Source of the DNA: [Ruminococcus] torques ATCC 27756
GTDB lineage: Bacteria > Bacillota > Clostridia > Lachnospirales > Lachnospiraceae
Reading direction: 5' to 3'
Assembly: GCF_000153925.1 (NCBI RefSeq)
Contig: NZ_DS264345.1
Span: 310,001 to 374,000 of the forward strand
DNA length: 64,000 bases
In this document: in pieces, positions 1-64,000 of the stretch
Position numbering within the stretch: the stretch's first letter is position 1
Layout: every line of letters begins with the position of its first letter
Made by a program: the position numbers and the translations under genes
Notes under the pieces: generated by a model
Database searches by the model: none
Seen by the model: only the letters and a program-made list of their open reading frames with translations
What the model was told of the DNA's origin: nothing

Positions 1-2193
1 TTCTTTTTTAAATGTAACTTCTGCATAATCACGTGACGTTCCTCCCCTGTCGAGAAAATCAGAAGGATTAAGGTAAAGATGTTCTGCCAGAAGCCGGAAA
101 TCTTCGGGAGCTGTGATCGTGAACATTGACGTTGCATCTTTTTCATCTGATTGTTCGTAAGCAGCTTTATCCGGATCGGAATTGTTCTCATCTTTGGCAG
201 AAGAAAAGGATGCTAAAAGATCGTTCCATTTTTTGTTTTTCATTGAGTCGCCGCTTAAGTATAGAGTGACAGAGTCGATATCTTCTGCACGGATAAGTCT
301 TTTTATTTTGTATCCGTATTTTTCAAGACAGGAAAGTGTATTTTCATAGTCTTCGTAAATGTACAATGATCCGATCGAAAACGTCTTGTAATTGGTTTCA
401 TCTTCGGAGGAAGTTACCGGAAAAGCTGTATTGACTGCAGCATTCCATTCACGCGTTCCGTTCACCCATGAATGGAAAGGCTGATTCGTATTCGTCTCTT
501 TGTTAGGAACATGGCGGATCGTAAGGGAAAATTCTCCAATCGGAACTTCGCTTCCGAGTTTTCGGATATCTGTGTTTAATACGTCTTTTTCATATGCGCT
601 TAGAAGTTCTGTTCTTTGTTCGGCAGTCAGAAGTAATTCTTCGGGCGTTATATAAATATCCTGAAGCGAGACAGAAGATACGTTTTCTTTCTCCACATGG
701 AAGATCGGGAAAAGTTCCTTGCGGTAATCTTCTTTTTGGCAGAGCTTTGTGAATGCCTCAAGCGTTTCATTATAGGAAACACAGTAGTTTCTATAAACTT
801 TCTTCCCGCTTTCCAGTTCAAAGCAAAATGCGGCGCATATATAATTGTCGGAATCTTTATCCGTCTGCATCGATGTCTGAGAGGAGTAAAGCGTGTTTGG
901 AGTAATGCCTTTTTTCACGTTTTCGATTCCCGATTGCGCAAGATTGTATAAAACGTCAACGTCATCGGAAAGAACGAAACTTTCCCTGTCATCCTCTGAA
1001 GTATAGTCTTCGGGATACCAGAAATAGGATGCGAACGAATCGGGAAGCGTTCCGATCCGGGCAATTTTTTTTTCTTTCGGAAGGTATGTGTCATATCCGG
1101 TAAAATCAAATTGAAACACTGCAAGCAAAACGGCTACAAACCCGATGGCAATTACGGAAGAACGCCATCCTTTTAATAGCATTTTCAGATCCTGCCAGTA
1201 AATAAACTCGATTAATCCGCATAGCAGGACAATGGCGAGCATACTTAAGATAATGATCCATTTTGTGCCGGAAGCTCCGATAAATGATTTTACAAGAAGA
1301 CTGATAAACACTGCGGTCGGAATACTGATCAGTACTTTAAATACAGGCGGTGTAAATTTAAACGCAAGGGCATTTCCGGCTGATTCCGAAGGGTAAATGC
1401 GATACAGCATGATCGAGGCCGCCAAAAGAAGAACGATCAAAACAAGAGCAGCGGTGATCATAAACACATTCGAGTAAGAATTATTTTGTTCAAGCATGCG
1501 GATGAACAACGGAAATGGCGAAAGATATTCCGAAAGTTTTTCAGGTATACTGTCGTGTACGTTATAAGTTGTCTGGAAAAACGCATCTCGCAGCGACGGA
1601 AGCAGTGTCAATACGAGGCTTGGATAGACTCCGATGACAAGTGTTCCGAGGAACATCGTTACGCTTCGTCCGGTCAGCATTCCCGCAAAAATACATGTGT
1701 GATAGATCAGAAGGAATGCGAGGATTCCCGTCCCCATTGTAAGAAAACATTCTCCGGCGAGAGAAAGAGTCATAATTCCTTTTACAGCGCCGACAAGGAT
1801 CGTCAATACAGTACATACTATATATGGGATGAGAAAGAGGAACAGTCCTGCCAAATAAGAGATTGCGAACAACTGATGACGTTTGAGCGCAAGTCCGTGG
1901 TAAAAATCAAGTTTTTCTTTTTTATGCATGAACTGAAACCCGCTTATTCCGACTGCGAAAGCGAGAATTCCGATCAGTATGATGAGAAAAGCGGAATTAT
2001 ATCCGTTAATGAATCCGGAAAATGTATCCGCGAACTCTTTTAATACTTCAGGATCTTCAGAATAACTGTCAAGGTAGATCAGTGTGTAAACAGGCATTGA
2101 AAGAAATAACAGGACGCCGGAAAGGGCGGCGAGCCATCCTCTGTGCCGTATGTCCTCTCGTATAAGTTTAATATAAGAAATCTTTGATATCAT
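1..2193 (-). CDS. ABC transporter permease, large, C-terminus cut by left edge
   Basis: My reverse-strand reading is open without a stop from an ATG at 2193 to base 1, giving 731 codons with the 3' end outside the window. The N-terminal half has several hydrophobic segments (one near residues 20-40, then roughly 65-85, 110-140, 150-170, 260-280 and 300-375). It carries a cytoplasmic-looking KKEKLDFYHGLALKR loop typical of the permeases encoded with YtrA-type regulators. After about residue 375 the protein is hydrophilic and probably extracytoplasmic. The start overlaps the ATPase gene by 26 bp, so the two are translationally coupled and should form one exporter or sensor-type transporter. The substrate cannot be told; relatives often respond to cell-wall stress. 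Confident on class, not on function. Confidence 0.85.
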   Translation of the reverse strand, partial: MISKISYIKLIREDIRHRGWLAALSGVLLFLSMPVYTLIYLDSYSEDPEVLKEFADTFSGFINGYNSAFLIILIGILAFAVGISGFQFMHKKEKLDFYHGLALKRHQLFAISYLAGLFLFLIPYIVCTVLTILVGAVKGIMTLSLAGECFLTMGTGILAFLLIYHTCIFAGMLTGRSVTMFLGTLVIGVYPSLVLTLLPSLRDAFFQTTYNVHDSIPEKLSEYLSPFPLFIRMLEQNNSYSNVFMITAALVLIVLLLAASIMLYRIYPSESAGNALAFKFTPPVFKVLISIPTAVFISLLVKSFIGASGTKWIIILSMLAIVLLCGLIEFIYWQDLKMLLKGWRSSVIAIGFVAVLLAVFQFDFTGYDTYLPKEKKIARIGTLPDSFASYFWYPEDYTSEDDRESFVLSDDVDVLYNLAQSGIENVKKGITPNTLYSSQTSMQTDKDSDNYICAAFCFELESGKKVYRNYCVSYNETLEAFTKLCQKEDYRKELFPIFHVEKENVSSVSLQDIYITPEELLLTAEQRTELLSAYEKDVLNTDIRKLGSEVPIGEFSLTIRHVPNKETNTNQPFHSWVNGTREWNAAVNTAFPVTSSEDETNYKTFSIGSLYIYEDYENTLSCLEKYGYKIKRLIRAEDIDSVTLYLSGDSMKNKKWNDLLASFSSAKDENNSDPDKAAYEQSDEKDATSMFTITAPEDFRLLAEHLYLNPSDFLDRGGTSRDYAEVTFKKE

Positions 2194-3070
2194 AACCGGC
2201 TGCCTCCGTTTCGCTTATAAATATTTCTTCGAGTGTAAGCGGAAGGACTTCTGCAAAAACAGGATCATAAGTCTGTACCGCAGAAAGAATATCTGAGTGG
2301 CTTCCGCGAAGTGTGAGCGTAAGTAAAGAACCGGAACGCTCCATTTTTAATATCTTTATAGAAGACAGAAACTGCTGTTCTTTATGTGGATCTGAAATGA
2401 CACACTGCAGTTTGCAGACGGAACACTTTATCTGATCCAGACTTTGGGTAAGCAGAAGCTGTCCCTGATGCAAAAGTCCGATGCTGTCGCAGAAGTCTTC
2501 TAACTCCCGCAGATTATGAGAAGAAATGATCGGTGTGAAATCCCGATTCAATATCTCTGCGGCAAAAAGACTTTTAACAGCCTGGCGAACGACCGGATCA
2601 AGTCCGTCGAACGTTTCGTCACAGAGGAGATATTTTGTTCCTGAACAAAGACCGAGCAAAATGGAAACTTGCTTTTTCATACCTTTTGAAAAGCTGCTGA
2701 TCTTTCGTTTTGGATCAAGATTAAATCTGTCTGTAAGAGAGTCAAACAGTTTTCTGTTAAACGACGGGTAACAGAGCATGTAATAATTTCTCATCTGTTG
2801 GATATCTGCATTCGGAAAGAAGTAAGGGGTGTCCGATAAAAAGCAGATCTGTGATTTTACGGAAGGATTTTCAAAAACAGATTCTCCGTCAATGAGAACT
2901 TCTCCTTCGTCCGGTTTGAGAATACCGGATATCATACGCAGAAGCGTACTTTTTCCGGCTCCGTTTGATCCGATCAGTCCGAATACCATACCGTCCGGGA
3001 TAGTAGCGGTGATGTGGTCGGAAGCATGGATCATCTGAAATGTTTTATCAAGCGTTTTTAACTCGATCAT
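2168..3070 (-). CDS. ABC transporter ATP-binding protein (YtrB-like)
   Basis: This is a 300-residue nucleotide-binding subunit that should power the adjacent permease. Walker A is GSNGAGKST, the signature region reads SFSKGMKKQ instead of canonical LSGGQ (common in this subfamily), and Walker B is YLLCDETFDGLDP. A switch histidine is present in ISSHNLRELE. The start at 3070 is chosen over an in-frame upstream codon because GAAAGGAGG lies 6 bases before it. It overlaps the 3' end of the GntR regulator gene by 23 bp and the permease start by 26 bp, so all three genes form a tightly coupled operon. The substrate is unknown. Confidence 0.92.
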   Translation of the reverse strand: MIELKTLDKTFQMIHASDHITATIPDGMVFGLIGSNGAGKSTLLRMISGILKPDEGEVLIDGESVFENPSVKSQICFLSDTPYFFPNADIQQMRNYYMLCYPSFNRKLFDSLTDRFNLDPKRKISSFSKGMKKQVSILLGLCSGTKYLLCDETFDGLDPVVRQAVKSLFAAEILNRDFTPIISSHNLRELEDFCDSIGLLHQGQLLLTQSLDQIKCSVCKLQCVISDPHKEQQFLSSIKILKMERSGSLLTLTLRGSHSDILSAVQTYDPVFAEVLPLTLEEIFISETEAAGYDIKDFLY

Positions 3071-3440
3071 GAGAATCCTCCTTTCGATAGATCCGGTCAA
3101 CAAGCTGCGTGAATTCTGCGCGCTTTACTCCGAGTTCTTTTCCGTTTGCGATAAGGCGAGAAACGTTCTCGAGAAGTGTTTTCTTTGTCTGTTCAACGAG
3201 AAGCGTCGTATCGGAAACGAAATTTCCGCGTCCTTTTACCGGATAAATATAGCGTTCCTGTTCCAAAAGCGAATACGCTTTCTGTATCGTATTCGGATTG
3301 ATGGAAAGATCCATTGCGAGGGAACGAACGGAAGGCATCTGCGAATCGGGTGGAAGCGCGCCTTTTAAGATGAGCGTCTGAAATCTTTTAGCAATCTGTT
3401 CATATAAAGGCAGTTTGCTTTGATAGTCAATCGTAATCAT
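3048..3440 (-). CDS. GntR-family regulator, YtrA subfamily
   Basis: This 130-residue protein is a typical short YtrA-type GntR repressor. It has an N-terminal winged helix (residues about 10-75, with LPLYEQIAKRFQTLI, MPSVRSLAMDLSINPNTIQKAY and GRGNFVS) followed by only a short helical tail of about 45 residues rather than a large effector domain. It is the first gene of the operon with the ABC ATPase and permease, as in ytr-type operons, where the regulator represses its own operon. An inverted repeat fitting a YtrA operator lies 30 bp upstream. The ATG at 3440 follows an AAGGAAGGG ribosome binding site. Confidence 0.92.
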   Translation of the reverse strand: MITIDYQSKLPLYEQIAKRFQTLILKGALPPDSQMPSVRSLAMDLSINPNTIQKAYSLLEQERYIYPVKGRGNFVSDTTLLVEQTKKTLLENVSRLIANGKELGVKRAEFTQLVDRIYRKEDSHDRVKNA

Positions 3441-3469
3441 AATTGTCCCTTCCTTAAAATGAGTGTATT

Positions 3470-3496
3470 AAGTGTATTATTTAATGTAGTACACTT
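3470..3496 (-). promoter_or_regulatory. YtrA-type operator
   Basis: The arms AAGTGTA (3470-3476) and TACACTT (3490-3496) form an inverted repeat with a 13-base spacer. This is the arrangement AGTGTA-N13-TACACT that I recall for Bacillus subtilis YtrA. It lies directly upstream of the GntR gene. A second AGTGTA half-site overlaps at 3462-3467. The function as a repressor site is inferred from pattern and context. Confidence 0.7.
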
Positions 3497-3556
3497 ATCG
3501 TAACACAGAAAGGAGCAAATGTCTATACAAAGTAAGAATTGTTGCAAATATGAAGC

Positions 3557-3585
3557 TTGTACAATGAAACGAATAGTGCTATGAT
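3557..3585 (+). promoter_or_regulatory. Promoter of the folate operon
   Basis: TTGTAC at 3557-3562 and TATGAT at 3580-3585 are separated by 17 bases. The -10 is preceded by TGC, forming an extended -10. It is 31 bases upstream of folC and divergent from the GntR operon. Confidence 0.65.
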
Positions 3586-3615
3586 AAGTCTGCTCGGCAA
3601 AAAGCAGGGCGGAAA

Positions 3616-4953
3616 ATGAAATTGATTCAGGAAAGGAACAAAAGTGTGACCTATAAAGAAGCGAGGGTATATTTAGATGAATTGTCTAAATACGGAAGTG
3701 TACTTGGCTTAGATGCAATTCGAGGTCTGCTGCGTGAACTTGGGAATCCTCAGGATGATTTAAGGTTCATACATATCGCAGGAACGAATGGAAAGGGATC
3801 TGTGCTTGCCTACACTTCCACAATATTAAGTGAAGCAGGATACAGGATCGGGCGTTATGTATCACCGACAGTTGTCTCATACCGTGAGAGGATACAAGTT
3901 GACGGAGAAATGATATCAAAGCATGCTTTTGCAGAAGAGACAGAAAAAGTTCAGGATGCTATCGTTCGGTTAAAGGAAGCGGGAAAACAGCTTCCGACAG
4001 TCTTTGAGGCTGAAACGGCGATAGCATTTTTATATTATAAAAGAATGAAGTGCGATTTTGTCGTTTTAGAATCAGGGCTGGGAGGGATGGAAGACGCTAC
4101 GAATGTTGTGAAAAATACAGTCTGCGCCGTGTTTTCGCCGATCAGTATGGATCACATCGGTGTGATCGGCAATACACTTTCCGAGATCGCCGAAAATAAG
4201 GCGGGGATCATAAAACCGGGATGCATCGTTGTATCAGCGCCCCAGAAGCAGGAAGTAAGAGAAATTTTAGAACAAAAAGCAAGACAGTTTGGCTGTCCGA
4301 TTATTTATGCAGAGCCGGAAAAAGCAGTTGTCTTGGAAGAAGATTATCGCGGGATGCGGTTTTCTTATAAAGATTCCGAAAATATAAGCATCCGTCTTTC
4401 GGGAAAATATCAGCTCATAAACGCTGTTACCGCATGGGAGGCAGTACATGTTCCGGGGCTGCTGAAAAAAGAGGAAAAGAGAGCGGTCGAGACGGGTTTT
4501 TTCGATACAGAATGGTTCGGAAGGTTTACATGTATTTCGGAGTGGCCTGTATTTCTCGTAGACGGAGCGCACAATGAAGATGCGGCAAAAAGACTACGGG
4601 AATCAATAGAAGCGTATTTCCCGGGGAGGAAGCTTATTTACATAATGGGTGTGTTTCAAGATAAAGAATATGAAAAGATCATCCGTTTGACGATTCCGTA
4701 TGCAAAATGCGTATATACGGTCGATCTTCCGAATAAAGAACGTACGCTAAGCGCGCAGAAACTAAAAGAAGCTGTTGAAGCACAGTCTGAATATGTGCCC
4801 GCGTATGCTGTCGGCGAGATTAAGCAGGCGGTAAAAGAAGCGCTGGAAAACGCAGACGAAGACGACGTGATCCTTGCGTTTGGCTCTTTGTCCTATTTGG
4901 GAAAAGTAAAGGAAGCGGTTGAAAAAGAACAGGATAAGCGACAGATGTATTGA
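3616..4953 (+). CDS. folC: Bifunctional folylpolyglutamate synthase / dihydrofolate synthase
   Basis: FolC adds glutamate to dihydropteroate and then to folates, using ATP. The 445-residue length is normal. The P-loop reads HIAGTNGKGSV near residue 55, followed by the Mur-ligase-type signature ESGLGGMEDATN near 155 and ISMDHIGVIGNT near 175. The C-terminal domain has LVDGAHNEDAA near 317. The start is uncertain: the ATG at 3616 has only a weak GGCGG site, while an in-frame GTG at 3646 has AGGAAAGG nine bases before it and would begin VTYKEA, closer to other FolC N-termini. It is the first gene of a five-gene folate operon. Confidence 0.93.
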   Translation: MKLIQERNKSVTYKEARVYLDELSKYGSVLGLDAIRGLLRELGNPQDDLRFIHIAGTNGKGSVLAYTSTILSEAGYRIGRYVSPTVVSYRERIQVDGEMISKHAFAEETEKVQDAIVRLKEAGKQLPTVFEAETAIAFLYYKRMKCDFVVLESGLGGMEDATNVVKNTVCAVFSPISMDHIGVIGNTLSEIAENKAGIIKPGCIVVSAPQKQEVREILEQKARQFGCPIIYAEPEKAVVLEEDYRGMRFSYKDSENISIRLSGKYQLINAVTAWEAVHVPGLLKKEEKRAVETGFFDTEWFGRFTCISEWPVFLVDGAHNEDAAKRLRESIEAYFPGRKLIYIMGVFQDKEYEKIIRLTIPYAKCVYTVDLPNKERTLSAQKLKEAVEAQSEYVPAYAVGEIKQAVKEALENADEDDVILAFGSLSYLGKVKEAVEKEQDKRQMY

Positions 4954-4977
4954 TAGAAAAAGATAAAGGATGAAAAG

Positions 4978-5538
4978 ATGATAGATCAGGAAAAAGTAAA
5001 GAAAGCAGTCAGATTATTATTGGAAGGGATCGGAGAAGACGCCGACAGAGAAGGCTTGATCGAAACACCGGATAGGATCGCCAGAATGTGCGAGGAAATA
5101 TACGGAGGTTACGAAGAAGATGCAAAAGAGCATCTTTGTAAGACGTTTCATGTGGAAAACAGCGATATGGTCGTAGAAAAAGATATTACGTTCTATTCCA
5201 TGTGCGAGCATCACCTTCTTCCTTTTTACGGCAAAGCGCACATTGCGTATATTCCGGACGGAAAAGTTGCGGGGCTTAGCAAGCTGGCGAGAACGGTAGA
5301 GGGGTTTGCAAGAAGGCTTCAGCTTCAAGAACAGCTTACGGGTCAGATTGCAGATGCGCTGATGAACGAACTGAAGGCGAAAGGCGCGGCGGTTGTGATC
5401 GAGGCAGAACATATGTGTATGACGATGAGAGGAATAAAAAAACCGGGCAGCAGGACGGTGACATTTGCAAAAAGAGGGCTGTTTGAGACAGATCCGGCTT
5501 TGGAAGAACGTTTTTTCAGAATGCTTGAAAGAGGGTAG
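4978..5538 (+). CDS. folE: GTP cyclohydrolase I
   Basis: FolE converts GTP to 7,8-dihydroneopterin triphosphate, the first step of pterin synthesis. The 186-residue protein has the family signatures ETPDRIARM, the zinc-binding [12 protein letters not shown] segment near residues 77-88, [20 protein letters not shown], and the second zinc cysteine in [10 protein letters not shown] near residue 146. It lies 24 bp after folC and ends in TAG. The gene order with folC, folP and folBK makes a dedicated folate operon and supports the assignment. Confidence 0.97.
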
Positions 5539-5574
5539 ACCGGACGCGGGAAACTGACCGGTAAAGGAGGAAAA

Positions 5575-6066
5575 ATGGACAGAGTAAATGCAGTGATTTG
5601 CCATCCGCTGTATTTGGAATACTATCATAGGCTGGAGCGCGCGGAAAAGGAACGTATTTTTTGCAGGCATCAGATGTCGCATCTGTTGGATGTGGCAAGA
5701 ATAGCATATATCCGCAATTTAGAGAAGGAATACGGTTTTCGTAAAGATGTAATTTATGCCGCCGCGGTTTTGCACGATATAGGAAAAGCGCTTCAATATG
5801 AAGAAAAAGTTCCCCATGAGATTGCGGGAGAGCGGATCGCCGGGGAAATACTGGATACACTTCCAAAAGAAACGGGATTTTCTGAGGAAGAAAAAAGAAC
5901 GATAAAAAATGCGGTGCGCGGACACAGACGGCTTCGTGACGGGGCGGACACATTGGAAAAGCTTTTGTATGAAGCGGACAAAGCGTCGAGGCTGTGTCTT
6001 TCATGTCCGGCAAACCGGGAATGTAACTGGAGTGAAGAGAAGAAAAATATGGAGATAAAAATATGA
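5575..6066 (+). CDS. HD-domain phosphohydrolase in the folate operon
   Basis: This 163-residue protein has an HD metal-binding domain: H in CRHQMSHLLDVARIA, then AAVLHDIGKAL near residue 62, a conserved histidine in AVRGHRRL, and an aspartate in LLYEADKASRL. A short C-terminal cysteine pair (CLSCPANREC) could bind metal. It has an AAAGGAGG ribosome binding site and its stop overlaps the folP start (ATGA). Between folE and folP it could supply the missing dihydroneopterin triphosphate phosphatase step, but that is inference from position only; HD proteins cleave many phosphate esters and nucleotides. Confidence 0.85.
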   Translation: MDRVNAVICHPLYLEYYHRLERAEKERIFCRHQMSHLLDVARIAYIRNLEKEYGFRKDVIYAAAVLHDIGKALQYEEKVPHEIAGERIAGEILDTLPKETGFSEEEKRTIKNAVRGHRRLRDGADTLEKLLYEADKASRLCLSCPANRECNWSEEKKNMEIKI

Positions 6067-6878
6067 TCATAGGCAGAAGAGAATTTGACACAGAACACAA
6101 TACATATATTATGGGCATCTTAAATGTAACTCCGGATTCTTTTTCGGATGGAGGACGTTTTGATAAGATGGATGCAGCCCTTCTTCATGCAGAAAAGATG
6201 ATAAAAGAAGGAGCGGATATTTTAGATGTCGGCGGTGAGTCTACCCGTCCGGGACATGTTCAGATTACGGACGAAGAAGAGATCGCGCGCGTCGTTCCGG
6301 TCATTGAAAAACTGAAAAAGGAATTTGACGTACCGATCTCTATTGATACATATAAAAGCGCGGTGGCTGAAGCTGCGGTTTGTGCGGGGGCAGATCTTGT
6401 AAATGATATATGGGGATTAAAATATGACGAGAAAATGGCAGATGTGATCGCGAAACATGACGTTGCATGCTGTCTGATGCATAATCGGAACGAGGCGGTA
6501 TACGATAGTTTTCTTTTTGATTTTATGAAAGATATGAAAGAGTGCGTTAAAATTGCAGATAAAGCAGGAATTGCACGGGATAAGATCATCCTTGATCCGG
6601 GAGTCGGTTTTGGAAAGACATATGAAATGAATCTGGAGATCATACAGAAACTGGAGATCATGCATGAATTTAAATTACCGATCCTTCTTGGAACGTCACG
6701 CAAATCTGTGATCGGTCTTACATTAGATCTTCCGGCAGACGAGCGGGAAGAAGGAACGCTTGTGACAACGGTTTATGCGGTGCAGAAACGATGTGCGTTT
6801 GTCCGTGTTCATGACGTAGAGAAGAATAAAAGAGCGATACTTATGACGCAGGCGCTCATGCGGGAACATGAAGTGTAA
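6063..6878 (+). CDS. folP: Dihydropteroate synthase
   Basis: FolP condenses hydroxymethyldihydropterin pyrophosphate with para-aminobenzoate and is the sulfonamide target. The 271-residue barrel shows all main signatures: MGILNVTPDSFSDGG near residue 17, DVGGESTRPG near 58, the SIDTYKSAVA segment, NDIWGLKYD, DPGVGFGKT near 178, LLGTSRKS near 213 and the C-terminal RVHDV. It starts by a 4-bp overlap with the HD gene, so the two are coupled. A hairpin follows before folBK. Confidence 0.97.
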   Translation: MIIGRREFDTEHNTYIMGILNVTPDSFSDGGRFDKMDAALLHAEKMIKEGADILDVGGESTRPGHVQITDEEEIARVVPVIEKLKKEFDVPISIDTYKSAVAEAAVCAGADLVNDIWGLKYDEKMADVIAKHDVACCLMHNRNEAVYDSFLFDFMKDMKECVKIADKAGIARDKIILDPGVGFGKTYEMNLEIIQKLEIMHEFKLPILLGTSRKSVIGLTLDLPADEREEGTLVTTVYAVQKRCAFVRVHDVEKNKRAILMTQALMREHEV

Positions 6879-6897
6879 TCAGGACTGTAAAACAGGC

Positions 6898-6928
6898 AAG
6901 CGAAGCTGTCGGACTGACTGCTTCGCTT
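6898..6928 (+). other. Intercistronic hairpin between folP and folBK
   Basis: AAGCGAAGC (6898-6906) and GCTTCGCTT (6920-6928) form a perfect 9-bp stem with a 13-base loop. There is no clear T-run after it, so it is more likely a partial terminator or mRNA-stability element than a full operon end. Confidence 0.5.
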
Positions 6929-6998
6929 TCGTATAGTTAAGGTGAAGAAAGAGTTGTCATACAGAAAAATGTACGGTAAGGAGGAAGGAAGACAGAAA

Positions 6999-7841
6999 AT
7001 GAAAAAAGATTATGATGAGATCAGAATAGAAGATCTGGAAGTATTTGCGAATCACGGTGTATTTCCGGAGGAAAATGTGTTGGGACAAAAGTTTCTAGTC
7101 TCGGCAGTTCTTTACACCGACACACGAAGGGCGGGACTTACGGATGATCTAAGCGCTTCTATTCATTATGGGGAAGTGAGCGCTTTTATAGACCGCTACT
7201 TGCGGGAGCATACATTTCAATTATTGGAGAGGGCGGCAGAAGCGCTTGCAGAAGAACTTTTGCTGCATACAGCCGGACTAGAGAAGATCAGACTGGAGAT
7301 CAAGAAACCGTGGGCTCCGGTGCGCCTTCCGCTGAAAACGGTCAGCGTTGTGATCGAGCGGCAATGGCATACCGCATATATTGCACTTGGATCTAACATG
7401 GGAGACAGAGAAAAATATATTACAGATGCAGTTGAAGCACTTGGCGCTTTAAAAGGATGCGTTGTCGAAAAATGCTCTTCTTTTATCGAAACGCCTCCGT
7501 ATGGGGTGACAGATCAGGATGATTTTCTGAACGGATGTCTGAAATTAAGAACCTTGTTTTATCCGAAAGAACTGTTAAGAGAATTAAATAGGATTGAAAT
7601 GGAGGCGGGAAGAGAACGGATCGTTCACTGGGGTCCGAGAACGCTTGATTTGGACATTATTTTGTATGATGATCTCGTATATGAAGGAGACGAGTTGTGC
7701 ATCCCTCATGTGGAAATGCACAAGAGAGATTTTGTGCTGCGGCCTCTTTTTGAGATCGCGCCGTATGTGCGCCATCCGGCGTATGGAAAAACAGTGGCTG
7801 AGATGTTGGAAGAAGTGAGAGAAAATGCTCAAAAAGAATAA
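6999..7841 (+). CDS. folK: FolB-FolK fusion: dihydroneopterin aldolase / HPPK
   Basis: The protein is a natural fusion. Residues about 1-115 are dihydroneopterin aldolase (IRIEDLEVFANHGVFPEE, then LLERAAEALAEELL). Residues about 120-280 are 6-hydroxymethyl-7,8-dihydropterin pyrophosphokinase (AYIALGSNMGDRE, SSFIETPPYGVTDQDDFLNG, and WGPRTLDLDIILYDD with HVEMHKRDFVLRPL). It therefore catalyses two consecutive steps before FolP. I prefer the ATG at 6999, which follows GGAAGG and begins MKKDYDEIRIEDL; upstream in-frame GTG 6942 and ATG 6969 give an extra, non-family N-terminus. It is the last gene of the folate operon. Confidence 0.95.
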   Translation: MKKDYDEIRIEDLEVFANHGVFPEENVLGQKFLVSAVLYTDTRRAGLTDDLSASIHYGEVSAFIDRYLREHTFQLLERAAEALAEELLLHTAGLEKIRLEIKKPWAPVRLPLKTVSVVIERQWHTAYIALGSNMGDREKYITDAVEALGALKGCVVEKCSSFIETPPYGVTDQDDFLNGCLKLRTLFYPKELLRELNRIEMEAGRERIVHWGPRTLDLDIILYDDLVYEGDELCIPHVEMHKRDFVLRPLFEIAPYVRHPAYGKTVAEMLEEVRENAQKE

Positions 7842-7930
7842 TAAAATACAAAAAAACAAAGAAAAAACGACGGGGAAAAGTAAGGGAGATAAGAAATAGA
7901 CAAAAAAACGCTAAAAATATGAATAATACA

Positions 7931-7958
7931 TTGTAAAAAATTGGTAATTTGCTATAAT
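7931..7958 (+). promoter_or_regulatory. Promoter of the GH101 gene
   Basis: TTGTAA (7931-7936) and a perfect TATAAT (7953-7958) are 16 bases apart, with TGC immediately before the -10. The 5' leader to the ATG at 8017 is about 50 bases. The rest of 7842-8016 is AT-rich with nothing else recognised. Confidence 0.7.
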
Positions 7959-8016
7959 GGAGGATGTGATATATTGGCTGAAATATAAAATCAGCCTGAA
8001 GGGAAGGAGAAAAGGT

Positions 8017-11000
8017 ATGAAAAGAAAAGTAGTCTTAAGACTCTTGAGTCTTGTGATGGTTGCATCTATGACAGGTACTATGCTTCCGTCAAACATTCAG
8101 ACCGCATCTGCCGAAGAAGTTGATGTTACAGAAAAAACAGCAGCTTTAGAAGATGGGATCAATGATGCATGGACTCAGGATAACAAAGCAGACGGAGACA
8201 CAGTCACTGTGGAAAATGGCTAGCTGCATATTAAATCAGCTACGGGCAATCGGAATAATCCCGGAACAAGACCGCAGATGGTTGTAAATCCAAATACATT
8301 TGATTTTAACAAGCCGGGATATTTTTCATTTACTTTAAAATCAAATAATGCAAATACAGGAATAAGCGACAGTGACAGAGTAGGCGTTTACCTCGGATAT
8401 AATACGGATCAAAACGGTATGTACATAGGATATGACAATGGCGGCTGGTTCTGGCAGAAATACAAAGGCGGCAACGGAGACTATTATCAGCAGACGAGAA
8501 AACCTGCGCCGACGAAAGATCAGGAAGTAAAGGTTCGCATCGACTGGACAGCAGACCATAAGATGACGTTTACGCTCAACGGAGAAGTTGTGTTTGATAA
8601 AGAAGACTTTTCCGGTATCGCAGATTCTCTCGGAAACAAAATTGCGATCAAAGCAGGTTCTTGGGGTCAGATCGGTTCAGATGTTCTTTTGAAAGATATT
8701 CATTATACAGGTCAGGAAGAAGCGGTTACATATACTGTTACGGGAAGTGTAACAGATGAGAGTGGAAAAGCGTTGGAAGGCGCGGTTGTAACGACAGGAA
8801 ATCTGACGGCTGAAACGGATAAAGACGGAAAATATTCCTTACAGTTAGGAGCCGGCAAGCATGAGCTGACGATTACGAAGGCAGGATATCAGACGGCGAC
8901 GACATCTGTAACTGTAACAGAAGGCAACGTGGAAGCAAAAGCCGTAAAACTGGAAAAGACAGCAGAGATAGAGACAGAGAAGCTTTCTACAGCGGATATG
9001 GACGTTTATGTAGCGAAGAATTTCCCGAGCGTTGTAAAATACGAGATGAAAAAGGGCGATTTAAACGGCAAGACGTTCTACGGTCAGACTTCGGCTATCA
9101 ATACGGTGCGTATCAACGGAACAGATGTGAAACTTTCCAAAGGTGATGTAAAAGCAACGATCAAGGGTGACAAAGCAACGTATGAGATGACTGTGAAAAA
9201 TGAAGAAAAACATATTGACGCAGTTCTTACGGCAGAATTGACAGCAAAAGACAATACGGTTTCATTTGAAATTACGAAAGTGGAAAATAAGCTGACAGAA
9301 GGAAAACCGGGCACAGCATTGGAAAGCGGCAAGGTGGGAAATCCGATCCAGACGATCGAAATCCCGAATCACAGTCTTGTATCTGTAAACAGTACACAGA
9401 AAAATGCCAATTTAATAGGCGCTGCTATGTCCACACAAACAAAGGTAAGCGGTGACGAATATGTAGAAGTAAAGGCAAATACGCCGGCTCGCGAAAGAGA
9501 TTACATGTATGCTTTCGTTTCTAATAATGAGATGAGCGCCGGACTTTGGAGTAACTCCGAGTATGAAGGCCGTAATGCGGGGGCAAGTTCTTCCGGAGGA
9601 TCTAATAATACAAGAGTTATGTCTGTTTCAGAGAAAAAAGACGGCTATGTATCGATGGGACTTGGAAGTTCTGCATGGTACTGGCACAGAGTGATGACAG
9701 ATTCTCATAATCGGACATGGGTTTTGGAAGAGACAGAAAATCCGAAGATGAAAGTCGTGATCACAGGAAACTGCAACGGCGATAAAAATGTTGACTGGCA
9801 GGACGGAGCGGTTGCATTCCGTGATATTATGAACAATCCGTTCAAGAGCGAGGAAGTTCCGGAATTGGTTGCGTACCGTATTGCGATGAACTTCGGTTCT
9901 CACGCGCAGAATCCGTTCCTGACAACATTAGATAACGTAAAACGTGTGGCAATGCACACAGACGGTCTTGGACAATCTGTCCTGCTGAAAGGTTATGCGA
10001 ATGAAGGACATGACTCGGCGCATCCGGATTACGCAGATATAGGAAAGAGAATCGGCGGACCGGAAGATATGAAGACATTGCTTGAAAAAGGCGCGGATTA
10101 CGGAGCAAAATTCGGTATCCATGTCAATGCAGGCGAGATGTATCCGGAAGCAAAAGCGTTTAAGGATGATAATGTTCGCCGTAATAAGGACGGAAGTCTT
10201 CGTTATGGATGGAACTGGATCGATCAGGGAATCGGACTTGACAGTATCTATGACCTTGCCACAGGAGAAAGAGAAGCGCGCTTTGATGAACTTCATGAGA
10301 TCCTCGGCGGCGACGGAAAAGATATGCTTGACTTCATCTATGTAGATATTTGGGGAAATAATACGGGAAGTGACAATGATGATTCCCAGCAGACCCGTAA
10401 GCTGTCCAAAGAGATTAATGACAACGGATGGCGTATGTCCAACGAATGGGGTGGAGCAAACGAGTATGACTCTACATTCCAACATTGGGCAACAGACCTT
10501 ACATATGGCGGGGAAGGCGCAAAAGGAGAGAACAGTGATGTGATGCGTTTCCTGCGTAACCACCAGAAAGATTCATGGGTAGGAGATTATCCGACTTACG
10601 GAGGCGCGGCGGTTGCTCCTCTTCTTGGCGGATATAACATGAAAGACTTTGAAGGATGGCAGGGACGTAACGATTATGACGCGTATATTACGAATCTTTA
10701 CACACATGACCTGACGACAAAATTCATCCAGCATTATCAGATCGTAGATTGGGAAGACGGAACACCGGTCAACGTAGGCGGAGCGGTAAACTGGACGCCT
10801 GAAATGAAGATCACTTTGAAAGATGAAGATGGATCTACGCTTGTTCTTGAGAGGGGATCAAACGATCCGGCTCAGGCGGCATACAGAGACAGAACGATGA
10901 CTTTGGACGGAAAAGTGATCGCAAGAGGCGCGGTATCACAGGGAGACAGAACAGACGACGATATCCGCAACGGAAACAAAAAAGGAACAGAGTCTTATCT

Positions 11001-13404
11001 GCTGCCGTGGATCTGGGATGCGAAGACAGGAGAAAAAGTAAAATCAGAAGATGAAAAGCTGTACCACTGGAATACGCAGGGCGGAACAACACAGTGGGAG
11101 CTTCCGGACAGTTGGGCAGACTTAAAAGACGTCAAAGTATACAAACTGACAGATCTCGGAAAGACAGAGGAGAAGACGGTCAATGTTGTTGACGGTAAGA
11201 TCACATTAGAAGCAGAATCAGAAGTTCCGTATGTAGTATGCAAAGGCGAAAAAGAAAATATCAAAGTGACATGGAGTGAAGGAATGCATATCGTAGATGC
11301 AGGATTCAACAGTGGAAGCCTTGATATGTGGACAAAAGCAGGCGAAGGAACAGCGCAGATCGCAAAGAGCCAGCACAGCAATCCGATGATGAAACTGGAC
11401 GGAAAAGTTTCTATGACACAGAAACTGACAGATCTGGAAGCAGGAAAACAGTATGCTGTTTTAGTAGGCGTAGATAACAGAAGCGACGCCAAAGCATCTG
11501 TAGAAATTAAATCAGGCGATAAAGTACTTGGATCAAACTACACAACACGTTCTATCGCTAAGAACTATGTAAAAGCATATACACATAATACAAACAGTTC
11601 GACAGTAGACGGAAGCAGCTATTTCCAGAATATGTATATATTCTTTACAGCGCCGAAATCAGGAGATGTGACTCTTACGATCGCAAGGGAAGCAGGAGAA
11701 GGATCTTCATACTTCGATGATATCCGTATCGTGCAAAACGATTCTAAGAACATTACGACAAACGAGAAGGGCGAAGTTGTAAAATTTGAACAGAATTTTG
11801 AAAAGAGCGTACAGGGACTTTACCCGTTCGTAGTCGGAGGAATTGAAGGAGTAGAGGATAACAGAATCCATCTTTCTGAAAGACATGACAAGTACACACA
11901 GGCAGGATGGGATGTGAAGAAGATGGATGATGTTCTTGACGGAGACTGGTCTGTGAAGATCAACGGACTGACACAGAGATCTACGCTGGCATACCAGACG
12001 ATCCCGCAGAACTTCCGTTTCGAGCCTGGTGTGACATACAATGTAAGCTTTGATTATCAGGCGGGCAGCGACGGAATTTACGCGGCTGCAGTCGGTGTCG
12101 GCGAGTATAACGGAAACGTTCAGCTCAAAGAACTTCCGATGAGCATGGGAAAAGAGAAAGACGGACATTTTACAATGCAGGTTACGGGAGATTCCACAGG
12201 ACAGACATGGTTCGGTATCTACTCTACAGAGAAGGCTCCGGATCTTCAAGGCGTGAGTCCGGATGCGGCAGAGGCGAACTTCGGCGGATACAAAGAGCTT
12301 GTTCTTGACAACCTCGTGATCGAAAAAGTAACAGAAGAAGTTACAAAGGAAAAACTTGCCGCATTAGTTGCAGAAGCAGAAGAAAAGTATAAAGAAATCG
12401 ATTACAGACCGGAAATTTGGAGCAGCTTCCAGGACGTACTTAAAGAAGCAAAAGCGGTTCTTGACAAAGAGGGAGCTTCACAGGATGAAATCGAGAAAGC
12501 ATACTATGAATTAAAAGCTGCTATGGTTACGATGGATAACTCGGCTGGAATCGATGCGACAGATGATTCCAAAGATCTTCCGAAAGAGCAGATGACTGCT
12601 ACAGCAGGAAGCGAGCAGGCGCAGGAAGGCGGAGAAGGACCTGCAAGCAACGTCTTAGACGGTAATGCCGATACAATTTGGCATACTGTATGGGCAGGAA
12701 CACCGATTGAAAACCACTGGTTAAATCTGCAATTAGATAAACCGGCGACAGTAAGCGGATTAAGACTTCAGCAGAGAAGCGGAAGAAACGGTATTATCAG
12801 GGAAGCGGAAATCTGGGTGAAAAAAGCAGGCGCTGCCGACTACGAAAAAGTAGCGGATGCAAGCTTCGGAGGAACCGGATGGCAGGCGGTTGCTTTTGAA
12901 GAAGTGAAAGATGTAACAGACGTAAAACTCGTACCGACTGCGACTACAGGAGATGAGGCAAATAAATTCTCGGCAGCGGCAGAGATCCGTGTGATGGGAA
13001 GATTCCAAGACGAAGAAGTTGAAGTAAATAAAGCTGACTTGACGGCATTAGTTGAAAAAGCAGAGGTTTTGAAGGAGAAAGATTATACATCTGAAACATG
13101 GAAGCCGTTTGCAGAGGCGTTAAAAGAAGCGCAGGCTGTTCTTGCAAAAGAAGATGCAAGTCAGGCGGAAGTTGACGCGGCACAGACAAGTCTTCAGACA
13201 GCGATGGATGGTTTGAAGAAACCGGGAACAACGGACAATAAGAACCCAGGAACAACGGACAATAAGAACCCGGGTGCACCGAATAAAGGTCAGGCTGTTC
13301 AGACGGGAGACGCGACATCCTTCTTTGGATGGGGAGCGGCAGGTATCTTCGGATTATTTGCAGCGGCAGCGGCATTTTTTGAGAGAAAAAGACGTCGTCA
13401 GTAA
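8017..13404 (+). pseudogene. GH101 endo-alpha-N-acetylgalactosaminidase gene interrupted by in-frame TAG
   Basis: Translation from the ATG at 8017 (AAGGAGAAAAGG site) gives a signal peptide, MKRKVVLRLLSLVMVASM onward, with probable cleavage after TASA. The same frame meets a TAG at 8221-8223 (codon 69) and then stays open to 13404. Read through, the product would be 1,795 codons, a complete secreted and wall-anchored glycosidase. There is no second lesion in 5 kb, so the stop is either very recent, a sequencing or assembly error, or read through. The promoter, ribosome binding site and signal peptide are all upstream of the stop, so an untreated stop would leave only a 68-residue peptide. Several other genes here end in TAG, so TAG is not generally recoded. 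Confidence 0.7.
8278..13404 (+). CDS. GH101 endo-alpha-N-acetylgalactosaminidase body, cell-wall anchored (downstream part of split gene)
   Basis: GH101 enzymes release Gal-beta-1,3-GalNAc (core 1) from serine/threonine of mucin glycoproteins. Residues are numbered from the ATG at 8278. About 1-148 is a concanavalin/LamG-like region and 150-226 a carboxypeptidase-regulatory-like beta domain. The GH101 core follows, with probable nucleophile D690 in FIYVDIWGN and acid/base E723 in MSNEWGG; the 33-residue spacing agrees with characterised family members. After several beta-sandwich domains come FIVAR (about 1355-1420), an F5/8-type C carbohydrate-binding module (about 1440-1580), a second FIVAR (about 1584-1650), PGTTDNKN tandem repeats and a sortase signal: VQTGD (1674-1678), a hydrophobic stretch and RKRRRQ. 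The ATG at 8278 has no good ribosome binding site, so independent translation is unlikely. See the pseudogene entry. Confidence 0.85.
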   Translation: MVVNPNTFDFNKPGYFSFTLKSNNANTGISDSDRVGVYLGYNTDQNGMYIGYDNGGWFWQKYKGGNGDYYQQTRKPAPTKDQEVKVRIDWTADHKMTFTLNGEVVFDKEDFSGIADSLGNKIAIKAGSWGQIGSDVLLKDIHYTGQEEAVTYTVTGSVTDESGKALEGAVVTTGNLTAETDKDGKYSLQLGAGKHELTITKAGYQTATTSVTVTEGNVEAKAVKLEKTAEIETEKLSTADMDVYVAKNFPSVVKYEMKKGDLNGKTFYGQTSAINTVRINGTDVKLSKGDVKATIKGDKATYEMTVKNEEKHIDAVLTAELTAKDNTVSFEITKVENKLTEGKPGTALESGKVGNPIQTIEIPNHSLVSVNSTQKNANLIGAAMSTQTKVSGDEYVEVKANTPARERDYMYAFVSNNEMSAGLWSNSEYEGRNAGASSSGGSNNTRVMSVSEKKDGYVSMGLGSSAWYWHRVMTDSHNRTWVLEETENPKMKVVITGNCNGDKNVDWQDGAVAFRDIMNNPFKSEEVPELVAYRIAMNFGSHAQNPFLTTLDNVKRVAMHTDGLGQSVLLKGYANEGHDSAHPDYADIGKRIGGPEDMKTLLEKGADYGAKFGIHVNAGEMYPEAKAFKDDNVRRNKDGSLRYGWNWIDQGIGLDSIYDLATGEREARFDELHEILGGDGKDMLDFIYVDIWGNNTGSDNDDSQQTRKLSKEINDNGWRMSNEWGGANEYDSTFQHWATDLTYGGEGAKGENSDVMRFLRNHQKDSWVGDYPTYGGAAVAPLLGGYNMKDFEGWQGRNDYDAYITNLYTHDLTTKFIQHYQIVDWEDGTPVNVGGAVNWTPEMKITLKDEDGSTLVLERGSNDPAQAAYRDRTMTLDGKVIARGAVSQGDRTDDDIRNGNKKGTESYLLPWIWDAKTGEKVKSEDEKLYHWNTQGGTTQWELPDSWADLKDVKVYKLTDLGKTEEKTVNVVDGKITLEAESEVPYVVCKGEKENIKVTWSEGMHIVDAGFNSGSLDMWTKAGEGTAQIAKSQHSNPMMKLDGKVSMTQKLTDLEAGKQYAVLVGVDNRSDAKASVEIKSGDKVLGSNYTTRSIAKNYVKAYTHNTNSSTVDGSSYFQNMYIFFTAPKSGDVTLTIAREAGEGSSYFDDIRIVQNDSKNITTNEKGEVVKFEQNFEKSVQGLYPFVVGGIEGVEDNRIHLSERHDKYTQAGWDVKKMDDVLDGDWSVKINGLTQRSTLAYQTIPQNFRFEPGVTYNVSFDYQAGSDGIYAAAVGVGEYNGNVQLKELPMSMGKEKDGHFTMQVTGDSTGQTWFGIYSTEKAPDLQGVSPDAAEANFGGYKELVLDNLVIEKVTEEVTKEKLAALVAEAEEKYKEIDYRPEIWSSFQDVLKEAKAVLDKEGASQDEIEKAYYELKAAMVTMDNSAGIDATDDSKDLPKEQMTATAGSEQAQEGGEGPASNVLDGNADTIWHTVWAGTPIENHWLNLQLDKPATVSGLRLQQRSGRNGIIREAEIWVKKAGAADYEKVADASFGGTGWQAVAFEEVKDVTDVKLVPTATTGDEANKFSAAAEIRVMGRFQDEEVEVNKADLTALVEKAEVLKEKDYTSETWKPFAEALKEAQAVLAKEDASQAEVDAAQTSLQTAMDGLKKPGTTDNKNPGTTDNKNPGAPNKGQAVQTGDATSFFGWGAAGIFGLFAAAAAFFERKRRRQ

Positions 13405-13460
13405 TTGTGTCGATCGCAAGGCACGGTATAAAAGAAGGTTGCAAAAGCCTTTATAAATAG

Positions 13461-13505
13461 AAAAATCGCTCGGATCGTTTGAGGTTCGGGCGATTTTTCT
13501 TGCTT
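13461..13505 (+). terminator. Terminator after the GH101 gene
   Basis: AAAAATCG (13461-13468) pairs with CGATTTTT (13491-13498). Further imperfect pairing inside (CGGATC with GTTCGG) lengthens the stem, and a T-rich stretch follows. Confidence 0.85.
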
Positions 13506-13552
13506 TTTTATACTTTCCATGTTATTCTGAACTATGTCGTGTTAAAGCGCGA

Positions 13553-13673
13553 AAGAGAAAACTCAGGAGAGTCTCTTTATCGGCTGTGGCGAGGCCGGTG
13601 AAAGAGCGCCGAAGGTGTAAGCGGTATATTCTGTTTTTAAGGCAGACGCCGCGAGTCTCTCAGGCAAAAGGAT
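13553..13673 (+). promoter_or_regulatory. Glycine riboswitch (single aptamer)
   Basis: The conserved glycine-aptamer strings are present in order: GGAGAG (13566-13571), GCCGAAGG (13608-13615) and CTCTCAGGCAAAAGGA (13657-13672). GAGAG and CTCTC form the closing stem. Only one full aptamer is visible, unlike the common tandem form; the bases 13545-13563 before it may provide the extra stem that singlets use. The downstream GGAGG ribosome binding site (13674-13678) starts two bases after the aptamer, so translation control is plausible. The next gene is an AGCS sodium:alanine/glycine symporter, which fits the ligand. Confidence 0.93.
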
Positions 13674-13687
13674 GGAGGTATAAAGGA

Positions 13688-15106
13688 ATGTTAGAGCAAA
13701 TCGACCAAATCATTAAGGTGATCGACGGAGCGGTGTGGGGTCTGCCGTTGATCATTCTGATCCTGTTTACAGGATTTCTTCTCACAACCCGGCTGGGTCT
13801 TTTACAAATAAGACATCTCGGGAAAGCCCTAAAGTTTATGTTTAAAAATGAAGAGGACGGACAGGGTGAAGTAACCAGTTTCGGAGCGCTTTGTACGGCG
13901 TTATCGGCAACGATCGGAACGGGAAACATCACAGGAGTCGCAACTGCATTGGCAGCAGGAGGTCCGGGAGCGCTGTTTTGGATGGTTATCGCGGCGTTTT
14001 TCGGAATGGCTACAAAATATGCCGAAGGTCTTCTGGCTATCAAATATCGCACGATCGACAAAGACGGACATGTTCTCGGAGGACCGTTTTACTATATTGA
14101 AAACGGAATGGGAAAGAACTGGAGATGGCTGGCTAAAATCTTTGCATTTTTCGGAGCCGGTGTCGGCCTTTTCGGTATCGGTACTTTTACGCAGGTAAAC
14201 AGTATTTCGTCAGCGGTGAAAAACTTCTTTGATCCAGAGTCATCAAACGTTGTTTTTTCTGCCTTTGGTCATGACTATACGATGGCTACGGTTGTGACTG
14301 GGTTGATCTTGACACTTTGTGTCGGCCTTGTCGTGATCGGCGGAATTAAAAGAATCGCGAAAGTATCGGAAATTGTCGTTCCGTTTATGGCAGTGCTTTA
14401 TGTGGCGCTTGGAGCGATCATTATTATTACAAATATTACGGCTGTTCCGGCAGCGCTTGTATCTATTATAAAATCAGCTTTTACGGGCAGCGCTTTGGCA
14501 GGCGGGGCAATGGGAACAATGGTCGTTGCGATGCAAAAAGGAATCGCCCGTGGTATTTTCTCAAATGAATCCGGTCTTGGAAGTGCGCCGATCGCAGCAG
14601 CGGCGGCAAAGACAAAAGAGCCGGTTCGTCAGGGACTTGTGTCTATGACAGGAACATTTATCGATACGATAGTGATTTGTACAATGACAGGCCTTTCCAT
14701 TGTGATAGCGGGTACATGGATGAACCCGGAACTGGAAGGCGTTGAAATTACGGTGGCGGCATTCCAAAAAGGCCTGCCGTTCCCTCCGATCGTAGCTTCG
14801 TTCTCACTGATGCTCTGCCTTGTATTTTTTGCGTTCACTACAATACTTGGATGGAACTATTATGGTGAGAGATGTATCGAATATCTTTTTAACAGAAATA
14901 AATCCGTAGTAAAAGGGTACCGCTGGTTGTATATTCTTGCAGTATTTATCGGACCATATATGACGGTTGCGGCCGTTTGGAATATCGCGGATATTTTTAA
15001 TGCGCTGATGGCGTTTCCGAACTTGATCGCGATTTTGGCGTTAAGCGGTGTTGTCGTAAGAGAGACGAAAGATTATTTCGCAAGACAAAAAAAGCAAAGC
15101 AAATAA
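13688..15106 (+). CDS. Sodium:alanine/glycine symporter, AGCS family
   Basis: This is a 472-residue integral membrane protein of the AGCS (AlsT/DagA) family, which imports alanine or glycine with sodium. Typical segments are LLTTRLGLLQIRHLGKAL near the N-terminus, the conserved GALCTALSATIGTGNITGVA motif near residue 70, GMATKYAEGLLAIKYR, the GIARGIFSNESGLGSAPIAAAA region near residue 285, and about ten or eleven hydrophobic spans. The start at 13688 (MLEQIDQ) is used because upstream in-frame codons would translate the riboswitch, and GGAGG lies 9 bases before it. Control by the upstream glycine riboswitch indicates glycine as a physiological substrate. Confidence 0.95.
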   Translation: MLEQIDQIIKVIDGAVWGLPLIILILFTGFLLTTRLGLLQIRHLGKALKFMFKNEEDGQGEVTSFGALCTALSATIGTGNITGVATALAAGGPGALFWMVIAAFFGMATKYAEGLLAIKYRTIDKDGHVLGGPFYYIENGMGKNWRWLAKIFAFFGAGVGLFGIGTFTQVNSISSAVKNFFDPESSNVVFSAFGHDYTMATVVTGLILTLCVGLVVIGGIKRIAKVSEIVVPFMAVLYVALGAIIIITNITAVPAALVSIIKSAFTGSALAGGAMGTMVVAMQKGIARGIFSNESGLGSAPIAAAAAKTKEPVRQGLVSMTGTFIDTIVICTMTGLSIVIAGTWMNPELEGVEITVAAFQKGLPFPPIVASFSLMLCLVFFAFTTILGWNYYGERCIEYLFNRNKSVVKGYRWLYILAVFIGPYMTVAAVWNIADIFNALMAFPNLIAILALSGVVVRETKDYFARQKKQSK

Positions 15107-15160
15107 GCAGATAAGATTACATAATAAAGATTGTAAATACAAAAAGATCTGTACAGTATA

Positions 15161-15216
15161 TAAGGCTGTCTGCAGTGGGAAAATGGCTTTTCCGCTACAG
15201 GCGGTCTTATTTTTGA
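15161..15216 (+). terminator. Terminator after the AGCS symporter
   Basis: A long imperfect hairpin runs from TAAGGCTG to GGTCTTA, with the inner stem GGGAAAA/TTTTCC, followed by TTTTT. The remaining bases 15217-15425 before nrdD show no gene or clear signal. Confidence 0.75.
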
Positions 15217-15425
15217 TATCTTTTTATATTATGATGAGCGATTGTTTTGTGAGCGATAAGATGATTTTTTATATTTGCTTGAAATCTGTCGGATTTAACA
15301 GGTTTGGGATTCGGATTGCGGGAAAGTGACAGATAATTTTATTTGTGAAGTTTATTTGTGTAAAAGGAAACGGAAATATTCCCTTAAAAACGACAATCTT
15401 TCATAAAAACAGGCTTGTTCTGAAA

Positions 15426-15478
15426 ATACATTATCATGTGTTTTGGGGATTGCATTATACTATATTTTGTATTAGAAT
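15426..15478 (+). promoter_or_regulatory. Tandem NrdR boxes over the nrdD promoter
   Basis: Two 16-base sites fit the NrdR consensus acaCWATATATWGTGT: 15426-15441 (ATACATTATCATGTGT, 12 of 16) and 15457-15472 (ATACTATATTTTGTAT, 13 of 16). Their starts are 31 bases apart, about three helical turns, which is the usual NrdR spacing. A promoter TTGCAT (15450-15455), 17-base spacer, TAGAAT (15473-15478) is placed so that the second box fills the spacer exactly. This predicts NrdR repression of nrdDG; the nrdR gene is not in the window. Confidence 0.75.
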
Positions 15479-15513
15479 AGATTTTAGACAGCACGGGATA
15501 TGACAGCCGTGCG

Positions 15514-15591
15514 ATGCAAGACATGAGGAAAATGTTCCGTGAAATACGCAAAAAGGCGGAGAAAGCGGAAAAGCATCTGAAAAAAAGATAG
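15514..15591 (+). CDS. Possible 25-residue leader peptide before nrdD
   Basis: An ATG at 15514 opens a frame of 25 residues (MQDMRKMFREIRKKAEKAEK, then HLKKR) ending in TAG 17 bases before nrdD. The frame looks coding further upstream too (back to the TAG at 15478), but no start codon or ribosome binding site is seen. The product would be a very basic amphipathic helix. It may be a leader ORF, a remnant or chance. Confidence 0.2.
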   Translation: MQDMRKMFREIRKKAEKAEKHLKKR

Positions 15592-15608
15592 ATGAGGAGA
15601 GGCGAAAT

Positions 15609-17768
15609 ATGAAGATTATCAAGAGAAACGGAGCCGAAGAAGTATTTGACATTAAGAAGATCGTAATTGCAGTGACAAAAGCGGATTCATCATCGGAAGG
15701 GAGAAGTCTGACCGATTCGCAGATAGAAGATATTGCGGAGTTTGTCGAGTTTAAGTGCAATAAACTGAACCGTGCGGTTTCGGTTGAAGAGATACAAGAT
15801 CTTGTGGAAGACCAGATCATGGCGACAGGAGCATTTGAACTGGCAAAACGGTATGTGAGATATCGTTATAAGAGATCGCTTGTGCGTAAGGCAAATACGA
15901 CGGACAACAGGATCCTTTCACTTATTGAGTGCAATAACGAAGATGTCAAACAGGAAAATTCCAATAAAAATCCGGCGGTCAACAGCGTGCAGCGAGATTA
16001 TATGGCAGGAGAGGTCAGCCGTGACCTGACGCAGAGAATGCTTTTGCCGGAAGATATTGTCGAAGCGGATAAAGAGGGTATCATCCATTTTCATGATTCG
16101 GATTATTATGCGCAGCATATGCATAACTGTGATCTTGTCAATCTGGAAGATATGCTCCAGAACGGAACGGTCATCAGCGGAACAATGATAGAGAAACCGC
16201 ACAGCTTTTCAACGGCATGTAATATTGCGACACAGATCATCGCACAGGTGGCGAGCAACCAGTATGGCGGACAGAGTATTTCGCTTGCGCATCTCGCGCC
16301 GTTTGTTCAGGTATCAAGAGATAAGATCCGTGCGGAAGTCCTTCAGGAAATGGAAATGGTAGGGATCGATTATCCGAAGCAGGTGCTCAATGATATTGTG
16401 GAAGGCCGCTTAAAAAAAGAGATCATAAAAGGCGTTCAGACGATCGAATATCAGGTGATCACGCTTATGACGACGAATGGTCAGGCTCCGTTCCTTACAG
16501 TATTTATGTATTTGAACGAAGCGAAAGATGAGCGGGAGAAAAAAGATCTTGCGATGATCATCGAAGAGACGTTAAAGCAGCGTTATAAAGGCGTGAAAAA
16601 CGAAGCGGGCGTATGGGTGACGCCGGCGTTCCCGAAGCTGATCTATGTGCTTGAAGAAGATAATATCGACGAAGGTTCTCCGTATTTCTATCTGACGGAG
16701 CTTGCGGCAAAATGTACGTCAAAACGTCTTGTTCCGGATTATATTTCCGAGAAAAAGATGAAAGAACTAAAAGAAGGAAACTGCTTCCCGGTTATGGGAT
16801 GCCGAAGCGCTCTTAGCCCGTGGAAAGACGAAAACGGAAATTATAAGTTTTACGGACGCTTTAATCAGGGAGTTGTGACGATCAACCTTGTGGACGTAGC
16901 ATTGTCCTCCGGCGGAGATGAGGACAAATTCTGGAAAGTGTTTGACGAGAGACTGGATCTTTGTTACCGGGCTCTTATGTGCAGACATAACCGTCTGAAA
17001 GGAACTCTTTCGGATGCGGCTCCGATCCTTTGGCAGTTTGGCGCGCTGGCACGTCTGAAAAAAGGGGAGAAGATCGATAATCTGCTTTATGGCGGATATT
17101 CTACGATCTCTCTTGGATATGCCGGACTTTACGAATGTGTGAAATATATGACGGGAAAATCGCACACAGATCCGTCGGCTACACAATTTGCGCTTGACGT
17201 AATGAAATACATGAATAAAGCGTGCGACAGATGGAAAGAGGAGACAAATATAGGTTTCAGTATTTACGGTTCTCCGATTGAGAGTACGACATACAAATTT
17301 GCAAAATGCCTTCAGAAACGATTCGGTATTATTCCGGGTGTGACGGATAAGAGTTATATCACGAACAGTTATCACGTTAATGTATGTGAGCCGATCGATG
17401 CGTTTGACAAACTGAAATTTGAATCCCAGTTTCAGGCGCTTTCTACAGGCGGTGCGATCAGTTATGTAGAAGTGCCGAATATGCAGGACAACATTCCGGC
17501 GGTTCTTCAGGTAATCCGTTTTATTTATGATAATATCATGTATGCGGAACTGAATACGAAGAGTGATTATTGTCAGGAATGTGGATTCGACGGAGAAATC
17601 CAGATCGTGACGTCTGAAGATGGAAAGCTTGAGTGGGAATGTCCGCACTGCGGAAACCGCAATCAGGATACTCTTAATGTAGCAAGACGTACATGCGGTT
17701 ACATCGGAACACAGTTCTGGAATCAGGGAAGAACACAGGAGATCAAAGAAAGAGTGCTTCACCTGTAA
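15609..17768 (+). CDS. nrdD: Anaerobic ribonucleoside-triphosphate reductase (class III)
   Basis: NrdD reduces ribonucleotides to deoxyribonucleotides under anaerobiosis with a glycyl radical. The 719-residue protein begins with an ATP-cone allosteric domain (KIIKRNGAEEVFDIKKI, residues 1-95). The catalytic barrel includes HFHDSDYYAQHMHNCDLVN and CFPVMGCRSALSP. Near the C-terminus are the zinc cysteines CQEC and CPHC (about 645-680), then the glycyl radical loop RRTCGYIG. An ATGAGGAGAGG site precedes the ATG. Expression is probably under NrdR through the two boxes upstream. The activase nrdG follows after a terminator and a repeat element. Confidence 0.97.
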   Translation: MKIIKRNGAEEVFDIKKIVIAVTKADSSSEGRSLTDSQIEDIAEFVEFKCNKLNRAVSVEEIQDLVEDQIMATGAFELAKRYVRYRYKRSLVRKANTTDNRILSLIECNNEDVKQENSNKNPAVNSVQRDYMAGEVSRDLTQRMLLPEDIVEADKEGIIHFHDSDYYAQHMHNCDLVNLEDMLQNGTVISGTMIEKPHSFSTACNIATQIIAQVASNQYGGQSISLAHLAPFVQVSRDKIRAEVLQEMEMVGIDYPKQVLNDIVEGRLKKEIIKGVQTIEYQVITLMTTNGQAPFLTVFMYLNEAKDEREKKDLAMIIEETLKQRYKGVKNEAGVWVTPAFPKLIYVLEEDNIDEGSPYFYLTELAAKCTSKRLVPDYISEKKMKELKEGNCFPVMGCRSALSPWKDENGNYKFYGRFNQGVVTINLVDVALSSGGDEDKFWKVFDERLDLCYRALMCRHNRLKGTLSDAAPILWQFGALARLKKGEKIDNLLYGGYSTISLGYAGLYECVKYMTGKSHTDPSATQFALDVMKYMNKACDRWKEETNIGFSIYGSPIESTTYKFAKCLQKRFGIIPGVTDKSYITNSYHVNVCEPIDAFDKLKFESQFQALSTGGAISYVEVPNMQDNIPAVLQVIRFIYDNIMYAELNTKSDYCQECGFDGEIQIVTSEDGKLEWECPHCGNRNQDTLNVARRTCGYIGTQFWNQGRTQEIKERVLHL

Positions 17769-17809
17769 AATATCGGGTGACAAACAAAGAGGGATAAATG
17801 AATCAAAAG

Positions 17810-17844
17810 AAACAGGATGCCCTGCTTGGTATCCTGTTTTTTTA
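17810..17844 (+). terminator. Terminator after nrdD
   Basis: AACAGGAT (17811-17818) pairs with ATCCTGTT (17831-17838), followed by an unbroken T-run that is also the start of a dispersed repeat copy. Confidence 0.85.
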
Positions 17845-17896
17845 ACGGCGACCGATTACAATCCCGGAATGTACCTTTTGGCACTTCCGGTGATTC
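17839..17896 (+). repeat. Dispersed terminator-associated repeat, copy A (internally deleted)
   Basis: From the terminator T-run, the sequence TAACGG-CGACCG continues into TTACAATCCCGGAA, ACCTTTTGG and CACTTCCGGTGATT. It matches the 3' half of the copies at 25652-25753 and 46272-46368 (reverse). Compared with the latter, about 37 bases holding the first stem-loop are missing, between the short repeats GGTGAC and GGCGAC. It lies between nrdD and nrdG. Confidence 0.75.
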
Positions 17897-17951
17897 ATTG
17901 CATATATAGATCAAACGGATAAGAGAGTATAGAGGAAAGGTGTGAATTCAG

Positions 17952-18491
17952 GTGTATTACGGCGAAATAAAAAAGTGTGATATTGCAAACGGTGAGGGCG
18001 TAAGAGTATCTTTGTTTGTTTCAGGGTGTACGCATCATTGTCCGGGATGTTTCAATGCAGATACTTGGAATTTTAAATACGGAAGCGAATATACAGATCA
18101 GACGGAAAAAGAGATTTTGGAGGCGCTCTCGCCAAGTTATATTAATGGATTGACATTACTTGGCGGCGAACCGTTTGAGCCGGAGAATCAAAAGACGCTT
18201 GTCGGACTTCTCCGAAAAGTAAGAGAGAGCTATCCTGAAAAAAATATATGGTGTTATACAGGGTATTTGTATGATGAGCAGCTTTTAAATAACAGCCGCG
18301 CAAGATGTGAATACACAGATGAAATGCTCTCTATGATAGATGTGCTTGTGGACGGAGAGTTTGTAGAGGCGTTAAAAGATATCCGTCTTGTGTTCAGAGG
18401 TTCATCGAATCAAAGAGTCATCGATGTGAAAAAAAGTCTTGGTCAGAATGAGATTGTCATGTGGCAGCCAAAGGTAGAGCGGGGCGTGTAG
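17952..18491 (+). CDS. nrdG: Anaerobic ribonucleotide reductase activating protein (radical SAM)
   Basis: NrdG uses a 4Fe-4S cluster and S-adenosylmethionine to install the glycyl radical on NrdD. The 179-residue protein has the cluster cysteines C26, C30 and C33 in GCTHHCPGC, a GLTLLGGEPFEP motif for SAM binding near residue 70, and WCYTGYLYD. The start is a GTG at 17952 preceded by AGAGGAAAGG. It follows nrdD by 183 bp but is separated by a terminator and a repeat, so it may need its own promoter or read-through. Confidence 0.95.
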   Translation: MYYGEIKKCDIANGEGVRVSLFVSGCTHHCPGCFNADTWNFKYGSEYTDQTEKEILEALSPSYINGLTLLGGEPFEPENQKTLVGLLRKVRESYPEKNIWCYTGYLYDEQLLNNSRARCEYTDEMLSMIDVLVDGEFVEALKDIRLVFRGSSNQRVIDVKKSLGQNEIVMWQPKVERGV

Positions 18492-18592
18492 ATGAAAAGA
18501 ATGATTTAAGACCAAAAGAGAATCACGGATATCATACAAAATATAAAGGCTGGGAAAGTTATTTCGGTATACCGGCAGTTAAAAAAACATAA
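18461..18592 (+). other. Possible small ORF or gene remnant after nrdG
   Basis: In a frame different from nrdG, codons from the GTG at 18461 run to TAA at 18592. The part after nrdG reads DEKNDLRPKENHGYHTKYKG, then WESYFGIPAVKKT, with normal-looking composition. There is no ribosome binding site, and I do not recognise a family. It could be the tail of a degraded gene. Confidence 0.25.
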
Positions 18593-18690
18593 GGATAAAT
18601 TAACGGCGCCTTAATTGTATAAGTGAAGAAGAGATGTTATATTTGATTTAGACATGTATTTGAGCTTAGACAAGAGAGGTGCCTATTATT

Positions 18691-19746
18691 ATGCGAATCA
18701 ATGAAATTATAAAAGAACGCCGTCTGGCAAAAGGATTTACACAAGAGCAGATTGCGAATTATCTTGGGGTGACGGCTCCGGCTGTCAATAAATGGGAGAA
18801 AGGAACGTCGTGTCCCGACATAGTCTTGCTTCCGGCGCTTGCCAGGCTTCTTGATACGGATCTGAACACCTTGCTGTCTTTTCAGGATGATCTGTCGGAG
18901 AAAGAAGTTGCGCTGTTTTTGAATGAAGTGTCTGAAGCGGCAAAAAAAGACGGTTTTGAAGCGGGATATTCTCTTGCGATCGGGAAAATTAAAGAATACC
19001 CTACCTGTGATCTGCTGCTCGGTAACGTGGCGATGCTGCTAAACGGCCTGCTGTTGTTTCAAGGAAACAGAATTGATTCATATGAAAAATACGAAGAGGA
19101 AATCGAAGCTTTATTTCAACGGGTAATGCAAAGTGACCGGATTGATATCAGAGAACAGGCGCAGGCGTATCTGATCTCTAAATTGATGGAAAAACAGGAT
19201 TATGAACAGGCCCAGAAAGTGTTGGATACGATTTCAAAAAAGAGGGTGCTCGACAGAGAACAGCTTCAGGCAAATTTGTACATTGCGCAGGGAGAGTTAG
19301 AAAAAGCGGCAAAGCTGACAGAAGAAAAGTTTTTGTCTGCCACAACCGAAATTCACGGGGCGCTGATGACGTTAATGGAGATCGCATTGAAAGAAAAGCG
19401 GATGGAAGACGCGGAATATATTGCGGATATCGACAAGCAGGCGGCGCAGGTATTTGATCTGTGGGAATATAATTCTTACGGTGCACAGTTTCAGCTTTAT
19501 GTGGCTACGAAAAAAAGAGCGAAGGCGGTAAAGATACTTTTGCCGATGCTGAGATCACTTACGAAAAAATGGGATATTAACAGTTCGCCTTTGTATCGTC
19601 ATATTCAGACGAAAGAAGTTGATAAGTCGTTTGGTTCGCAGTTACAAAAAGCGCTCGTTCAATCGATCGAAACAGATGAAGAGATGAAATTTTTAAAAGA
19701 CAGCGAAGAATTACAAAGCTTTATAAAAGAGGCAGAGTTGAAGTAG
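18691..19746 (+). CDS. XRE-family transcriptional regulator with TPR-like C-terminus
   Basis: Residues about 1-60 form a Cro/C1-type helix-turn-helix (INEIIKERRLAKGFTQEQIA, NYLGVTAPAVNKWEKGTSCPD, LARLLDTDLNTLL). The remaining 290 residues are helical with repeat-like pairs such as DYEQAQKVLDTISKKR and ELEKAAKLTEEKF, suggesting tetratricopeptide-type repeats that bind a peptide or protein. The ATG at 18691 sits 11 bases after GAGAGG; an upstream in-frame GTG at 18679 is less likely. It is monocistronic and convergent with proB. Its target is unknown. Confidence 0.85.
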   Translation: MRINEIIKERRLAKGFTQEQIANYLGVTAPAVNKWEKGTSCPDIVLLPALARLLDTDLNTLLSFQDDLSEKEVALFLNEVSEAAKKDGFEAGYSLAIGKIKEYPTCDLLLGNVAMLLNGLLLFQGNRIDSYEKYEEEIEALFQRVMQSDRIDIREQAQAYLISKLMEKQDYEQAQKVLDTISKKRVLDREQLQANLYIAQGELEKAAKLTEEKFLSATTEIHGALMTLMEIALKEKRMEDAEYIADIDKQAAQVFDLWEYNSYGAQFQLYVATKKRAKAVKILLPMLRSLTKKWDINSSPLYRHIQTKEVDKSFGSQLQKALVQSIETDEEMKFLKDSEELQSFIKEAELK

Positions 19747-19762
19747 ATAACTGAGGAAAAGA

Positions 19763-19828
19763 AAAAAGCAGTTTTCCGATAGAGGTTTTGAAAATATAAA
19801 AACCTGAATTCGGGAAACTGCTTTCTCT
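19763..19828. terminator. Bidirectional terminator between XRE gene and proB
   Basis: AAAGCAGTTT pairs with AAACTGCTTT, and inside it CCGA with TCGG and AGGTTTT with AAAACCT form a long interrupted stem. It serves the two convergent genes. Confidence 0.75.
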
Positions 19829-19852
19829 GTATAGATGTCATAGATATCTTTA

Positions 19853-20659
19853 TTACAGGCAGTCCTTATTTCCGACAAATAAAGTTCCCGCCTGTTTTCC
19901 GTTTACGATATCGTACAAAGCTTCAGGGTGTTTTCCGTTCGTCACGATCGTATCGATGCCCTGTGAAGCGGCAAGTTCGGCAGCCTGAAGTTTTGTCCTC
20001 ATACCGCCTGTTCCGCGTCTTGATCCTGCGCCGCCTGCGAGAGAATAGACGCTTTCATCGATCTGGCGGATCTCTTTGATCAGTTTCGCGTTCGGGTGAA
20101 GGCGGGGGTCGCTGTCATAAAAACCGTCGATATCAGAAAAAATGACAAGTCGCTTAGCGCGGCAGAGAACGGATACGACAGAAGAAAGCATATCGTTGTC
20201 GCCGAAAAGTCTGTCTTCGGATTCAATTTCCTTATAACTTACGGAATCGTTTTCGTTTACGATCGGAATGACTCCCATTTCAAGCAGGGCGTCAAATGTG
20301 TTCGTTAAGTTTTCTTTCTTTTCTTCCTGCTCGATATCTTCTGCATTGAGAAGGATCTGAGCGACTGTTTTATCATAATCTCCGAAAAATTTATCATATA
20401 AATACATCAGACTGCATTGTCCGACTGCTGCGGCAGCCTGTTTCATACGCATGCTGTCCGGCTTTTCGTGCATATTCAGCTTGTTACGGCCGACTGCGAT
20501 CGCTCCCGACGATACAAGGATGACCTCATATCCCATATTCTGGATGTCGGCAAGTGTGCAGACAAGGCGGTCGATGGCGCGAAGATCACTTTTTCCCGCG
20601 TCGTTTGTCAATGTGGATGTTCCCACTTTTACTACAATTCTGTTGTTGCAAAGTCCCAT
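19853..20659 (-). CDS. proB: Glutamate 5-kinase
   Basis: ProB phosphorylates glutamate, the first step of proline synthesis. The 268-residue protein has the amino-acid-kinase fold: RIVVKVGTSTLTN at the N-terminus, VSSGAIAVG near residue 50, IPIVNENDSVS near 135, FSDIDGFYDSDPR near 175 and the glycine-rich GTGGMRTKLQAA near 215. It lacks the C-terminal PUA domain of longer forms, which is common in Firmicutes. The partner proA is not adjacent; it lies at 56.0 kb, so the pathway genes are dispersed. A CCGGAGGA ribosome binding site precedes the ATG. Confidence 0.96.
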   Translation of the reverse strand: MGLCNNRIVVKVGTSTLTNDAGKSDLRAIDRLVCTLADIQNMGYEVILVSSGAIAVGRNKLNMHEKPDSMRMKQAAAAVGQCSLMYLYDKFFGDYDKTVAQILLNAEDIEQEEKKENLTNTFDALLEMGVIPIVNENDSVSYKEIESEDRLFGDNDMLSSVVSVLCRAKRLVIFSDIDGFYDSDPRLHPNAKLIKEIRQIDESVYSLAGGAGSRRGTGGMRTKLQAAELAASQGIDTIVTNGKHPEALYDIVNGKQAGTLFVGNKDCL

Positions 20660-20763
20660 GATACTTATTCCTCCGGATTAAACTGTAAGCTGCCGTGTAA
20701 AAACGGTGATCGTATGCGTACATCTAACTAAAAAGAGCAGATGCAGAAACGATTTACTGTAAT

Positions 20764-20792
20764 ATAGTATCACGACAGAGAACGCATGTCCA
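20764..20792 (-). promoter_or_regulatory. Promoter of proB
   Basis: On the minus strand TGGACA (20792-20787) and TACTAT (20769-20764) are 17 bases apart. The leader to proB is about 100 bases with no recognised regulator. Confidence 0.6.
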
Positions 20793-20828
20793 TGAAGAAA
20801 ATAAAAATAATATAACGATAGTAACTTG

Positions 20829-20864
20829 AAAAATCAAAAGACAAGGGTGAACTGCCCATTGTCT
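20829..20864 (-). terminator. Terminator after the CYTH gene
   Basis: On the minus strand AGACAATGGG pairs with CCCTTGTCT with a one-base bulge, followed by TTTTGATTTTT. Confidence 0.6.
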
Positions 20865-20885
20865 GAAGCCGATGAGTTTCCTGTT

Positions 20886-21338
20886 TCAATCTTTTTTGCT
20901 GAGGGTGCTGTTGTGATATTCGGAAGAGTAGGTTACGTCTTCTTTGAGCCATGAAGGAGCCTGATAAGCTTTGGCAAACGCTTCATCGGGAAATTCGATC
21001 TCAGCGAGAACGAGAGGGGCAAGGTCGCCTTCAAAAATGTCCAGTTCAACAAAAAGGCCGTTTTCGATAGGGATGACATAGCGGGTTTTCGTAATGATCC
21101 TTCCGTCGGCTTTTAACAGGAGGTGATAGTAACTTTCTTTTGTGAGAGGAAGGTTGTACTCTTCTCTTACCATCATTCCTTTTGATTTGTAAGTAAGGAA
21201 AAAATCGTCATTATCTCTTCGGATACGGACGACCGGGGCAGTACATAGATAAGCCTGCTCGATCTTTCTGGCCGGATAATCTTTCGGATCAAACGGAAGA
21301 TCGGAAAGATCTACAAGAAATTTTCGTTCGATTTCCAT
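20886..21338 (-). CDS. CYTH-domain protein (inorganic triphosphatase/adenylate-cyclase-like)
   Basis: The 150-residue protein starts MEIERKFLV, the EXEXK signature of the CYTH fold. It continues with the alternating charged strands expected for a triphosphate tunnel: RIEQAYLCTAPVVRIRR, FFLTYKSKGMMVREEY, KTRYVIPI and FVELDIFEGDLAPLVLAEIEF. Bacterial members most often hydrolyse tripolyphosphate or nucleoside triphosphates, though the physiological role is usually unknown. It is monocistronic with its own terminator; GGAG lies 8 bases before the ATG. Confidence 0.88.
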   Translation of the reverse strand: MEIERKFLVDLSDLPFDPKDYPARKIEQAYLCTAPVVRIRRDNDDFFLTYKSKGMMVREEYNLPLTKESYYHLLLKADGRIITKTRYVIPIENGLFVELDIFEGDLAPLVLAEIEFPDEAFAKAYQAPSWLKEDVTYSSEYHNSTLSKKD

Positions 21339-21440
21339 AAATATTCTCCATTCCGCCGCATTTTTGCGGCATAAATTTTATTGCAGCGGCGATGAGCCGG
21401 TTTTTACCTGTAAAAACTATGCAAGGAGCAATGCTTTGAG

Positions 21441-21470
21441 TTGAATTCGCCGCTGATTTTAAGCTATAAT
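21441..21470 (+). promoter_or_regulatory. Promoter of the DJ-1/PfpI gene
   Basis: TTGAAT (21441-21446) and TATAAT (21465-21470) are 18 bases apart. Confidence 0.65.
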
Positions 21471-21527
21471 GATTATAGCAGAGCGAATGCGGAAAAGAAA
21501 GAAAAAGTAAAATACGGAGGTAGTAAT

Positions 21528-22073
21528 TTGAAAGTATACATTTTTTTGGCGGACGGATTTGAAGAAATTGAAGGATTGACGGTTGTTGATATTATGCGCA
21601 GGGCTAAGATCGATGTGGAGACGATCTCGATTACCGGACAGAAACAGATTAACGGGGCACACAAAATCATTGTGGAAGCGGATCGGCTGTTTGAGGAGAC
21701 GGATTTTTCGGATGGGGATATGCTCGTACTTCCGGGCGGAATGCCGGGAACGCTGAATCTGAAAGAGCATGAAGGCCTTCGGAATCTGATCGGTGAATTC
21801 GATAAGAAGAAAAAGTATCTTGCGGCAATTTGCGCAGCTCCGAGTATTTTGAGCGAACTTGGTATTTTGAAAGGAAGAAAAGCATGTGCATATCCGTCTT
21901 TTGAAGAAGGACTTGACTGTGCACAGGTCGTGCACGAGGCGGCGGTTACAGACGGACATGTTACGACAGGAAGAGGGATGGGAGCGGCGATTCCATTTGC
22001 TTTGAAATTGACAGAACTGCTCTGCGGAACAGAAAAAGCGAACGAGATCGCGGAATCTATCGTATATGCATAG
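21528..22073 (+). CDS. DJ-1/PfpI family protein
   Basis: This 181-residue protein belongs to the DJ-1/ThiJ subgroup. It starts KVYIFLADGFEEIEGLTVVD, carrying the conserved glutamate near residue 15, and has DMLVLPGGMPGT and the nucleophile elbow LAAICAAPSIL with Cys102. The C-terminus has TDGHVTTGRGMGAAIPFAL, typical of the family. Members act as oxidative-stress proteins, deglycases or chaperones, and the role here cannot be fixed. The start is a TTG at 21528 with a GGAGG site 7 bases upstream; longer in-frame starts overlap the promoter. Confidence 0.9.
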   Translation: MKVYIFLADGFEEIEGLTVVDIMRRAKIDVETISITGQKQINGAHKIIVEADRLFEETDFSDGDMLVLPGGMPGTLNLKEHEGLRNLIGEFDKKKKYLAAICAAPSILSELGILKGRKACAYPSFEEGLDCAQVVHEAAVTDGHVTTGRGMGAAIPFALKLTELLCGTEKANEIAESIVYA

Positions 22074-22136
22074 ACAGTCTGCAAAAATATTTTTCCCGTG
22101 TGTTTCATGTATGTCTGAACTTGGACGAAAAAATAC

Positions 22137-22165
22137 TGGAAATATGCGGATGTGTATGCTATACT
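22137..22165 (+). promoter_or_regulatory. Promoter of tig
   Basis: TGGAAA (22137-22142) and TATACT (22160-22165) are separated by 17 bases, with TGC directly before the -10. Confidence 0.6.
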
Positions 22166-22253
22166 ATGACAATGACTGCGAGTGTATATTTTTTTATAAG
22201 TGCGATATGACGAAGAGGCAGTTTTGAAGTCAGCACATTCAAGGAGGAAAAAA

Positions 22254-23543
22254 ATGAGTTTACAGGTAGAAAGATTAGAACATAATATGGCAAAATTAAC
22301 GATCGAAGTACCGGCAGAGGAAGTGGAAAAAGCGCTTCAGGCAGCTTATCTGAAAGAGCGCGGCAAGATCAGTCTTCCGGGATTCCGTAAAGGAAGAGTT
22401 CCGCGTCAGATGATCGAAAAGATGTACGGACCGGAAGTGTTCTATGATGAGGCGGCAAACCGCATGATCTCAGAAGCGTATGCGAAAGCATATGACGAGT
22501 GTGAGCTTGAGCTTGTGTCACAGCCGAAGATCGAGATCACACAGCTTGAGAAAGGTAAAGAATTTATCTTTACGGCAGAGGTGGCTGTAAAACCGGAAGT
22601 AAAACTCGGTGAATATAAAGGTCTGAAAGTTGATAAAGTTTCTACAAGAGTTACACAGAAAGAAGTAGATGAGGAGATCGACAAAGAGCGTGAACGCAAT
22701 GCAAGAACGATCGATGTAACTGACAGAGCGGTTCAGGATAAAGATCAGATCACGCTTGACTTTGAAGGTTTTGTCGACGGAGTTGCTTTTGAAGGCGGAA
22801 AAGCTTCCGATTATCCGTTGACGATCGGATCCGGAGCGTTTATTCCGGGATTTGAAGATCAGTTGATCGGAGCAAACATTGACGAAGAAAAAGAGATCAA
22901 TGTGACATTCCCTGAAGAGTATCAGGCGAAAGAACTTGCCGGAAAAGCTGCCGTATTCAAATGTACAGTGCATTCGATCAAGGCAAAAGAACTTCCGGAG
23001 CTCGATGATGAGTTTGTATCCGACGTATCTGAGAAGAGCGAGACTGTTGACGCATATAAGGCAGAAGTAAAAGCGAAGATCAAAGAGCGCAAAGAAAACG
23101 AAGGAAAGCAAAAGAGAGAAGACCAGTCTGTAGAGCAGGCAGTTGCCAATGCAGAGATGGATATTCCGGAAGCTATGATCAGCTTCCAGTCAAGACAGAT
23201 GGTAGACGATTTCGCTCGCCGCATTATGCAGCAGGGTATGACGATGGAACAGTACTTCCAGTTTACAGGTCTTTCGGAAGAAAAGATGATGGAAGAGTTT
23301 AAGCCGGAGGCAGAGAAACGTATCCGCACAAGACTGACTCTTGAGGCAATCGTTGCAGCGGAGAATATCGAAGTTTCCGAGGAGCGTCTTGATGAGGAAC
23401 TTCAGAAGATGGCGGATTCCTATAAGATGGAAGTTGATAAGCTTAAAGAATACATGGGCGAAAACGAAAAGAAACAGATGAAAGAAGACATTGCGATCCA
23501 AGAAGCAGTTACCCTGATCGCAAATGCCGCAGTAGAAGGTTAA
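22254..23543 (+). CDS. tig: Trigger factor
   Basis: Trigger factor is the ribosome-bound peptidyl-prolyl isomerase and chaperone that meets nascent chains. The 429-residue protein has the N-terminal ribosome-binding domain with GFRKGRVPRQMIEKMYG (the ribosome-docking signature) near residue 42. A central FKBP-type PPIase domain follows (about 150-245: DQITLDFEGFVDG, GAFIPGFEDQLIG), then a long charged helical C-terminal domain. The ATG at 22254 follows AAGGAGG. Its position before clpP, clpX and lon makes a protein quality-control block, a common order in Firmicutes. Confidence 0.97.
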   Translation: MSLQVERLEHNMAKLTIEVPAEEVEKALQAAYLKERGKISLPGFRKGRVPRQMIEKMYGPEVFYDEAANRMISEAYAKAYDECELELVSQPKIEITQLEKGKEFIFTAEVAVKPEVKLGEYKGLKVDKVSTRVTQKEVDEEIDKERERNARTIDVTDRAVQDKDQITLDFEGFVDGVAFEGGKASDYPLTIGSGAFIPGFEDQLIGANIDEEKEINVTFPEEYQAKELAGKAAVFKCTVHSIKAKELPELDDEFVSDVSEKSETVDAYKAEVKAKIKERKENEGKQKREDQSVEQAVANAEMDIPEAMISFQSRQMVDDFARRIMQQGMTMEQYFQFTGLSEEKMMEEFKPEAEKRIRTRLTLEAIVAAENIEVSEERLDEELQKMADSYKMEVDKLKEYMGENEKKQMKEDIAIQEAVTLIANAAVEG

Positions 23544-23552
23544 GCAAGATAC

Positions 23553-23582
23553 AAAGGTGTGCTGTATGGCGCACCTTTTTCA
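23553..23582 (+). terminator. Terminator after tig
   Basis: AAAGGTGTGC and GCGCACCTTT form a stem with a short loop, followed by TTTTT. It should separate tig from clpP, at least in part. Confidence 0.75.
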
Positions 23583-23696
23583 AAAAAATATGTATATGCA
23601 GCAGTTTGGCCTGTAGAACGGCCGTTGAAAACGGCGTTTATACAAACAATATTATAAGTGCCAAAGAAGGCTGACAGATTGAAAGGAGTATTGACC

Positions 23697-24278
23697 ATGA
23701 GTTTAGTACCTTATGTCATCGAGCAGACGAGCCGCGGAGAGCGCTCGTATGATATTTACTCAAGACTTTTGAAAGAGAGAATCATCTTTCTCGGAGAGGA
23801 AGTAAACGATGTGTCCGCAAGTGTGATCGTGGCGCAGCTTTTATTCCTTGAGGCGGATGATCCGGACAAAGACATCCAGCTTTATATCAACAGCCCGGGA
23901 GGGTCTGTGACGGCAGGAATGGCAATTTATGATACAATGCAGTATATCAAATGTGACGTATCTACAGTATGTATCGGAATGGCGGCAAGTATGGGAGCGT
24001 TCCTTCTTGCAGGCGGAAAGAAAGGCAAGCGTTTTGCCCTCCCGAATGCGGAGATTATGATCCATCAGCCGTCAGGCGGAGCGCAGGGACAGGCGACAGA
24101 GATCCAGATCGCGGCAGAACACATTCTGCGTACGAAACAGAAATTGAATGAAATATTGGCTGCAAATACAGGACAATCACTTGAGACGATCAAGGCAGAT
24201 ACAGAGCGTGACAATTTTATGTCTGCCGATGAGGCAAAGGCGTACGGTTTGATCGACGAGGTGATCGCAAAACATTAA
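23697..24278 (+). CDS. clpP: ATP-dependent Clp protease proteolytic subunit
   Basis: ClpP forms the tetradecameric serine protease chamber that degrades proteins fed by ClpX. The 193-residue protein starts [21 protein letters not shown], and has [21 protein letters not shown], the catalytic Ser98 in GMAASMGAF, the catalytic histidine in [12 protein letters not shown] near residue 123, and the aspartate in [11 protein letters not shown] near 172. The start at 23697 has AAAGGAG 11 bases upstream. clpX follows 22 bp later, so they are almost certainly co-transcribed. Confidence 0.97.
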
Positions 24279-24300
24279 TTTGGCTTTGAGGTGAAAGAAT

Positions 24301-25572
24301 ATGGCAGGAAAACCGACAGACGATATCGTCAGATGTTCCTTTTGTAATAAAACGCAGGCGCAGGTAAGAAAGCTGATCGCAGGTCCGAACGGCACATATA
24401 TTTGCGACGAGTGTATCGGAATCTGTTCTGAGATCATAGAAGAGGAATTAGATTATAACGAAAGAGAATTGTTTGATGATATTAATCTTTTGACACCGGA
24501 AGAGATGAAAGCTTTTCTTGATGATTATGTGATCGGACAGGATGAGGCAAAAAAAGTACTTTCAGTGGCAGTTTATAACCATTACAAAAGAATTATGGCA
24601 GAACAGGATCTCGGGGTAGAGCTGCAAAAAAGCAATATTTTAATGCTTGGTCCGACAGGCTGCGGGAAAACGCTTCTGGCCCAGACACTTGCGAAAGTGC
24701 TGAACGTGCCTTTTGCGATTGCGGATGCGACGGCGCTTACAGAGGCAGGATATGTGGGCGAAGATGTGGAAAATATCCTTTTGAAGATTATTCAGGCGGC
24801 AGATGGGGATATTGAGAGAGCAGAGCACGGCATTATTTATATTGATGAGATTGATAAGATCACAAGAAAGTCAGAAAATCCATCGATCACCCGAGATGTC
24901 TCAGGAGAAGGTGTACAGCAGGCTTTATTGAAGATCATAGAAGGAACGGTTGCATCAGTTCCTCCGCAGGGCGGAAGGAAACATCCTCATCAGGAGCTGA
25001 TTCAGATTGACACAACGAATATTCTTTTTATATGCGGAGGCGCATTTGAAGGAATCGACAAGATTATCGAGACTCGTCTTGACAGGAAGTCGATCGGTTT
25101 CAATGCAGAAATCGCGGAAAAGCATGAGTATGATATGGATGTACTTTTACAGGAAGTGCTTCCGCAGGATCTTGTGAAGTTCGGACTGATTCCGGAGCTG
25201 ATCGGAAGACTTCCGGTGACGGTTACGCTTGACCTGCTTGATAAGGATGCGTTGATCCGCATTTTGACAGAGCCGAAGAGTGCGATCGTAAAACAGTATC
25301 AGAAGCTTCTTGAGCTGGACGGAGTAAAACTGGAATTTGATCGGGACGCTCTTATCGCAGTGGCTGAAACGACGCTGAAAAGAAAGACAGGCGCCCGCGG
25401 ACTCCGTGCGATCATGGAAAAGATCATGATGGATACGATGTATCAGGTTCCTTCTGATGAAACGATTAAAGAATGCAGGATCACAAGAGATGTGGTAGAA
25501 GGAAAAGGCGAGCCGCTGTATCTTCGAGACGGAGAAGAGCGAAGATCTTTTTTGACATCGCAGAGCGCATAG
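24301..25572 (+). CDS. clpX: Clp protease ATP-binding unfoldase ClpX
   Basis: ClpX is the hexameric AAA+ unfoldase that recognises tagged substrates and passes them to ClpP. The 423-residue protein has the N-terminal zinc-binding domain (CSFCNKTQ and CDECI, residues about 13-40). The ATPase domain has Walker A GPTGCGKT near residue 117, Walker [11 protein letters not shown] near 180 and the arginine-rich sensor 2 [12 protein letters not shown] near 365. The ClpP-binding IGF-type loop is seen in RKSIGFN. A strong terminator and a dispersed repeat follow. Confidence 0.97.
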
Positions 25573-25626
25573 CTGCGAACAAATATACAGAACATCGATA
25601 ACTGTATAAAAGGGAACTGTGTAAAA

Positions 25627-25658
25627 CGGGTGTGATGGGGGCATCACACCCGCTTTTT
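25627..25658 (+). terminator. Terminator after clpX
   Basis: CGGGTGTGATG (25627-25637) pairs perfectly with CATCACACCCG (25642-25652), then TTTTT. The T-run is the first part of repeat copy B. Confidence 0.9.
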
Positions 25659-25753
25659 GCAACAGCGACGAGCCAAAGTCCTGGCTTGCCAGAGACCTTG
25701 GCGACTGCTTACAATCCCGGAACGTGCCTTTTGTCACTTCCGGCGATTGTTAC
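25652..25753 (+). repeat. Dispersed terminator-associated repeat, copy B (full length)
   Basis: The copy begins at the clpX terminator T-tract. The first stem-loop is CCAAAGTCCTGGC/GCCAGAGACCTTGG (25673-25701). A linker GCGACTGCTTACAATC follows, then a second stem-loop with arms CCGGAACGTG and CACTTCCGG (25718-25743). It matches copy C (46272-46368, reverse strand) over its full length and copy A (17839-17896) over its 3' half. It fills most of the clpX-lon gap and contains TTGTCA, a possible -35. Confidence 0.8.
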
Positions 25754-25835
25754 TATGTATACGATAAAATGTCCGAAAAATATAAGACAGCGCAGGAAAA
25801 GATCTGCGCGATGAGATACAGCAGGAGGTTACAAC

Positions 25836-28163
25836 ATGGAAAATACGATAAAAAGCCTGCCGATGGTAGCTTTGCGTGGGATGACTATTATGCCTGAAAT
25901 GGTTGTTCATTTTGATGTAAGCCGTGAACGGTCGGTTGCTGCGATACAAGAAGCGATGGCGGAAGAACAAAAGATTTTCTTGACTGCACAAAAATCGATC
26001 GACACAGAGGATCCTAAGATGGAGGACGTATACGAGATCGGCACGGTAGGAACGATCAAACAGATCATTAAACTGCCGAAGCATATTGTGCGTGTGCTTG
26101 TATCCGGCGAAATGCGGGGAAGACTAAAAGAGATTGAATATACAGATCTGTACTTACGGGCAAATGTAGAACTTCTTGATGATTCTGAAGAGATTCTTCC
26201 GGAAGATGTAAATACAGAAGCTATGGAGCGGGGACTGAAAGATATGTTTGTCAGTTACGCGGCAAAAAACGGAAAGATGTCTAAAGAAGCTGTTTCCCAG
26301 TTAGTCGAGATGAAAGGCCTGCGGAAACTGGTAGATGAGATTGCGGCGAATATTCCTCTTTATTACACAGATCAGCAAGATATATTGAATGAGACGGATC
26401 TGCTGAAACGATACGAAAAACTAGCGTTTAAACTTGTGAATGAAGTGCAGATCATCGATATCAAAGAAGAGATACAGCGGAAAGTAAAAGAAAGAGTCGA
26501 TAAGCATCAAAGAGAATATATTTTGCGCGAGCAGTTAAAACTGATCAGGGAAGAACTCGGAGAGGAATCGACCGCATCTGACGCAGAAGAATTTGAAAAA
26601 GAACTGAAAAAGTTAAAAGCGCCGGAAGAAGTAAAAGAAAAGCTGAAAAAGGAAATCGGGAGATTTAAAAGTTCTTTGAATTCACCGGCGGAGAGCGGTG
26701 TGATCCGCACATATATAGAAACTCTGCTTGAGATGCCGTGGGACCGCTCTACGCAGGATCATAATGATCTGGAATATGCCGGCATGGTACTGGAAGAAGA
26801 TCATTATGGGCTTGAACAGGTGAAAGAGAGAATCTTGGAATTTCTGGCAGTACGTGCGCTTACAAAAAAAGGAGAAAGTCCGATACTTTGTCTTGTGGGA
26901 CCGCCGGGTACGGGAAAAACATCGATCGCAAAATCGCTTGCACGGTCTTTGAAAAGGAAATATGTCCGCATTTCTTTAGGCGGAGTCAGAGATGAAGCGG
27001 AAATACGAGGACACAGAAGAACATATGTCGGAGCAATGCCGGGGCGGATCGCTAACGGACTTCGGACTGCGGGAGTAAAAAATCCCGTCATGCTTTTGGA
27101 TGAAATCGACAAAGTGAGTACAGACTATAAAGGAGATACGTTTTCGGCTCTTTTGGAAGTGTTGGACAACGAACAGAATCATAAGTTCAGAGATCATTAT
27201 CTGGAAGTTCCGCTTGATCTGTCGGAAGTGCTTTTTATTACGACGGCAAATACGCTGCAGACGATTCCGCGTCCGCTGCTTGATCGTATGGAAGTGATCG
27301 AAATCAGCAGTTACACGGAAAATGAAAAACTCCATATTGCCGAGGAGCATTTGATTCCGAAACAGATAGAGAAGCATGGTCTGACTCCGAAGCAGATTAC
27401 GTTCAGTAAACATTCAATCTGGAAGATAGCAAGAAATTATACGAAAGAAGCCGGAGTGCGCCAGCTTGAACGAGAGATCGGAAATGTGTGCAGAAAGGCT
27501 GCAAAAGAAATCTTTACGACAGAACGAAAAAAAATTGCAGTGACAGACCGAAATATCCATCGTTTTCTCGGAAAAGAGAAGTATACTTATCAGATGGCAA
27601 ATATCGCTGCGGAAGTAGGAATTGTCCGGGGACTTGCATGGACAAGCGTCGGAGGCGATACGCTTCAGATCGAAGTCAATGTAATGCCGGGAAAAGGAGA
27701 ACTTATGCTTACGGGGCAGCTCGGAGATGTGATGAAAGAATCTGCCAGGACGGGGATCAGTTATATCCGTTCGGTAAGTAAAAAATATGCCATTTCGCCG
27801 GATTTTTTTGAAAAACATGACATTCATGTGCATATTCCCGAAGGCGCAGTACCTAAAGACGGACCGTCGGCAGGAATAACAATGGCAGTGGCGATGCTCT
27901 CGGCAATTACAGAAAAGAAAGTCAGGGCAGATTTGGCTATGACCGGAGAAGTGACGCTGAGAGGGCGCGTGCTGCCTATCGGCGGTTTGAAAGAAAAGCT
28001 TCTGGCTGCAAAGAGCGCCGGGATAAAAACGGTGCTCGTTCCGAAAGCAAATCAGGCGGATGTAGAAGAACTTTCGGCGGAGATTACAAAAGGAATGGAA
28101 ATTCTGTTTGTAGAGAGCATGGATGAAGTGCTGAAGGCGGCTATGGGCAGAAAACGAAAATGA
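25836..28163 (+). CDS. lon: ATP-dependent protease Lon
   Basis: Lon is a single-chain AAA+ serine protease that removes damaged and regulatory proteins. The 775-residue protein has the N-terminal substrate-binding domain ([20 protein letters not shown], to about 205), a coiled helical linker, Walker [13 protein letters not shown] near residue 358 and Walker [10 protein letters not shown] near 420. The C-terminal protease domain carries the catalytic serine in PKDGPSAGI and the lysine in [14 protein letters not shown]. An AGGAGG site precedes the ATG. engB follows 13 bp downstream, starting a longer operon. Confidence 0.97.
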
Positions 28164-28176
28164 AAGGAAGTTCATT

Positions 28177-28785
28177 ATGGTAATCAAAAATATTAATCTC
28201 GAAACAGTGTGCGGAATTACGAGTACGCTGCCGGAAAATGACAAGCCGGAAGTCGCATTTGCCGGAAAATCAAACGTAGGAAAATCTTCCTTGATCAATG
28301 CTTTGATGAATAGAAAATCTTACGCTCGTATTTCGGCGACACCGGGGAAAACACAGACGATCAATTTTTATAATATAAATGATGAAATGTACCTTGTCGA
28401 TCTTCCGGGATATGGATATGCCCGTGTTTCGGAAAAAGAAAAAGAGCAGTGGGGGCGGATGATCGAGCGTTATCTGCACAGTTCCAAGCAGTTAAAAGCA
28501 GTATTTCTTCTGATTGATATCAGACATGATCCGTCGGCGAACGACAGAATGATGTATCAATGGATCGTAGAGCAAGGTTATCATCCGATTATCATTGCGA
28601 CAAAGCTTGACAAGATTAAGAGAAGTCAGATACAAAAACATGTAAAAATGCTTAAACAAGGTCTGGATCTTGTTCCGGGAACAAAAGTGCTACCTTTTTC
28701 CTCGGTGTCGAAACAGGGAAAAGAGGATATATGGGAACTGATTGAAGCGGAATGTTTTAATGTGGAGGCGCAGGATGGAGAATAA
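28177..28785 (+). CDS. engB: Ribosome biogenesis GTPase EngB (YsxC/YihA)
   Basis: EngB is an essential small GTPase acting in late 50S assembly. The 202-residue protein has G1 FAGKSNVGKSSLIN near residue 28, the switch region TPGKTQTINFYN, G3 LVDLPGYGYARV near 72 and G4 TKLDKI near 147. An AAAGGAAG site precedes the ATG. It follows lon directly, a widespread Firmicutes arrangement, and its end overlaps the next gene by 11 bp. Confidence 0.97.
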   Translation: MVIKNINLETVCGITSTLPENDKPEVAFAGKSNVGKSSLINALMNRKSYARISATPGKTQTINFYNINDEMYLVDLPGYGYARVSEKEKEQWGRMIERYLHSSKQLKAVFLLIDIRHDPSANDRMMYQWIVEQGYHPIIIATKLDKIKRSQIQKHVKMLKQGLDLVPGTKVLPFSSVSKQGKEDIWELIEAECFNVEAQDGE

Positions 28786-29929
28786 ACGTCCTTATTGGCA
28801 GGTCGGCATACGGCTGCTTTTTAGTCTGGCAGCGACGGCTGCATTTGTGATCATCGGAATAAAAGCGATCGGGTTTCTTATGCCGTTTGTGATCGGATGG
28901 ATTATTTCCGCAGTGGCGGCTCCGCTTGTAAACTGGCTGGAAAAGCGGCTGCGTATAGTGAAAAAGCTTGGTTCGGCGTTGATCGTTATCCTCGTTCTAG
29001 GAGGAATCGTCGGTATACTCTATCTTGGCATCAGCCGGCTCATTCTGGAAGTCGCCAGCTTAGTCAGAGATTTTCCGTCGATATATGCACAACTGGAAAG
29101 CGGGTTGAGTCAGATCGGAGATACTCTTTCGGGAGTATTCGATAGGCTTCCCGAGGTTGTGCAGAACGGATGGAACACAGTTGCGTCGAATCTTGATCAA
29201 TATATGGGAAAAGTTGTATCGGGAATCAGTGAACCGACTGTATCTGCCGCAGGAAATATTGCAAAAAGAGTTCCGTATTATCTTGTTTCGTTTGTCGTAG
29301 CTATTATGTCGGCATATTTTTTCATTGTTCAGAGGGAAGATGTGCTTGCATGGCTGAAAAAAGTTGCGCCTGTATCGGTTCAAAAGAGGATGACTCTTGT
29401 TTCGGATAATTTAAAATATGCATTAGGCGGATATTTTAAAGCGCAGTTTAAGATTATGGGAGTCGTATTTTTGATTTTAGCGGCAGGACTTGGATTTATG
29501 GGCATCGGATATTTTGTTCTTGTGGCATTTTTGATCTCATTTCTTGATTTCCTTCCGTTTTTCGGAACCGGAACAGCGATGATACCGTGGGCTGTGTATC
29601 AGTTTTTTATGGGTGATTACAAGATGACGGTATCTTTGGTCGTCCTCTATGTGATCACACAGGTTGTAAGACAGCTCCTTCAGCCGAAAATGGTTGGCGA
29701 CAGTGTCGGACTGAATCCGCTTGTTACCCTGCTGCTTTTGTATGTAGGCTATAAAGCAGGAGGATTACTCTGGATGATCTTGTCAGTGCCGGTCGGAATG
29801 GTTTTGATCAATATGTGTCAGGCAGGAGCATTTGATTATATATTTAATGATGTTGAGATTCTTGTAGAAGGCGTTTTAGGTCTTCATGAAAATGAGGAAA
29901 AGATACAGGAAGAAAAAAGGAGGAATTGA
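28775..29929 (+). CDS. AI-2E family transporter
   Basis: This 384-residue membrane protein belongs to the AI-2E/PerM family. It starts with paired hydrophobic spans (residues about 10-50), followed by LVNWLEKRL, a large extracytoplasmic region (about 85-160), and the C-terminal cluster of spans with ISFLDFLPFFGTG, IPWAVYQFF, RQLLQPKMVGDSVGLNPLVTL and GLLWMILSVPVGM, all family signatures. Members export varied substrates or act as sodium/proton antiporters; the AI-2 label should not be taken as function. The start at 28775 has GGAGG; the stop shares a base with the nrdA start. Confidence 0.9.
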   Translation: MENKRPYWQVGIRLLFSLAATAAFVIIGIKAIGFLMPFVIGWIISAVAAPLVNWLEKRLRIVKKLGSALIVILVLGGIVGILYLGISRLILEVASLVRDFPSIYAQLESGLSQIGDTLSGVFDRLPEVVQNGWNTVASNLDQYMGKVVSGISEPTVSAAGNIAKRVPYYLVSFVVAIMSAYFFIVQREDVLAWLKKVAPVSVQKRMTLVSDNLKYALGGYFKAQFKIMGVVFLILAAGLGFMGIGYFVLVAFLISFLDFLPFFGTGTAMIPWAVYQFFMGDYKMTVSLVVLYVITQVVRQLLQPKMVGDSVGLNPLVTLLLLYVGYKAGGLLWMILSVPVGMVLINMCQAGAFDYIFNDVEILVEGVLGLHENEEKIQEEKRRN

Positions 29930-32214
29930 TGACAGAAACATTTGAGAAAAAAGGAATGACTTTGATAACAGACAGCTTTGTGTGCCGTACTTTGCAGTTT
30001 CAAGAACGGTTGGAAAAGCTTTTATATGACATACACACAGAATTTCCGGAAAAAGTTTATTCATTGGAACTTCTTTTTGAGAAATTTTCGGGATTTTTGA
30101 AAACGGATATGGACGATGGGGGAAGATTCGACGCGCTGATCAAAGCGGCGGCGGAACTTACAAGTCAGGAAGCGCCGCGTTGGGAAATGATCGCAGGATG
30201 GCTGCTTGATTTTCGCTTTTCGGAAAAATTGAAAGAAGAAGAGAAATCGATCGGGATTTCAGATCTGTATGAAAAGATTGTTTACCTGACAGAAAAAGGA
30301 CTGTACGGTTCTTATATCATGGAAAATTACTCAAAAGAAGAGATCGTAGAAGCGGAGAGTTATATATGCAAAGAAAGAAACAGGCTGTTTAACTATTCGG
30401 GATTGGATCTTCTCATAAAGAGATATGTGATCTCAACACATCGGCATGTTCCGCTGGAGAGTCCGCAGGAGATGTTCTTAGGGATTGCCCTTCATCTTGC
30501 GATGAATGAGAAAAGAAAGATCAGACTTATGTGGGTGAGAGAGTTTTACGATATGCTCTCTAAATTAGAAGTGACAATGGCGACTCCGACTCTGGCAAAT
30601 GCAAGAAAGCCGTTTCATCAGCTTAGTTCTTGTTTTATTGACACTGTTCCCGACAGTTTGAAAGGAATTTTCCGGTCGATTGATAATTTTGCCATGGTAA
30701 GCAAATACGGCGGCGGAATGGGGTTGTATTTCGGGAAAGTACGTGCATCGGGAAGTATGATACGAGGATTTGAAGGGGCGGCAGGCGGAGTGATACGCTG
30801 GGTCCGCATCGTGAATGATACTGCGGTTGCGGTAGATCAGCTTGGGGTAAGAGCGGGAGCGGTCGCGGTATATCTCGATGCATGGCACAGAGACTTGCCG
30901 GAATTCCTTCAGCTTCGGACAAATAACGGCGATGAGAGAATGAAAGCGCACGATGTATTTCCGGCAGTCTGTTATCCGGATCTGTTCTGGAAAATGGCAG
31001 GAGAAAACCTGGATCAGGACTGGTATCTGATGTGCCCGCATGAGATCATGACGGTAAAAGAATATTGTTTGGAAGATAGTTTCGGAGAAGAATGGGAGCG
31101 CCGCTATTGGGATTGTGTTCATGATGCAAGAATTAAGAAAAGGACAGTTCTTTTGAAAGATCTGATCCGTCTGATCATCAAATCAGCGGCGGAGACCGGA
31201 ACTCCGTTTGCATTTAACAGAGATACAGTGAACCGTGCGAATCCAAACCCTCACAAAGGAATGATTTATTGTTCTAATCTTTGTACGGAAATTGCGCAGA
31301 ATATGTCCGCGATTTCTACGGTTGAAACAAAAATACAGACAGAAGACAAAGACACAGTAGTCGTCAATACAACAAAAGCAGGAGAGTTTGTCGTCTGTAA
31401 TTTGGCGTCTTTGTCACTTGGTAACCTTCCGGTAAATGATCCTGCATATGTCCGTAAAGTTGTGCGTACGGTTGTCAGGGCGCTTGACAACGTGATCGAT
31501 CTGAATTTTTATCCTGTTCCCTACGCAAAGATCACAAACCATACATATCGATCTATAGGTCTTGGGGTAAGCGGATATCACCATATGCTTGCGAAAAATA
31601 AGATCAAATGGCAGTCGGAAGAACATTTGGCGTTTGTTGATAAATTGTTTGAGCAGATTAATTATGCGGCCATTGAAGCAAGCAGTGATTATGCGAAAGA
31701 AAAAGGTTCTTACCGATATTTTGAAGGATCGGACTGGGAGAGCGGAGCCTATTTTGAAAAGCGGGGATACTGCTCGGATGAGTGGAAGGAGCTAAGGGAA
31801 AAAGTACACAGACAGGGAATGAGAAACGCATATCTTTTGGCGATCGCGCCGACAAGTTCCACTTCCATTATCGCGGGAACGACAGCGGGGATCGATCCGG
31901 TTATGAACAAGTATTTCCTGGAAGAGAAAAAGGGATCTATGCTTCCCAGAGTTGCGCCTGATCTTAGCCCGGAGACGTATTGGTATTACATAAACGCACA
32001 TCATATTGATCAGAATTGGTCTGTACGCGCATGCGGAGTCAGACAAAGACATGTGGATCAGGCTCAGTCGATGAATTTTTATATAACAAACGATTATACA
32101 ATGCGCCAAGTGCTTAACCTGTATTTAAAGGCATGGGAATGCGGCGTAAAAACAGTATACTATGTAAGGTCAAAATCGCTGGAAGTAGAAGAGTGTGAGT
32201 CTTGTTCTTCCTAG
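29929..32214 (+). CDS. nrdA: Ribonucleoside-diphosphate reductase, large subunit (class Ia-like)
   Basis: NrdA reduces ribonucleoside diphosphates, driven by the radical of NrdB. The 761-residue protein has the signatures TPTLANARKPFHQLSSCF (first redox cysteine), NPNPHKGMIYCSNLCTEI (active-site N, C and E), and LAIAPTSSTSIIAGTTAGIDP. The C-terminal EECESCSS holds the cysteine pair that is re-reduced by thioredoxin. There is no clear N-terminal ATP cone, so activity control by dATP may be absent. The ATG at 29929 lies in TGATG, coupled to the preceding gene, with AGGAGG upstream. A second oxygen-dependent reductase beside the class III enzyme suggests tolerance of low oxygen. Confidence 0.93.
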   Translation: MTETFEKKGMTLITDSFVCRTLQFQERLEKLLYDIHTEFPEKVYSLELLFEKFSGFLKTDMDDGGRFDALIKAAAELTSQEAPRWEMIAGWLLDFRFSEKLKEEEKSIGISDLYEKIVYLTEKGLYGSYIMENYSKEEIVEAESYICKERNRLFNYSGLDLLIKRYVISTHRHVPLESPQEMFLGIALHLAMNEKRKIRLMWVREFYDMLSKLEVTMATPTLANARKPFHQLSSCFIDTVPDSLKGIFRSIDNFAMVSKYGGGMGLYFGKVRASGSMIRGFEGAAGGVIRWVRIVNDTAVAVDQLGVRAGAVAVYLDAWHRDLPEFLQLRTNNGDERMKAHDVFPAVCYPDLFWKMAGENLDQDWYLMCPHEIMTVKEYCLEDSFGEEWERRYWDCVHDARIKKRTVLLKDLIRLIIKSAAETGTPFAFNRDTVNRANPNPHKGMIYCSNLCTEIAQNMSAISTVETKIQTEDKDTVVVNTTKAGEFVVCNLASLSLGNLPVNDPAYVRKVVRTVVRALDNVIDLNFYPVPYAKITNHTYRSIGLGVSGYHHMLAKNKIKWQSEEHLAFVDKLFEQINYAAIEASSDYAKEKGSYRYFEGSDWESGAYFEKRGYCSDEWKELREKVHRQGMRNAYLLAIAPTSSTSIIAGTTAGIDPVMNKYFLEEKKGSMLPRVAPDLSPETYWYYINAHHIDQNWSVRACGVRQRHVDQAQSMNFYITNDYTMRQVLNLYLKAWECGVKTVYYVRSKSLEVEECESCSS

Positions 32215-32264
32215 AAAACAAGAAGTCGCTTTTTGCTGCCGGCAAAAAGAAAAAGGAGACGACT

Positions 32265-33326
32265 ATGCAGCAATTTGATATAAAAAAACCGCTTCCGCAC
32301 AAACCGCTTTTTAATCCGGACGGAGATACGGACGTACTGAAACGCCGCATGATCGGCGGGAATACAACTAATTTAAATGATTATAATAATTTGAAATATA
32401 CATGGGCATCCGAATGGTATCGTCAGGCAATGAATAATTTCTGGATACCGGAGGAAATCAACTTGTCGCAGGATATAAAAGATTACCCGAATCTATCGCC
32501 GGCGGAGCGGAAAGCCTATGATAAAATTTTGTCCTTTCTCGTATTTCTTGATTCGATTCAGACGGCAAATCTGCCCTGCGTCGGAGAATATATTACGGCA
32601 AATGAAGTGAATCTTTGTCTGAACATTCAGACGTTTCAGGAATGTGTACATTCACAGTCATATTCTTATATGCTTGATACGATCTGCTCGCCTGATGAAA
32701 GAATGGATATTTTATACCAGTGGAAAACAGACGAACATCTGTTGAAAAGGAATACATTTATAGGGGAATGCTATAATGAATTTCAGGTAAAAAAAGATGC
32801 GCGGACTTTAGTGAAAGTGATGATGGCAAATTTTGTTCTGGAAGGGATCTATTTCTTTTCCGGTTTTATGTTTTTCTATAATTTGTCCAGGAACGGAAAA
32901 ATGCCGGGATCTGCTCAGGAGATCCGGTATATTAACAGAGATGAGAATACGCATTTATGGCTTTTCCGTAATATTATCATCGAACTTCGCAAAGAACATC
33001 CGGAGCTGTTTGACGATCATATGGTGTCAGAGATGAAAGAACTGCTTATGGAAGCGGTTCGCCAGGAAATCGAATGGGCATGTTATGTGATCGGAAATGA
33101 AGTGCCGGGATTGAACGAAAAGATGATAACAGATTATATCCGTTATCTCGGCAATCTGAGATGGAAAAGCCTTGGATATGCCCCGATATACCCGGGATGT
33201 GAAAGAGAGCCGGAGACAATGAAATGGGTATCTCAGTATTCAAACGCCAATATGGTGAAGACGGATTTCTTTGAAGCACGCTCGACGGCTTATGCGAAAT
33301 CAACAGCATTGATCGATGATCTTTAA
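32265..33326 (+). CDS. nrdB: Ribonucleoside-diphosphate reductase, small subunit (diiron)
   Basis: NrdB generates the radical used by NrdA. The 353-residue ferritin-like protein shows the diiron ligands in order: aspartate in VFLDSIQTANL, glutamate and histidine in QECVHSQSYSYM, glutamate in NFVLEGIYFFSG, and glutamate and histidine in RDENTHLWLF. A tyrosine four residues after the first ligand histidine matches the radical tyrosine position of class Ia enzymes. The start at 32265 has AAAGGAG; the upstream in-frame extension overlaps nrdA and is not used. Rubredoxin follows under its own promoter. Confidence 0.94.
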   Translation: MQQFDIKKPLPHKPLFNPDGDTDVLKRRMIGGNTTNLNDYNNLKYTWASEWYRQAMNNFWIPEEINLSQDIKDYPNLSPAERKAYDKILSFLVFLDSIQTANLPCVGEYITANEVNLCLNIQTFQECVHSQSYSYMLDTICSPDERMDILYQWKTDEHLLKRNTFIGECYNEFQVKKDARTLVKVMMANFVLEGIYFFSGFMFFYNLSRNGKMPGSAQEIRYINRDENTHLWLFRNIIIELRKEHPELFDDHMVSEMKELLMEAVRQEIEWACYVIGNEVPGLNEKMITDYIRYLGNLRWKSLGYAPIYPGCEREPETMKWVSQYSNANMVKTDFFEARSTAYAKSTALIDDL

Positions 33327-33350
33327 AATTTTAAACGATTTAAGAGGCGC

Positions 33351-33379
33351 TTGAAAAAAGAAAAGTTCTATGCTATTAT
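33351..33379 (+). promoter_or_regulatory. Promoter of the rubredoxin gene
   Basis: TTGAAA (33351-33356) and TATTAT (33374-33379) are 17 bases apart, with TGC before the -10. Confidence 0.7.
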
Positions 33380-33439
33380 GAAAAAGTATTATCGGCAGAT
33401 AATGAAAGAATAAGATGAGAATTTGCAGGAGGTATTATC

Positions 33440-33601
33440 ATGAAAAAATATGTGTGTGACGTATGTGGATACATTTATGATGAAGAAATCGGCGATCCGG
33501 ATAACGGAGTTGAAGCAGGAACAAAATGGGAAGACGTTCCGGAAGATTTCCTCTGTCCGCTTTGCGGAGTAGGAAAAGATGAGTTTTCCGAAGTAGAGTA
33601 A
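33440..33601 (+). CDS. Rubredoxin
   Basis: This 53-residue electron carrier begins [20 protein letters not shown] and has the second iron-binding pair in [14 protein letters not shown]. The four cysteines (CxxC near residue 6 and CxxC near 39) hold one iron. Length, spacing and the [11 protein letters not shown] segment are standard. AGGAGG lies 7 bases before the ATG. It has its own promoter and terminator. Likely roles are electron supply to rubrerythrin, superoxide reductase or other oxygen-defence enzymes, which are not in this window. Confidence 0.97.
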
Positions 33602-33628
33602 TCATAAACGGCAGAGACATAAAAACGA

Positions 33629-33677
33629 GGAAAGGCGGTTCTCGGAAAGTGATTCCCGGAGAACGGTCTTTCTTTTT
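33629..33677 (+). terminator. Terminator after rubredoxin
   Basis: GAAAGGCGGTTCTC pairs with GAGAACGGTCTTTC with small internal mismatches, followed by TTTTT. The following 33678-33811 is AT-rich with no gene seen. Confidence 0.75.
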
Positions 33678-33811
33678 GTGCTGTCGCGTATACGTCAAGT
33701 GATATTGAAAAATGTTTTTGCATATTTTGACCTCTGAATTTTAATAAAGAAACTAAAAAAGAGAAAAATAAAAACAATGAGAAAAACAACAAAAAAGAAA
33801 GGGAAAAGAAA

Positions 33812-35185
33812 ATGAGCAGATATGATGTGATTATTATCGGCGCCGGACCGGGAGGAATCTTTGCGGCATATGAACTTGCAAAAAAAGCGCCGGAACTAAA
33901 AGTCGCTGTATTTGAAGCGGGGAATTCTCTTGAGAAAAGAAAATGCCCGATAGACGGAAAGAAGATAAAAAGCTGTATTAACTGTAAAACTTGTGCGATC
34001 ATGAGCGGTTTTGGAGGCGCAGGGGCATTTTCAGACGGAAAATATAACATTACAAATGATTTCGGCGGTACACTGTATGAATATATCGGTAAAGATACTG
34101 CGATCGACCTTATGAAATACGTCGATGAGATCAATCTTGCCTACGGCGGAGAGGGAACAAAGATGTATTCTACTGCGGGAACGGATATTAAAAAACTTTG
34201 TATTCAAAATGAACTGAAGTTATTAGATGCTTCTGTGCGGCATTTGGGAACAGATATCAATTATATTGTATTGGAAAATCTATATAAAGAGCTGAAAGAA
34301 AAAGTAGAATTCCGGTTTAATTATCGTGTGGATGAACTGGAGGCGGTTGACGGCGGCTATCGTGTGATAAGCGGGGACAGTACAGACGAGTGTGAGGAGT
34401 GTATTATTTCCGTAGGAAGAAGCGGAAGCAAATGGATGGAGAAAGTGTGCGAAAGTCTTGATATCGAGACAAACTCAAACAGGGTGGATCTAGGTGTAAG
34501 AGTTGAACTTCCGGCAGTGATCTTCTCCCATCTGACAGATGAACTGTATGAAAGTAAAATTGTGTATCGTACGGAAAAGTTTGAAGATAAGGTAAGAACA
34601 TTTTGCATGAATCCCTACGGTATTGTTGTAAATGAGAATACAAACGGAATTGTGACAGTAAACGGTCATAGTTATGAAGATCCGAAGAAGCAGACGGAAA
34701 ATACAAATTTTGCTCTTCTTGTGGCGAAACATTTTTCGGAACCGTTTAAAGACAGCAATGGATATGGAGAAAGCATAGCACGCTTATCCAATATGCTCGG
34801 CGGAGGCGTGATCGTGCAGCGCTTCGGAGATCTGACAAGAGGAAGGCGAAGTACGGCAAAACGTATTGAAGAAGGATTCGTGCGCCCGACACTGTCAGCG
34901 GAGCCGGGAGATTTAAGTCTTGTTCTTCCGAAACGTATTTTAGACGGAATCATTGAGATGATCTATGCTCTTGATAAGATTGCGCCTGGTACGGCGAATG
35001 ACGATACGCTTCTCTATGGTGTGGAAGTGAAGTTTTATAATATGGAAGTGAAGTTAGATGAGCATCTTGAGACAAATCACAAAGGATTATATGTGATCGG
35101 GGATGGAAGCGGAGTGACTCACTCTTTGTCCCATGCTTCTGCCAGCGGAGTTTACGTTGCGCGTAGTATCGCAAAAAGGAAGTAA
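33812..35185 (+). CDS. FAD-dependent oxidoreductase, uncharacterised
   Basis: This 457-residue flavoprotein has the dinucleotide-binding motif VIIIGAGPGGIFAAYELA at the N-terminus and a cysteine-rich segment (CPIDGKKIKSCINCKTCAIMSGFGGAGAF, residues about 47-75) before the flavin region. YVIGDGSGVTHSLSHASASG at the C-terminus closes the FAD site. It fits the broad uncharacterised FAD-dependent dehydrogenase group (COG2509-like). The CxxCxxC-type cysteines may bind metal or act in redox. It is followed 6 bp later by a HAD phosphatase, so the two may be co-transcribed. The substrate is unknown. Confidence 0.85.
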   Translation: MSRYDVIIIGAGPGGIFAAYELAKKAPELKVAVFEAGNSLEKRKCPIDGKKIKSCINCKTCAIMSGFGGAGAFSDGKYNITNDFGGTLYEYIGKDTAIDLMKYVDEINLAYGGEGTKMYSTAGTDIKKLCIQNELKLLDASVRHLGTDINYIVLENLYKELKEKVEFRFNYRVDELEAVDGGYRVISGDSTDECEECIISVGRSGSKWMEKVCESLDIETNSNRVDLGVRVELPAVIFSHLTDELYESKIVYRTEKFEDKVRTFCMNPYGIVVNENTNGIVTVNGHSYEDPKKQTENTNFALLVAKHFSEPFKDSNGYGESIARLSNMLGGGVIVQRFGDLTRGRRSTAKRIEEGFVRPTLSAEPGDLSLVLPKRILDGIIEMIYALDKIAPGTANDDTLLYGVEVKFYNMEVKLDEHLETNHKGLYVIGDGSGVTHSLSHASASGVYVARSIAKRK

Positions 35186-35191
35186 GAGATT

Positions 35192-36034
35192 ATGATAAAA
35201 TTACTTGCAATCGATATGGACGGAACATGTTTAGATCAGAGAAGCCGTATGACGGACAGAACGCTGGATGTACTGCGAAAAGCTGCGAAAGCCGGGATTA
35301 CGGTTGTTCCGTGTACGGGACGAAATTTAGGGTGTATTCCGCACAGGCTGGCGGCAGGTGTGCTAAGGGAGAGCAAAACCGAAGATGACGAAAAAAACAA
35401 AGATCTGTTTCGTTATGTGATCACTTCAAACGGAGCTATGGTGACAGATGTAAAAGAAAAGAAGACATTGTTCAGGGCTCTGATAAAAAAAGAAGATGCG
35501 CTTTCGATCCTTTCCGACTGCCGAAAAGAAAAATTCGGCATTGCGGCGCATGTAAGACACCGCTATTTTGCTCAGGGAAAGCTTTTTACTTCGGCAGGCC
35601 GCATTGTTTACGGGAAAGATGCAGCGGCGGTTTGCTGCGTGAGAAACATGGAAGAGATTCTTTCAAAAAGTGATTGTGATGTAGAAGAACTTCAGTTTTA
35701 TTTTCCTACGTCAAAAGAAAAGGAAAAATTAAAAGAGATCCTTTCGGTGTATCCTCAGGTGAAAGCTGCGTATACCGGGATTTATGCCGAAATATTTTCA
35801 AAAGATGCGTCCAAGGGGAATGGCCTGAAAGCGCTTTCTGCTCATCTTGGCATAGAGAAAGAGGAGATTGCCTGCATCGGAGACGGGGAAAATGATTCAT
35901 TCATGTTTGAAGAATCCGGTTTAAAAATTGCTATGGGAAATGCAGAGGAAATGTTGAAACAACGAGCAGATTATGTAACGTCGTCGAATCGCCATGACGG
36001 AGCTGCGGAGGCGATTGAAAAATATATCTTATGA
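35192..36034 (+). CDS. HAD-superfamily phosphatase, Cof type
   Basis: This 280-residue hydrolase has motif I AIDMDGTCLD at residues 6-15, motif II in VITSNGAMV, motif III lysine in SKDASKGNGLKAL and motif IV CIGDGENDSFMFEESG. A C2-type cap lies between. Cof-type members dephosphorylate sugar phosphates, flavin or pyridoxal precursors with broad specificity, so no substrate is claimed. A perfect bidirectional hairpin follows, facing the convergent coat genes. Confidence 0.88.
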   Translation: MIKLLAIDMDGTCLDQRSRMTDRTLDVLRKAAKAGITVVPCTGRNLGCIPHRLAAGVLRESKTEDDEKNKDLFRYVITSNGAMVTDVKEKKTLFRALIKKEDALSILSDCRKEKFGIAAHVRHRYFAQGKLFTSAGRIVYGKDAAAVCCVRNMEEILSKSDCDVEELQFYFPTSKEKEKLKEILSVYPQVKAAYTGIYAEIFSKDASKGNGLKALSAHLGIEKEEIACIGDGENDSFMFEESGLKIAMGNAEEMLKQRADYVTSSNRHDGAAEAIEKYIL

Positions 36035-36055
36035 AAAGTTGGTTCTATAGTTGGA

Positions 36056-36095
36056 TCAGGGTTCAGGCGGCAGTTTTTTATCGCCTGAACCCTGA
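36056..36095. terminator. Bidirectional terminator-like hairpin
   Basis: TCAGGGTTCAGGCG (36056-36069) and CGCCTGAACCCTGA (36082-36095) form a perfect 14-bp stem between convergent genes. The T-tract after it is weak in both directions. Confidence 0.7.
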
Positions 36096-36101
36096 ACTGG
36101 C

Positions 36102-36349
36102 TTATTTTACGTTTAAAATAGATTTGACATGTTCGATTTCCTGCATAGATGCTTTTTCGGCAGGAACATAATAACTTTTTCCCGTGCGGCAGTGTACATT
36201 TTTTCCTGTGCCATCTCACACTGATTGCGGATCTGTTTTAAGCATTGTTTTAATTCTTTGTTTTCTGTCTGTGGGATCATATCTCCGAACATTTTCAGTT
36301 CACCGTTAATTCCTACAAGAGCATCTGAAACCAGTGTCTTTTCATCCAT
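36102..36349 (-). pseudogene. Coat-F-like spore protein, frameshifted near its C-terminus
   Basis: The gene starts MDEKTLVSDALVGINGEL at 36349 (GAGGTG site) and reads as a helical coat-F-type protein up to YTAAREK. The current frame then gives VIMFLPKKHLCRK and stops at 36113. If the run of five A at 36176-36180 (minus strand) had six, the frame would continue SYYVPAEKASMQEIEHVKSI, LNVK and stop at 36102, which looks like a natural coat-protein ending. A one-base homopolymer deletion, real or from sequencing, is the simplest explanation. It pairs with the upstream coat-F-like gene at 36408-36590. Confidence 0.6.
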
Positions 36350-36407
36350 TGTGTTCACCTCGTTCTGTAATGATTTTGATTGTTTGTCTCATGAAAATTG
36401 TGGAAGA

Positions 36408-36590
36408 TTACAGGAATTTCATCAGTTCCTGTTTATTTTTCATAGCGGAATCAGCCGCTTCCTGAAAAAGCTTTTTGATTTCCGGATCTTCGGCTTTTGA
36501 AGCATAATCTGTCATTTTACAGTGGGTAGTGGAATATCCGCCGATAAGATGACGAAGGTTTTGAAGATCAAGGATTGATATTTCTGTCAT
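36408..36590 (-). CDS. Small coat-F-like spore protein
   Basis: This 60-residue helical protein reads TEISILDLQNLRHLIGGYST, then THCKMTDYASKAEDPEIKKL and FQEAADSAMKNKQELMKFL. The DLQNLRHLIGG start, the conserved HCK segment and the ferritin-like helix pair resemble small coat-F family proteins of clostridia, probably found in the spore coat. An AAAGGAGG site precedes the ATG. It lies upstream of, and probably in an operon with, the second coat-F-like gene. No sporulation sigma-factor promoter could be assigned with confidence. Confidence 0.65.
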   Translation of the reverse strand: MTEISILDLQNLRHLIGGYSTTHCKMTDYASKAEDPEIKKLFQEAADSAMKNKQELMKFL

Positions 36591-36618
36591 GAATATAACC
36601 TCCTTTATAAATAATATT

Positions 36619-37350
36619 TCAGGAAATAGTATGTCCGGAATCTTTGCTGTTTATAAGTGAATGTGCAATAAATTCATGGAAAAGAGAACGCATTTCAGGC
36701 GAGGTGCGATACATGCACTCGGGATGCCATTGAACTCCGAGGGCGAAAGGATGTCCGGAAAGTTCGATTGCCTCAATGACGCCGTCCGGGGAACGGGCGC
36801 TGACACAGACGTTTCTCCCGGGTGTTTTGACAGATTGATGGTGGAAACTGTTCACATAAATGCACGAGCCTACAAATTGTTTGAGCTTTGAGCAACGTTC
36901 GATTTTGATGCGGTGGCTGACATCTCCTCTGGATGCGGACTGCTGTGTGTGGTTGAGCGTCGGCTGTGGGATAAGGGAAAGATCCTGCCAGATTGTTCCG
37001 CCGCAGGAAACATTTAAAATCTGCATTCCTCTGCAGATTGCAAGGACAGGTTTTCGGGAAGCCAGAACGCGCTTCATGAGACGGATTTGAAAAAGGTCTA
37101 CCGTAATGTCTGTTTTTCCGTTTCCGTTTTGCGGTTCTTCTCCGAATAAAAGAGGGGTGATATCTTCGCCTCCGCAAAAGAGAAATCCGTCGCATAAACT
37201 TACATAGTCATCGATCATCCTGTCGCTTCGCACAAGAGGGATGAGGAGAGGGATTCCTTTGGCGTAACGGACGGATTGAATATAAACATTTGGTACAAAC
37301 TGCCGATTCTCATTGAATCCGCATATGATGATGCCGATTTTAGGATGCAT
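36619..37350 (-). CDS. Gamma-glutamyl-GABA hydrolase-like class I amidotransferase (peptidase C26)
   Basis: This 243-residue hydrolase belongs to the PuuD/C26 family, which cleaves gamma-glutamyl bonds. Seen motifs are GFLFCGGEDITPLLFGE near residue 55, the nucleophile elbow VLAICRGMQILNV with the catalytic cysteine near 105, VNSFHHQSVK near 165, and the catalytic His-Glu in LGVQWHPE near 210. AAAAGGAGAC precedes the ATG. It is divergent from the M19 dipeptidase gene; both may act on peptides or gamma-glutamyl compounds, but that is only positional. Confidence 0.9.
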   Translation of the reverse strand: MHPKIGIIICGFNENRQFVPNVYIQSVRYAKGIPLLIPLVRSDRMIDDYVSLCDGFLFCGGEDITPLLFGEEPQNGNGKTDITVDLFQIRLMKRVLASRKPVLAICRGMQILNVSCGGTIWQDLSLIPQPTLNHTQQSASRGDVSHRIKIERCSKLKQFVGSCIYVNSFHHQSVKTPGRNVCVSARSPDGVIEAIELSGHPFALGVQWHPECMYRTSPEMRSLFHEFIAHSLINSKDSGHTIS

Positions 37351-37405
37351 ATAGTCTCCTTTTGATGTATTATTTTGCAGAAGGCCGCCGATTGTACTGC
37401 GCTTG

Positions 37406-37414
37406 TGCTATAGT
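37406..37414 (+). promoter_or_regulatory. Extended -10 promoter of the dipeptidase gene
   Basis: TGCTATAGT provides an extended -10 (TGC then TATAGT at 37409-37414). No good -35 is present at 17 bases. Confidence 0.45.
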
Positions 37415-37483
37415 CAGAATATGTAAAAAGAGAACTGCTTATACATAAGAGAAGAAAATAAAAATTTGAAAAGAGGAAAAGCT

Positions 37484-38515
37484 ATGAGATGGATCGATAT
37501 GCACTGCGATACGGTGAGCGAGATTTATAAAAACAGAAAAGGAACGCTGATGAAAAATACATTGTGCGTAGATATGGAACGGCTTGAAAGAGCGGGAGCG
37601 CAGATGCAGTTTTTTGCGTGTTTTGTAAATTTAAAAGATTACAGAACAGATCTGCGGTATGCAGATGAAAAGAAAACAAAGAATCCGGGTATCTATATAC
37701 AAAATGCAGATGGAACAGGTGAAGATAAGGAAAGTGAAGACAGAGCATATAAGGCGGTTCGCCGGATGATCTCATATGCCAAGGAAGAAATAGACAGATG
37801 TAATCAGGCGGATCGGAAAATAAAACAACAAAATACATGTTTTTTGAACCCTGTGCTGACGGTAGAAGAAGGCGGTGTCCTTGGAGGAAAAACAGAGCGG
37901 ATCGATGAATTGTATGAAGAAGGCGTCCGTCTGATGACGTTGACATGGAATTATGAAAATTGTATCGGCAGTCCAAACAGTGCTAATAGAAAAGTGATGA
38001 GAAAAGGGCTGAAACCATTTGGAATAGAAACTGTCAGGAGAATGAATGAGCTTGGCATGATTGTGGATGTGTCACATTTGTCGGACGGAGGTTTTTATGA
38101 CTGCGTTAAGTACAGTGAATTTCCGATCGTGGCATCTCATTCAAACGCAAGATCTCTTTGCCTGCATCCGCGGAATCTGACAGATGAAATGCTCCGCCTT
38201 CTTGGAAACAAAGGAGGAGTGGCAGGAGTGAATTTTTATTCTGCATTTTTAAGAAAAGAAGGAAGAGCGGAAATTTCTGATATTGTAAAACATATTTTGT
38301 ACATGATCGATAAAGCCGGAGAAGATGCGGTTGCGCTTGGGACGGATTTCGACGGGTTTTCAAAAGAAGCGCTTCCGGGAGAGATTCGGGATGTGGAAGA
38401 TATGTGGAAATTGTGGGAAAGGCTGGAACGCGCGGGATTGACGGGGAGACAGATTGAAAAATTTGCATCCGGAAACATTTTGCGGGTTATGAATGACGTG
38501 TTGCGGAAAAAGTAA
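37484..38515 (+). CDS. Membrane-dipeptidase-family peptidase (M19)
   Basis: This 343-residue zinc dipeptidase has the metal ligands in WIDMHCDTVSEIY at the N-terminus, a bridging glutamate in LTVEEGGVLGG, the histidine in IVDVSHLSDGGFYD, then IVASHSNARSLCLHPRNLTDEM and the conserved ALGTDFDGF. M19 enzymes cleave dipeptides, often with D-residues. There is no signal peptide, so it is probably cytosolic. The start at 37484 follows AAGAGGAAAA; the upstream codon at 37466 has no better site. Confidence 0.93.
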   Translation: MRWIDMHCDTVSEIYKNRKGTLMKNTLCVDMERLERAGAQMQFFACFVNLKDYRTDLRYADEKKTKNPGIYIQNADGTGEDKESEDRAYKAVRRMISYAKEEIDRCNQADRKIKQQNTCFLNPVLTVEEGGVLGGKTERIDELYEEGVRLMTLTWNYENCIGSPNSANRKVMRKGLKPFGIETVRRMNELGMIVDVSHLSDGGFYDCVKYSEFPIVASHSNARSLCLHPRNLTDEMLRLLGNKGGVAGVNFYSAFLRKEGRAEISDIVKHILYMIDKAGEDAVALGTDFDGFSKEALPGEIRDVEDMWKLWERLERAGLTGRQIEKFASGNILRVMNDVLRKK

Positions 38516-38609
38516 AATTAAAGAAAACTTAGGATTTTGTTTAAAGAAAAGAAAGCTGTTTGCGGATATACTTTACGCTGTGAAGAAAAAACAGTAAGAG
38601 GGCGATAAA

Positions 38610-39611
38610 ATGCGGAAAGAAAGCTTTGACAGAAAGAATGAAAAGTACGGTGCAGACAGAAGATTCCGAACACATCCCGCAGACAGAACAAAACGGCGGA
38701 ACGTCGACGGAAGATATGAAGAGCAAAAGCCTAAGAAACGAAATGCAGATCGGGGCAGAGTAAACGAAAGCAGAAGAATAAAAAAACTTCGGAAGAGGAA
38801 AAAAGCAAGATTTCTGAGAAAAGCAGTGGCAGCAGTATTTTGCGTAGCTGCGGTCATAGCGGCAGTACTTTTTCTGAAAGAACGATTTTTGGATGAAAAT
38901 TACAGAGCAGGAGGCTTAGGTCAGGCAGTCAATGGATTTCTGAAAGAAGGAAAAGAAATGTATAAAGCAAAAGAGGCTTATCAGTCTATTGACAAAACCG
39001 ATGAGAATGCGGATACTCTCAAAGATCTCCTTGGTAAAAATCCTGAAACTTGGGAATTTGTAAAAAATTATTCTAAAATGAAAGATGCTTCTCCGGCAGA
39101 TACGATCGGGGAAGTGGCTGCAGGAGAGATTCCGCTCCTGTTACAGTGGGATGAAAGATGGGGATATTCTGTTTATGGAGATAATATGATCGCAGTCAAC
39201 GGATGTGGACCGACGGCGGTCGCTATGGTTGTTTCCGGACTGCTTTGTGATCCGTCCGTCACACCGTATAAGGTGGCAAAGTTTGCAGAGGAACAAGGAT
39301 ATTATGCGGGAGAGTCGGGAACAAGCTGGACGCTTATGTCGGAAGGTGTTCAGTCGTTCGGAATATGGGGCGAAGAGCTTGGTCTAAGCCGGTCGGAAGT
39401 ATTTTCGGCATTGGAAAGCGGCTGTCCGATCATATGTAGTATGCGGCCCGGAGACTTTACGACGACAGGACACTTTATTGTGCTTACGAAGGTCGAAAAC
39501 GGAAAAATAAAAGTGAATGATCCGAACAGCAGGATCAGAAGCGGGCAGCTATGGGATTATGAAAGACTGGAACCGCAGATTCAGAACTTATGGGCATTCT
39601 CGAGGATGTAG
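38610..39611 (+). CDS. Membrane-anchored C39-like cysteine peptidase
   Basis: The first 68 residues are strikingly basic (many K and R) and cytoplasmic. A single transmembrane helix follows (AVAAVFCVAAVIAAVLFL, about 72-90), then an extracellular region. The C-terminal domain (about 170-330) is a papain-like C39_2 domain with the catalytic cysteine in VNGCGPTAVAMV, histidine in GHFIVLTKV and NDPNSRI. Proteins of this kind process or bind peptides at the cell surface; the target is unknown. It is monocistronic, with a strong terminator shared with argG. Confidence 0.85.
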   Translation: MRKESFDRKNEKYGADRRFRTHPADRTKRRNVDGRYEEQKPKKRNADRGRVNESRRIKKLRKRKKARFLRKAVAAVFCVAAVIAAVLFLKERFLDENYRAGGLGQAVNGFLKEGKEMYKAKEAYQSIDKTDENADTLKDLLGKNPETWEFVKNYSKMKDASPADTIGEVAAGEIPLLLQWDERWGYSVYGDNMIAVNGCGPTAVAMVVSGLLCDPSVTPYKVAKFAEEQGYYAGESGTSWTLMSEGVQSFGIWGEELGLSRSEVFSALESGCPIICSMRPGDFTTTGHFIVLTKVENGKIKVNDPNSRIRSGQLWDYERLEPQIQNLWAFSRM

Positions 39612-39626
39612 AGAGAATGAATAGAA

Positions 39627-39676
39627 AGACAGCGTTTTGCTTTGAAAATATTAAAGCAAGACGCTGTCCGATTTTA
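39627..39676. terminator. Bidirectional terminator between C39 gene and argG
   Basis: GACAGCGTTTTGCTTT pairs with AAAGCAAGACGCTGTC across a 9-base loop with one bulge. Confidence 0.85.
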
Positions 39677-39707
39677 TGACATAAACAAATTGTCGTATGG
39701 ATAAATT

Positions 39708-40928
39708 TTATTTCTCGAGTTCCTGCATTTTCATTGCACGGACTTTTAACGGAAGACCGAACAGGTTGATAAATCCTTCTGCATCGTGGTGATCGTACAA
39801 TTCGCCAGTTGTAAAGCTTGCGAGGGATTCGCTGTACAGAGAGTACGGAGATGTTTCGCCTGCTTTGATGATGTTTCCTTTATATAATTTGAATTTTACT
39901 TCACCTGTCACATATTGCTGTGTAACATCGATAAATGCCTGAATTGCTTCACGAAGCGGTGTAAACCATTTTCCTTCGTATACAATCTGTGCAAATTTAT
40001 TGCCGAGATCTTTTTTGACTTCGTATGTAGCACGATCGAGAACAAGTTCTTCGAGTTGTTCGTGAGCAGCCATAAGGATCGTTCCGCCCGGTGTCTCGTA
40101 TACGCCGCGTGATTTCATTCCGACAACGCGGTTCTCGACAATATCAACGATGCCGACACCGTGTTTTCCGCCAAGTGCATTCAGTTCGGTAATGATTTCG
40201 GAAACTTTCATTTCCTTTCCGTTCAGAGTTTTCGGAACGCCGGCTTCAAATGTCATTGTCACGTACTCGCCTTCGTCAGGAGCTTTTTCCGGAGTTACGC
40301 CAAGAACGAGCAGATCATCGTAATTCGGTTCGTTTGCAGGATCTTCTAATTCCAGTCCTTCGTGGCTGATGTGCCATAAGTTTCGGTCGCGGCTATAGCT
40401 GTGTTTTGCGTCAAACGGAAGATCGATTCCGTGCTGTTTACAGTATTCAATCTCTTCTTCACGAGACTGCATTGTCCAAACGTCAGTCATTCTCCACGGA
40501 GCAATGATCTTCAGATCCGGTGCGAGCGCTTTGATTCCGAGCTCAAAGCGGATCTGGTCGTTTCCTTTTCCTGTTGCACCGTGACAAATAGCTGTCGCGC
40601 CCTCTTTACGTGCTATTTCAACAAGTCTTTTTGCAATGACCGGACGTGCCATCGACGTACCGAGAAGATATTTATTCTCATAAACGGCGCCGGCTTTCAC
40701 GCACGGCATTACATAATCGTCGCAAAATTCATCGATGATATTTTCAATATATAATTTGGAAGCGCCTGAAAGTTTAGCTCTTTCTTCCAGTCCGTCCAGT
40801 TCTTCGCCTTGTCCGCAGTCGATGCAGCAGCAAACTACATCATAGTCAAAATTTTCTTTCAGCCATGGAATGATTGCTGTCGTATCAAGACCTCCTGAAT
40901 ATGCAAGTATAACTTTTTCTTTGCTCAT
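39708..40928 (-). CDS. argG: Argininosuccinate synthase
   Basis: ArgG joins citrulline and aspartate in arginine synthesis, using ATP. The 406-residue protein starts [20 protein letters not shown] (PP-loop), and has [19 protein letters not shown] near residue 115, [14 protein letters not shown] near 178 and [11 protein letters not shown] near 270, all family signatures. CAGGAGG precedes the ATG. No argH is adjacent. The upstream region carries a good promoter and ArgR-like palindromes, which also occur before the probable argC at the right edge. Confidence 0.97.
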
Positions 40929-40991
40929 TTTAATTGCCTCCTGAAATATATTTTTCTTATTTAAAAGTTTGTTTTTGCTTTAACTATCCAT

Positions 40992-41080
40992 ACTATACAC
41001 CTGATTTTATAAATATGCAATAGAAAAATGAAAAATTAAATAAAAATGCATAAAATATACAATAGATGCATAAAAATGCA
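40992..41080 (-). promoter_or_regulatory. argG promoter with ArgR-like boxes
   Basis: On the minus strand TTGCAT (41020-41015) and TATAGT (40997-40992) have a 17-base spacer. Just upstream are AT-rich palindromes with TGCA half-sites: TGCATAAAAATGCA (41067-41080) and the weaker TGCATAAAATATACA (41047-41061). They resemble arginine boxes and their counterparts at 63841-63894 precede argC. ArgR control is inferred. Confidence 0.6.
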
Positions 41081-41271
41081 AAAATGGAGTGGTAAATATA
41101 CAAAAGATCACAAGTAGTATTATAAAAATGTAAAAATAGGGAGATTCAGAGGCGGAATTTGTGTTTCTTCTATATTAAATGTGAAAAAATGTAAAACAAA
41201 AGAGGTTGATTGTAACTTTTGTGATAAAAAAATAAAAAAAGCATAACTTTTTCATTAAAATTATCTAATGC

Positions 41272-41329
41272 AAAAATGCAAATGGATAAATAAAAAGTGC
41301 AAACTAATCAGGCGGGAATTTGGTATAAT
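41272..41329 (+). promoter_or_regulatory. Aga operon promoter region with shared motif pair
   Basis: AAAAATGCAAATG (41272-41284) and AAAGTGCAAA (41294-41303) both recur in the agaY/agaZ divergent region (50813-50825, and 50798-50807 as reverse complement). They lie just upstream of an extended -10, TGGTATAAT (TATAAT at 41324-41329). A common regulator is inferred. The stretch 41081-41271 is very AT-rich with no gene. Confidence 0.5.
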
Positions 41330-41349
41330 AAACTTCGTAAGCAGATTTA

Positions 41350-41378
41350 CTCTTTAAGTGTTTTATTTTCTTAAAGAG
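41350..41378 (+). other. Leader hairpin of the Aga PTS operon
   Basis: CTCTTTAAG (41350-41358) and CTTAAAGAG (41370-41378) form a perfect 9-bp AT-rich stem with an 11-base loop, about 15-45 bases after the likely transcription start. Confidence 0.5.
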
Positions 41379-41459
41379 AGCTTGTTGAAACGGCATGAGG
41401 AAAGGGGCTTTGACCTGTCCGATGAATGCTAATCTTAATAAGGAAGGAGGACACGAAAA

Positions 41460-41936
41460 ATGCCAGATATTCGATTGACAAGAATTGACAATCGTCTGAT
41501 TCATGGTCAGGTGGCAACACAGTGGTGTGGCGTTGTAGGCGCGAACTTGTTGCTTGTTGCGAATGATGCGGTTGCCGCGGATGAATTCCGTCAAGGTTTG
41601 ATGAACATGGCTGCTCCGGCTTATGCGCAGACACGTTTCTTCACAATCGAGAAGACAATCAATATCATCCACAAAGCTTCTGCAAATCAGCATATTGCAA
41701 TTATCTGCGAATCTCCGCAGGATGTGCTTAAGCTCGTAGAGGGCGGCGTACCGATCAAAAAATTAAATATCGGTAATATGCACATGGCTGAGGGTAAACG
41801 TCAGGTGGCAACTTCGGTTGCAGTTGATGACGACGATGTTGCAACATTTAGAAAGTTGCAGGATCTCGGTGTGGAACTGGAAATCAAACGAGTTCCTGAT
41901 ACACCGGCAGAAAGTACAGAAAAATTATTCAAATGA
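41460..41936 (+). CDS. PTS IIB, mannose/N-acetylgalactosamine family
   Basis: This 158-residue IIB subunit begins PDIRLTRIDNRLIHGQVATQ; His15 is the phosphorylation site. It continues with the usual IIB-man core (LLVANDAVAADEFRQGLM, MAAPAYAQTRFFTIEK, GGVPIKKLNIGNMHMAEGKR). It would pass phosphate from IIA to the sugar entering through IIC-IID. It is the first gene of the rightward operon IIB-IIC-IID-unknown-IIA-AgaS. AAGGAGG lies 9 bases before the ATG. The GalNAc specificity is inferred from the downstream AgaS, deacetylase and tagatose-bisphosphate aldolase. Confidence 0.93.
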   Translation: MPDIRLTRIDNRLIHGQVATQWCGVVGANLLLVANDAVAADEFRQGLMNMAAPAYAQTRFFTIEKTINIIHKASANQHIAIICESPQDVLKLVEGGVPIKKLNIGNMHMAEGKRQVATSVAVDDDDVATFRKLQDLGVELEIKRVPDTPAESTEKLFK

Positions 41937-41973
41937 TAATTAAGTTTTATCGGTTAATTGGAAAGGAGTAAAC

Positions 41974-42807
41974 ATGGGAGATATTTCAATCATCCAAGCT
42001 CTTCTGGTCTTCGTAGTAGCCTTTATCATGGGTATTGACCAGTTCAGCTTCTTAGAGTCCCTGTACCAGCCGATCGTTACTTGCCCGATTATCGGAGCAA
42101 TCCTTGGTAACTTTGAGCTTGGTATCGTAGTAGGTGGTGCTTACCAGCTTATTCAGATCGGAAGTATGCCGATCGGTGGAGCACAGCCGCCAAACGCAAT
42201 TCTTGGTGGTATTATGGCAACTATTTTCGCAGTTTCACTTGACATGGAAGCTACAGCAGACGGTGTAGGCGCAGCAATGGGTCTTGCAATTCCGTTCGCA
42301 GTATTCGGACAGTATGCAGTTACACTGACATTTACATTTATGTCCGGTATGATGGCTAAAGCTGACAAGTACGCTGAGGAAGCTAATGTTAAAGGTATCC
42401 GCAACATCAACTTCCTTGAGATGGCAGTACTTGGATGTCTGTTCGGAGTTCTTGCAGTAGCAGGACTTTACGGCGGAACAGCTCTTGGTGAAACACTGAA
42501 AGACTTCTCTTACCAGTTCTCATGGGTAATGGCAGGTCTGGATGCAGCAGGCGGCGCTATGAAGTTCGTTGGATTTGCTATCCTGATGAAAGTTATGATG
42601 TCCGGAGAAATGTGGGGATTCCTTCTTGCAGGTTTCGCAATGGCACTTATTTGTGCAGCAAACGCATCAACAGCAGGAGCAACACTTCTCCTTTGTGCAT
42701 TCGTAGGTGCAGCTATTGCAATCTATGACTTCACAACACAGACAAAGATCAAACAGAATGCCGGCGCAGGAGCAGGCTTTGTAGGAGGTGACCAGGATGG
42801 CATATAA
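41974..42807 (+). CDS. PTS IIC, mannose/N-acetylgalactosamine family
   Basis: This 277-residue integral membrane protein is the IIC subunit of a mannose-family PTS. It has GIDQFSFLESLYQPIVTCPI near residue 20, GAILGNFELGIVVGGAYQLIQIG and PIGGAQPPNAILGGIMAT, the family signatures, followed by several transmembrane spans. With IID it forms the sugar channel. Its 3' end overlaps the IID start by 11 bp. AAAGGAG precedes the ATG. Confidence 0.94.
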   Translation: MGDISIIQALLVFVVAFIMGIDQFSFLESLYQPIVTCPIIGAILGNFELGIVVGGAYQLIQIGSMPIGGAQPPNAILGGIMATIFAVSLDMEATADGVGAAMGLAIPFAVFGQYAVTLTFTFMSGMMAKADKYAEEANVKGIRNINFLEMAVLGCLFGVLAVAGLYGGTALGETLKDFSYQFSWVMAGLDAAGGAMKFVGFAILMKVMMSGEMWGFLLAGFAMALICAANASTAGATLLLCAFVGAAIAIYDFTTQTKIKQNAGAGAGFVGGDQDGI

Positions 42808-43711
42808 TATTCCAGAGAAATATCAGGATTTGACTCCGGCACCACAGCTGGATAAAAAAACTTTGAACAAAATGGTTTGGCTGTCCTGTTTCTTACAGGC
42901 ATCCTTCAACTATGAAAGAATGCAGGCTTGTGGATGGCTTTGGGGAATGCTTCCGGGTCTTCAGAAAATACATACAAACAAAGAAGACCTTAAAGCTTCC
43001 ATGGCACACAACCTTGACTTTTTGAACACTCACCCGTTCCTCGTAACATTTGTAATGGGTATTGTTCTTTCACTTGAGCAGAACAAGGCTGATACAGCTA
43101 CAATCCGTTCCGTACGTATTTCCGCAGCAGGACCGCTCGGTGGTATCGGTGACGCTCTTTTCTGGCTGACACTTGTTCCGATCACAGCAGGTTTGACAGC
43201 AAACATGGCGATGGAAGGACAGATTATCGGTGCGGTTCTCTTCCTTATCATCTTCAACGCTGTTCAGTTTGCAGTTCGTTTTGGTCTTATGTACTGGTCT
43301 TACGGACTTGGTACAAAAGCAGTTACACTGTTGACATCAAGCGCAAAAGAGTTTACTCGTGCAGCAAGTATCCTTGGTATCTTCGTTGTAGGTGGACTTA
43401 TTGCTAACTATGGTGGAACATCACTGCGTATCGTTGTTGGCGATCCGGCAATCAACATTCAGGGACTTCTTGACGGAGTACTTCCGAAATTGATTCCGTT
43501 GTTGATCACACTTGGAATTTATGTTCTGATCAAAAAAGGCTGGACACCGGTTAAATGTATCATCCTTATCCTTGTAGTAGGTATCCTTGGTTGTGCATTC
43601 GGTATCTGGACAGGTGATTCTAAAGCTATGGACGCTGACGGAAACACAATTCCGGGAGGATATACACCGCTTGTTGAGTGGTATCAGCTTCCGGAGGAGC
43701 CGGCTGAATAA
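42797..43711 (+). CDS. PTS IID, mannose/N-acetylgalactosamine family
   Basis: This 304-residue IID subunit is typical: LSCFLQASFNYERMQACGWLWGMLP near residue 28, HLDFLNTHPFL, and RISAAGPLGGIGDALFWLTLVP near 103, then hydrophobic segments to the C-terminus. The ATG at 42797 is chosen because AGGAGGTGACC lies immediately upstream. It overlaps the IIC gene, showing translational coupling. A strong hairpin follows before the next gene. Confidence 0.94.
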   Translation: MAYNIPEKYQDLTPAPQLDKKTLNKMVWLSCFLQASFNYERMQACGWLWGMLPGLQKIHTNKEDLKASMAHNLDFLNTHPFLVTFVMGIVLSLEQNKADTATIRSVRISAAGPLGGIGDALFWLTLVPITAGLTANMAMEGQIIGAVLFLIIFNAVQFAVRFGLMYWSYGLGTKAVTLLTSSAKEFTRAASILGIFVVGGLIANYGGTSLRIVVGDPAINIQGLLDGVLPKLIPLLITLGIYVLIKKGWTPVKCIILILVVGILGCAFGIWTGDSKAMDADGNTIPGGYTPLVEWYQLPEEPAE

Positions 43712-43757
43712 GTCGATTCATTATGAAAATGCCGATATAAATCTATATCGGGTATAA

Positions 43758-43788
43758 GTAAGGGGAGGGATTTTAATCCCCCCCTTAC
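43758..43788 (+). terminator. Hairpin after the IID gene
   Basis: GTAAGGGGAGGGATT and AATCCCCCCCTTAC form a 14-bp GC-rich stem with one bulge and almost no loop. The following sequence is only moderately T-rich, so partial termination or 3'-end protection of the PTS mRNA segment is likely. Confidence 0.6.
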
Positions 43789-43817
43789 ATTATTTTACAG
43801 AGAAATTAGGTGGCTGT

Positions 43818-44483
43818 TTGAACACAATAACAATTTTTATTATATTGATTGCCGCTGTCGGATATATTATTTTTCAGGGCATCAAAAATTTTCAACTGCA
43901 TAATATGAATGTCGGACTTAAAAACAAGGACAGTGTCCTTGTGGAAAAAACGGCAGATATGTGGATCACGAGAAAACTTCTTGGAGAGTATGTCTGTGAC
44001 CTCTATAAATTAAGAGTGTTATATGTGACGAAAGACGAAGAAAAATTCGAGAAAATGCTCATACATATGCTGGATACGACATATCCGCGTCCTGATGATA
44101 AGCAAAGCTTTTTGGAAACGTATTTTCATACATTCCTGATCAAAGGTAACAGGAAATATGCGGACTGGATCTTAAAGGAAATTAAGAAAACAGGGGACGA
44201 GGCATTTATTCATTACAACGAGAATGCATATGCGGTCATGCTTGACGGCAGAACAGATCTGATCGAGGAGATGGACGAGGATATCAATTCAAAGCGGTAC
44301 TATGGATTTGCACTCGGAGTGATCTTGGTTATGATTTCAAAGCAATATTCTGCTCTGGGGGATGACAAAAATGCACTGATTTACATGCAGAGTGCAAAAG
44401 CTTGTTTACATCCCAAAGCTGTTTATATGCCCGTTGTCGATCGTTATCTTAGAGAGGCTGAGGCTCAGGAGCAAGATAGTTAA
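43818..44483 (+). CDS. Membrane-anchored protein of unknown function inside the Aga operon
   Basis: I do not recognise a family. The 221-residue product has one N-terminal transmembrane helix (TITIFIILIAAVGYIIFQGI), then a basic/charged helical region. It contains repeat-like pairs (LLGEYVCDLYKLRVLYVTKD, FALGVILVMISKQYSALGDD, ALIYMQSAKACLHP) suggestive of TPR-type helices facing the cytoplasm or outside. The start is a TTG at 43818 shortly after AGGTGG. Its place between IID and IIA suggests a role with the transporter, but no function is claimed. Confidence 0.75.
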   Translation: MNTITIFIILIAAVGYIIFQGIKNFQLHNMNVGLKNKDSVLVEKTADMWITRKLLGEYVCDLYKLRVLYVTKDEEKFEKMLIHMLDTTYPRPDDKQSFLETYFHTFLIKGNRKYADWILKEIKKTGDEAFIHYNENAYAVMLDGRTDLIEEMDEDINSKRYYGFALGVILVMISKQYSALGDDKNALIYMQSAKACLHPKAVYMPVVDRYLREAEAQEQDS

Positions 44484-44534
44484 AGCAAAATACTGCAGAA
44501 AATGCAGACAGTAATATAGAACAGGAGAGATATT

Positions 44535-44963
44535 ATGATAGGATTAATCGTTACAGGACATGCAAATTTTGGTTCGGGTATGACAAGCTCTGTGAATTTG
44601 ATCGCAGGAGAGCAGGAAGCATACCGTTATGTAGATTTTCTTCCGACATATGGAACAGAAGAACTGACAGAAGAGATTGCGAAAGCAATGGATGAGTTGA
44701 AAGATTGTGAAGGAATTATTATCTTTACAGATCTGATGGGTGGATCGCCGTTTAACGTTGCTGCTTCACTCGGACACGGAAAAGAAAATGTACGCATTGT
44801 TGCGGGTACAAACCTGCCGATGCTCGTAGAGATCGTAATGTCGCGTAAATTCATGGACGATCTGGACGGACTTGTGGAGTCTGTACTTGAGACAGGAAAA
44901 GAGCAGGTAACAAAATATGAATTCAAGCAGGTAGTACAGGAAGAGTCTGAAGACGGAATTTAA
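44535..44963 (+). CDS. PTS IIA, mannose family
   Basis: This 142-residue IIA subunit begins MIGLIVTGHANFGSGMTSSV, with the phosphorylated His9, and has IIIFTDLMGGSPFNVAASLG near residue 64 and the usual NLPMLVEIVMSR. It takes phosphate from HPr and gives it to the IIB subunit encoded 3 kb upstream. CAGGAGAG precedes the ATG. It completes a four-subunit mannose-type PTS. Confidence 0.94.
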   Translation: MIGLIVTGHANFGSGMTSSVNLIAGEQEAYRYVDFLPTYGTEELTEEIAKAMDELKDCEGIIIFTDLMGGSPFNVAASLGHGKENVRIVAGTNLPMLVEIVMSRKFMDDLDGLVESVLETGKEQVTKYEFKQVVQEESEDGI

Positions 44964-45077
44964 ATCGACTTTTTATAATGGCTGATATTCGCGGAAAAGA
45001 CGATACAGCCGTAAGTCTGAATATTAACTGCATACTATAAAACACGCTGCAAAAAGCAGCACGAAAGGAGATAAATC

Positions 45078-46259
45078 ATGAGTACAATTTTTGGTATTAC
45101 AGAAGACAAAATGAAAGAAACATCTTCAACATTTACATTAACGGAGATCTATCAGCAGCCGGCGACATGGGAGAAGACATGCCGTCAGATCGAGGAGAAC
45201 AAAGAAGAACTTCAGAAATTTATCGATCAGGTTATCAAATGTGATGATTTCGATGTGATCCTTACAGGAGCAGGAACAAGTGAATTTGTAGGAAATGCAT
45301 TATTTGCACATCTTTCCGGTCTGCTGAATCACAAAGCAAAATCTTACGGTACAACAGATATTGTCGCTACGCCGGAAGCATATTTGTCTCGCACGAAACC
45401 GACTCTTCTGATCAGTTTCGGACGTTCGGGAAATTCACCGGAGTCTGTCGGAGCGGTAGATGCGGCAGAAAGCGTATGTGATAATGTTTATCACCTTTTT
45501 GTAACATGTAATAAAAACGGAGCTCTTTCCAAACGTGCGGCAGAGACACATAACTGCTACGCAATCAATCTGACAGATGAGACACATGATCAGAGCTTTG
45601 CAATGACATCAAGCTATTCTAACATGTATCTTGCAACATATCTTTGCTTCCACCTGAACGAGCTGGAAGAGACAGTTGAAAAAGTTCGCAAGATCGCAGC
45701 AGCAGGACAGAACTTCCTTGACAATCATTACAGTGTCGCTCAGCAGATCGTTGATGAATACAATTTTGAACGTATCGTATATCTTGGAAGCAACACATTA
45801 AAAGGAACATCTCAGGAATCTGCCCTTAAAATGCTTGAACTGACAGCCGGACGTGTTGTTACAATGTATGACACACCGATGGGATTCCGTCACGGACCGA
45901 AATCAATCGTTGACGATACAACATTAACAGTTGTATATTTGAGCGATGAAGCTTATACAAGACAGTATGAAGTGGACCTTCTCAAAGAAATGAGCGGACA
46001 GAGAAAAGGAAACAAGATCGTAGTTGTTATGAGCAGTGCAGATGAAGCTGTTTCAGCACTTGCAGACTACACAGTTGTATATGACATGAAAGAAGAGAAT
46101 GAAAACATTCTTCTTGGATTGGATTATATCTTGTTTGCACAGACACTGGCAGTTCTTAAATCACTTTCACTTGATATCACACCGGATAATCCGTGTCCGA
46201 CAGGTGAAGTAAACCGAGTTGTAAAAGGTGTTACACTTTATCCGTATACAAGAAAATAA
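45078..46259 (+). CDS. agaS: AgaS: galactosamine-6-phosphate deaminase/isomerase (SIS domain)
   Basis: AgaS converts galactosamine-6-phosphate to tagatose-6-phosphate with release of ammonia. The 393-residue protein has two SIS domains: the first with DVILTGAGTSEFVGNALF, LLISFGRSGNSPESVGAVD and TSSYSNMYLATYL; the second with RIVYLGSNTLKGTSQESALKMLELT, TPMGFRHGPKSIVDD and the C-terminal NPCPTGEVNRVVKGV, which separates it from GlmS-type proteins. It closes the PTS operon; the reverse-oriented repeat copy C follows immediately. Confidence 0.9.
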   Translation: MSTIFGITEDKMKETSSTFTLTEIYQQPATWEKTCRQIEENKEELQKFIDQVIKCDDFDVILTGAGTSEFVGNALFAHLSGLLNHKAKSYGTTDIVATPEAYLSRTKPTLLISFGRSGNSPESVGAVDAAESVCDNVYHLFVTCNKNGALSKRAAETHNCYAINLTDETHDQSFAMTSSYSNMYLATYLCFHLNELEETVEKVRKIAAAGQNFLDNHYSVAQQIVDEYNFERIVYLGSNTLKGTSQESALKMLELTAGRVVTMYDTPMGFRHGPKSIVDDTTLTVVYLSDEAYTRQYEVDLLKEMSGQRKGNKIVVVMSSADEAVSALADYTVVYDMKEENENILLGLDYILFAQTLAVLKSLSLDITPDNPCPTGEVNRVVKGVTLYPYTRK

Positions 46260-46271
46260 GACTGACCGAAA

Positions 46272-46368
46272 GAATTACCGGAAATGCCAAAAGGTATATT
46301 TCGGGATTGTAAGCGGTCGCCAAGGTTTTGGAAAAGTCCGGACTTTGGTTTGTCACCGTTACAAAAAG
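46272..46368 (-). repeat. Dispersed terminator-associated repeat, copy C (full length, reverse)
   Basis: Read on the minus strand this copy runs CTTTTTGTAACGGTGAC, CCAAAGTCCGGACTTTTCC, ACCTTGGCGACC, GCTTACAATCCCG, ACCTTTTGG and CATTTCCGG. It matches copy B along its length and copy A in the 3' half. It begins at the T-run of a minus-strand hairpin at 46362-46402. Both flanking genes (agaS, yajC) point rightward, so the unit is antisense to its surroundings. Confidence 0.8.
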
Positions 46369-46402
46369 AACATGGTTTGCCGAAAGGCAGACCATGTTCC
46401 GA
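46362..46402 (-). terminator. Minus-strand terminator-like hairpin before yajC
   Basis: On the minus strand GGAACATGGTCTGCC pairs with GGCAAACCATGTTC (one mismatch), followed by TTTTTG. As a terminator it can only act on leftward transcription, for example read-through from the AraC gene across yajC. Confidence 0.65.
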
Positions 46403-46423
46403 TAAGGAGGATAAAATATAATT

Positions 46424-46711
46424 ATGGCTATTAACAGTGAAGTTATCATATGGACTTGTGTTACAGTTGCGGTACTTGTCGGCATCTGTGCAATCGTTCT
46501 GATCGCAATGTCTTCAAGAAACATGAAGAAAAACCGCGAAGCGATGCGCGATCTGCAAGGTGCAATCAAAGTTGGAGCGCGCATCATGTTCGCGGGTGGT
46601 ATTTACGGAAAGATCGTTAAGATCAAAAACGATGTGATCGATGTGGAGATCAACAAAAGCACTGTGATCCAAATTTCCCGATACAGCATTCAAAACGTAA
46701 TCACAGACTAA
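46424..46711 (+). CDS. yajC: Preprotein translocase accessory subunit YajC
   Basis: This 95-residue protein has one N-terminal transmembrane helix (IIWTCVTVAVLVGICAIVLIAM) and a conserved cytoplasmic domain with DLQGAIKVGARIMFAGGIYGKI, followed by VIDVEINKSTVIQISRYSI. YajC associates with SecDF in protein export. Its place in a sugar-utilisation locus is unusual, as it is more often near tgt or secDF. GGAGG lies 11-12 bases before the ATG. Confidence 0.87.
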   Translation: MAINSEVIIWTCVTVAVLVGICAIVLIAMSSRNMKKNREAMRDLQGAIKVGARIMFAGGIYGKIVKIKNDVIDVEINKSTVIQISRYSIQNVITD

Positions 46712-46729
46712 AATATCATTCAGATGTGA

Positions 46730-47926
46730 TCAGGGTTTGTTTTGGCGGTTTTGGTTTTCGGCTGCTTTTCTGGCATAGTCGCTTGGCGTTGTGTTAAAAT
46801 ATTTTTTAAACAACCTCGAAAAGTAGTGGATAGAGCTGAAACCGAGTCTGTATGCGATCTCGCTGATTGTGTATTGATTCTCGCGGATCAGCTCTTTACT
46901 TTTTTGAAGTTTAATATTGAGCAGATAGTTCTTTGGCGAGGTGTTCAGGTGAGTCTTGAACAGCGCTTGCAGAGAAGAACGTGAGATAAAAAATTCATGA
47001 CAGATGTCTTCTATCGTGAGCGGTTCGGTAAGACGCTTGTTCATGTAAGCAAGAATCTCAGACAGAAGGTCGTTTTGAGCCGATTTGCTGTCAGTTAAGA
47101 GTGTTTTATGGTTCATTGTCTCATAGAACTGCATGATCAGCAGGAGAACTTCCTGAAGATAGCAGACCATTAAAGTATGAGTATAGTAGGAATGTTCTTC
47201 GCTTTCGATCAAAAGTTTCCAAAGGATCTGCTGCATTTCGCTTGTACAGTGAAATGTATGATTAAGGATATGCAGAGAACGCCTGTGATTTACTTCAAAT
47301 ACGACTGTGAGATATGAGCAGCCGTTTTGTACGGATAAGTCGGCTTTGTCAGAGCGGTATATGATCAAGTCATGAGGCTGAAGTGTGTTCGTTCCGGAAG
47401 AGAGGGTGATATCCAGACTGCCTTCGTACACATAGATCAGTTCATATGATTTGTGTGCAGGCTGTACAATGTGGCATGCTTTGGACTGCTTTGTAAACCA
47501 GCAATCAAGGATTCGCCTTAAGTGGAACGGCACAGATACAGGCTGATATGTATACGGAGTTGACAGTGGTTTTGTAAAATCTGTCAGTTGCTGTTCTTTA
47601 CAGCAGTTTTTCCCGATAAGGATATTCCACGTAAGAGAAGAGGCCAGTGGAATCACATTAAATGCGGTATTCGGAGCAAGTTTTAAATTGTGACGCAGAG
47701 GAAATGTTTTTAACTCCGTCATGTCAGGATCTGTAGCGATAAGCAAAAGTCCCAATCCGGCGGGGCATTCTATATATACTTCGCACGGAAAAAGAAAGAG
47801 AGTATCTAGTTTTTTTGAAGATGCAGAAAACTCCCATTGATTTAAATTATGTTTTTGAGTGTCGAGCGGTTCATCATAAAACGCCCCAAAAGGTTCAAAT
47901 TTATTTGTTATCTGTTGATTTGTCAT
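46730..47926 (-). CDS. AraC-family transcriptional regulator
   Basis: This 398-residue regulator has an N-terminal/central effector region with a cupin-like part (ELIYVYEGSLDITLSSGTNTL, HDLIIYRSD). The C-terminal double helix-turn-helix is of AraC type (about 290-390: PLTIEDICHEFFISRSSLQA, TISEIAYRLGFSSIHYFSRLFKKYFNTTPSDY). The ATG at 47926 is preceded by GAGG at 9 bases; the longer in-frame start at 47980 overlaps the promoter. It is divergent from the deacetylase gene, so it probably controls it and perhaps the whole Aga locus in response to an amino sugar. Confidence 0.9.
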   Translation of the reverse strand: MTNQQITNKFEPFGAFYDEPLDTQKHNLNQWEFSASSKKLDTLFLFPCEVYIECPAGLGLLLIATDPDMTELKTFPLRHNLKLAPNTAFNVIPLASSLTWNILIGKNCCKEQQLTDFTKPLSTPYTYQPVSVPFHLRRILDCWFTKQSKACHIVQPAHKSYELIYVYEGSLDITLSSGTNTLQPHDLIIYRSDKADLSVQNGCSYLTVVFEVNHRRSLHILNHTFHCTSEMQQILWKLLIESEEHSYYTHTLMVCYLQEVLLLIMQFYETMNHKTLLTDSKSAQNDLLSEILAYMNKRLTEPLTIEDICHEFFISRSSLQALFKTHLNTSPKNYLLNIKLQKSKELIRENQYTISEIAYRLGFSSIHYFSRLFKKYFNTTPSDYARKAAENQNRQNKP

Positions 47927-48040
47927 GATGGGATACCTCGGTTGTAAAAAACGATTTGTACTTTTTAAATAATACAACATTTTTTAACAAAAATCAAGAT
48001 GTGGGATTTGTATGTCCCGCGAAAGACAGGAGGAATTGTA

Positions 48041-49189
48041 ATGATTATTCAAAGTAAAAAAGTTTGGTTTGCAGATCAGTTTGTAGAAGCACAGATTGAA
48101 GTGAAAGACGGAAAAATTGTCGATATCTATGAGTACGGAACTCATCCGGTAGATTGTGATTACGGAGATAACCGTATTTTGCCGGGATTCATTGACGTGC
48201 ACTGTCACGGAGCTTACGGCTTTGATACGAATGATGCGAAAGAAGACGGACTTCGTTACTGGGTGCGCAATATTGTAGATGAAGGAGTGACGGCTCTTCT
48301 TGCGACAACTATCACGCAGAGTGAAGAAGTGTTGACAAATGCCTTGAAAAATGTGGCGAAAGTTGTTGAAGACGGTTATGAAGGAGCAGAGATTTTAGGA
48401 GTTCACTTTGAAGGTCCGTATCTTGATATGAAGTACAAGGGAGCACAGCCGGAACAGTACATTGTAAAACCTACGGTAGAGCAGTTTAAGAAATATCAGG
48501 AAGCGGCAAATGGATTAATAAAATATATTACGATGGCAACAGAGACAGATGATGATTTCGCATTGACACGTTACTGTGCGGAAAACGGGGTAGTTGTGAG
48601 TATCGGACATTCGGCGGCAACGAGCAAAGAAGCGGTACAGGCATTTGCCCATGGCGCAAGATCGATGACACATGTATATAACGGAATGACACCGTTTAAT
48701 CACCGTGCGAACGGACTTGTAGGCGCTGCATATAGAATGAAGAGCATGTATGGCGAGATTATTTGCGACGGCAATCATTCAACACCGTTAGCACTCCATC
48801 AGTTCTTTGAAGCAAAAGGACCTCATTACGGAATCATGGTCAGTGATGCGCTTATGGCAAAAGGATCACCGGCAGGATCGAAATTTATTTTCGGAGGAAA
48901 CGAGATTGAGATTTATGAAGACGGAAGCGCACATCTGACGTCTTCAAAAGGTTTGGCGGGATCGACTCTTCATATCAATGAAGGACTGCGTATTCTGATC
49001 GAAGAAGCGCTTGTTCCGGTAGATACGGCAATTAACTCATGTACAAAGAACCCGGCTGCCTGCCTGAAGATCGATGATCGCAAAGGTTCTATTAAAGTGG
49101 GATTGGATGCGGACCTTGTTGTTCTTGACCGTGATTATCAGGTACTTCAGACATATTGCATGGGAAAAGCAATGTTAGATAAAAACTAG
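48041..49189 (+). CDS. nagA: N-acetylhexosamine-6-phosphate deacetylase (NagA/AgaA)
   Basis: This 382-residue amidohydrolase removes acetate from GlcNAc-6-P or GalNAc-6-P. Metal-binding and family motifs are ILPGFIDVHCHGAYGFDTND near residue 55, GVHFEGPYLD near 125, VSIGHSAATSKEA near 185 and THVYNGMTPFNHR near 210, then CDGNHSTPLAL and the aspartate in VSDALMAKGSPAG. Context with AgaS and AgaYZ favours GalNAc-6-P as the real substrate (AgaA role), but sequence alone cannot tell. AGGAGG lies 7 bases before the ATG at 48041. Confidence 0.92.
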   Translation: MIIQSKKVWFADQFVEAQIEVKDGKIVDIYEYGTHPVDCDYGDNRILPGFIDVHCHGAYGFDTNDAKEDGLRYWVRNIVDEGVTALLATTITQSEEVLTNALKNVAKVVEDGYEGAEILGVHFEGPYLDMKYKGAQPEQYIVKPTVEQFKKYQEAANGLIKYITMATETDDDFALTRYCAENGVVVSIGHSAATSKEAVQAFAHGARSMTHVYNGMTPFNHRANGLVGAAYRMKSMYGEIICDGNHSTPLALHQFFEAKGPHYGIMVSDALMAKGSPAGSKFIFGGNEIEIYEDGSAHLTSSKGLAGSTLHINEGLRILIEEALVPVDTAINSCTKNPAACLKIDDRKGSIKVGLDADLVVLDRDYQVLQTYCMGKAMLDKN

Positions 49190-49217
49190 AAAATGAAAGA
49201 TTGTGGAATGATTAAAA

Positions 49218-49754
49218 ATGGCTAAGAAAAAATCGAAACCGGTGGAGAAGATCCGCCTTTCAGGAAGAAATATTTATACAGATAAAAAAGGACGGGTTAT
49301 TTTTTACGATATGATTACCAAAAAAGGGTATCTCGTAGATAAAAAACATGAAAACTCGGCTCTGTTTTTTAAAAACCGTTTTGTTGTACTTTTGTTTGCG
49401 GCAATTTTGTTTGGGGCAACGTTTTTGACATGGCTTCAGGCTGCGGTTGCCTGGGCAGTGATGATGGCGATTGCGGAATTTGCTTTTCGGCGGGGATTTT
49501 TGAAAAAGCTGGAAGTGGTAAACGATGTGGATTTTGAACGTCGTGTTTCAGCGCTTCAATACATCGTGGAAAACAAAGCAAAAGGAAAAGTGATCGTTCT
49601 TATTGTTTTGTATCTCCTTTTAGCAGTGCTTGTAATATTAAATGCATATGTAGAAAAGTATTCTGTTGGGTTATGCGTACTCAGCGGAGGAATCGCACTT
49701 GTCGGTGTGTACTTTGCGATTTTGCATATCGTTGCTCTGACTAAAATGAAATAA
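49218..49754 (+). CDS. Membrane protein of unknown function
   Basis: I do not recognise a family. The 178-residue protein has a basic, hydrophilic N-terminus (residues 1-50, ending in YLVDKKHENSALFFKNR), two hydrophobic spans (about 51-95), a charged middle (LEVVNDVDFERRVSALQYIVEN) and two more spans (about 122-175). It lies 28 bp after the deacetylase gene with a weak ribosome binding site and is probably co-transcribed. A role in the amino-sugar locus is only positional. Confidence 0.75.
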   Translation: MAKKKSKPVEKIRLSGRNIYTDKKGRVIFYDMITKKGYLVDKKHENSALFFKNRFVVLLFAAILFGATFLTWLQAAVAWAVMMAIAEFAFRRGFLKKLEVVNDVDFERRVSALQYIVENKAKGKVIVLIVLYLLLAVLVILNAYVEKYSVGLCVLSGGIALVGVYFAILHIVALTKMK

Positions 49755-49773
49755 ATGTAGAGAAGATGAACAT

Positions 49774-49822
49774 AAAAATACAGACCGGAGAAGTTTGAAA
49801 TCTCCGGTCTGTATTTTTATGT
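49774..49822. terminator. Bidirectional terminator
   Basis: AAAAATACAGACCGGAGA and TCTCCGGTCTGTATTTTT form a perfect 18-bp stem with a 9-base loop between the membrane-protein gene and agaY, serving both. Confidence 0.92.
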
Positions 49823-49845
49823 TTTTGCAAAGGAGAAGCTTATGA

Positions 49846-50697
49846 TTAAGCCTGTCCTTCAGATCCGCATACGCTGATTTTTTCTTTTACGAGAGCTGTA
49901 ACATTTTCCATACCTGCAGCTCCGTATTTTTTCGGATCGAAACCGTCCGGATTTTCCGCAAGGTATTTTTTCACACCGTCGCTGTATGCGATACGAAGTT
50001 CTGTAGCAAAGTTTACTTTACAGATACCAAGGCGGATGGATTCGCGTACTGCGTCGTCCGGTACGCCGGAAGCTCCGTGAAGTACAAGCGGAATAGACAC
50101 AACTTCGCGGATTGCCGCAAGGCGTTCAAAATCAAGTTTTGGTGTGCCCTGATACAGACCGTGTGCTGTTCCGATTGCAACTGCAAGTGAAGTTGCGTTT
50201 GTACGTTCTGCAAACTCTTTTGCCTGCTGAGGATCTGTATACGGAGAATCATTCTCTGCTTCAAGGTCATCTTCTTTACCGCCGACTTTACCGAGTTCAG
50301 CTTCTACGCTGATCTGAGAAGGAAGACATGCGTCTGCCACTCTGCGTGTCAGGGCAACATTCTCTTCAAAAGAGCCGTGAGAACCATCGATCATGATAGA
50401 AGTATATCCTGTGCGAAGAGCCTGCATTGCCAACTCAAAGCTGCTGCCATGGTCAAGATGGATCGCTACCGGAACGCTTGCGCGCTCAGCCGCTGTTCTT
50501 ACCATTGCAAGATAATAATCAAGTCCTGCATATTTTACTGTGGATGGAGTCGTCTGCATGATGACCGGGGAGTTCATCTCTTCGGCTGCTTTAATAACCG
50601 CCATGACCATTTCCATATTTTCCACGTTGAATGCGCCTACTGCGTAATGTCCTGCCTGCGCTTTTTTCAGCATTTCATTTGTTGTAACTAATGGCAT
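49846..50697 (-). CDS. Class II tagatose/fructose-bisphosphate aldolase, catalytic subunit (AgaY/GatY/KbaY)
   Basis: This 283-residue zinc aldolase cleaves tagatose-1,6-bisphosphate (or fructose-1,6-bisphosphate) to two triose phosphates. Signatures are YAVGAFNVENMEM, AIHLDHGSSFELAMQAL (catalytic aspartate and zinc histidine), IDGSHGSFEENVALTRRV, VEAELGKVGGKED, AVAIGTAHGLYQG, PLVLHGASGVPDD and KVNFATELR. The divergent neighbour encodes the non-catalytic partner AgaZ, which selects the tagatose reading over fructose. GAGG stands 8-9 bases before the ATG, and a palindrome lies in its leader. Confidence 0.9.
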   Translation of the reverse strand: MPLVTTNEMLKKAQAGHYAVGAFNVENMEMVMAVIKAAEEMNSPVIMQTTPSTVKYAGLDYYLAMVRTAAERASVPVAIHLDHGSSFELAMQALRTGYTSIMIDGSHGSFEENVALTRRVADACLPSQISVEAELGKVGGKEDDLEAENDSPYTDPQQAKEFAERTNATSLAVAIGTAHGLYQGTPKLDFERLAAIREVVSIPLVLHGASGVPDDAVRESIRLGICKVNFATELRIAYSDGVKKYLAENPDGFDPKKYGAAGMENVTALVKEKISVCGSEGQA

Positions 50698-50724
50698 AAT
50701 ATCAACCTCGATTCTTTAGAATTT

Positions 50725-50741
50725 AATGTAATGATTACATT
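50725..50741. promoter_or_regulatory. Palindrome in the agaY leader
   Basis: AATGTAAT-G-ATTACATT is a perfect 17-base palindrome around one central base. It lies 27-44 bases upstream of the agaY start and downstream of its likely -10 (TATACT, minus strand, 50769-50764), so a bound repressor would block elongation. Confidence 0.5.
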
Positions 50742-50797
50742 ATTATTAATTATTTTCGGTATAAGTATAGCACAGAACATGTGATTTCGCATTTTCA

Positions 50798-50825
50798 TTT
50801 TGCACTTTCTTAAAAAATGCAAATG
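50798..50825. promoter_or_regulatory. Shared motif pair in the agaY-agaZ divergent region
   Basis: TTTGCACTTT (50798-50807) and AAAAATGCAAATG (50813-50825) match, as reverse complement and direct copy respectively, the pair upstream of the Aga PTS operon. The rest of 50698-50907 is AT-rich regulatory DNA with no gene. Confidence 0.45.
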
Positions 50826-50907
50826 ATTGTTTAATTAATCCAAAGTAGGCGCAAATTGAAAGTGCTACGATAAATATAACAAAGCAAATTGAAAAGGAGA
50901 GTTTATC

Positions 50908-52233
50908 ATGCGTCAAAATCCATTAAAAAAAATTGTTGAATTGCAGAAACAGGGTAAAAATGTCGGAATCTATTCTGTGTGCAGCGCTAACGGATATGTT
51001 ATCGAGGCGGCATTTAAAAGAGGACTTTCAGACGGATCCTGTGTTTTGATTGAGAGTACGGCAAACCAGTGTGATCAAAACGGCGGATATACAGGTATGA
51101 CACCTGCCGATTTTAAAAAATTTGTTCTTGAGATTGCTGATCGTAACGGATTTGACCGTAACAGAATCTTCCTTGGAGGAGATCACTTAGGACCGCTTAC
51201 ATTCGCGTATAAAGATGAAGCAGAGGCGATGGCTGATTCGGAAGAACTGATCCGTCACTATGTTGCAGCAGGATTTACAAAGATTCATATCGATACAAGT
51301 ATGAAAGTAAACAGCGATCCGGAAGACGTTCGTCTGTCCGACGAGATCATTGCAGGACGCGGCGCTCATCTTGCAAAAGTTGCGGAAGAGACATATAAAG
51401 AGCTGTTGGAGCGTGATCCGGAAGCAATTCCGCCGGTATATGTAATCGGAAGTGAAGTGCCGATTCCGGGAGGAGCTGTCGGAGCGGAAGATAACGGAGT
51501 TCAGGTGACGAAAGTAGAAGATTTTAAGAACACAGTTGCGGCATTTGAGAAAGCTTTTGCAAAAGAAGGTCTTGACAAAGATGTATGGGAGCGTGTAATC
51601 GGAGTTGTTGTTCAGCCGGGTGTAGAAGAAAAAGACAGCGGATGTACAGAATATGATCGTGAGAAAGCAAAAGATCTGATGGCTGCGATCAAAGATTTCC
51701 CGACATTGGTATTTGAAGGACATTCTACAGATTATCAAACAAAGATCAAACTGCGCGAGCTTGTAGAAGACGGAGTCGGCATTTTGAAAGTAGGTCCGGG
51801 ACTTACATTTGCTATGCGTGAAGCAATGTTCGCACTGGAAAATATCGAAAAAGAGCTGATATACGGAACTGATACAGAGCCGAGCAAATTTGCGGAAGTT
51901 CTTGATGCGGAGATGCTTAAAAACGATAAAAACTGGAAGAAACATTATCAGGGAACAGAGCTTGAGATCCGTCTGAAGAGAAAATATTCTTTCTCAGACC
52001 GCTGCAGATACTATATGCCGACACCGGCTGTAGAAGCTGCCGCAGATCGTCTGCTTACAAACTTGCGTACACTCGGAATTCCGCTGAACCTGCTCAGCCA
52101 GTTCATGCCGATTCAGTATACGAAAGTACGTGAAGGATACTTGAAAAATGATCCGGTAGAACTGATCGAAGACCGTATCATCAATACGATCGACGAGTAC
52201 CTTTACGGAACACATCAGAACGAACTTCTCTAA
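50908..52233 (+). CDS. D-tagatose-bisphosphate aldolase, non-catalytic subunit (AgaZ/GatZ/KbaZ)
   Basis: This 441-residue protein stabilises and activates the class II tagatose-bisphosphate aldolase. It begins NPLKKIVELQKQGKNVGIYS with SVCSANGYVIEAA, ESTANQCDQNGGYTGMTPADF, FLGGDHLGPLTF, HIDTSMKVNSDPEDV, GSEVPIPGGA and VFEGHSTDYQT, all typical of GatZ/KbaZ. Its presence next to AgaY shows a tagatose, not fructose, pathway and so supports GalNAc or galactitol use. AAAGGAGAG precedes the ATG. Confidence 0.94.
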   Translation: MRQNPLKKIVELQKQGKNVGIYSVCSANGYVIEAAFKRGLSDGSCVLIESTANQCDQNGGYTGMTPADFKKFVLEIADRNGFDRNRIFLGGDHLGPLTFAYKDEAEAMADSEELIRHYVAAGFTKIHIDTSMKVNSDPEDVRLSDEIIAGRGAHLAKVAEETYKELLERDPEAIPPVYVIGSEVPIPGGAVGAEDNGVQVTKVEDFKNTVAAFEKAFAKEGLDKDVWERVIGVVVQPGVEEKDSGCTEYDREKAKDLMAAIKDFPTLVFEGHSTDYQTKIKLRELVEDGVGILKVGPGLTFAMREAMFALENIEKELIYGTDTEPSKFAEVLDAEMLKNDKNWKKHYQGTELEIRLKRKYSFSDRCRYYMPTPAVEAAADRLLTNLRTLGIPLNLLSQFMPIQYTKVREGYLKNDPVELIEDRIINTIDEYLYGTHQNELL

Positions 52234-52254
52234 AAAGAAGAACAGAAAAATAAC

Positions 52255-52298
52255 GAAGCGTCTTGGAACAAAAAGTTTTGTTCCGAGACGCTTTTTTG
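52255..52298 (+). terminator. Terminator after agaZ
   Basis: AAGCGTCTTGGAACAAAA and TTGTTCCGAGACGCTT form a long stem with one G-T type mismatch, followed by TTTTTT. Confidence 0.9.
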
Positions 52299-52360
52299 AT
52301 AAGAGAAAAACTCGACAGCTTTGACCTTAAAGACTCGAAAGTAAGAAACAGGCTGGCTTT

Positions 52361-52373
52361 GTGATAATATCAC
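52361..52373. promoter_or_regulatory. Palindrome upstream of the ccdA-tlpA gene
   Basis: GTGATA-A-TATCAC is a perfect 13-base palindrome, 120 bases before the gene. It may be an operator; I cannot name a regulator. The rest of 52299-52496 shows no gene. Confidence 0.3.
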
Positions 52374-52496
52374 TGTCTCATATATGAAAAATATGTTATA
52401 AATTATTTAAAAAGAAAAGAAAACGTACAAAGCGAAGCAAGTACAAAAGAAAGACGGAAAGAAAAGATAAATAATAAAAAGAATGGAGAGAAACAT

Positions 52497-53840
52497 ATGG
52501 GATTTTCGATAGAAACCGGGATTTCGGCTTTTACAGTTTTTATGCAGGGGCTATTAAGCTTCTTTTCCCCTTGCGTATTGCCGTTAGTACCACTTTATCT
52601 TGGCTATTTGTCAGGCGGTTTGAATACTGCGGTCAGAACGGGTGAAAACAGTGAGAAGAACAAAGATCGGCTGAAACTGTTTTTAAGAGTTTTGTTTTTT
52701 ACCGTAGGCATAGGAAGCGCATTTTTTATACTCGGTCTGGGCGCGTCGGCGGCCGGAAGTTTCTTCCATGAGCAGAGGATGCTGTTTGCCAGAGTCGGGG
52801 GAATATTAGTCGTATTATTTGGTCTGTATCAGCTTGGAGTATTTGGAAGTTCCAAAGTTCTCGGATCAGAACATAGATTTCCGATTCGGCTTGAAAAAAT
52901 GACGATGTCGCCGATCACAGCTTTTATTATGGGATTCGCATTTAGTTTTGCATGGACGCCGTGTGTAGGCCCTGCGTTGACAAGCGTTCTCCTTATGGCT
53001 GGAAGTGCAGAGTCGGGAGCGAAAGGTTTTCTTTTGATCGGAGTGTATACGATCGGATTTATTTTGCCGTTTTTATTGGCAGGCATTTTTACTGCACGGC
53101 TTTTAGATCTTTTCAAAAAGCATATGAAGATCGTCCGTTATACAGTGAAAATCGGCGGAGTACTCATGGTGCTGATGGGACTGCTTATGTTTACAGGGAA
53201 AATGAATGATATTACAGGATATTTGTCTTCGGCAGGGCAGAAAACAGAATCGGGAAAGCAGGAAAACGGTAAAAAGCAGGATGAAAAGGATGCTTCAGGA
53301 GGGGATGAAGAGCAGACATCCGGAAAAGATACGTCCGGAGAAAATGCAAGTGGGAAAGCAGATAAAGAGGAAAAAGATCAGGACCCGGAAAAAGTCCGTG
53401 CACATATGGGTGAATTAAAAGATCAGTTCGGAAAATCTCATAAGTTGGAGGATTACAAAGGAAAGGTTATCTTCTTGAATTTCTGGGCAACGTGGTGTGG
53501 ACCATGCCGCAGCGAAATGCCGGAAATACAGAAACTGTATGAAGAATACACCGTTATGGGGAATGATTCGGAAGTGGTGATCTTAGGAGTCGCGGGACCC
53601 GGAATCGGACAGGAAGGAACCGTTTCGGATATTACGAAATTTATGGAGGAAAACGGATATACATATCCGGTACTTATGGATGAAACGGGAGAACTGTTCG
53701 AGTGGTACGGAATTTCAGCATTTCCGACGACATATATGATCGATCGTGACGGAAATTTATATGGATATGTGACAGGACAGCTTACGGAAGATATTATGAG
53801 AAGCATTATAAAACAGACGTTAGAAGGAAAAGCACCGTAA
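52497..53840 (+). CDS. CcdA-TlpA fusion: thiol-disulfide membrane transporter with thioredoxin domain
   Basis: The 447-residue protein joins two functions. Residues about 1-240 are a six-helix CcdA/DsbD-type domain with FFSPCVLPLVPLYLGYLSGG near residue 20 and FSFAWTPCVGPALTSVLL near 153, each holding a redox cysteine, which carries electrons across the membrane. A low-complexity K/E/G/S linker (about 245-300) leads to a TlpA-like thioredoxin domain with WATWCGPCRSEMP (C334, C337) and the cis-proline region SAFPTTYMID. Electrons can thus pass from the cytosol to an extracytoplasmic thioredoxin in a single chain. Its clients are not visible here. Confidence 0.92.
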   Translation: MGFSIETGISAFTVFMQGLLSFFSPCVLPLVPLYLGYLSGGLNTAVRTGENSEKNKDRLKLFLRVLFFTVGIGSAFFILGLGASAAGSFFHEQRMLFARVGGILVVLFGLYQLGVFGSSKVLGSEHRFPIRLEKMTMSPITAFIMGFAFSFAWTPCVGPALTSVLLMAGSAESGAKGFLLIGVYTIGFILPFLLAGIFTARLLDLFKKHMKIVRYTVKIGGVLMVLMGLLMFTGKMNDITGYLSSAGQKTESGKQENGKKQDEKDASGGDEEQTSGKDTSGENASGKADKEEKDQDPEKVRAHMGELKDQFGKSHKLEDYKGKVIFLNFWATWCGPCRSEMPEIQKLYEEYTVMGNDSEVVILGVAGPGIGQEGTVSDITKFMEENGYTYPVLMDETGELFEWYGISAFPTTYMIDRDGNLYGYVTGQLTEDIMRSIIKQTLEGKAP

Positions 53841-53861
53841 GGAAAAGATAAGGAAGAGACG

Positions 53862-54686
53862 ATGGTTATAATAGAAAAAGAAAATTTTTCCGTGTCGCAG
53901 ATTTGTTCTTCGGGTCAGTGTTTCAGACTTGATCCGGCAGATGAAACGGGAAAAGTATACGAATTGACGGCGGGAGACAGATATTTAAAAATCGAGGTGG
54001 CGGAAGATCAGAAAAAAGTAAGATTTTACTGTACACAAGAAGAATTTGAACAATTTTGGAAAACGTATTTTGACCTCGATACATGTTATGCAGATTATCT
54101 TTCGCTTATAAAAGACGATGAATATTTAAAAAAGGCGGCAGGATTTGGAAGCGGTATCCGTATTTTGCAGCAGGATTTATGGGAAATGATCGTAACATTT
54201 ATTTTATCCCAGCAGAGCAATATACCGAGGATCAAATCGATGATACAAAGAATCAGTGAACGGTATGGAGATAAAAAAGAAACCGGCGAAGGACATGTAT
54301 ATTATGCATTTCCGAGAGCAGAGCAGCTTGTACAGGCGTCCGAAGAAGAACTTCGGGCGCTTAAGCTCGGTTATAGAAGCAAATATTTATGCAATACTGC
54401 GGAAATGGTGGCAGAGGGAACTGTTAATCTTGAAAAAATAAAAGAGATGTCTTATGATGAAGCAAAGAAAGAATTGCTGAAACTTTCAGGTATCGGAAGC
54501 AAGGTTGCCGATTGTATCTGTTTGTTTGCACTTCATAAGCTCGATGCATTTCCGGTTGATACACATATACAAAAAGTAATTGACACCGTATATGCCGGGA
54601 AGTTTCCGTTTGAGAAATATAAAGGATGTGCGGGTGTGATGCAGCAGTATATTTTTTATTATGATCTAAAAGGAGGAAAGAAATGA
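53862..54686 (+). CDS. 8-oxoguanine DNA glycosylase/AP lyase (OGG1 type)
   Basis: This 274-residue DNA-repair enzyme excises oxidised guanine. The N-terminal OGG-like domain includes SSGQCFRLDP. The HhH-GPD domain has LWEMIVTFILSQQSNIPRIKSMI and the hairpin LSGIGSKVADCICLFALHK with catalytic Lys214, then FPVDTHIQKV with catalytic Asp233. The 19-residue Lys-Asp spacing and KVADCIC wording are those of eukaryotic OGG1. Its stop overlaps the start of the alcohol dehydrogenase gene (ATGA), so the two are coupled. Confidence 0.92.
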   Translation: MVIIEKENFSVSQICSSGQCFRLDPADETGKVYELTAGDRYLKIEVAEDQKKVRFYCTQEEFEQFWKTYFDLDTCYADYLSLIKDDEYLKKAAGFGSGIRILQQDLWEMIVTFILSQQSNIPRIKSMIQRISERYGDKKETGEGHVYYAFPRAEQLVQASEEELRALKLGYRSKYLCNTAEMVAEGTVNLEKIKEMSYDEAKKELLKLSGIGSKVADCICLFALHKLDAFPVDTHIQKVIDTVYAGKFPFEKYKGCAGVMQQYIFYYDLKGGKK

Positions 54687-55867
54687 TGGAAAATTTTCAA
54701 TATTATGCGCCGACAAAAGTTGTGTTTGGAAAAGGTACGGAAAATAAAGCAGGACAGCTTGTCAAAGAGCAAAACTGCCGGAAGGTGCTTATTCATTACG
54801 GGAGCGGAAGTGTAAAAAGAAGCGGCCTTCTTGATCGGATCTTCGCATCGCTTGATGAGGAAGGGATTTCTTATATTTCTCTTGGAGGCGTCGTTCCGAA
54901 CCCCAGATTGTCGCTTGTATATGAAGGAATCGATCTGTGCCGGCGAGAGGGCGTAGATTTTATTCTGGCAGTCGGAGGCGGAAGTGTGATCGACTCGGCG
55001 AAAGCGATTGGATACGGCGTTGAGAACGAAGGGGATGTATGGGATTTTTACGAGAGAAAACGTCAGGCTTGCGGATGTCTGCCAATCGGAGTTGTACTTA
55101 CGATTGCGGCGGCAGGTTCGGAGATGAGTGATTCGTCTGTGATCACAAATGAAAACGGGTGGCTGAAACGGGGATACAACAGCAGTTATTGCAGACCTAA
55201 ATTCGCGGTTATGAATCCGGAACTGACAATGACGCTTCCGAAATATCAGACTGCAAGCGGATGTGTGGATATCATGATGCATACGATGGAGAGATATTTT
55301 AATCATTGTGACAATATGGAACTGACGGATGGAATCAGTGAACATCTACTTCGTACAGTGATGAAAAATGCGAAAATCCTCATGGATGAACCACAGTGCT
55401 ATAAAGCAAGGGCAGAAGTAATGTGGGCGGGAAGCCTTTCACATAATGGTTTGATGGCGTGCGGAAATGATGGCGGAGACTGGGCGTGTCATCAGCTTGA
55501 ACATGAGCTCGGAGGAATGTTTGATGTGGCGCACGGCGCAGGACTTGCAGCGGTATGGGGAAGTTGGGCGCGTTACGTTTGTGACGCTCTTCCGGATCGG
55601 TTTGAACAATTTGCGGTTAATGTTATGGGCGTGGAAAACGGTGATGACAAAAATGCAGTAATACAAAAGGGAATCGAAGCTATGGAAAACTTTTTCAGAC
55701 AAATCGAAATGCCGACGGATCTTGGCGGATTAAACATTGAAGTAAGCGAAGATCAGATGAAGGAACTTGCTTTAAAGTGCAGCCATTTCGGAAAGAGAAC
55801 AATCGGATGTGTGAAAAAATTAAATCAGGAAGATATTTATCGAATCTATCAAAAAGCCGCGGACTGA
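54683..55867 (+). CDS. Iron-containing alcohol dehydrogenase (butanol dehydrogenase/YqhD-like)
   Basis: This 394-residue NAD(P)H-dependent enzyme interconverts aldehydes and alcohols. It starts FQYYAPTKVVFGKGTE and has the nucleotide-binding AVGGGSVIDSAKAIGYG near residue 95 and the iron-binding ACHQLEHELGGMFDVAHGAGLAAV near 270, with the metal histidines. The form with NYYAPTKV-type start is typical of BdhA/YqhD. AAAGGAGG lies before paired ATG codons. Aldehyde detoxification or fermentation is likely; the substrate is not determinable. Confidence 0.93.
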   Translation: MMENFQYYAPTKVVFGKGTENKAGQLVKEQNCRKVLIHYGSGSVKRSGLLDRIFASLDEEGISYISLGGVVPNPRLSLVYEGIDLCRREGVDFILAVGGGSVIDSAKAIGYGVENEGDVWDFYERKRQACGCLPIGVVLTIAAAGSEMSDSSVITNENGWLKRGYNSSYCRPKFAVMNPELTMTLPKYQTASGCVDIMMHTMERYFNHCDNMELTDGISEHLLRTVMKNAKILMDEPQCYKARAEVMWAGSLSHNGLMACGNDGGDWACHQLEHELGGMFDVAHGAGLAAVWGSWARYVCDALPDRFEQFAVNVMGVENGDDKNAVIQKGIEAMENFFRQIEMPTDLGGLNIEVSEDQMKELALKCSHFGKRTIGCVKKLNQEDIYRIYQKAAD

Positions 55868-56001
55868 ACGATTACGTTTAAAGATTGTTTTACGAAGAAA
55901 GGGTGGCATAAAAGTGTGATAGGTGATACAATAAGAAAAATTTGTAGTAGCTAGCCATAATAATGCGTACTGCCTGATGTCGGGCGGGAAGAAAGGAGCA
56001 T

Positions 56002-57255
56002 ATGATGGAATCATATATGGAAATGCTTGCAAACCATGCAAAACATGCGGCTGTCGCAGCGGCAAAACTGGGAACAGCGGAGAAAAATAAAGGACTTTGC
56101 GCAGTGGCAGACGAGTTGATCATGCAGCAGGAGCTGATCCTTGCCGAGAATCAGAAAGATCTGAAGGCAGCAGAGGAAAAAGGTGTGAAACAGTCTTTGA
56201 TCGACCGATTGGCGCTTTCTGAAAAAAGAATTGCAGATATGGCGGAAGGACTCCGGCAGATTGCCTCTCTTGACGATCCGGTCGGAGAAATATTATCGAT
56301 GAAAGTTCGCCCGAACGGACTGCGGATCGGGCAAAAGAGAGTTCCGCTCGGTGTTGTGGGAATCATCTATGAGTCAAGACCGAATGTGACAGCAGATGCT
56401 TTTGGCCTTTGTTTTAAGACCGGAAATGCAGTGATCCTGCGTGGCGGAAGCGATGCGATCTATTCAAATCAGGCAATCGTGCGCGTGATCAAAGCAGGAT
56501 TGCGCAAAGAAAAACTTTGTCAGGATCTTGTTCTTCTTGTTGAGGATACAAGCCGGGAAGTTGTGAATGAAATGATGAAGATGCACGGTTTGATCGATGT
56601 GCTTATCCCGAGAGGAGGCGCAGGTTTGATCGCAAATGTTGTGGCAAACAGTACGGTTCCTGTTATTGAAACAGGAACGGGAAACTGTCATGTGTATGTG
56701 GATGAGACGGCAGATATCAGTATGGCGGCAGATATTATCGAAAATGCAAAGACACAGAGGATGGGAGTCTGCAACGCATGTGAATCGCTTGTAATTCACA
56801 GCGGTATGTTGGAAAAGGCGCTGCTGCCTATCGTTAAAAAGCTGAGTGAACACGGGATCGAGATCCGTGGAGATGAAAGAGTTCGTGAAATATGTCCTGA
56901 GATCAAAGCGGCTTCGCAAGATGATTGGGGAACGGAATATCTCGATGCGATTATTTCGGTCAAGACAGTGGATTCGATTGATGAAGCGATCAGTCATATT
57001 AATAAATATAATACAGGACATTCTGAATCGATCATCACAAATGATTATAATCATGCGTTGAAGTTTCAGGATGAGATCGATGCGGCCGCTGTATATGTGA
57101 ATGCATCTACACGTTTTACAGACGGTTTTGAGTTTGGTTTCGGGGCTGAGATCGGTATCAGCACACAGAAGCTTCATGCGAGAGGACCTATGGGACTCGA
57201 GGCGCTGACTACAACAAAATATATTATATTTGGAAACGGTCAGATCAGAAAATAA
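56002..57255 (+). CDS. proA: Glutamate-5-semialdehyde dehydrogenase (gamma-glutamyl phosphate reductase)
   Basis: ProA reduces gamma-glutamyl phosphate, the second step of proline synthesis. The 417-residue protein has the family signatures [21 protein letters not shown] near residue 115, [12 protein letters not shown] near 145, [29 protein letters not shown], the catalytic cysteine in [13 protein letters not shown] near 255, [10 protein letters not shown] near 335 and [13 protein letters not shown] near 375. The start is either of two adjacent ATG codons (56002 or 56005) after AAAGGAG. proB is 36 kb away at 19.9 kb. Confidence 0.97.
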
Positions 57256-57273
57256 TTATAGCTGTTAAAACAA

Positions 57274-57326
57274 AAAAGAGAGTTAGGGCGCCTTCCTTGA
57301 GGAAGGCGCCCTAACTCTCTTTTATA
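57274..57326 (+). terminator. Very long perfect terminator after proA
   Basis: A 24-base arm (57274-57297, AAAAGAGAGTTAGGG then CGCCTTCCT) is followed after two bases by its exact complement (57300-57323), ending in TTTT. It terminates proA and is symmetric enough to act in both directions. The sequence 57327-57490 shows no gene. Confidence 0.92.
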
Positions 57327-57490
57327 TTGCAAATGTCATTGGCTGATCACAATGCAAAATCAATGTCGAGCAGGAAAGAGGATGGGAAATTGGCATGTAT
57401 CAACTGCCATAAATACATATCGACTTCATAAATGGATATTATTATAATTAGTGTAACAACAGCGAAAAGGTATGGAAGGAGGACAAGAGC

Positions 57491-59377
57491 TTGAAGATGC
57501 AGGAAAAATACAAGCAGTTATTAGAGGCTCTGTTGGAATCCTCAAAAGAATTTTTGAATTCACAAGAACTTGGGGAGTTGGCTGGAATTAGTCAGCGGAC
57601 AGTAATCCGATATATGAAAGAATTAAAAGAACAATCTTTAAAATATGGATTTTTTATTCATACCGTAAAAGGAAGAGGGTATCGGTTAGAGATTATTGAA
57701 GAAGAAAAATTCAGGGATGCGTTGGCGGTTGAAGAAGATGTGGAAGTGACGAAAGTACTTTTTAAATTGTTTTTCGAGCGGACATGTAAGTTGGATGATC
57801 TTGCGGAACTTTTGCATTATAGCAGATCAGGTATGTCCAGAATTATAGAAAAAGTAGAGAAAAAGCTGGAAAGAGAAGGGCTCAGACTCTTAAACAAACC
57901 GTATGTAGGTTTTTTTATAGGAGGCAGTGAAGTTTATATACGAAACTATTTGTATAAATTGCTGAAGAAAAAGTCATTAGAAGAAACGGAGAAGATTTTT
58001 CGTGTTCCAAGAGAAATGCTGGCAAAAGTGAGAAGTGAGATTGATGCGGAGCTTGCGCAAAAATCAGTGCATAAAAGGAAAGAAAATGAACTGTTCTTTT
58101 TGAAATACTTACTGATACAAAAGCAAAGGATTGCGATAGGAAAGACGATTAAAACTGACTATTTTGCAAATATCAGTCAGACAGTTCATTTAAATCATGA
58201 TATGGAAGTTGTTCGTAACATACAAAAGAGAATTGAAACATCAGTGTGTCCGAAATCTGATGAGGAAATAGAAAATATTTATCTTGCTCTTGTTTACAGG
58301 CAGGCTTTTTGGCAAAACGGATATGTAGACAGCATTAATGAAAAAAATCTTCAATTCTATCAGGATATGACAGAAAGAGCATTTCAGAGGATTAAAAATG
58401 ATTACAAGGTAGATCTGTTTCAGGACGATATTTTAGTAAACGGACTGGTGCTTCATCTGGCATCGAATTTCAGCAGATATCTTTTAGGGATGGAAACAGA
58501 AAATCTGTTTTACAATGATGTCTTGGAAAGTTATCCGACAGCGTATTACTATGCGATGGAAGTGGCAGAAGAAATTTCGGTATGGACGAAGCTTTCATTA
58601 AGTAAATATGAAATCAGTTTTTTGGGCATGCATTTTGCATCTTATTTGGAGAGAAGTCTAAAGTCGAAAAAGTGGAAATGTGCGATTATTTATGGAAGCG
58701 GAATCGGATCGGCAAAATTATTGGAAAGCAGACTGCATAATAAATATCCACATCTCGAAGTAATAGGAACAGGCCTTTTGGAAGAGGCGGGAAAAAAAGC
58801 GGAAGAAGCAGACTTTTTTATTACGACATTTCCGGTAGAAGAGCCTGAAATTATGGGAAAACCGTGGGTGAGGCTGTCGCCGATGTTGGATATTAAAGAA
58901 CAGATTGCATTGGAACAGCTTGTCGGAAATTTAGCGCGTCACCGGAAGTGGAGATATGAGAGCGTCTCAAAAATGTATTTGTATATTGATCAATATATGG
59001 AAAAAATCGAGCTGTTGAATTATTTATGTGACTTATGCAGAGAAAAAAGATTTATTACGGAACAAGAAGCAGAGGGAATTGTAGGACGCGAAAATTTGGT
59101 ATCAACAGAAATAGTGGAAGGAATCGCAATGCCTCACGGTTTGATCGAAGGAAGCAGCTTTCTTGTGTTTGCATTATTGAAAGAACCGATTATTTGGGGG
59201 AGAACATCGGTAAAGTTAGTTGTTATGGGATGTTTTCAGCGGGGAGATGAGCGTATGAAAGAAGAATTAGAATATATATTTCATCTCTTTTTGAACTTAG
59301 AAGATAAGAACAGATTGTTGTCCTGTAAATCGGCGGAAGAGATAGAACGCTGTATGGAGGTGTATTATGGCAAATAG
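57491..59377 (+). CDS. PRD-type transcriptional regulator with PTS IIB and IIA domains (MtlR/LicR-like)
   Basis: This 628-residue regulator has an N-terminal helix-turn-helix (SQELGELAGISQRTVIRYMK, then a second wing/HTH to about 165). Two PTS regulation domains (about 180-395, with conserved histidines in VHLNHDMEV and LVLHLASNFSRYL, ISFLGMHFASYLER) lead to a IIB-like domain (CAIIYGSGIGSAKLLESRL; serine replaces the usual phosphocysteine) and a C-terminal IIA domain with GIAMPHGLIEGS. It is expected to activate the adjacent PTS operon when its substrate is present. The TTG start at 57491 is 8 bases after AGGAGG; an ATG at 57497 is possible. It overlaps the IIA gene by 11 bp. Confidence 0.92.
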   Translation: MKMQEKYKQLLEALLESSKEFLNSQELGELAGISQRTVIRYMKELKEQSLKYGFFIHTVKGRGYRLEIIEEEKFRDALAVEEDVEVTKVLFKLFFERTCKLDDLAELLHYSRSGMSRIIEKVEKKLEREGLRLLNKPYVGFFIGGSEVYIRNYLYKLLKKKSLEETEKIFRVPREMLAKVRSEIDAELAQKSVHKRKENELFFLKYLLIQKQRIAIGKTIKTDYFANISQTVHLNHDMEVVRNIQKRIETSVCPKSDEEIENIYLALVYRQAFWQNGYVDSINEKNLQFYQDMTERAFQRIKNDYKVDLFQDDILVNGLVLHLASNFSRYLLGMETENLFYNDVLESYPTAYYYAMEVAEEISVWTKLSLSKYEISFLGMHFASYLERSLKSKKWKCAIIYGSGIGSAKLLESRLHNKYPHLEVIGTGLLEEAGKKAEEADFFITTFPVEEPEIMGKPWVRLSPMLDIKEQIALEQLVGNLARHRKWRYESVSKMYLYIDQYMEKIELLNYLCDLCREKRFITEQEAEGIVGRENLVSTEIVEGIAMPHGLIEGSSFLVFALLKEPIIWGRTSVKLVVMGCFQRGDERMKEELEYIFHLFLNLEDKNRLLSCKSAEEIERCMEVYYGK

Positions 59378-59831
59378 ATTGAAAAAGATGCTGACGGAAG
59401 AAATGGTACGGTTAGATCCGCCGCTTTTGTCTACACCGGAAGAAGTGATCGAATATTGTGGGAATATTCTTGTAGAAAATAAAAAAGCAAAAGCAGGTTA
59501 TGTAAAAGAAATGATCGATTCTTATCAAAGGTTCGGACCGTACATGGTAATGGCTCCGGGATTGGCATTGCCGCACGCAAGACCGGGCGGAAATGTAAAA
59601 GAACCGTGTATTAGTTTTGTGAAGTTAAAAGAACCGGTTTGTTTTCATCATCCGTGTAATGATCCTGTTTGGGTTGTGTTCGCGCTCGGAGGGGTGTCAG
59701 ATGATGGGCATATTGAGCTTTTGCAGGATTTGAGTTCTTTGCTGGCAGGTGAACGGATGATTGAAAAACTGGCAGCCTTGAATACATATGAGGAACTGGA
59801 AAAATTAATGGAAAAGGAGGCGAGAAGATGA
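59367..59831 (+). CDS. PTS IIA, fructose/mannitol-type
   Basis: This 154-residue IIA subunit has the phosphorylated histidine in GLALPHARPGGNVKEP (His70), followed by FVKLKEPVCFHHPCNDPVWVVFALGG, a standard IIA type 2 fold. ATGGAGGTG precedes the ATG. It overlaps both its neighbours by a few bases, so regulator, IIA and IIB are translationally coupled. With a UlaB-like IIB and UlaA-like IIC it forms a complete ascorbate-family PTS. Confidence 0.93.
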   Translation: MANRLKKMLTEEMVRLDPPLLSTPEEVIEYCGNILVENKKAKAGYVKEMIDSYQRFGPYMVMAPGLALPHARPGGNVKEPCISFVKLKEPVCFHHPCNDPVWVVFALGGVSDDGHIELLQDLSSLLAGERMIEKLAALNTYEELEKLMEKEARR

Positions 59832-60094
59832 AAGTTGTAACAGTGTGCGGAATGGGGTTTGGAACAAGTCTTATGTTGTTGATGTCAGTGAAAGAAAGTG
59901 GAAGAAAGTATGGGATTACAGTAGAAGGTGAGGCAACAGATCTAGGTTCTTATAAAGGAAAAAGCTGCGATTTGATTGTGGCATCGTCAGAGATTGCAAA
60001 ACAGATCGAAGCAGATGTTCCGGTGTTGGCAATTACAAATCTCTTAGATAAAGCGGAAATCGAAGAAAAGATCAGACCATATTTGAATAAGTAA
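59828..60094 (+). CDS. PTS IIB, ascorbate (UlaB) type
   Basis: This 88-residue IIB subunit starts KVVTVCGMGFGTSLMLLMSV, with the phosphorylated Cys7 in the CGMGFGTS loop. The rest (DLIVASSEIAKQIEADVPVL, AITNLLDKAEIEEKI) is typical of small UlaB/GatB proteins. It starts inside the end of the IIA gene (4-bp overlap). Confidence 0.93.
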   Translation: MKVVTVCGMGFGTSLMLLMSVKESGRKYGITVEGEATDLGSYKGKSCDLIVASSEIAKQIEADVPVLAITNLLDKAEIEEKIRPYLNK

Positions 60095-60108
60095 GGAGGC
60101 GGTATATT

Positions 60109-61386
60109 ATGGTGAATTTTTTTGTTAAATTTTTAAGTGAGCCTACAGTTGTATTAGGATTAGTGGCGATGATCGGTCTTATTGCAATGAAAAACAGACC
60201 GTCAACCGTGATTCAGGGAACGATGAAAACAATGTTGGGTTTTCTTATCTTGAGCGCCGGATCAAGTTTGATCGCATCTGCGCTGACACCGTTTAGCACA
60301 ATGTTCAATGCAGCATTTGGAATGTCAGGTGTTGTTCCGGAAGATAACGCATTAGTAGCGGCAGTTCAGACAGTGCTTGGATTTGAAACGCCTATGATTA
60401 TGCTTTTATCGTTTGTGATTAATATTATTCTGGCGAGAATTACTCCGTTTAAGTACATTTTTCTGACAGGGCATATGATGTTTTCGTTTGCGGGAACTAT
60501 GGCGATCGTGTTGGATCAGATGGGGATTAACGGATGGATGGCAGTTGCCATAGGTTCTGTTGTCCAGGGAATTTGTATGGTCGTATTTCCTGCAATCGCT
60601 CAGCCTTATACAAGGAAAATTTTAAAGACGGATGAAGTTGCATTTGGATTTTGGGGAAGTTCCCTGATTGTTTTTAGTGGATTTGTAGGTCGGCTGGTCA
60701 GAAAGAAAAATCGTGATGAAGAAACAGATACATGGGAAAAAGTGAAAGTATCGAATAAACTGGACTTTTTAAAAGATATGTCGATTCTTATGAGTATCGT
60801 CATGATAGTAGTTTATATTTTCACGGCTTTGATGGCAGGAACAGAGGTTGTTTCAGAATTGGCGGGAGGACAAAATATAATAGTATATGCTGTTATTCAG
60901 GCAATGACATTTGTAGCGGGAGTACTCGTACTTCTTCAAGGTGTCAGAATGTTTCTGGGTGAGATTATCCCGGCGTTTAAAGGAATCAGCGAGAAGCTTA
61001 TCCCCGGTGCAAGACCTGCTTTAGATGTTCCGATCTTTTATGCAAGCGGTCCGGTTGCTACAACAGTCGGTTTCCTCTGCGCGATGGTAGGCGGGATTCT
61101 TGCAACTTTGATTTCAACTCAGTTGAAAGTTGTCGTATTACCGGGAGTGATCGGATTGTTTTTCATGGGAGGCGCTGCCGGAGTATTTGGAGATAAATTA
61201 GGAGGAAAAAGAGGATGCGTCGTTGCTTCATTTCTGTTAGGATTTTTATTTACGTTGATAGTTGCGTTGGCATACCCGTTAATTGATGTGACAGGATATG
61301 GAGTGGAAGGTCTGTGGTTTGCATCAACAGATGCAATTCTGGTAAGTGTATTTATGCGTTTAATAGGAATGATTGCAGGAGTTTAA
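60109..61386 (+). CDS. PTS IIC, ascorbate (UlaA/SgaT) type
   Basis: This 425-residue membrane transporter has about ten or more transmembrane spans and the UlaA/SgaT signatures GLIAMKNRPSTVIQGTMKTMLGFLIL near residue 20, DNALVAAVQTVLGFETPMI near 84, the TGHMMFSFAGTMA region near 120, and GEIIPAFKGISEKLIPGARPALDVPIFY near 285. Members import ascorbate or related sugar acids as phosphates. AAGGAGG lies before the ATG. The downstream enzymes differ from the classical ascorbate set, so the substrate is probably another compound. Confidence 0.93.
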   Translation: MVNFFVKFLSEPTVVLGLVAMIGLIAMKNRPSTVIQGTMKTMLGFLILSAGSSLIASALTPFSTMFNAAFGMSGVVPEDNALVAAVQTVLGFETPMIMLLSFVINIILARITPFKYIFLTGHMMFSFAGTMAIVLDQMGINGWMAVAIGSVVQGICMVVFPAIAQPYTRKILKTDEVAFGFWGSSLIVFSGFVGRLVRKKNRDEETDTWEKVKVSNKLDFLKDMSILMSIVMIVVYIFTALMAGTEVVSELAGGQNIIVYAVIQAMTFVAGVLVLLQGVRMFLGEIIPAFKGISEKLIPGARPALDVPIFYASGPVATTVGFLCAMVGGILATLISTQLKVVVLPGVIGLFFMGGAAGVFGDKLGGKRGCVVASFLLGFLFTLIVALAYPLIDVTGYGVEGLWFASTDAILVSVFMRLIGMIAGV

Positions 61387-61422
61387 AAGAAAAGCGGAAA
61401 AATGAAGAAAGGCGGTATGAGA

Positions 61423-62331
61423 ATGAAATTTGCAAGAACAGTTTGCGGAGATATTCAGGCAGAGGAGATGGGATTTACATACCCACATGAACATTTGTAT
61501 GCAGTTCCGCCGACATGTCAGAAAGACAGGGATTTGGAAGTGAGCGATTATGAAGGCAGCGTAGCAGAATTAAAGCTGTTTAAGTCTGTAGGCGGACAGA
61601 CATTAGTAGAGGCGTCTACGTTAGATTATGGGCGCAATCTGTCTCTTTTAAAAAAAATGTCTGAAGAGACAGGAGTTCATGTCATTGCAACGACCGGATT
61701 TAACAAACATATTTACTATCCGAATTGGGTAGAAGAAAAAAGTACAGAAGAAATTTCCGATATTCTCGCAGACGATATTTTGGAAGGGAGAGACGGAATC
61801 AGAGCAGGATTCATAAAAATAGGAACATATTACAATATGATCCATCCACTTGAAGAAAAGACGGCAGTTGCTGCGGCACAGGCGCAGAAAAGGTGTGGAG
61901 CGCCGATCTGGGGACATACAGAAGCAGGAACAATGGGAATGGAATTGTTAGATATTCTTGCTCGGGAAAATGTAGATTTTTCCACTGTTGCTTTAGGGCA
62001 TTTAGATCGAAATCCGGATGAATATTATTTGTTAAAACTTGCTGACCGGGGAATCTATATTCAATTTGATGGACCGGGAAAGGTAAAATACTATCCTGAC
62101 AGTATCAGAGTTGCATTAATTAAGTCATTGATATCTCACGGATATGCTGATCAGCTTCTTATTTCGGGAGATATGGGGAGAGCCTCTTATCTGGAAGGAT
62201 ACGGAGGAGGTCCGGGATTTCGATATATCAAGACAAAATTTATTCCAAGACTTCTGGACGAAGGGGTGGATGAGGACGTGATTCATAAAATTTTTGTTGA
62301 AAATCCAAAGCGATGGCTGGCAGTTTATTAG
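61423..62331 (+). CDS. Phosphotriesterase-family metal hydrolase (possible phospho-sugar lactonase)
   Basis: This roughly 303-residue amidohydrolase has the PTE-family metal sites: GFTYPHEHLYAVPP near residue 18, VEASTLDYGRN, the carbamylated-lysine position in GFIKIGTYYN near 130, IWGHTEAGTMG near 165, ALGHLDRNPD near 195 and the aspartate in LLISGDMGRASYL near 245. Some PTE homologues next to PTS genes in Listeria and Bacillus open phosphorylated furanose lactones, which would fit a PTS that imports a sugar lactone; that is inference. The ATG at 61423 is chosen for AAAGGCGG seven bases upstream (alternatives 61402, 61417). Confidence 0.85.
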   Translation: MKFARTVCGDIQAEEMGFTYPHEHLYAVPPTCQKDRDLEVSDYEGSVAELKLFKSVGGQTLVEASTLDYGRNLSLLKKMSEETGVHVIATTGFNKHIYYPNWVEEKSTEEISDILADDILEGRDGIRAGFIKIGTYYNMIHPLEEKTAVAAAQAQKRCGAPIWGHTEAGTMGMELLDILARENVDFSTVALGHLDRNPDEYYLLKLADRGIYIQFDGPGKVKYYPDSIRVALIKSLISHGYADQLLISGDMGRASYLEGYGGGPGFRYIKTKFIPRLLDEGVDEDVIHKIFVENPKRWLAVY

Positions 62332-62338
62332 GGAGAAA

Positions 62339-62956
62339 ATGATGTTAGAAAGTGCAAGACTTGTCTCGATTATTCGGGAAGTGGAAGAAAAAGAAATTAT
62401 TTCGATCATAGAAGGCCTTGTGGAAGAAGGGATCAGATGGTTTGAGATTTCGCTAAGTGACGGAGAAAACGGCATGAAGTGTATCCGAACAAGCAGAAAG
62501 TATTTTGAAGGTCGGGATGTTTATATCGGTGCAGGAACAGTTAAGAAAAAAGAGGAAATTGATGTACTTTCAGATATGGGAGTGCCGTATATTCTGACTC
62601 CCGGATTTGATGAGCAGATTGTTCGATATGCATTGGAAAAGAAGATAGAAGTTTTACCCGGAGTGCTGACACCGTCTGAAGTTCAGGCAGCGGTAAATTG
62701 TGGAATCCATCTTGCAAAATTATTTCCTGCCGATGCGTTTTCCGATCGTTATATTAAAGCGTTAAAAGGTCCTTTCCCGGAGATGGATTATGTGGCGGTT
62801 GGCGGGGTAACACCGGAAAATGCAGTGAATTTCTATAGATTAGGATATAAAGGTGTGGCGGCCGGAAGTAATCTTGTTCCGAAACATGCAAAGAGGAGTG
62901 ATTTGAAAAAGATCAGAGAAACAGCGCGAAAGTATGTGGAGGTGTCCCAAATATGA
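62339..62956 (+). CDS. KDPG/KHG-type 2-keto-acid aldolase
   Basis: This roughly 205-residue class I aldolase has the Eda fold: ARLVSIIREVEEKEI, the catalytic glutamate in IRWFEISLSDGENG near residue 38, YIGAGTVKKKEEIDVL, YILTPGFDEQIVRYA, EVLPGVLTPSEVQAAV, the Schiff-base lysine in HLAKLFPADAFSDRYIKALKGP near 128, and VAVGGVTPENAVNFY. It cleaves 2-keto-3-deoxy acids to pyruvate (or its phosphate form) plus an aldehyde. The usual partner dehydratase is not in this cluster. The start is one of two adjacent ATG codons after TTAGGGAG. Confidence 0.9.
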   Translation: MMLESARLVSIIREVEEKEIISIIEGLVEEGIRWFEISLSDGENGMKCIRTSRKYFEGRDVYIGAGTVKKKEEIDVLSDMGVPYILTPGFDEQIVRYALEKKIEVLPGVLTPSEVQAAVNCGIHLAKLFPADAFSDRYIKALKGPFPEMDYVAVGGVTPENAVNFYRLGYKGVAAGSNLVPKHAKRSDLKKIRETARKYVEVSQI

Positions 62957-63696
62957 GCAATCAAGTAAAAGATATGACATGGCGGGAAGTGCAGGAGCGG
63001 TTACGTGAGTTTCCGGTAGTAATCGTTCCTATTGGATCAACGGAACAGCATGGGTATCATCTTCCTATTGGAACAGATGTTTATTTGGCGGAAGCATTGG
63101 CTGAAAAGACAGCAGAAAAAACGGGAGCGCTTGTGTATCCAAGTATTCATTTTGGGTATTCTTGGAGTTGGCGTGACAGAATCGGAACTGTAACGATCCG
63201 ACAGGATATTCTTCGGGAAATATTGAAAGATGTTGTTCGTTCTGTAGAAAGATACGGGGTAAAAATTCTTATTTTTATGAACGGACATGAGGCGAACAGG
63301 TCGGTGATAAAATATGCGATACGGGAAATACAAGATGAAACAGATGTGAAAGTGTTGGGGATGTTTTATCCGGGAATGGAAGAAATTTATGATAAATATA
63401 TGGAAACTCCGACATGGGGAGGAATGTTTCATGCCTGCGAGTTTGAAACGTCACTTATGCTGGCAGTAAAGCCGGAGACAGTTCATATGGAGCGGGCAGT
63501 GCAGGAATATCCTGTCAGACCGACTACGTACGGAATGGACAACACATCGATCGGAGAGTTGAGCGTTTCGGGAACATACGGAAATCCGGTACCTGCAACA
63601 GAAGAAAAAGGAGAGATGATGCTAGAACAGTTTACAGAAAATATATCTGCTGTTATAGAGGAATGTGTGAAGAAACTGGTTAGAGAAGAAACATAG
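62953..63696 (+). CDS. Creatininase-family amidohydrolase
   Basis: This 247-residue metal hydrolase has the family motifs VVIVPIGSTEQHGYHLPIGTDVYLAEALA (metal Glu, His, Asp) near residue 25, FGYSWSWRDRIGTVTI, ILIFMNGHEANRSVIKYA near 110 and the glutamate in MFHACEFETSLMLAV near 160. Family members hydrolyse creatinine, formamides or cyclic keto-inositols; here a sugar-derived amide or ring is possible. Its start overlaps the aldolase gene stop (ATGA), so it belongs to the PTS operon. No specific substrate is claimed. Confidence 0.87.
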   Translation: MSNQVKDMTWREVQERLREFPVVIVPIGSTEQHGYHLPIGTDVYLAEALAEKTAEKTGALVYPSIHFGYSWSWRDRIGTVTIRQDILREILKDVVRSVERYGVKILIFMNGHEANRSVIKYAIREIQDETDVKVLGMFYPGMEEIYDKYMETPTWGGMFHACEFETSLMLAVKPETVHMERAVQEYPVRPTTYGMDNTSIGELSVSGTYGNPVPATEEKGEMMLEQFTENISAVIEECVKKLVREET

Positions 63697-63719
63697 AAAA
63701 AAATAATAGAAAGAAATAT

Positions 63720-63790
63720 AAAAATATCGGAAATCGAACCGTAAGCTGAAGTTTAATTCGGAGAGCGTCTCGATTTCCGATATTTTTTGT
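63720..63790 (+). terminator. Terminator after the creatininase-family gene
   Basis: AAAAATATCGGAAATCGA (63720-63737) pairs with TCGATTTCCGATATTTTT (63770-63787) around a 32-base loop that has some internal pairing. Confidence 0.85.
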
Positions 63791-63840
63791 AAGTGGATAT
63801 AAGTTAAATACAGATTAATGTATTTGATAACAGAAAAAAC

Positions 63841-63894
63841 TTGCATATTATGCAAGAATGATGTATTATTATGCAAAAAGAATGCATATTCATT
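63841..63894 (+). promoter_or_regulatory. ArgR-like boxes upstream of probable argC
   Basis: TTGCATA-T-TATGCAA (63841-63855) is a perfect 15-base palindrome. A second site, GAATGCATATTC (63880-63891), lies two to four helical turns on, with a TATGCAAAAAG half-site between. They share TGCA half-sites with the boxes before argG, suggesting one arginine-responsive regulator. Confidence 0.55.
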
Positions 63895-63967
63895 TTATTT
63901 TTTGTGAAGAAATATTGAGACAGGGCAGGTTTGTGAAAAGCAAACAGCAGAGAGGAGCGAATAGATT

Positions 63968-64000
63968 ATGATAAAAGTTGGAATTATCGGTGCAACAGGA
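63968..64000 (+). CDS. argC: Probable N-acetyl-gamma-glutamyl-phosphate reductase, only first 11 codons present
   Basis: The window ends 33 bases into a gene starting MIKVGIIGATG, the usual NADP-binding start of ArgC in Firmicutes. AGAGGAG lies 10-11 bases before the ATG, and ArgR-like palindromes precede it. Other Rossmann-fold enzymes can begin the same way, so the name rests on the motif plus the arginine-type boxes. Confidence 0.6.
   Translation, partial: MIKVGIIGATG

Follow-up and report, generated by a model that had tools for sequence, protein, structure and literature searches.

The window analysed here is a 64,000-nucleotide stretch of the [Ruminococcus] torques ATCC 27756 genome, and between positions 57491 and 63696 it holds seven ORFs, all on the forward strand, whose coordinates we verified. 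Using the listed starts, neighbouring genes overlap or are separated by at most 15 bp, and Pfam places the products, each above its curated cut-off, in the families HTH_11/Mga/PRD/EIIA_2, EIIA_2, PTS_IIB, EIIC-GAT, PTE, KDPG/KHG aldolase, and Creatininase. Coordinates, spacing, and Pfam assignments thus bear out the initial annotation of a seven-gene, operon-like unit with its own PRD regulator. The upstream boundary is a terminator-like hairpin 3' of the preceding gene (57277..57320, +; a 20-bp stem and then a T-rich tail), and a consensus scan gave a possible operon promoter, TCGACT-17-TATAAT (57420..57448, +), although such promoter-like sites are no commoner in the region than in shuffled sequence (13 versus 17.9). 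Downstream, a terminator-like inverted repeat with 14-bp arms followed by a T-run was found by eye (63724..63783, +). The gene beyond this repeat, also named by eye, is argC. Judging from the sequence, the spacing, the single upstream promoter-like site, and the inverted repeat with its T-run after the last gene suggest that the seven genes are co-transcribed.

The first gene (57491..59377, +; TTG start, or ATG at 57497) encodes, per Pfam, a PRD-type transcriptional regulator with HTH_11, Mga, PRD, and EIIA_2 domains. It is followed by genes for a PTS EIIA of the EIIA_2 family (59367..59831, +; PF00359, 100.3 bits; PHAR motif by eye) and a PTS EIIB (59828..60094, +; PF02302, 51.7 bits; a CGMG cysteine close to the N terminus, identified by eye), for which the nearest NCBIfam models are ascorbate IIBC and IIB, with scores under the cut-off. 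The EIIC (60109..61386, +; PF03611, 382 bits) is of the UlaA type, scoring 420 bits against PRK09410.1-1, "PTS ascorbate transporter subunit IIC" (cut-off 380), and is the sole EIIC-GAT match in the genome. None of the seven genes encodes the ascorbate enzymes UlaG, UlaD, UlaE, or UlaF, and all fall into other families, which agrees with the earlier remark that the enzyme set does not match the ascorbate pathway. Import of a lactone by this PTS is highly probable.

The fifth gene (61402..62331, +; PF02126, 222 bits), with alternative starts at 61417 or 61423 (15 or 21 bp later), encodes a phosphotriesterase homologue (PTE), predicted to be a phosphorylated-lactone lactonase, and is the only PF02126 match genome-wide. 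Its top PDB match is 3pnz (E 9e-78; 44% identity), which we take to be Lmo2620, a phosphorylated sugar-lactone lactonase; it is said to have been assayed as such by Xiang in 2012. In an alignment of 17 sequences, one of them a near-identical 3pnz homologue, two groups of residues are invariant (17/17): H29, H31, K139, H172, H200, and D257, presumably the metal ligands of the Lmo2620 type, and K227, K229, R260, and Y263, which align to K242, K244, R275, and Y278 of 3pnz, presumably the distal phosphate ligands of Lmo2620. The window's PTE therefore has every metal and distal phosphate ligand residue of a Lmo2620-type lactonase, and it falls under the curated cut-off of the phospho-furanose lactonase model NF045706 (185.1 versus 630). 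That the PTE acts as a lactonase on the imported lactone is likely.

The sixth gene (62339..62956, +; PF01081, 133.1 bits against a cut-off of 27.8) encodes a KDPG/KHG-family aldolase (ALD), the sole PF01081 match in the genome. The lysine of its K-L-F-P-A motif, which we take to be the Schiff-base lysine of KDPG/KHG aldolases, is kept in 11 aligned sequences, and the protein scores below the cut-off of the Eda subfamily model TIGR01182 (145.3 versus 156.05). It probably acts on a keto-deoxy acid phosphate. The initial annotation had judged it plausible that the PTE opens a phosphorylated lactone and the aldolase cleaves a keto-deoxy acid; as intermediates, a lactone phosphate and the phosphate of a keto-deoxy acid are still the best candidates.

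The last gene (62953..63696, +; PF02633, 233.5 bits against a cut-off of 31.3) encodes a creatininase-family enzyme (CRE), in which E31, H33, D42, H112, and E165 are invariant across 19 sequences. Its AF2 model (mean pLDDT 90) superposes on creatininase 1q3k with a Z of 27.4 and an rmsd of 2.3 over 241 residues. The Pfam match, the predicted fold, and the metal-site motif place the CRE in the creatininase superfamily; nevertheless, it scores under the cut-offs for creatininase itself (TIGR04448; 156.9 versus 235), for IolN, the 3-dehydro-scyllo-inosose hydrolase (NF041098; 113.4 versus 245), and for MftE. At the position of creatininase E122, a glutamate that is presumably functional, the window's CRE has Ala, and the lactone-linked relatives shown have Ala, Ser, or Gly.

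A neighbourhood survey of the gene set, as proposed with the initial annotation, covered 31 loci fetched by similarity to the PTE, and the full set of IIA, IIB, IIC, PTE, ALD, and CRE recurs in 22 of them, counts that are not independent because the clusters are mostly one orthologous group. No match to UlaG, UlaD, or UlaE lies near the PTE in these 22 sets. PTE and CRE diverge in parallel (Mantel r 0.895 over 21 loci, with 0 of 2000 permutations as high), about as closely as PTE and permease do (0.905), and among the 24 loci with a PTE of 59% identity or more, 23 have a CRE and the remaining one (L096) is cut by a contig end. Given this recurrence and parallel divergence, the grouping is more than chance, and the operon is common to soil and food bacteria besides this gut bacterium. 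These figures bear on the idea that the locus is a known lactone or ascorbate operon, in which the CRE would have an accessory function (repair or detoxification) and a housekeeping enzyme elsewhere would perform the dehydration or decarboxylation. Repair enzymes could be required to deal with reactive keto acids, and the genome does have one IlvD/Edd-family protein, encoded outside the operon. However, an accessory role fits poorly with a CRE that tracks the PTE as the permease does and accompanies it at all but the cut locus; moreover, UxuA has no match genome-wide, and the one MR_MLE_C match, barely above cut-off (33.5 versus 29.4), is probably enolase. We regard such a role as very improbable.

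The CRE tends to be accompanied by a pyruvate aldolase: among clusters with a UlaA-type IIC within 6 kb, a KDPG/KDGP-type aldolase occurs in 24 of 31 with a CRE versus 0 of 7 without one, the latter including the contig-cut L096. The aldolase slot itself varies: some clusters have the window's type, L108 exceeds the eda cut-off (174.7 versus 156.05), the aldolases of L114 and L115 are about 27-32% identical to the window's ALD, and the KDGP type occurs in L125 (PF07071) and L126 (by annotation; its NCBIfam match is below cut-off). Transport varies too, since in Alicyclobacillus dauci the PTE, CRE, and KDGP aldolase genes are accompanied by an ABC transporter and by what is annotated as xylulokinase. 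The seven CRE clusters with no KDPG/KDGP aldolase match are L102, L113, L076, L077, L079 (BtpA genes), L081 (SIS gene), and L082.

The initial annotation had held that a dehydratase is missing and that the creatininase-family enzyme has no place in a simple sugar-acid route. The first part stands, as Pfam finds no IlvD/Edd- or enolase-superfamily dehydratase among the seven genes; the second may not, as the CRE could fill the dehydratase slot, which in two parallel operons is held by DgoD. The Enterococcus faecium plasmid pHVH-V1836-3 (NZ_CP044267, full plasmid) encodes a PRD regulator with an EIIA domain, a PF01081 aldolase, GAT-type IIB and IIC, DgoD (PRK14017; 612 versus a cut-off of 311), and a PTE; a 14.6-kb contig of the Lachnospiraceae genome G631 (L083) encodes a PTE, a sigma54-type regulator with an EIIA domain, a PF01081 aldolase, IIA, IIB (by eye), IIC, and DgoD (597 versus 311). 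No CRE match was found in the plasmid, read whole, or in the contig, and the pattern of dehydratase present and CRE absent is recorded for L083 and L157. The parallel is imperfect because the PTEs linked to DgoD have no K-x-K pair, and one of them has K in place of the arginine.

Both UlaD and DgoD work directly on the product of a lactonase, and their distribution is largely complementary to that of the CRE. Across 71 PTE clusters, same-strand matches to UlaD or DgoD occur within 6 kb in 0 of 35 with a CRE and in 8 of 36 without (Fisher 0.003, a value that ignores kinship and retrieval bias; 8 of 35 if L096 is left out); at 8 kb the counts are 2 of 35 and 8 of 36 (0.047, likewise ignoring both). 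Two CRE loci, L112 (6.5 kb) and L080 (7.0 kb), run against the pattern, with DgoD-like genes of 30-31% identity just past 6 kb, and 28 of the 36 CRE-less clusters have neither enzyme.

We propose, with a probability of roughly 45%, that the operon is devoted to the catabolism of a sugar gamma-lactone, with the CRE as dehydratase, yielding pyruvate and a small sugar phosphate; all of its reactions we infer from gene content, conservation, metal- and phosphate-site residues, and distribution. The UlaABC-type PTS would import the lactone and phosphorylate its terminal hydroxyl, and the PTE, as a metal-dependent lactonase carrying a phosphate pocket at a second site, would open it to an aldonate phosphate. 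The creatininase-fold metal enzyme, standing in for a dehydratase of the Edd or DgoD type, would convert this, most simply by dehydration, to a 2-keto-3-deoxy-aldonate phosphate, which ALD would cleave into pyruvate plus a phosphorylated aldehyde, namely glyceraldehyde 3-phosphate if the acid is a hexonate or glycolaldehyde phosphate if it is a pentonate. The PRD/EIIA regulator would couple expression to PTS flux. Lmo2620 reportedly accepts D-lyxono- and L-ribono-1,4-lactone 5-phosphate in vitro; their C2/C3 configuration would be in line with a hexonolactone, e.g., D-mannono- or L-gulono-1,4-lactone 6-phosphate, the former giving KDPG. The dehydratase assignment, for which gene position is the guide, falls a little short of an even chance; we know of no creatininase-fold dehydratase, and none is among the matches listed in our searches. 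Somewhat more tentatively still, the CRE may be the first creatininase-fold sugar-acid (aldonate phosphate) dehydratase, forming with PTE and ALD a minimal three-enzyme, PTS-fed "lactone Entner-Doudoroff" route spread through Bacillota into actinomycetes.

Counting against a dehydratase are the seven CRE clusters above that have a UlaA-type IIC and no KDPG/KDGP aldolase match; in addition, CREs from the same group in the tree (87/70) occur in PTS operons with UlaG (L133, L135, and L136), in which no pyruvate aldolase was found. L135 and L136 also contain a UROD-like gene. UlaG as a neighbour would suit an ascorbate-type route, in which an enediol lactone gives a 3-keto-aldonate phosphate and the CRE takes this beta-keto acid as its substrate, isomerising it to the 2-keto acid (from which ALD would release hydroxypyruvate and glyceraldehyde 3-phosphate) or hydrolysing a C-C bond as IolN does. 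The UlaA-type PTS is in keeping with this, as is the Mycoplasma ula operon, where passages of PMC11092275 and PMC4866288 have a PTE in UlaG's place. The UlaG adjoining a CRE relative in L135 scores 607.9 against an ascorbate-6-phosphate lactonase cut-off of 306, and none of the 71 PTE clusters has both a CRE and UlaD within 10 kb. Nevertheless, the chemistry that KDPG- and KDGP-type aldolases share is keto-deoxy acid cleavage, not hydroxypyruvate release; DgoD, which replaces the CRE twice, is not known to us to act on 3-keto acids; and the CRE falls well below the IolN cut-off. We consider this route unlikely.

Also counting against a dehydratase, a different set of loci (L032, L078, and L080) combines PTE and CRE with an ABC transporter, an FGGY kinase, and a D-serine-dehydratase-like PLP enzyme, with no pyruvate aldolase match. 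Two of these (L032 and L078) also have, by eye, a gene resembling RidA, an enamine/imine deaminase family, and L078 has an ArgE/DapE-family deacylase; in L115, SIS, NagA, and NagB genes adjoin the set. Neighbours of this kind would fit a CRE that is an amidohydrolase acting on a lactone with a nitrogen substituent, e.g., an ascorbate-shaped 2-acylamino-2,3-unsaturated (enono) lactone: the PTE would open the lactone, the CRE would remove the acyl group, the enamine would yield a 2-keto-3-deoxy acid phosphate and ammonia, and ALD would cleave the former, so that each enzyme keeps its own family chemistry and a dehydratase is unnecessary. However, PLP or RidA proteins were matched within 6 kb in 0 of the 22 full sets, the CRE is under the creatininase cut-off and has no glutamate aligned to E122, replacement by DgoD in two operons better suits a plain hydroxy acid, and the compound class is a guess. 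An amidohydrolase is thus improbable, and dehydration by the CRE remains our preferred reading.

The initial annotation had called the operon a candidate for an undescribed pathway, which holds in that the literature searched assigns no pathway; however, the genes themselves have already been published as Listeria lmo1968-1974, and lactonase activity has reportedly been assayed for a paralogous PTE. In the portions available of PMC3692452 and PMC2996996, these genes appear only as annotations (creatinine amidohydrolase, KDPG/KHG aldolase, and ascorbate-type PTS) and accessory genes, with no substrate named, and an lmo1971 transposon mutant is described as attenuated in epithelial cells in part of PMC3464598. 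If our reading is true, "phosphotriesterase", "creatininase", and "ascorbate PTS" annotations in gut and food bacteria denote one sugar-lactone pathway, a lyase reaction is added to a hydrolase fold, and lmo1968-1974 and its sister operon, which the available parts of expression papers list with no substrate, gain a functional reading. With three small enzymes, the assays are short and the proposal testable.

We equated lmo1968-lmo1974 with locus L124 of L. monocytogenes NCTC7974 through the gene annotations. L124 shares genes and order with the window (IIA, IIB, IIC, PTE at 63%, aldolase, and CRE at 53%) but has a GntR regulator instead of a PRD one, and its aldolase, which is unannotated, matches as two separate pieces. 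The Lmo2620 operon, presumably lmo2645-2652 in EGD-e numbering, also brings together a PTS, a PTE (44% identical, with the window's metal- and phosphate-site residues), a CRE, and a pyruvate-type aldolase, but its aldolase is of the KDGP (PF07071) rather than the KDPG type, its CRE lies on another tree branch, and it has an extra SIS-domain gene. Similar to the window, the E. faecium plasmid operon has a PTS, a PTE, a KDPG-family aldolase, and a PRD regulator; it differs in having DgoD for CRE, a GAT-type IIB/IIC, and a PTE with no K-x-K pair. Mycoplasma ula operons combine a UlaABC PTS with a PTE-family lactonase, reportedly of the MS53_0025 type described by Korczynska in 2014 (a study that PMC11092275 cites), but there UlaD/E/F follow, and CRE and KDPG aldolase are not annotated. 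The E. coli ula operon for ascorbate shares the EIIC family, a lactone substrate, and the lactonase step, the last two predicted for the window, whereas its lactonase has another fold, its UlaG, UlaD, UlaE, and UlaF are absent from the window, and where it employs a decarboxylase the window has an aldolase.

The operon lies on the forward strand at positions 57491-63696 (ORF coordinates), and all seven genes described in the initial annotation were present there. In order, Pfam assigned them, each above cut-off, to a PRD/EIIA regulator, EIIA, EIIB, EIIC-GAT, phosphotriesterase (PTE), KDPG/KHG aldolase and Creatininase. The preceding gene is closed by a hairpin 5' of the operon, and 3' of the creatininase-family gene, hereafter CRE, an inverted repeat is followed by argC (repeat and argC by eye). 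The permease scored above the cut-off of the NCBIfam ascorbate-IIC model (420 vs. 380), and PTE, aldolase and CRE were each under the cut-off of every NCBIfam model among the matches listed. By Pfam, the seven genes include no Ula enzymes, which bears out the mismatch to the ascorbate pathway noted at the outset, and the ula pathway as such was rejected on this ground.

Searches of the strain's own genome (41 contigs, 98.95% complete) matched no second member of the PTE, PF01081 aldolase or EIIC-GAT permease families, found a single gene of the IlvD/Edd family and gave 0 matches for UxuA. The KDGP family also gave none, but neither did it in any control genome, which makes this zero uninformative. 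A scan for catabolite-repression sites yielded 18 matches vs. 12.8 expected, with none inside the operon, and when a signature of recent acquisition was sought, the GC content of the operon bins was 0.39-0.41 vs. 0.40-0.45 in the 18 kb preceding, an uninformative difference. Downstream of argC (locus L002, 4535-10691), large LPXTG/pilin-like proteins and two sortase-like genes were seen by eye.

The cluster is patchily distributed: a PTE that is ≥78% identical occurs in 4 of 397 genomes of the family, the window's own included, and not in G580, the sole other genome of the genus listed. The initial annotation had proposed a neighbourhood survey of the gene set; a PTE scan of the species-genome collection retrieved 31 loci, and IIA, IIB, IIC, PTE, aldolase and CRE were all matched in 22 of them, although the IIC of L105, the PTE of L122 and the regulator of L100 were matched in pieces and the aldolase of L100 only in part. 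Carriers of the full set include Lachnospiraceae, Hungatella, Clostridium, Sporosalibacterium, Listeria, Enterococcus, Vagococcus, Paenibacillus, Brevibacillus, Lentibacillus, Pullulanibacillus, Cryobacterium and a Coprothermobacteraceae bacterium. Elsewhere among the 31, one contig stops after the PTE (L096), CRE is present and an aldolase was not found in L102 (Rubrobacter) and L113 (Cryobacterium), CRE had no match in five loci (L117-L121), and L123 is a distant locus. Where the PTE is at least 59% identical, CRE is present in 23 of 24 loci, the 24th being the contig-cut L096. Across 21 loci, PTE, CRE, aldolase and IIC diverge in a correlated manner (Mantel r 0.69 to 0.905; reached in 0 of 2000 permutations), and, given these correlations and the 22 full sets, chance clustering was rejected. 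The regulator is of PRD type in the Lachnospiraceae-type loci (by eye) and of GntR type in several others. In the orthologous operon of L. monocytogenes NCTC7974 (L124), an unannotated KDPG aldolase (7912-8551) was matched in two pieces, possibly reflecting a frameshift.

The best solved relative of the PTE is 3pnz (E 9e-78), which we take to be Lmo2620, and the PTE of a further L. monocytogenes operon (L125, ordered regulator-IIA-IIB-IIC-PTE-CRE-KDGP aldolase-SIS) is nearly identical to it. Lmo2620 reportedly hydrolyses D-lyxono- and L-ribono-1,4-lactone 5-phosphate, and work by Xiang in 2012 is said to have described both this activity and the holding of the distal phosphate by Lys242, Lys244, Arg275 and Tyr278. 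By hand count, these positions of the 3pnz sequence are K, K, R and Y; K227, K229, R260 and Y263 of the window PTE align there, and in all 17 sequences compared both these four and the residues at the metal-ligand positions are invariant. A PTE-family lactonase of Mycoplasma is encoded together with UlaABC and UlaD/E/F and, in the portions available of two papers, is proposed as a UlaG replacement (PMC11092275, PMC4866288). Because of its kinship with 3pnz, the conserved residues and the Mycoplasma context, the window PTE is best read as a predicted phosphorylated-lactone lactonase.

The window aldolase belongs to PF01081 and has the KLFPA lysine. The aldolase of another PTE-CRE operon, L108, is above the eda cut-off, those of L114 and L115 are about 27-32% identical to the window aldolase, and L125 and L126 have KDGP-type aldolases in the same slot; such low identities suggest that the aldolases of PTE-CRE operons were recruited independently. 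The known activity shared by KDPG- and KDGP-type aldolases is cleavage of 2-keto-3-deoxy-aldonate phosphates. Since the slot aldolases differ yet share such an activity, a 2-keto-3-deoxy-aldonate phosphate is the likely substrate here as well.

With a keto-deoxy-acid aldolase coming next, CRE would supply the formation of the keto-deoxy acid, and the simplest such step would be dehydration of an aldonate phosphate. Two PTS-PTE-KDPG-aldolase operons, one on an E. faecium plasmid and one in Lachnospiraceae genome G631, carry a DgoD-type dehydratase (612 and 597, respectively, vs. an equivalog cut-off of 311), and neither operon gave a match to CRE. A same-strand match to UlaD or DgoD, both of which take the opened lactone as substrate, lies no more than 6 kb away in 0 of 35 clusters with CRE vs. 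8 of 36 without (Fisher 0.003, a guide only, as is the value below, because the clusters are mutually related and were fetched via similarity to window proteins). These 71 PTE clusters are those with surroundings fetched; further PTE matches stand outside the count, as do L073-L075 (the places of L101, L097 and L099) and the distant L123. L096 was counted as CRE-negative solely because its contig ends after the PTE, and the counts were also made with L096 dropped and with limits of 3, 8 and 10 kb. When the limit is widened to 8 or 10 kb, L112 and L080, both CRE loci, each gain a DgoD-like gene, situated at 6.5-7 kb, and the Fisher value becomes 0.047; as these genes are just 30-31% identical to DgoD, they do not move our odds. 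In the E. faecium cluster L127, the aldolase gene spans the record start, and the GAT-type IIC of L127 and of L083 (the G631 locus) was unmatched as IIC, which places both outside the "0 of 7" count of aldolases in CRE-less UlaA-IIC clusters. The E. faecium plasmid (L157, NZ_CP044267) is 13.7 kb long and has IS elements as well as the PTS-PTE-DgoD-KDPG aldolase operon, so that use of a sugar lactone may be a mobile trait here.

In alignment, CRE retains the residues that form the metal site in the creatininase fold, and an invariant Y-S-W-x-W segment (residues 69-73) is peculiar to it. Creatinine metabolism was rejected, as CRE is under the model cut-off and has no glutamate at the E122 position. 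Creatininases were the sole clear matches when the predicted structure (pLDDT 90) was compared with the PDB (Z 27.4); the next were lumazine synthase (Z 9.3) and the N-domain of dihydroxyacid dehydratase (Z 8.7), matches of a kind that a common arrangement would yield, so that we regard the dehydratase match to the model as uninformative. The CRE tree group comprises 40 rows with support of 87/70 and is a single group in 86% of bootstrap trees. L073-L075, L144, L004, L056, L058 and L132 were left out of the tree, and L102b is labelled ALD_PTE_PTS although no aldolase was found there, which leaves the grouping tested unaffected.

Other contexts of this group argue against a dehydratase. UlaG adjoins same-group CRE relatives in L133, L135 and L136, with a UROD-like gene in the latter two, and no pyruvate aldolase was matched beside CRE in any of them. 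These are UlaG-UlaABC operons with CRE (L135, 6035-12300; L136, 5703-13747, with a UlaF-like epimerase), in which neither UlaD nor UlaE was matched, and by gene content they appear to be a second ascorbate-like route without an assigned pathway. In L076, L077 and L079, same-group CRE stands beside PTE, a UlaA-type PTS and one or two genes of BtpA/SgcQ, a family of unknown function, again with no match to a pyruvate aldolase. In the ABC-transporter operons L032 (2759-12956), L078 (3050-14554) and L080 (2763-13996), PTE and same-group CRE are joined by an FGGY kinase and a D-serine-dehydratase-like PLP enzyme; an MBL-fold protein was seen by eye in all three and a RidA-like gene in L032 and L078. 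Judging from their genes, these operons perhaps handle a nitrogen-bearing sugar acid. In all, among the 31 CRE clusters that have a UlaA-type IIC, 7 gave no match to a KDPG/KDGP aldolase.

Such aldolase-less contexts would fit an amidohydrolase acting on an N-acyl compound, or an enzyme acting on a beta-keto acid, at least as well as a dehydratase; we consider the amidohydrolase unlikely, and the beta-keto-acid enzyme to the same degree. The DgoD parallel is also inexact, because the DgoD-linked PTEs, unlike the window PTE, are without the K-x-K pair. For these two reasons, we keep the probability that CRE is a dehydratase at roughly 0.45.

The Rubrobacter locus (L102, 7537-14729) holds PTE, CRE, an IIB match, a UlaA-type IIC, a YhfZ-type regulator, a partial UxaC-like gene and a D-mannonate oxidoreductase-like SDR, neighbours that may connect this gene set with the metabolism of uronates or mannonate. 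In L140 (6979-14401), BtpA-like and creatininase-family genes precede an ABC transporter, of nucleoside type by eye, and a nucleoside hydrolase identified by Pfam. More distant creatininase-family genes in L138, L139 and L141 have neighbours that by eye are C-N hydrolase-like and RraA-like.

The initial annotation saw here a candidate for an undescribed pathway, and our literature search listed no work uniting PTE, creatininase and KDPG aldolase into a pathway. In the parts available of the papers concerned, lmo1968-1974 of L. monocytogenes EGD-e are accessory or lineage-specific genes (PMC2996996, PMC3692452), are called a "pentitol PTS", with an lmo1971 transposon mutant whose growth in epithelial cells is described as poor (PMC3464598), and turn up in expression results (PMC3443086, PMC10580955); those parts of all five tie this cluster to no substrate beyond annotation. 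From the Listeria papers and the outcome of the search, the gene set is thus, as far as seen, known as annotation, with its pathway unassigned in the literature searched, and would represent a variant of PTS-fed lactone catabolism.
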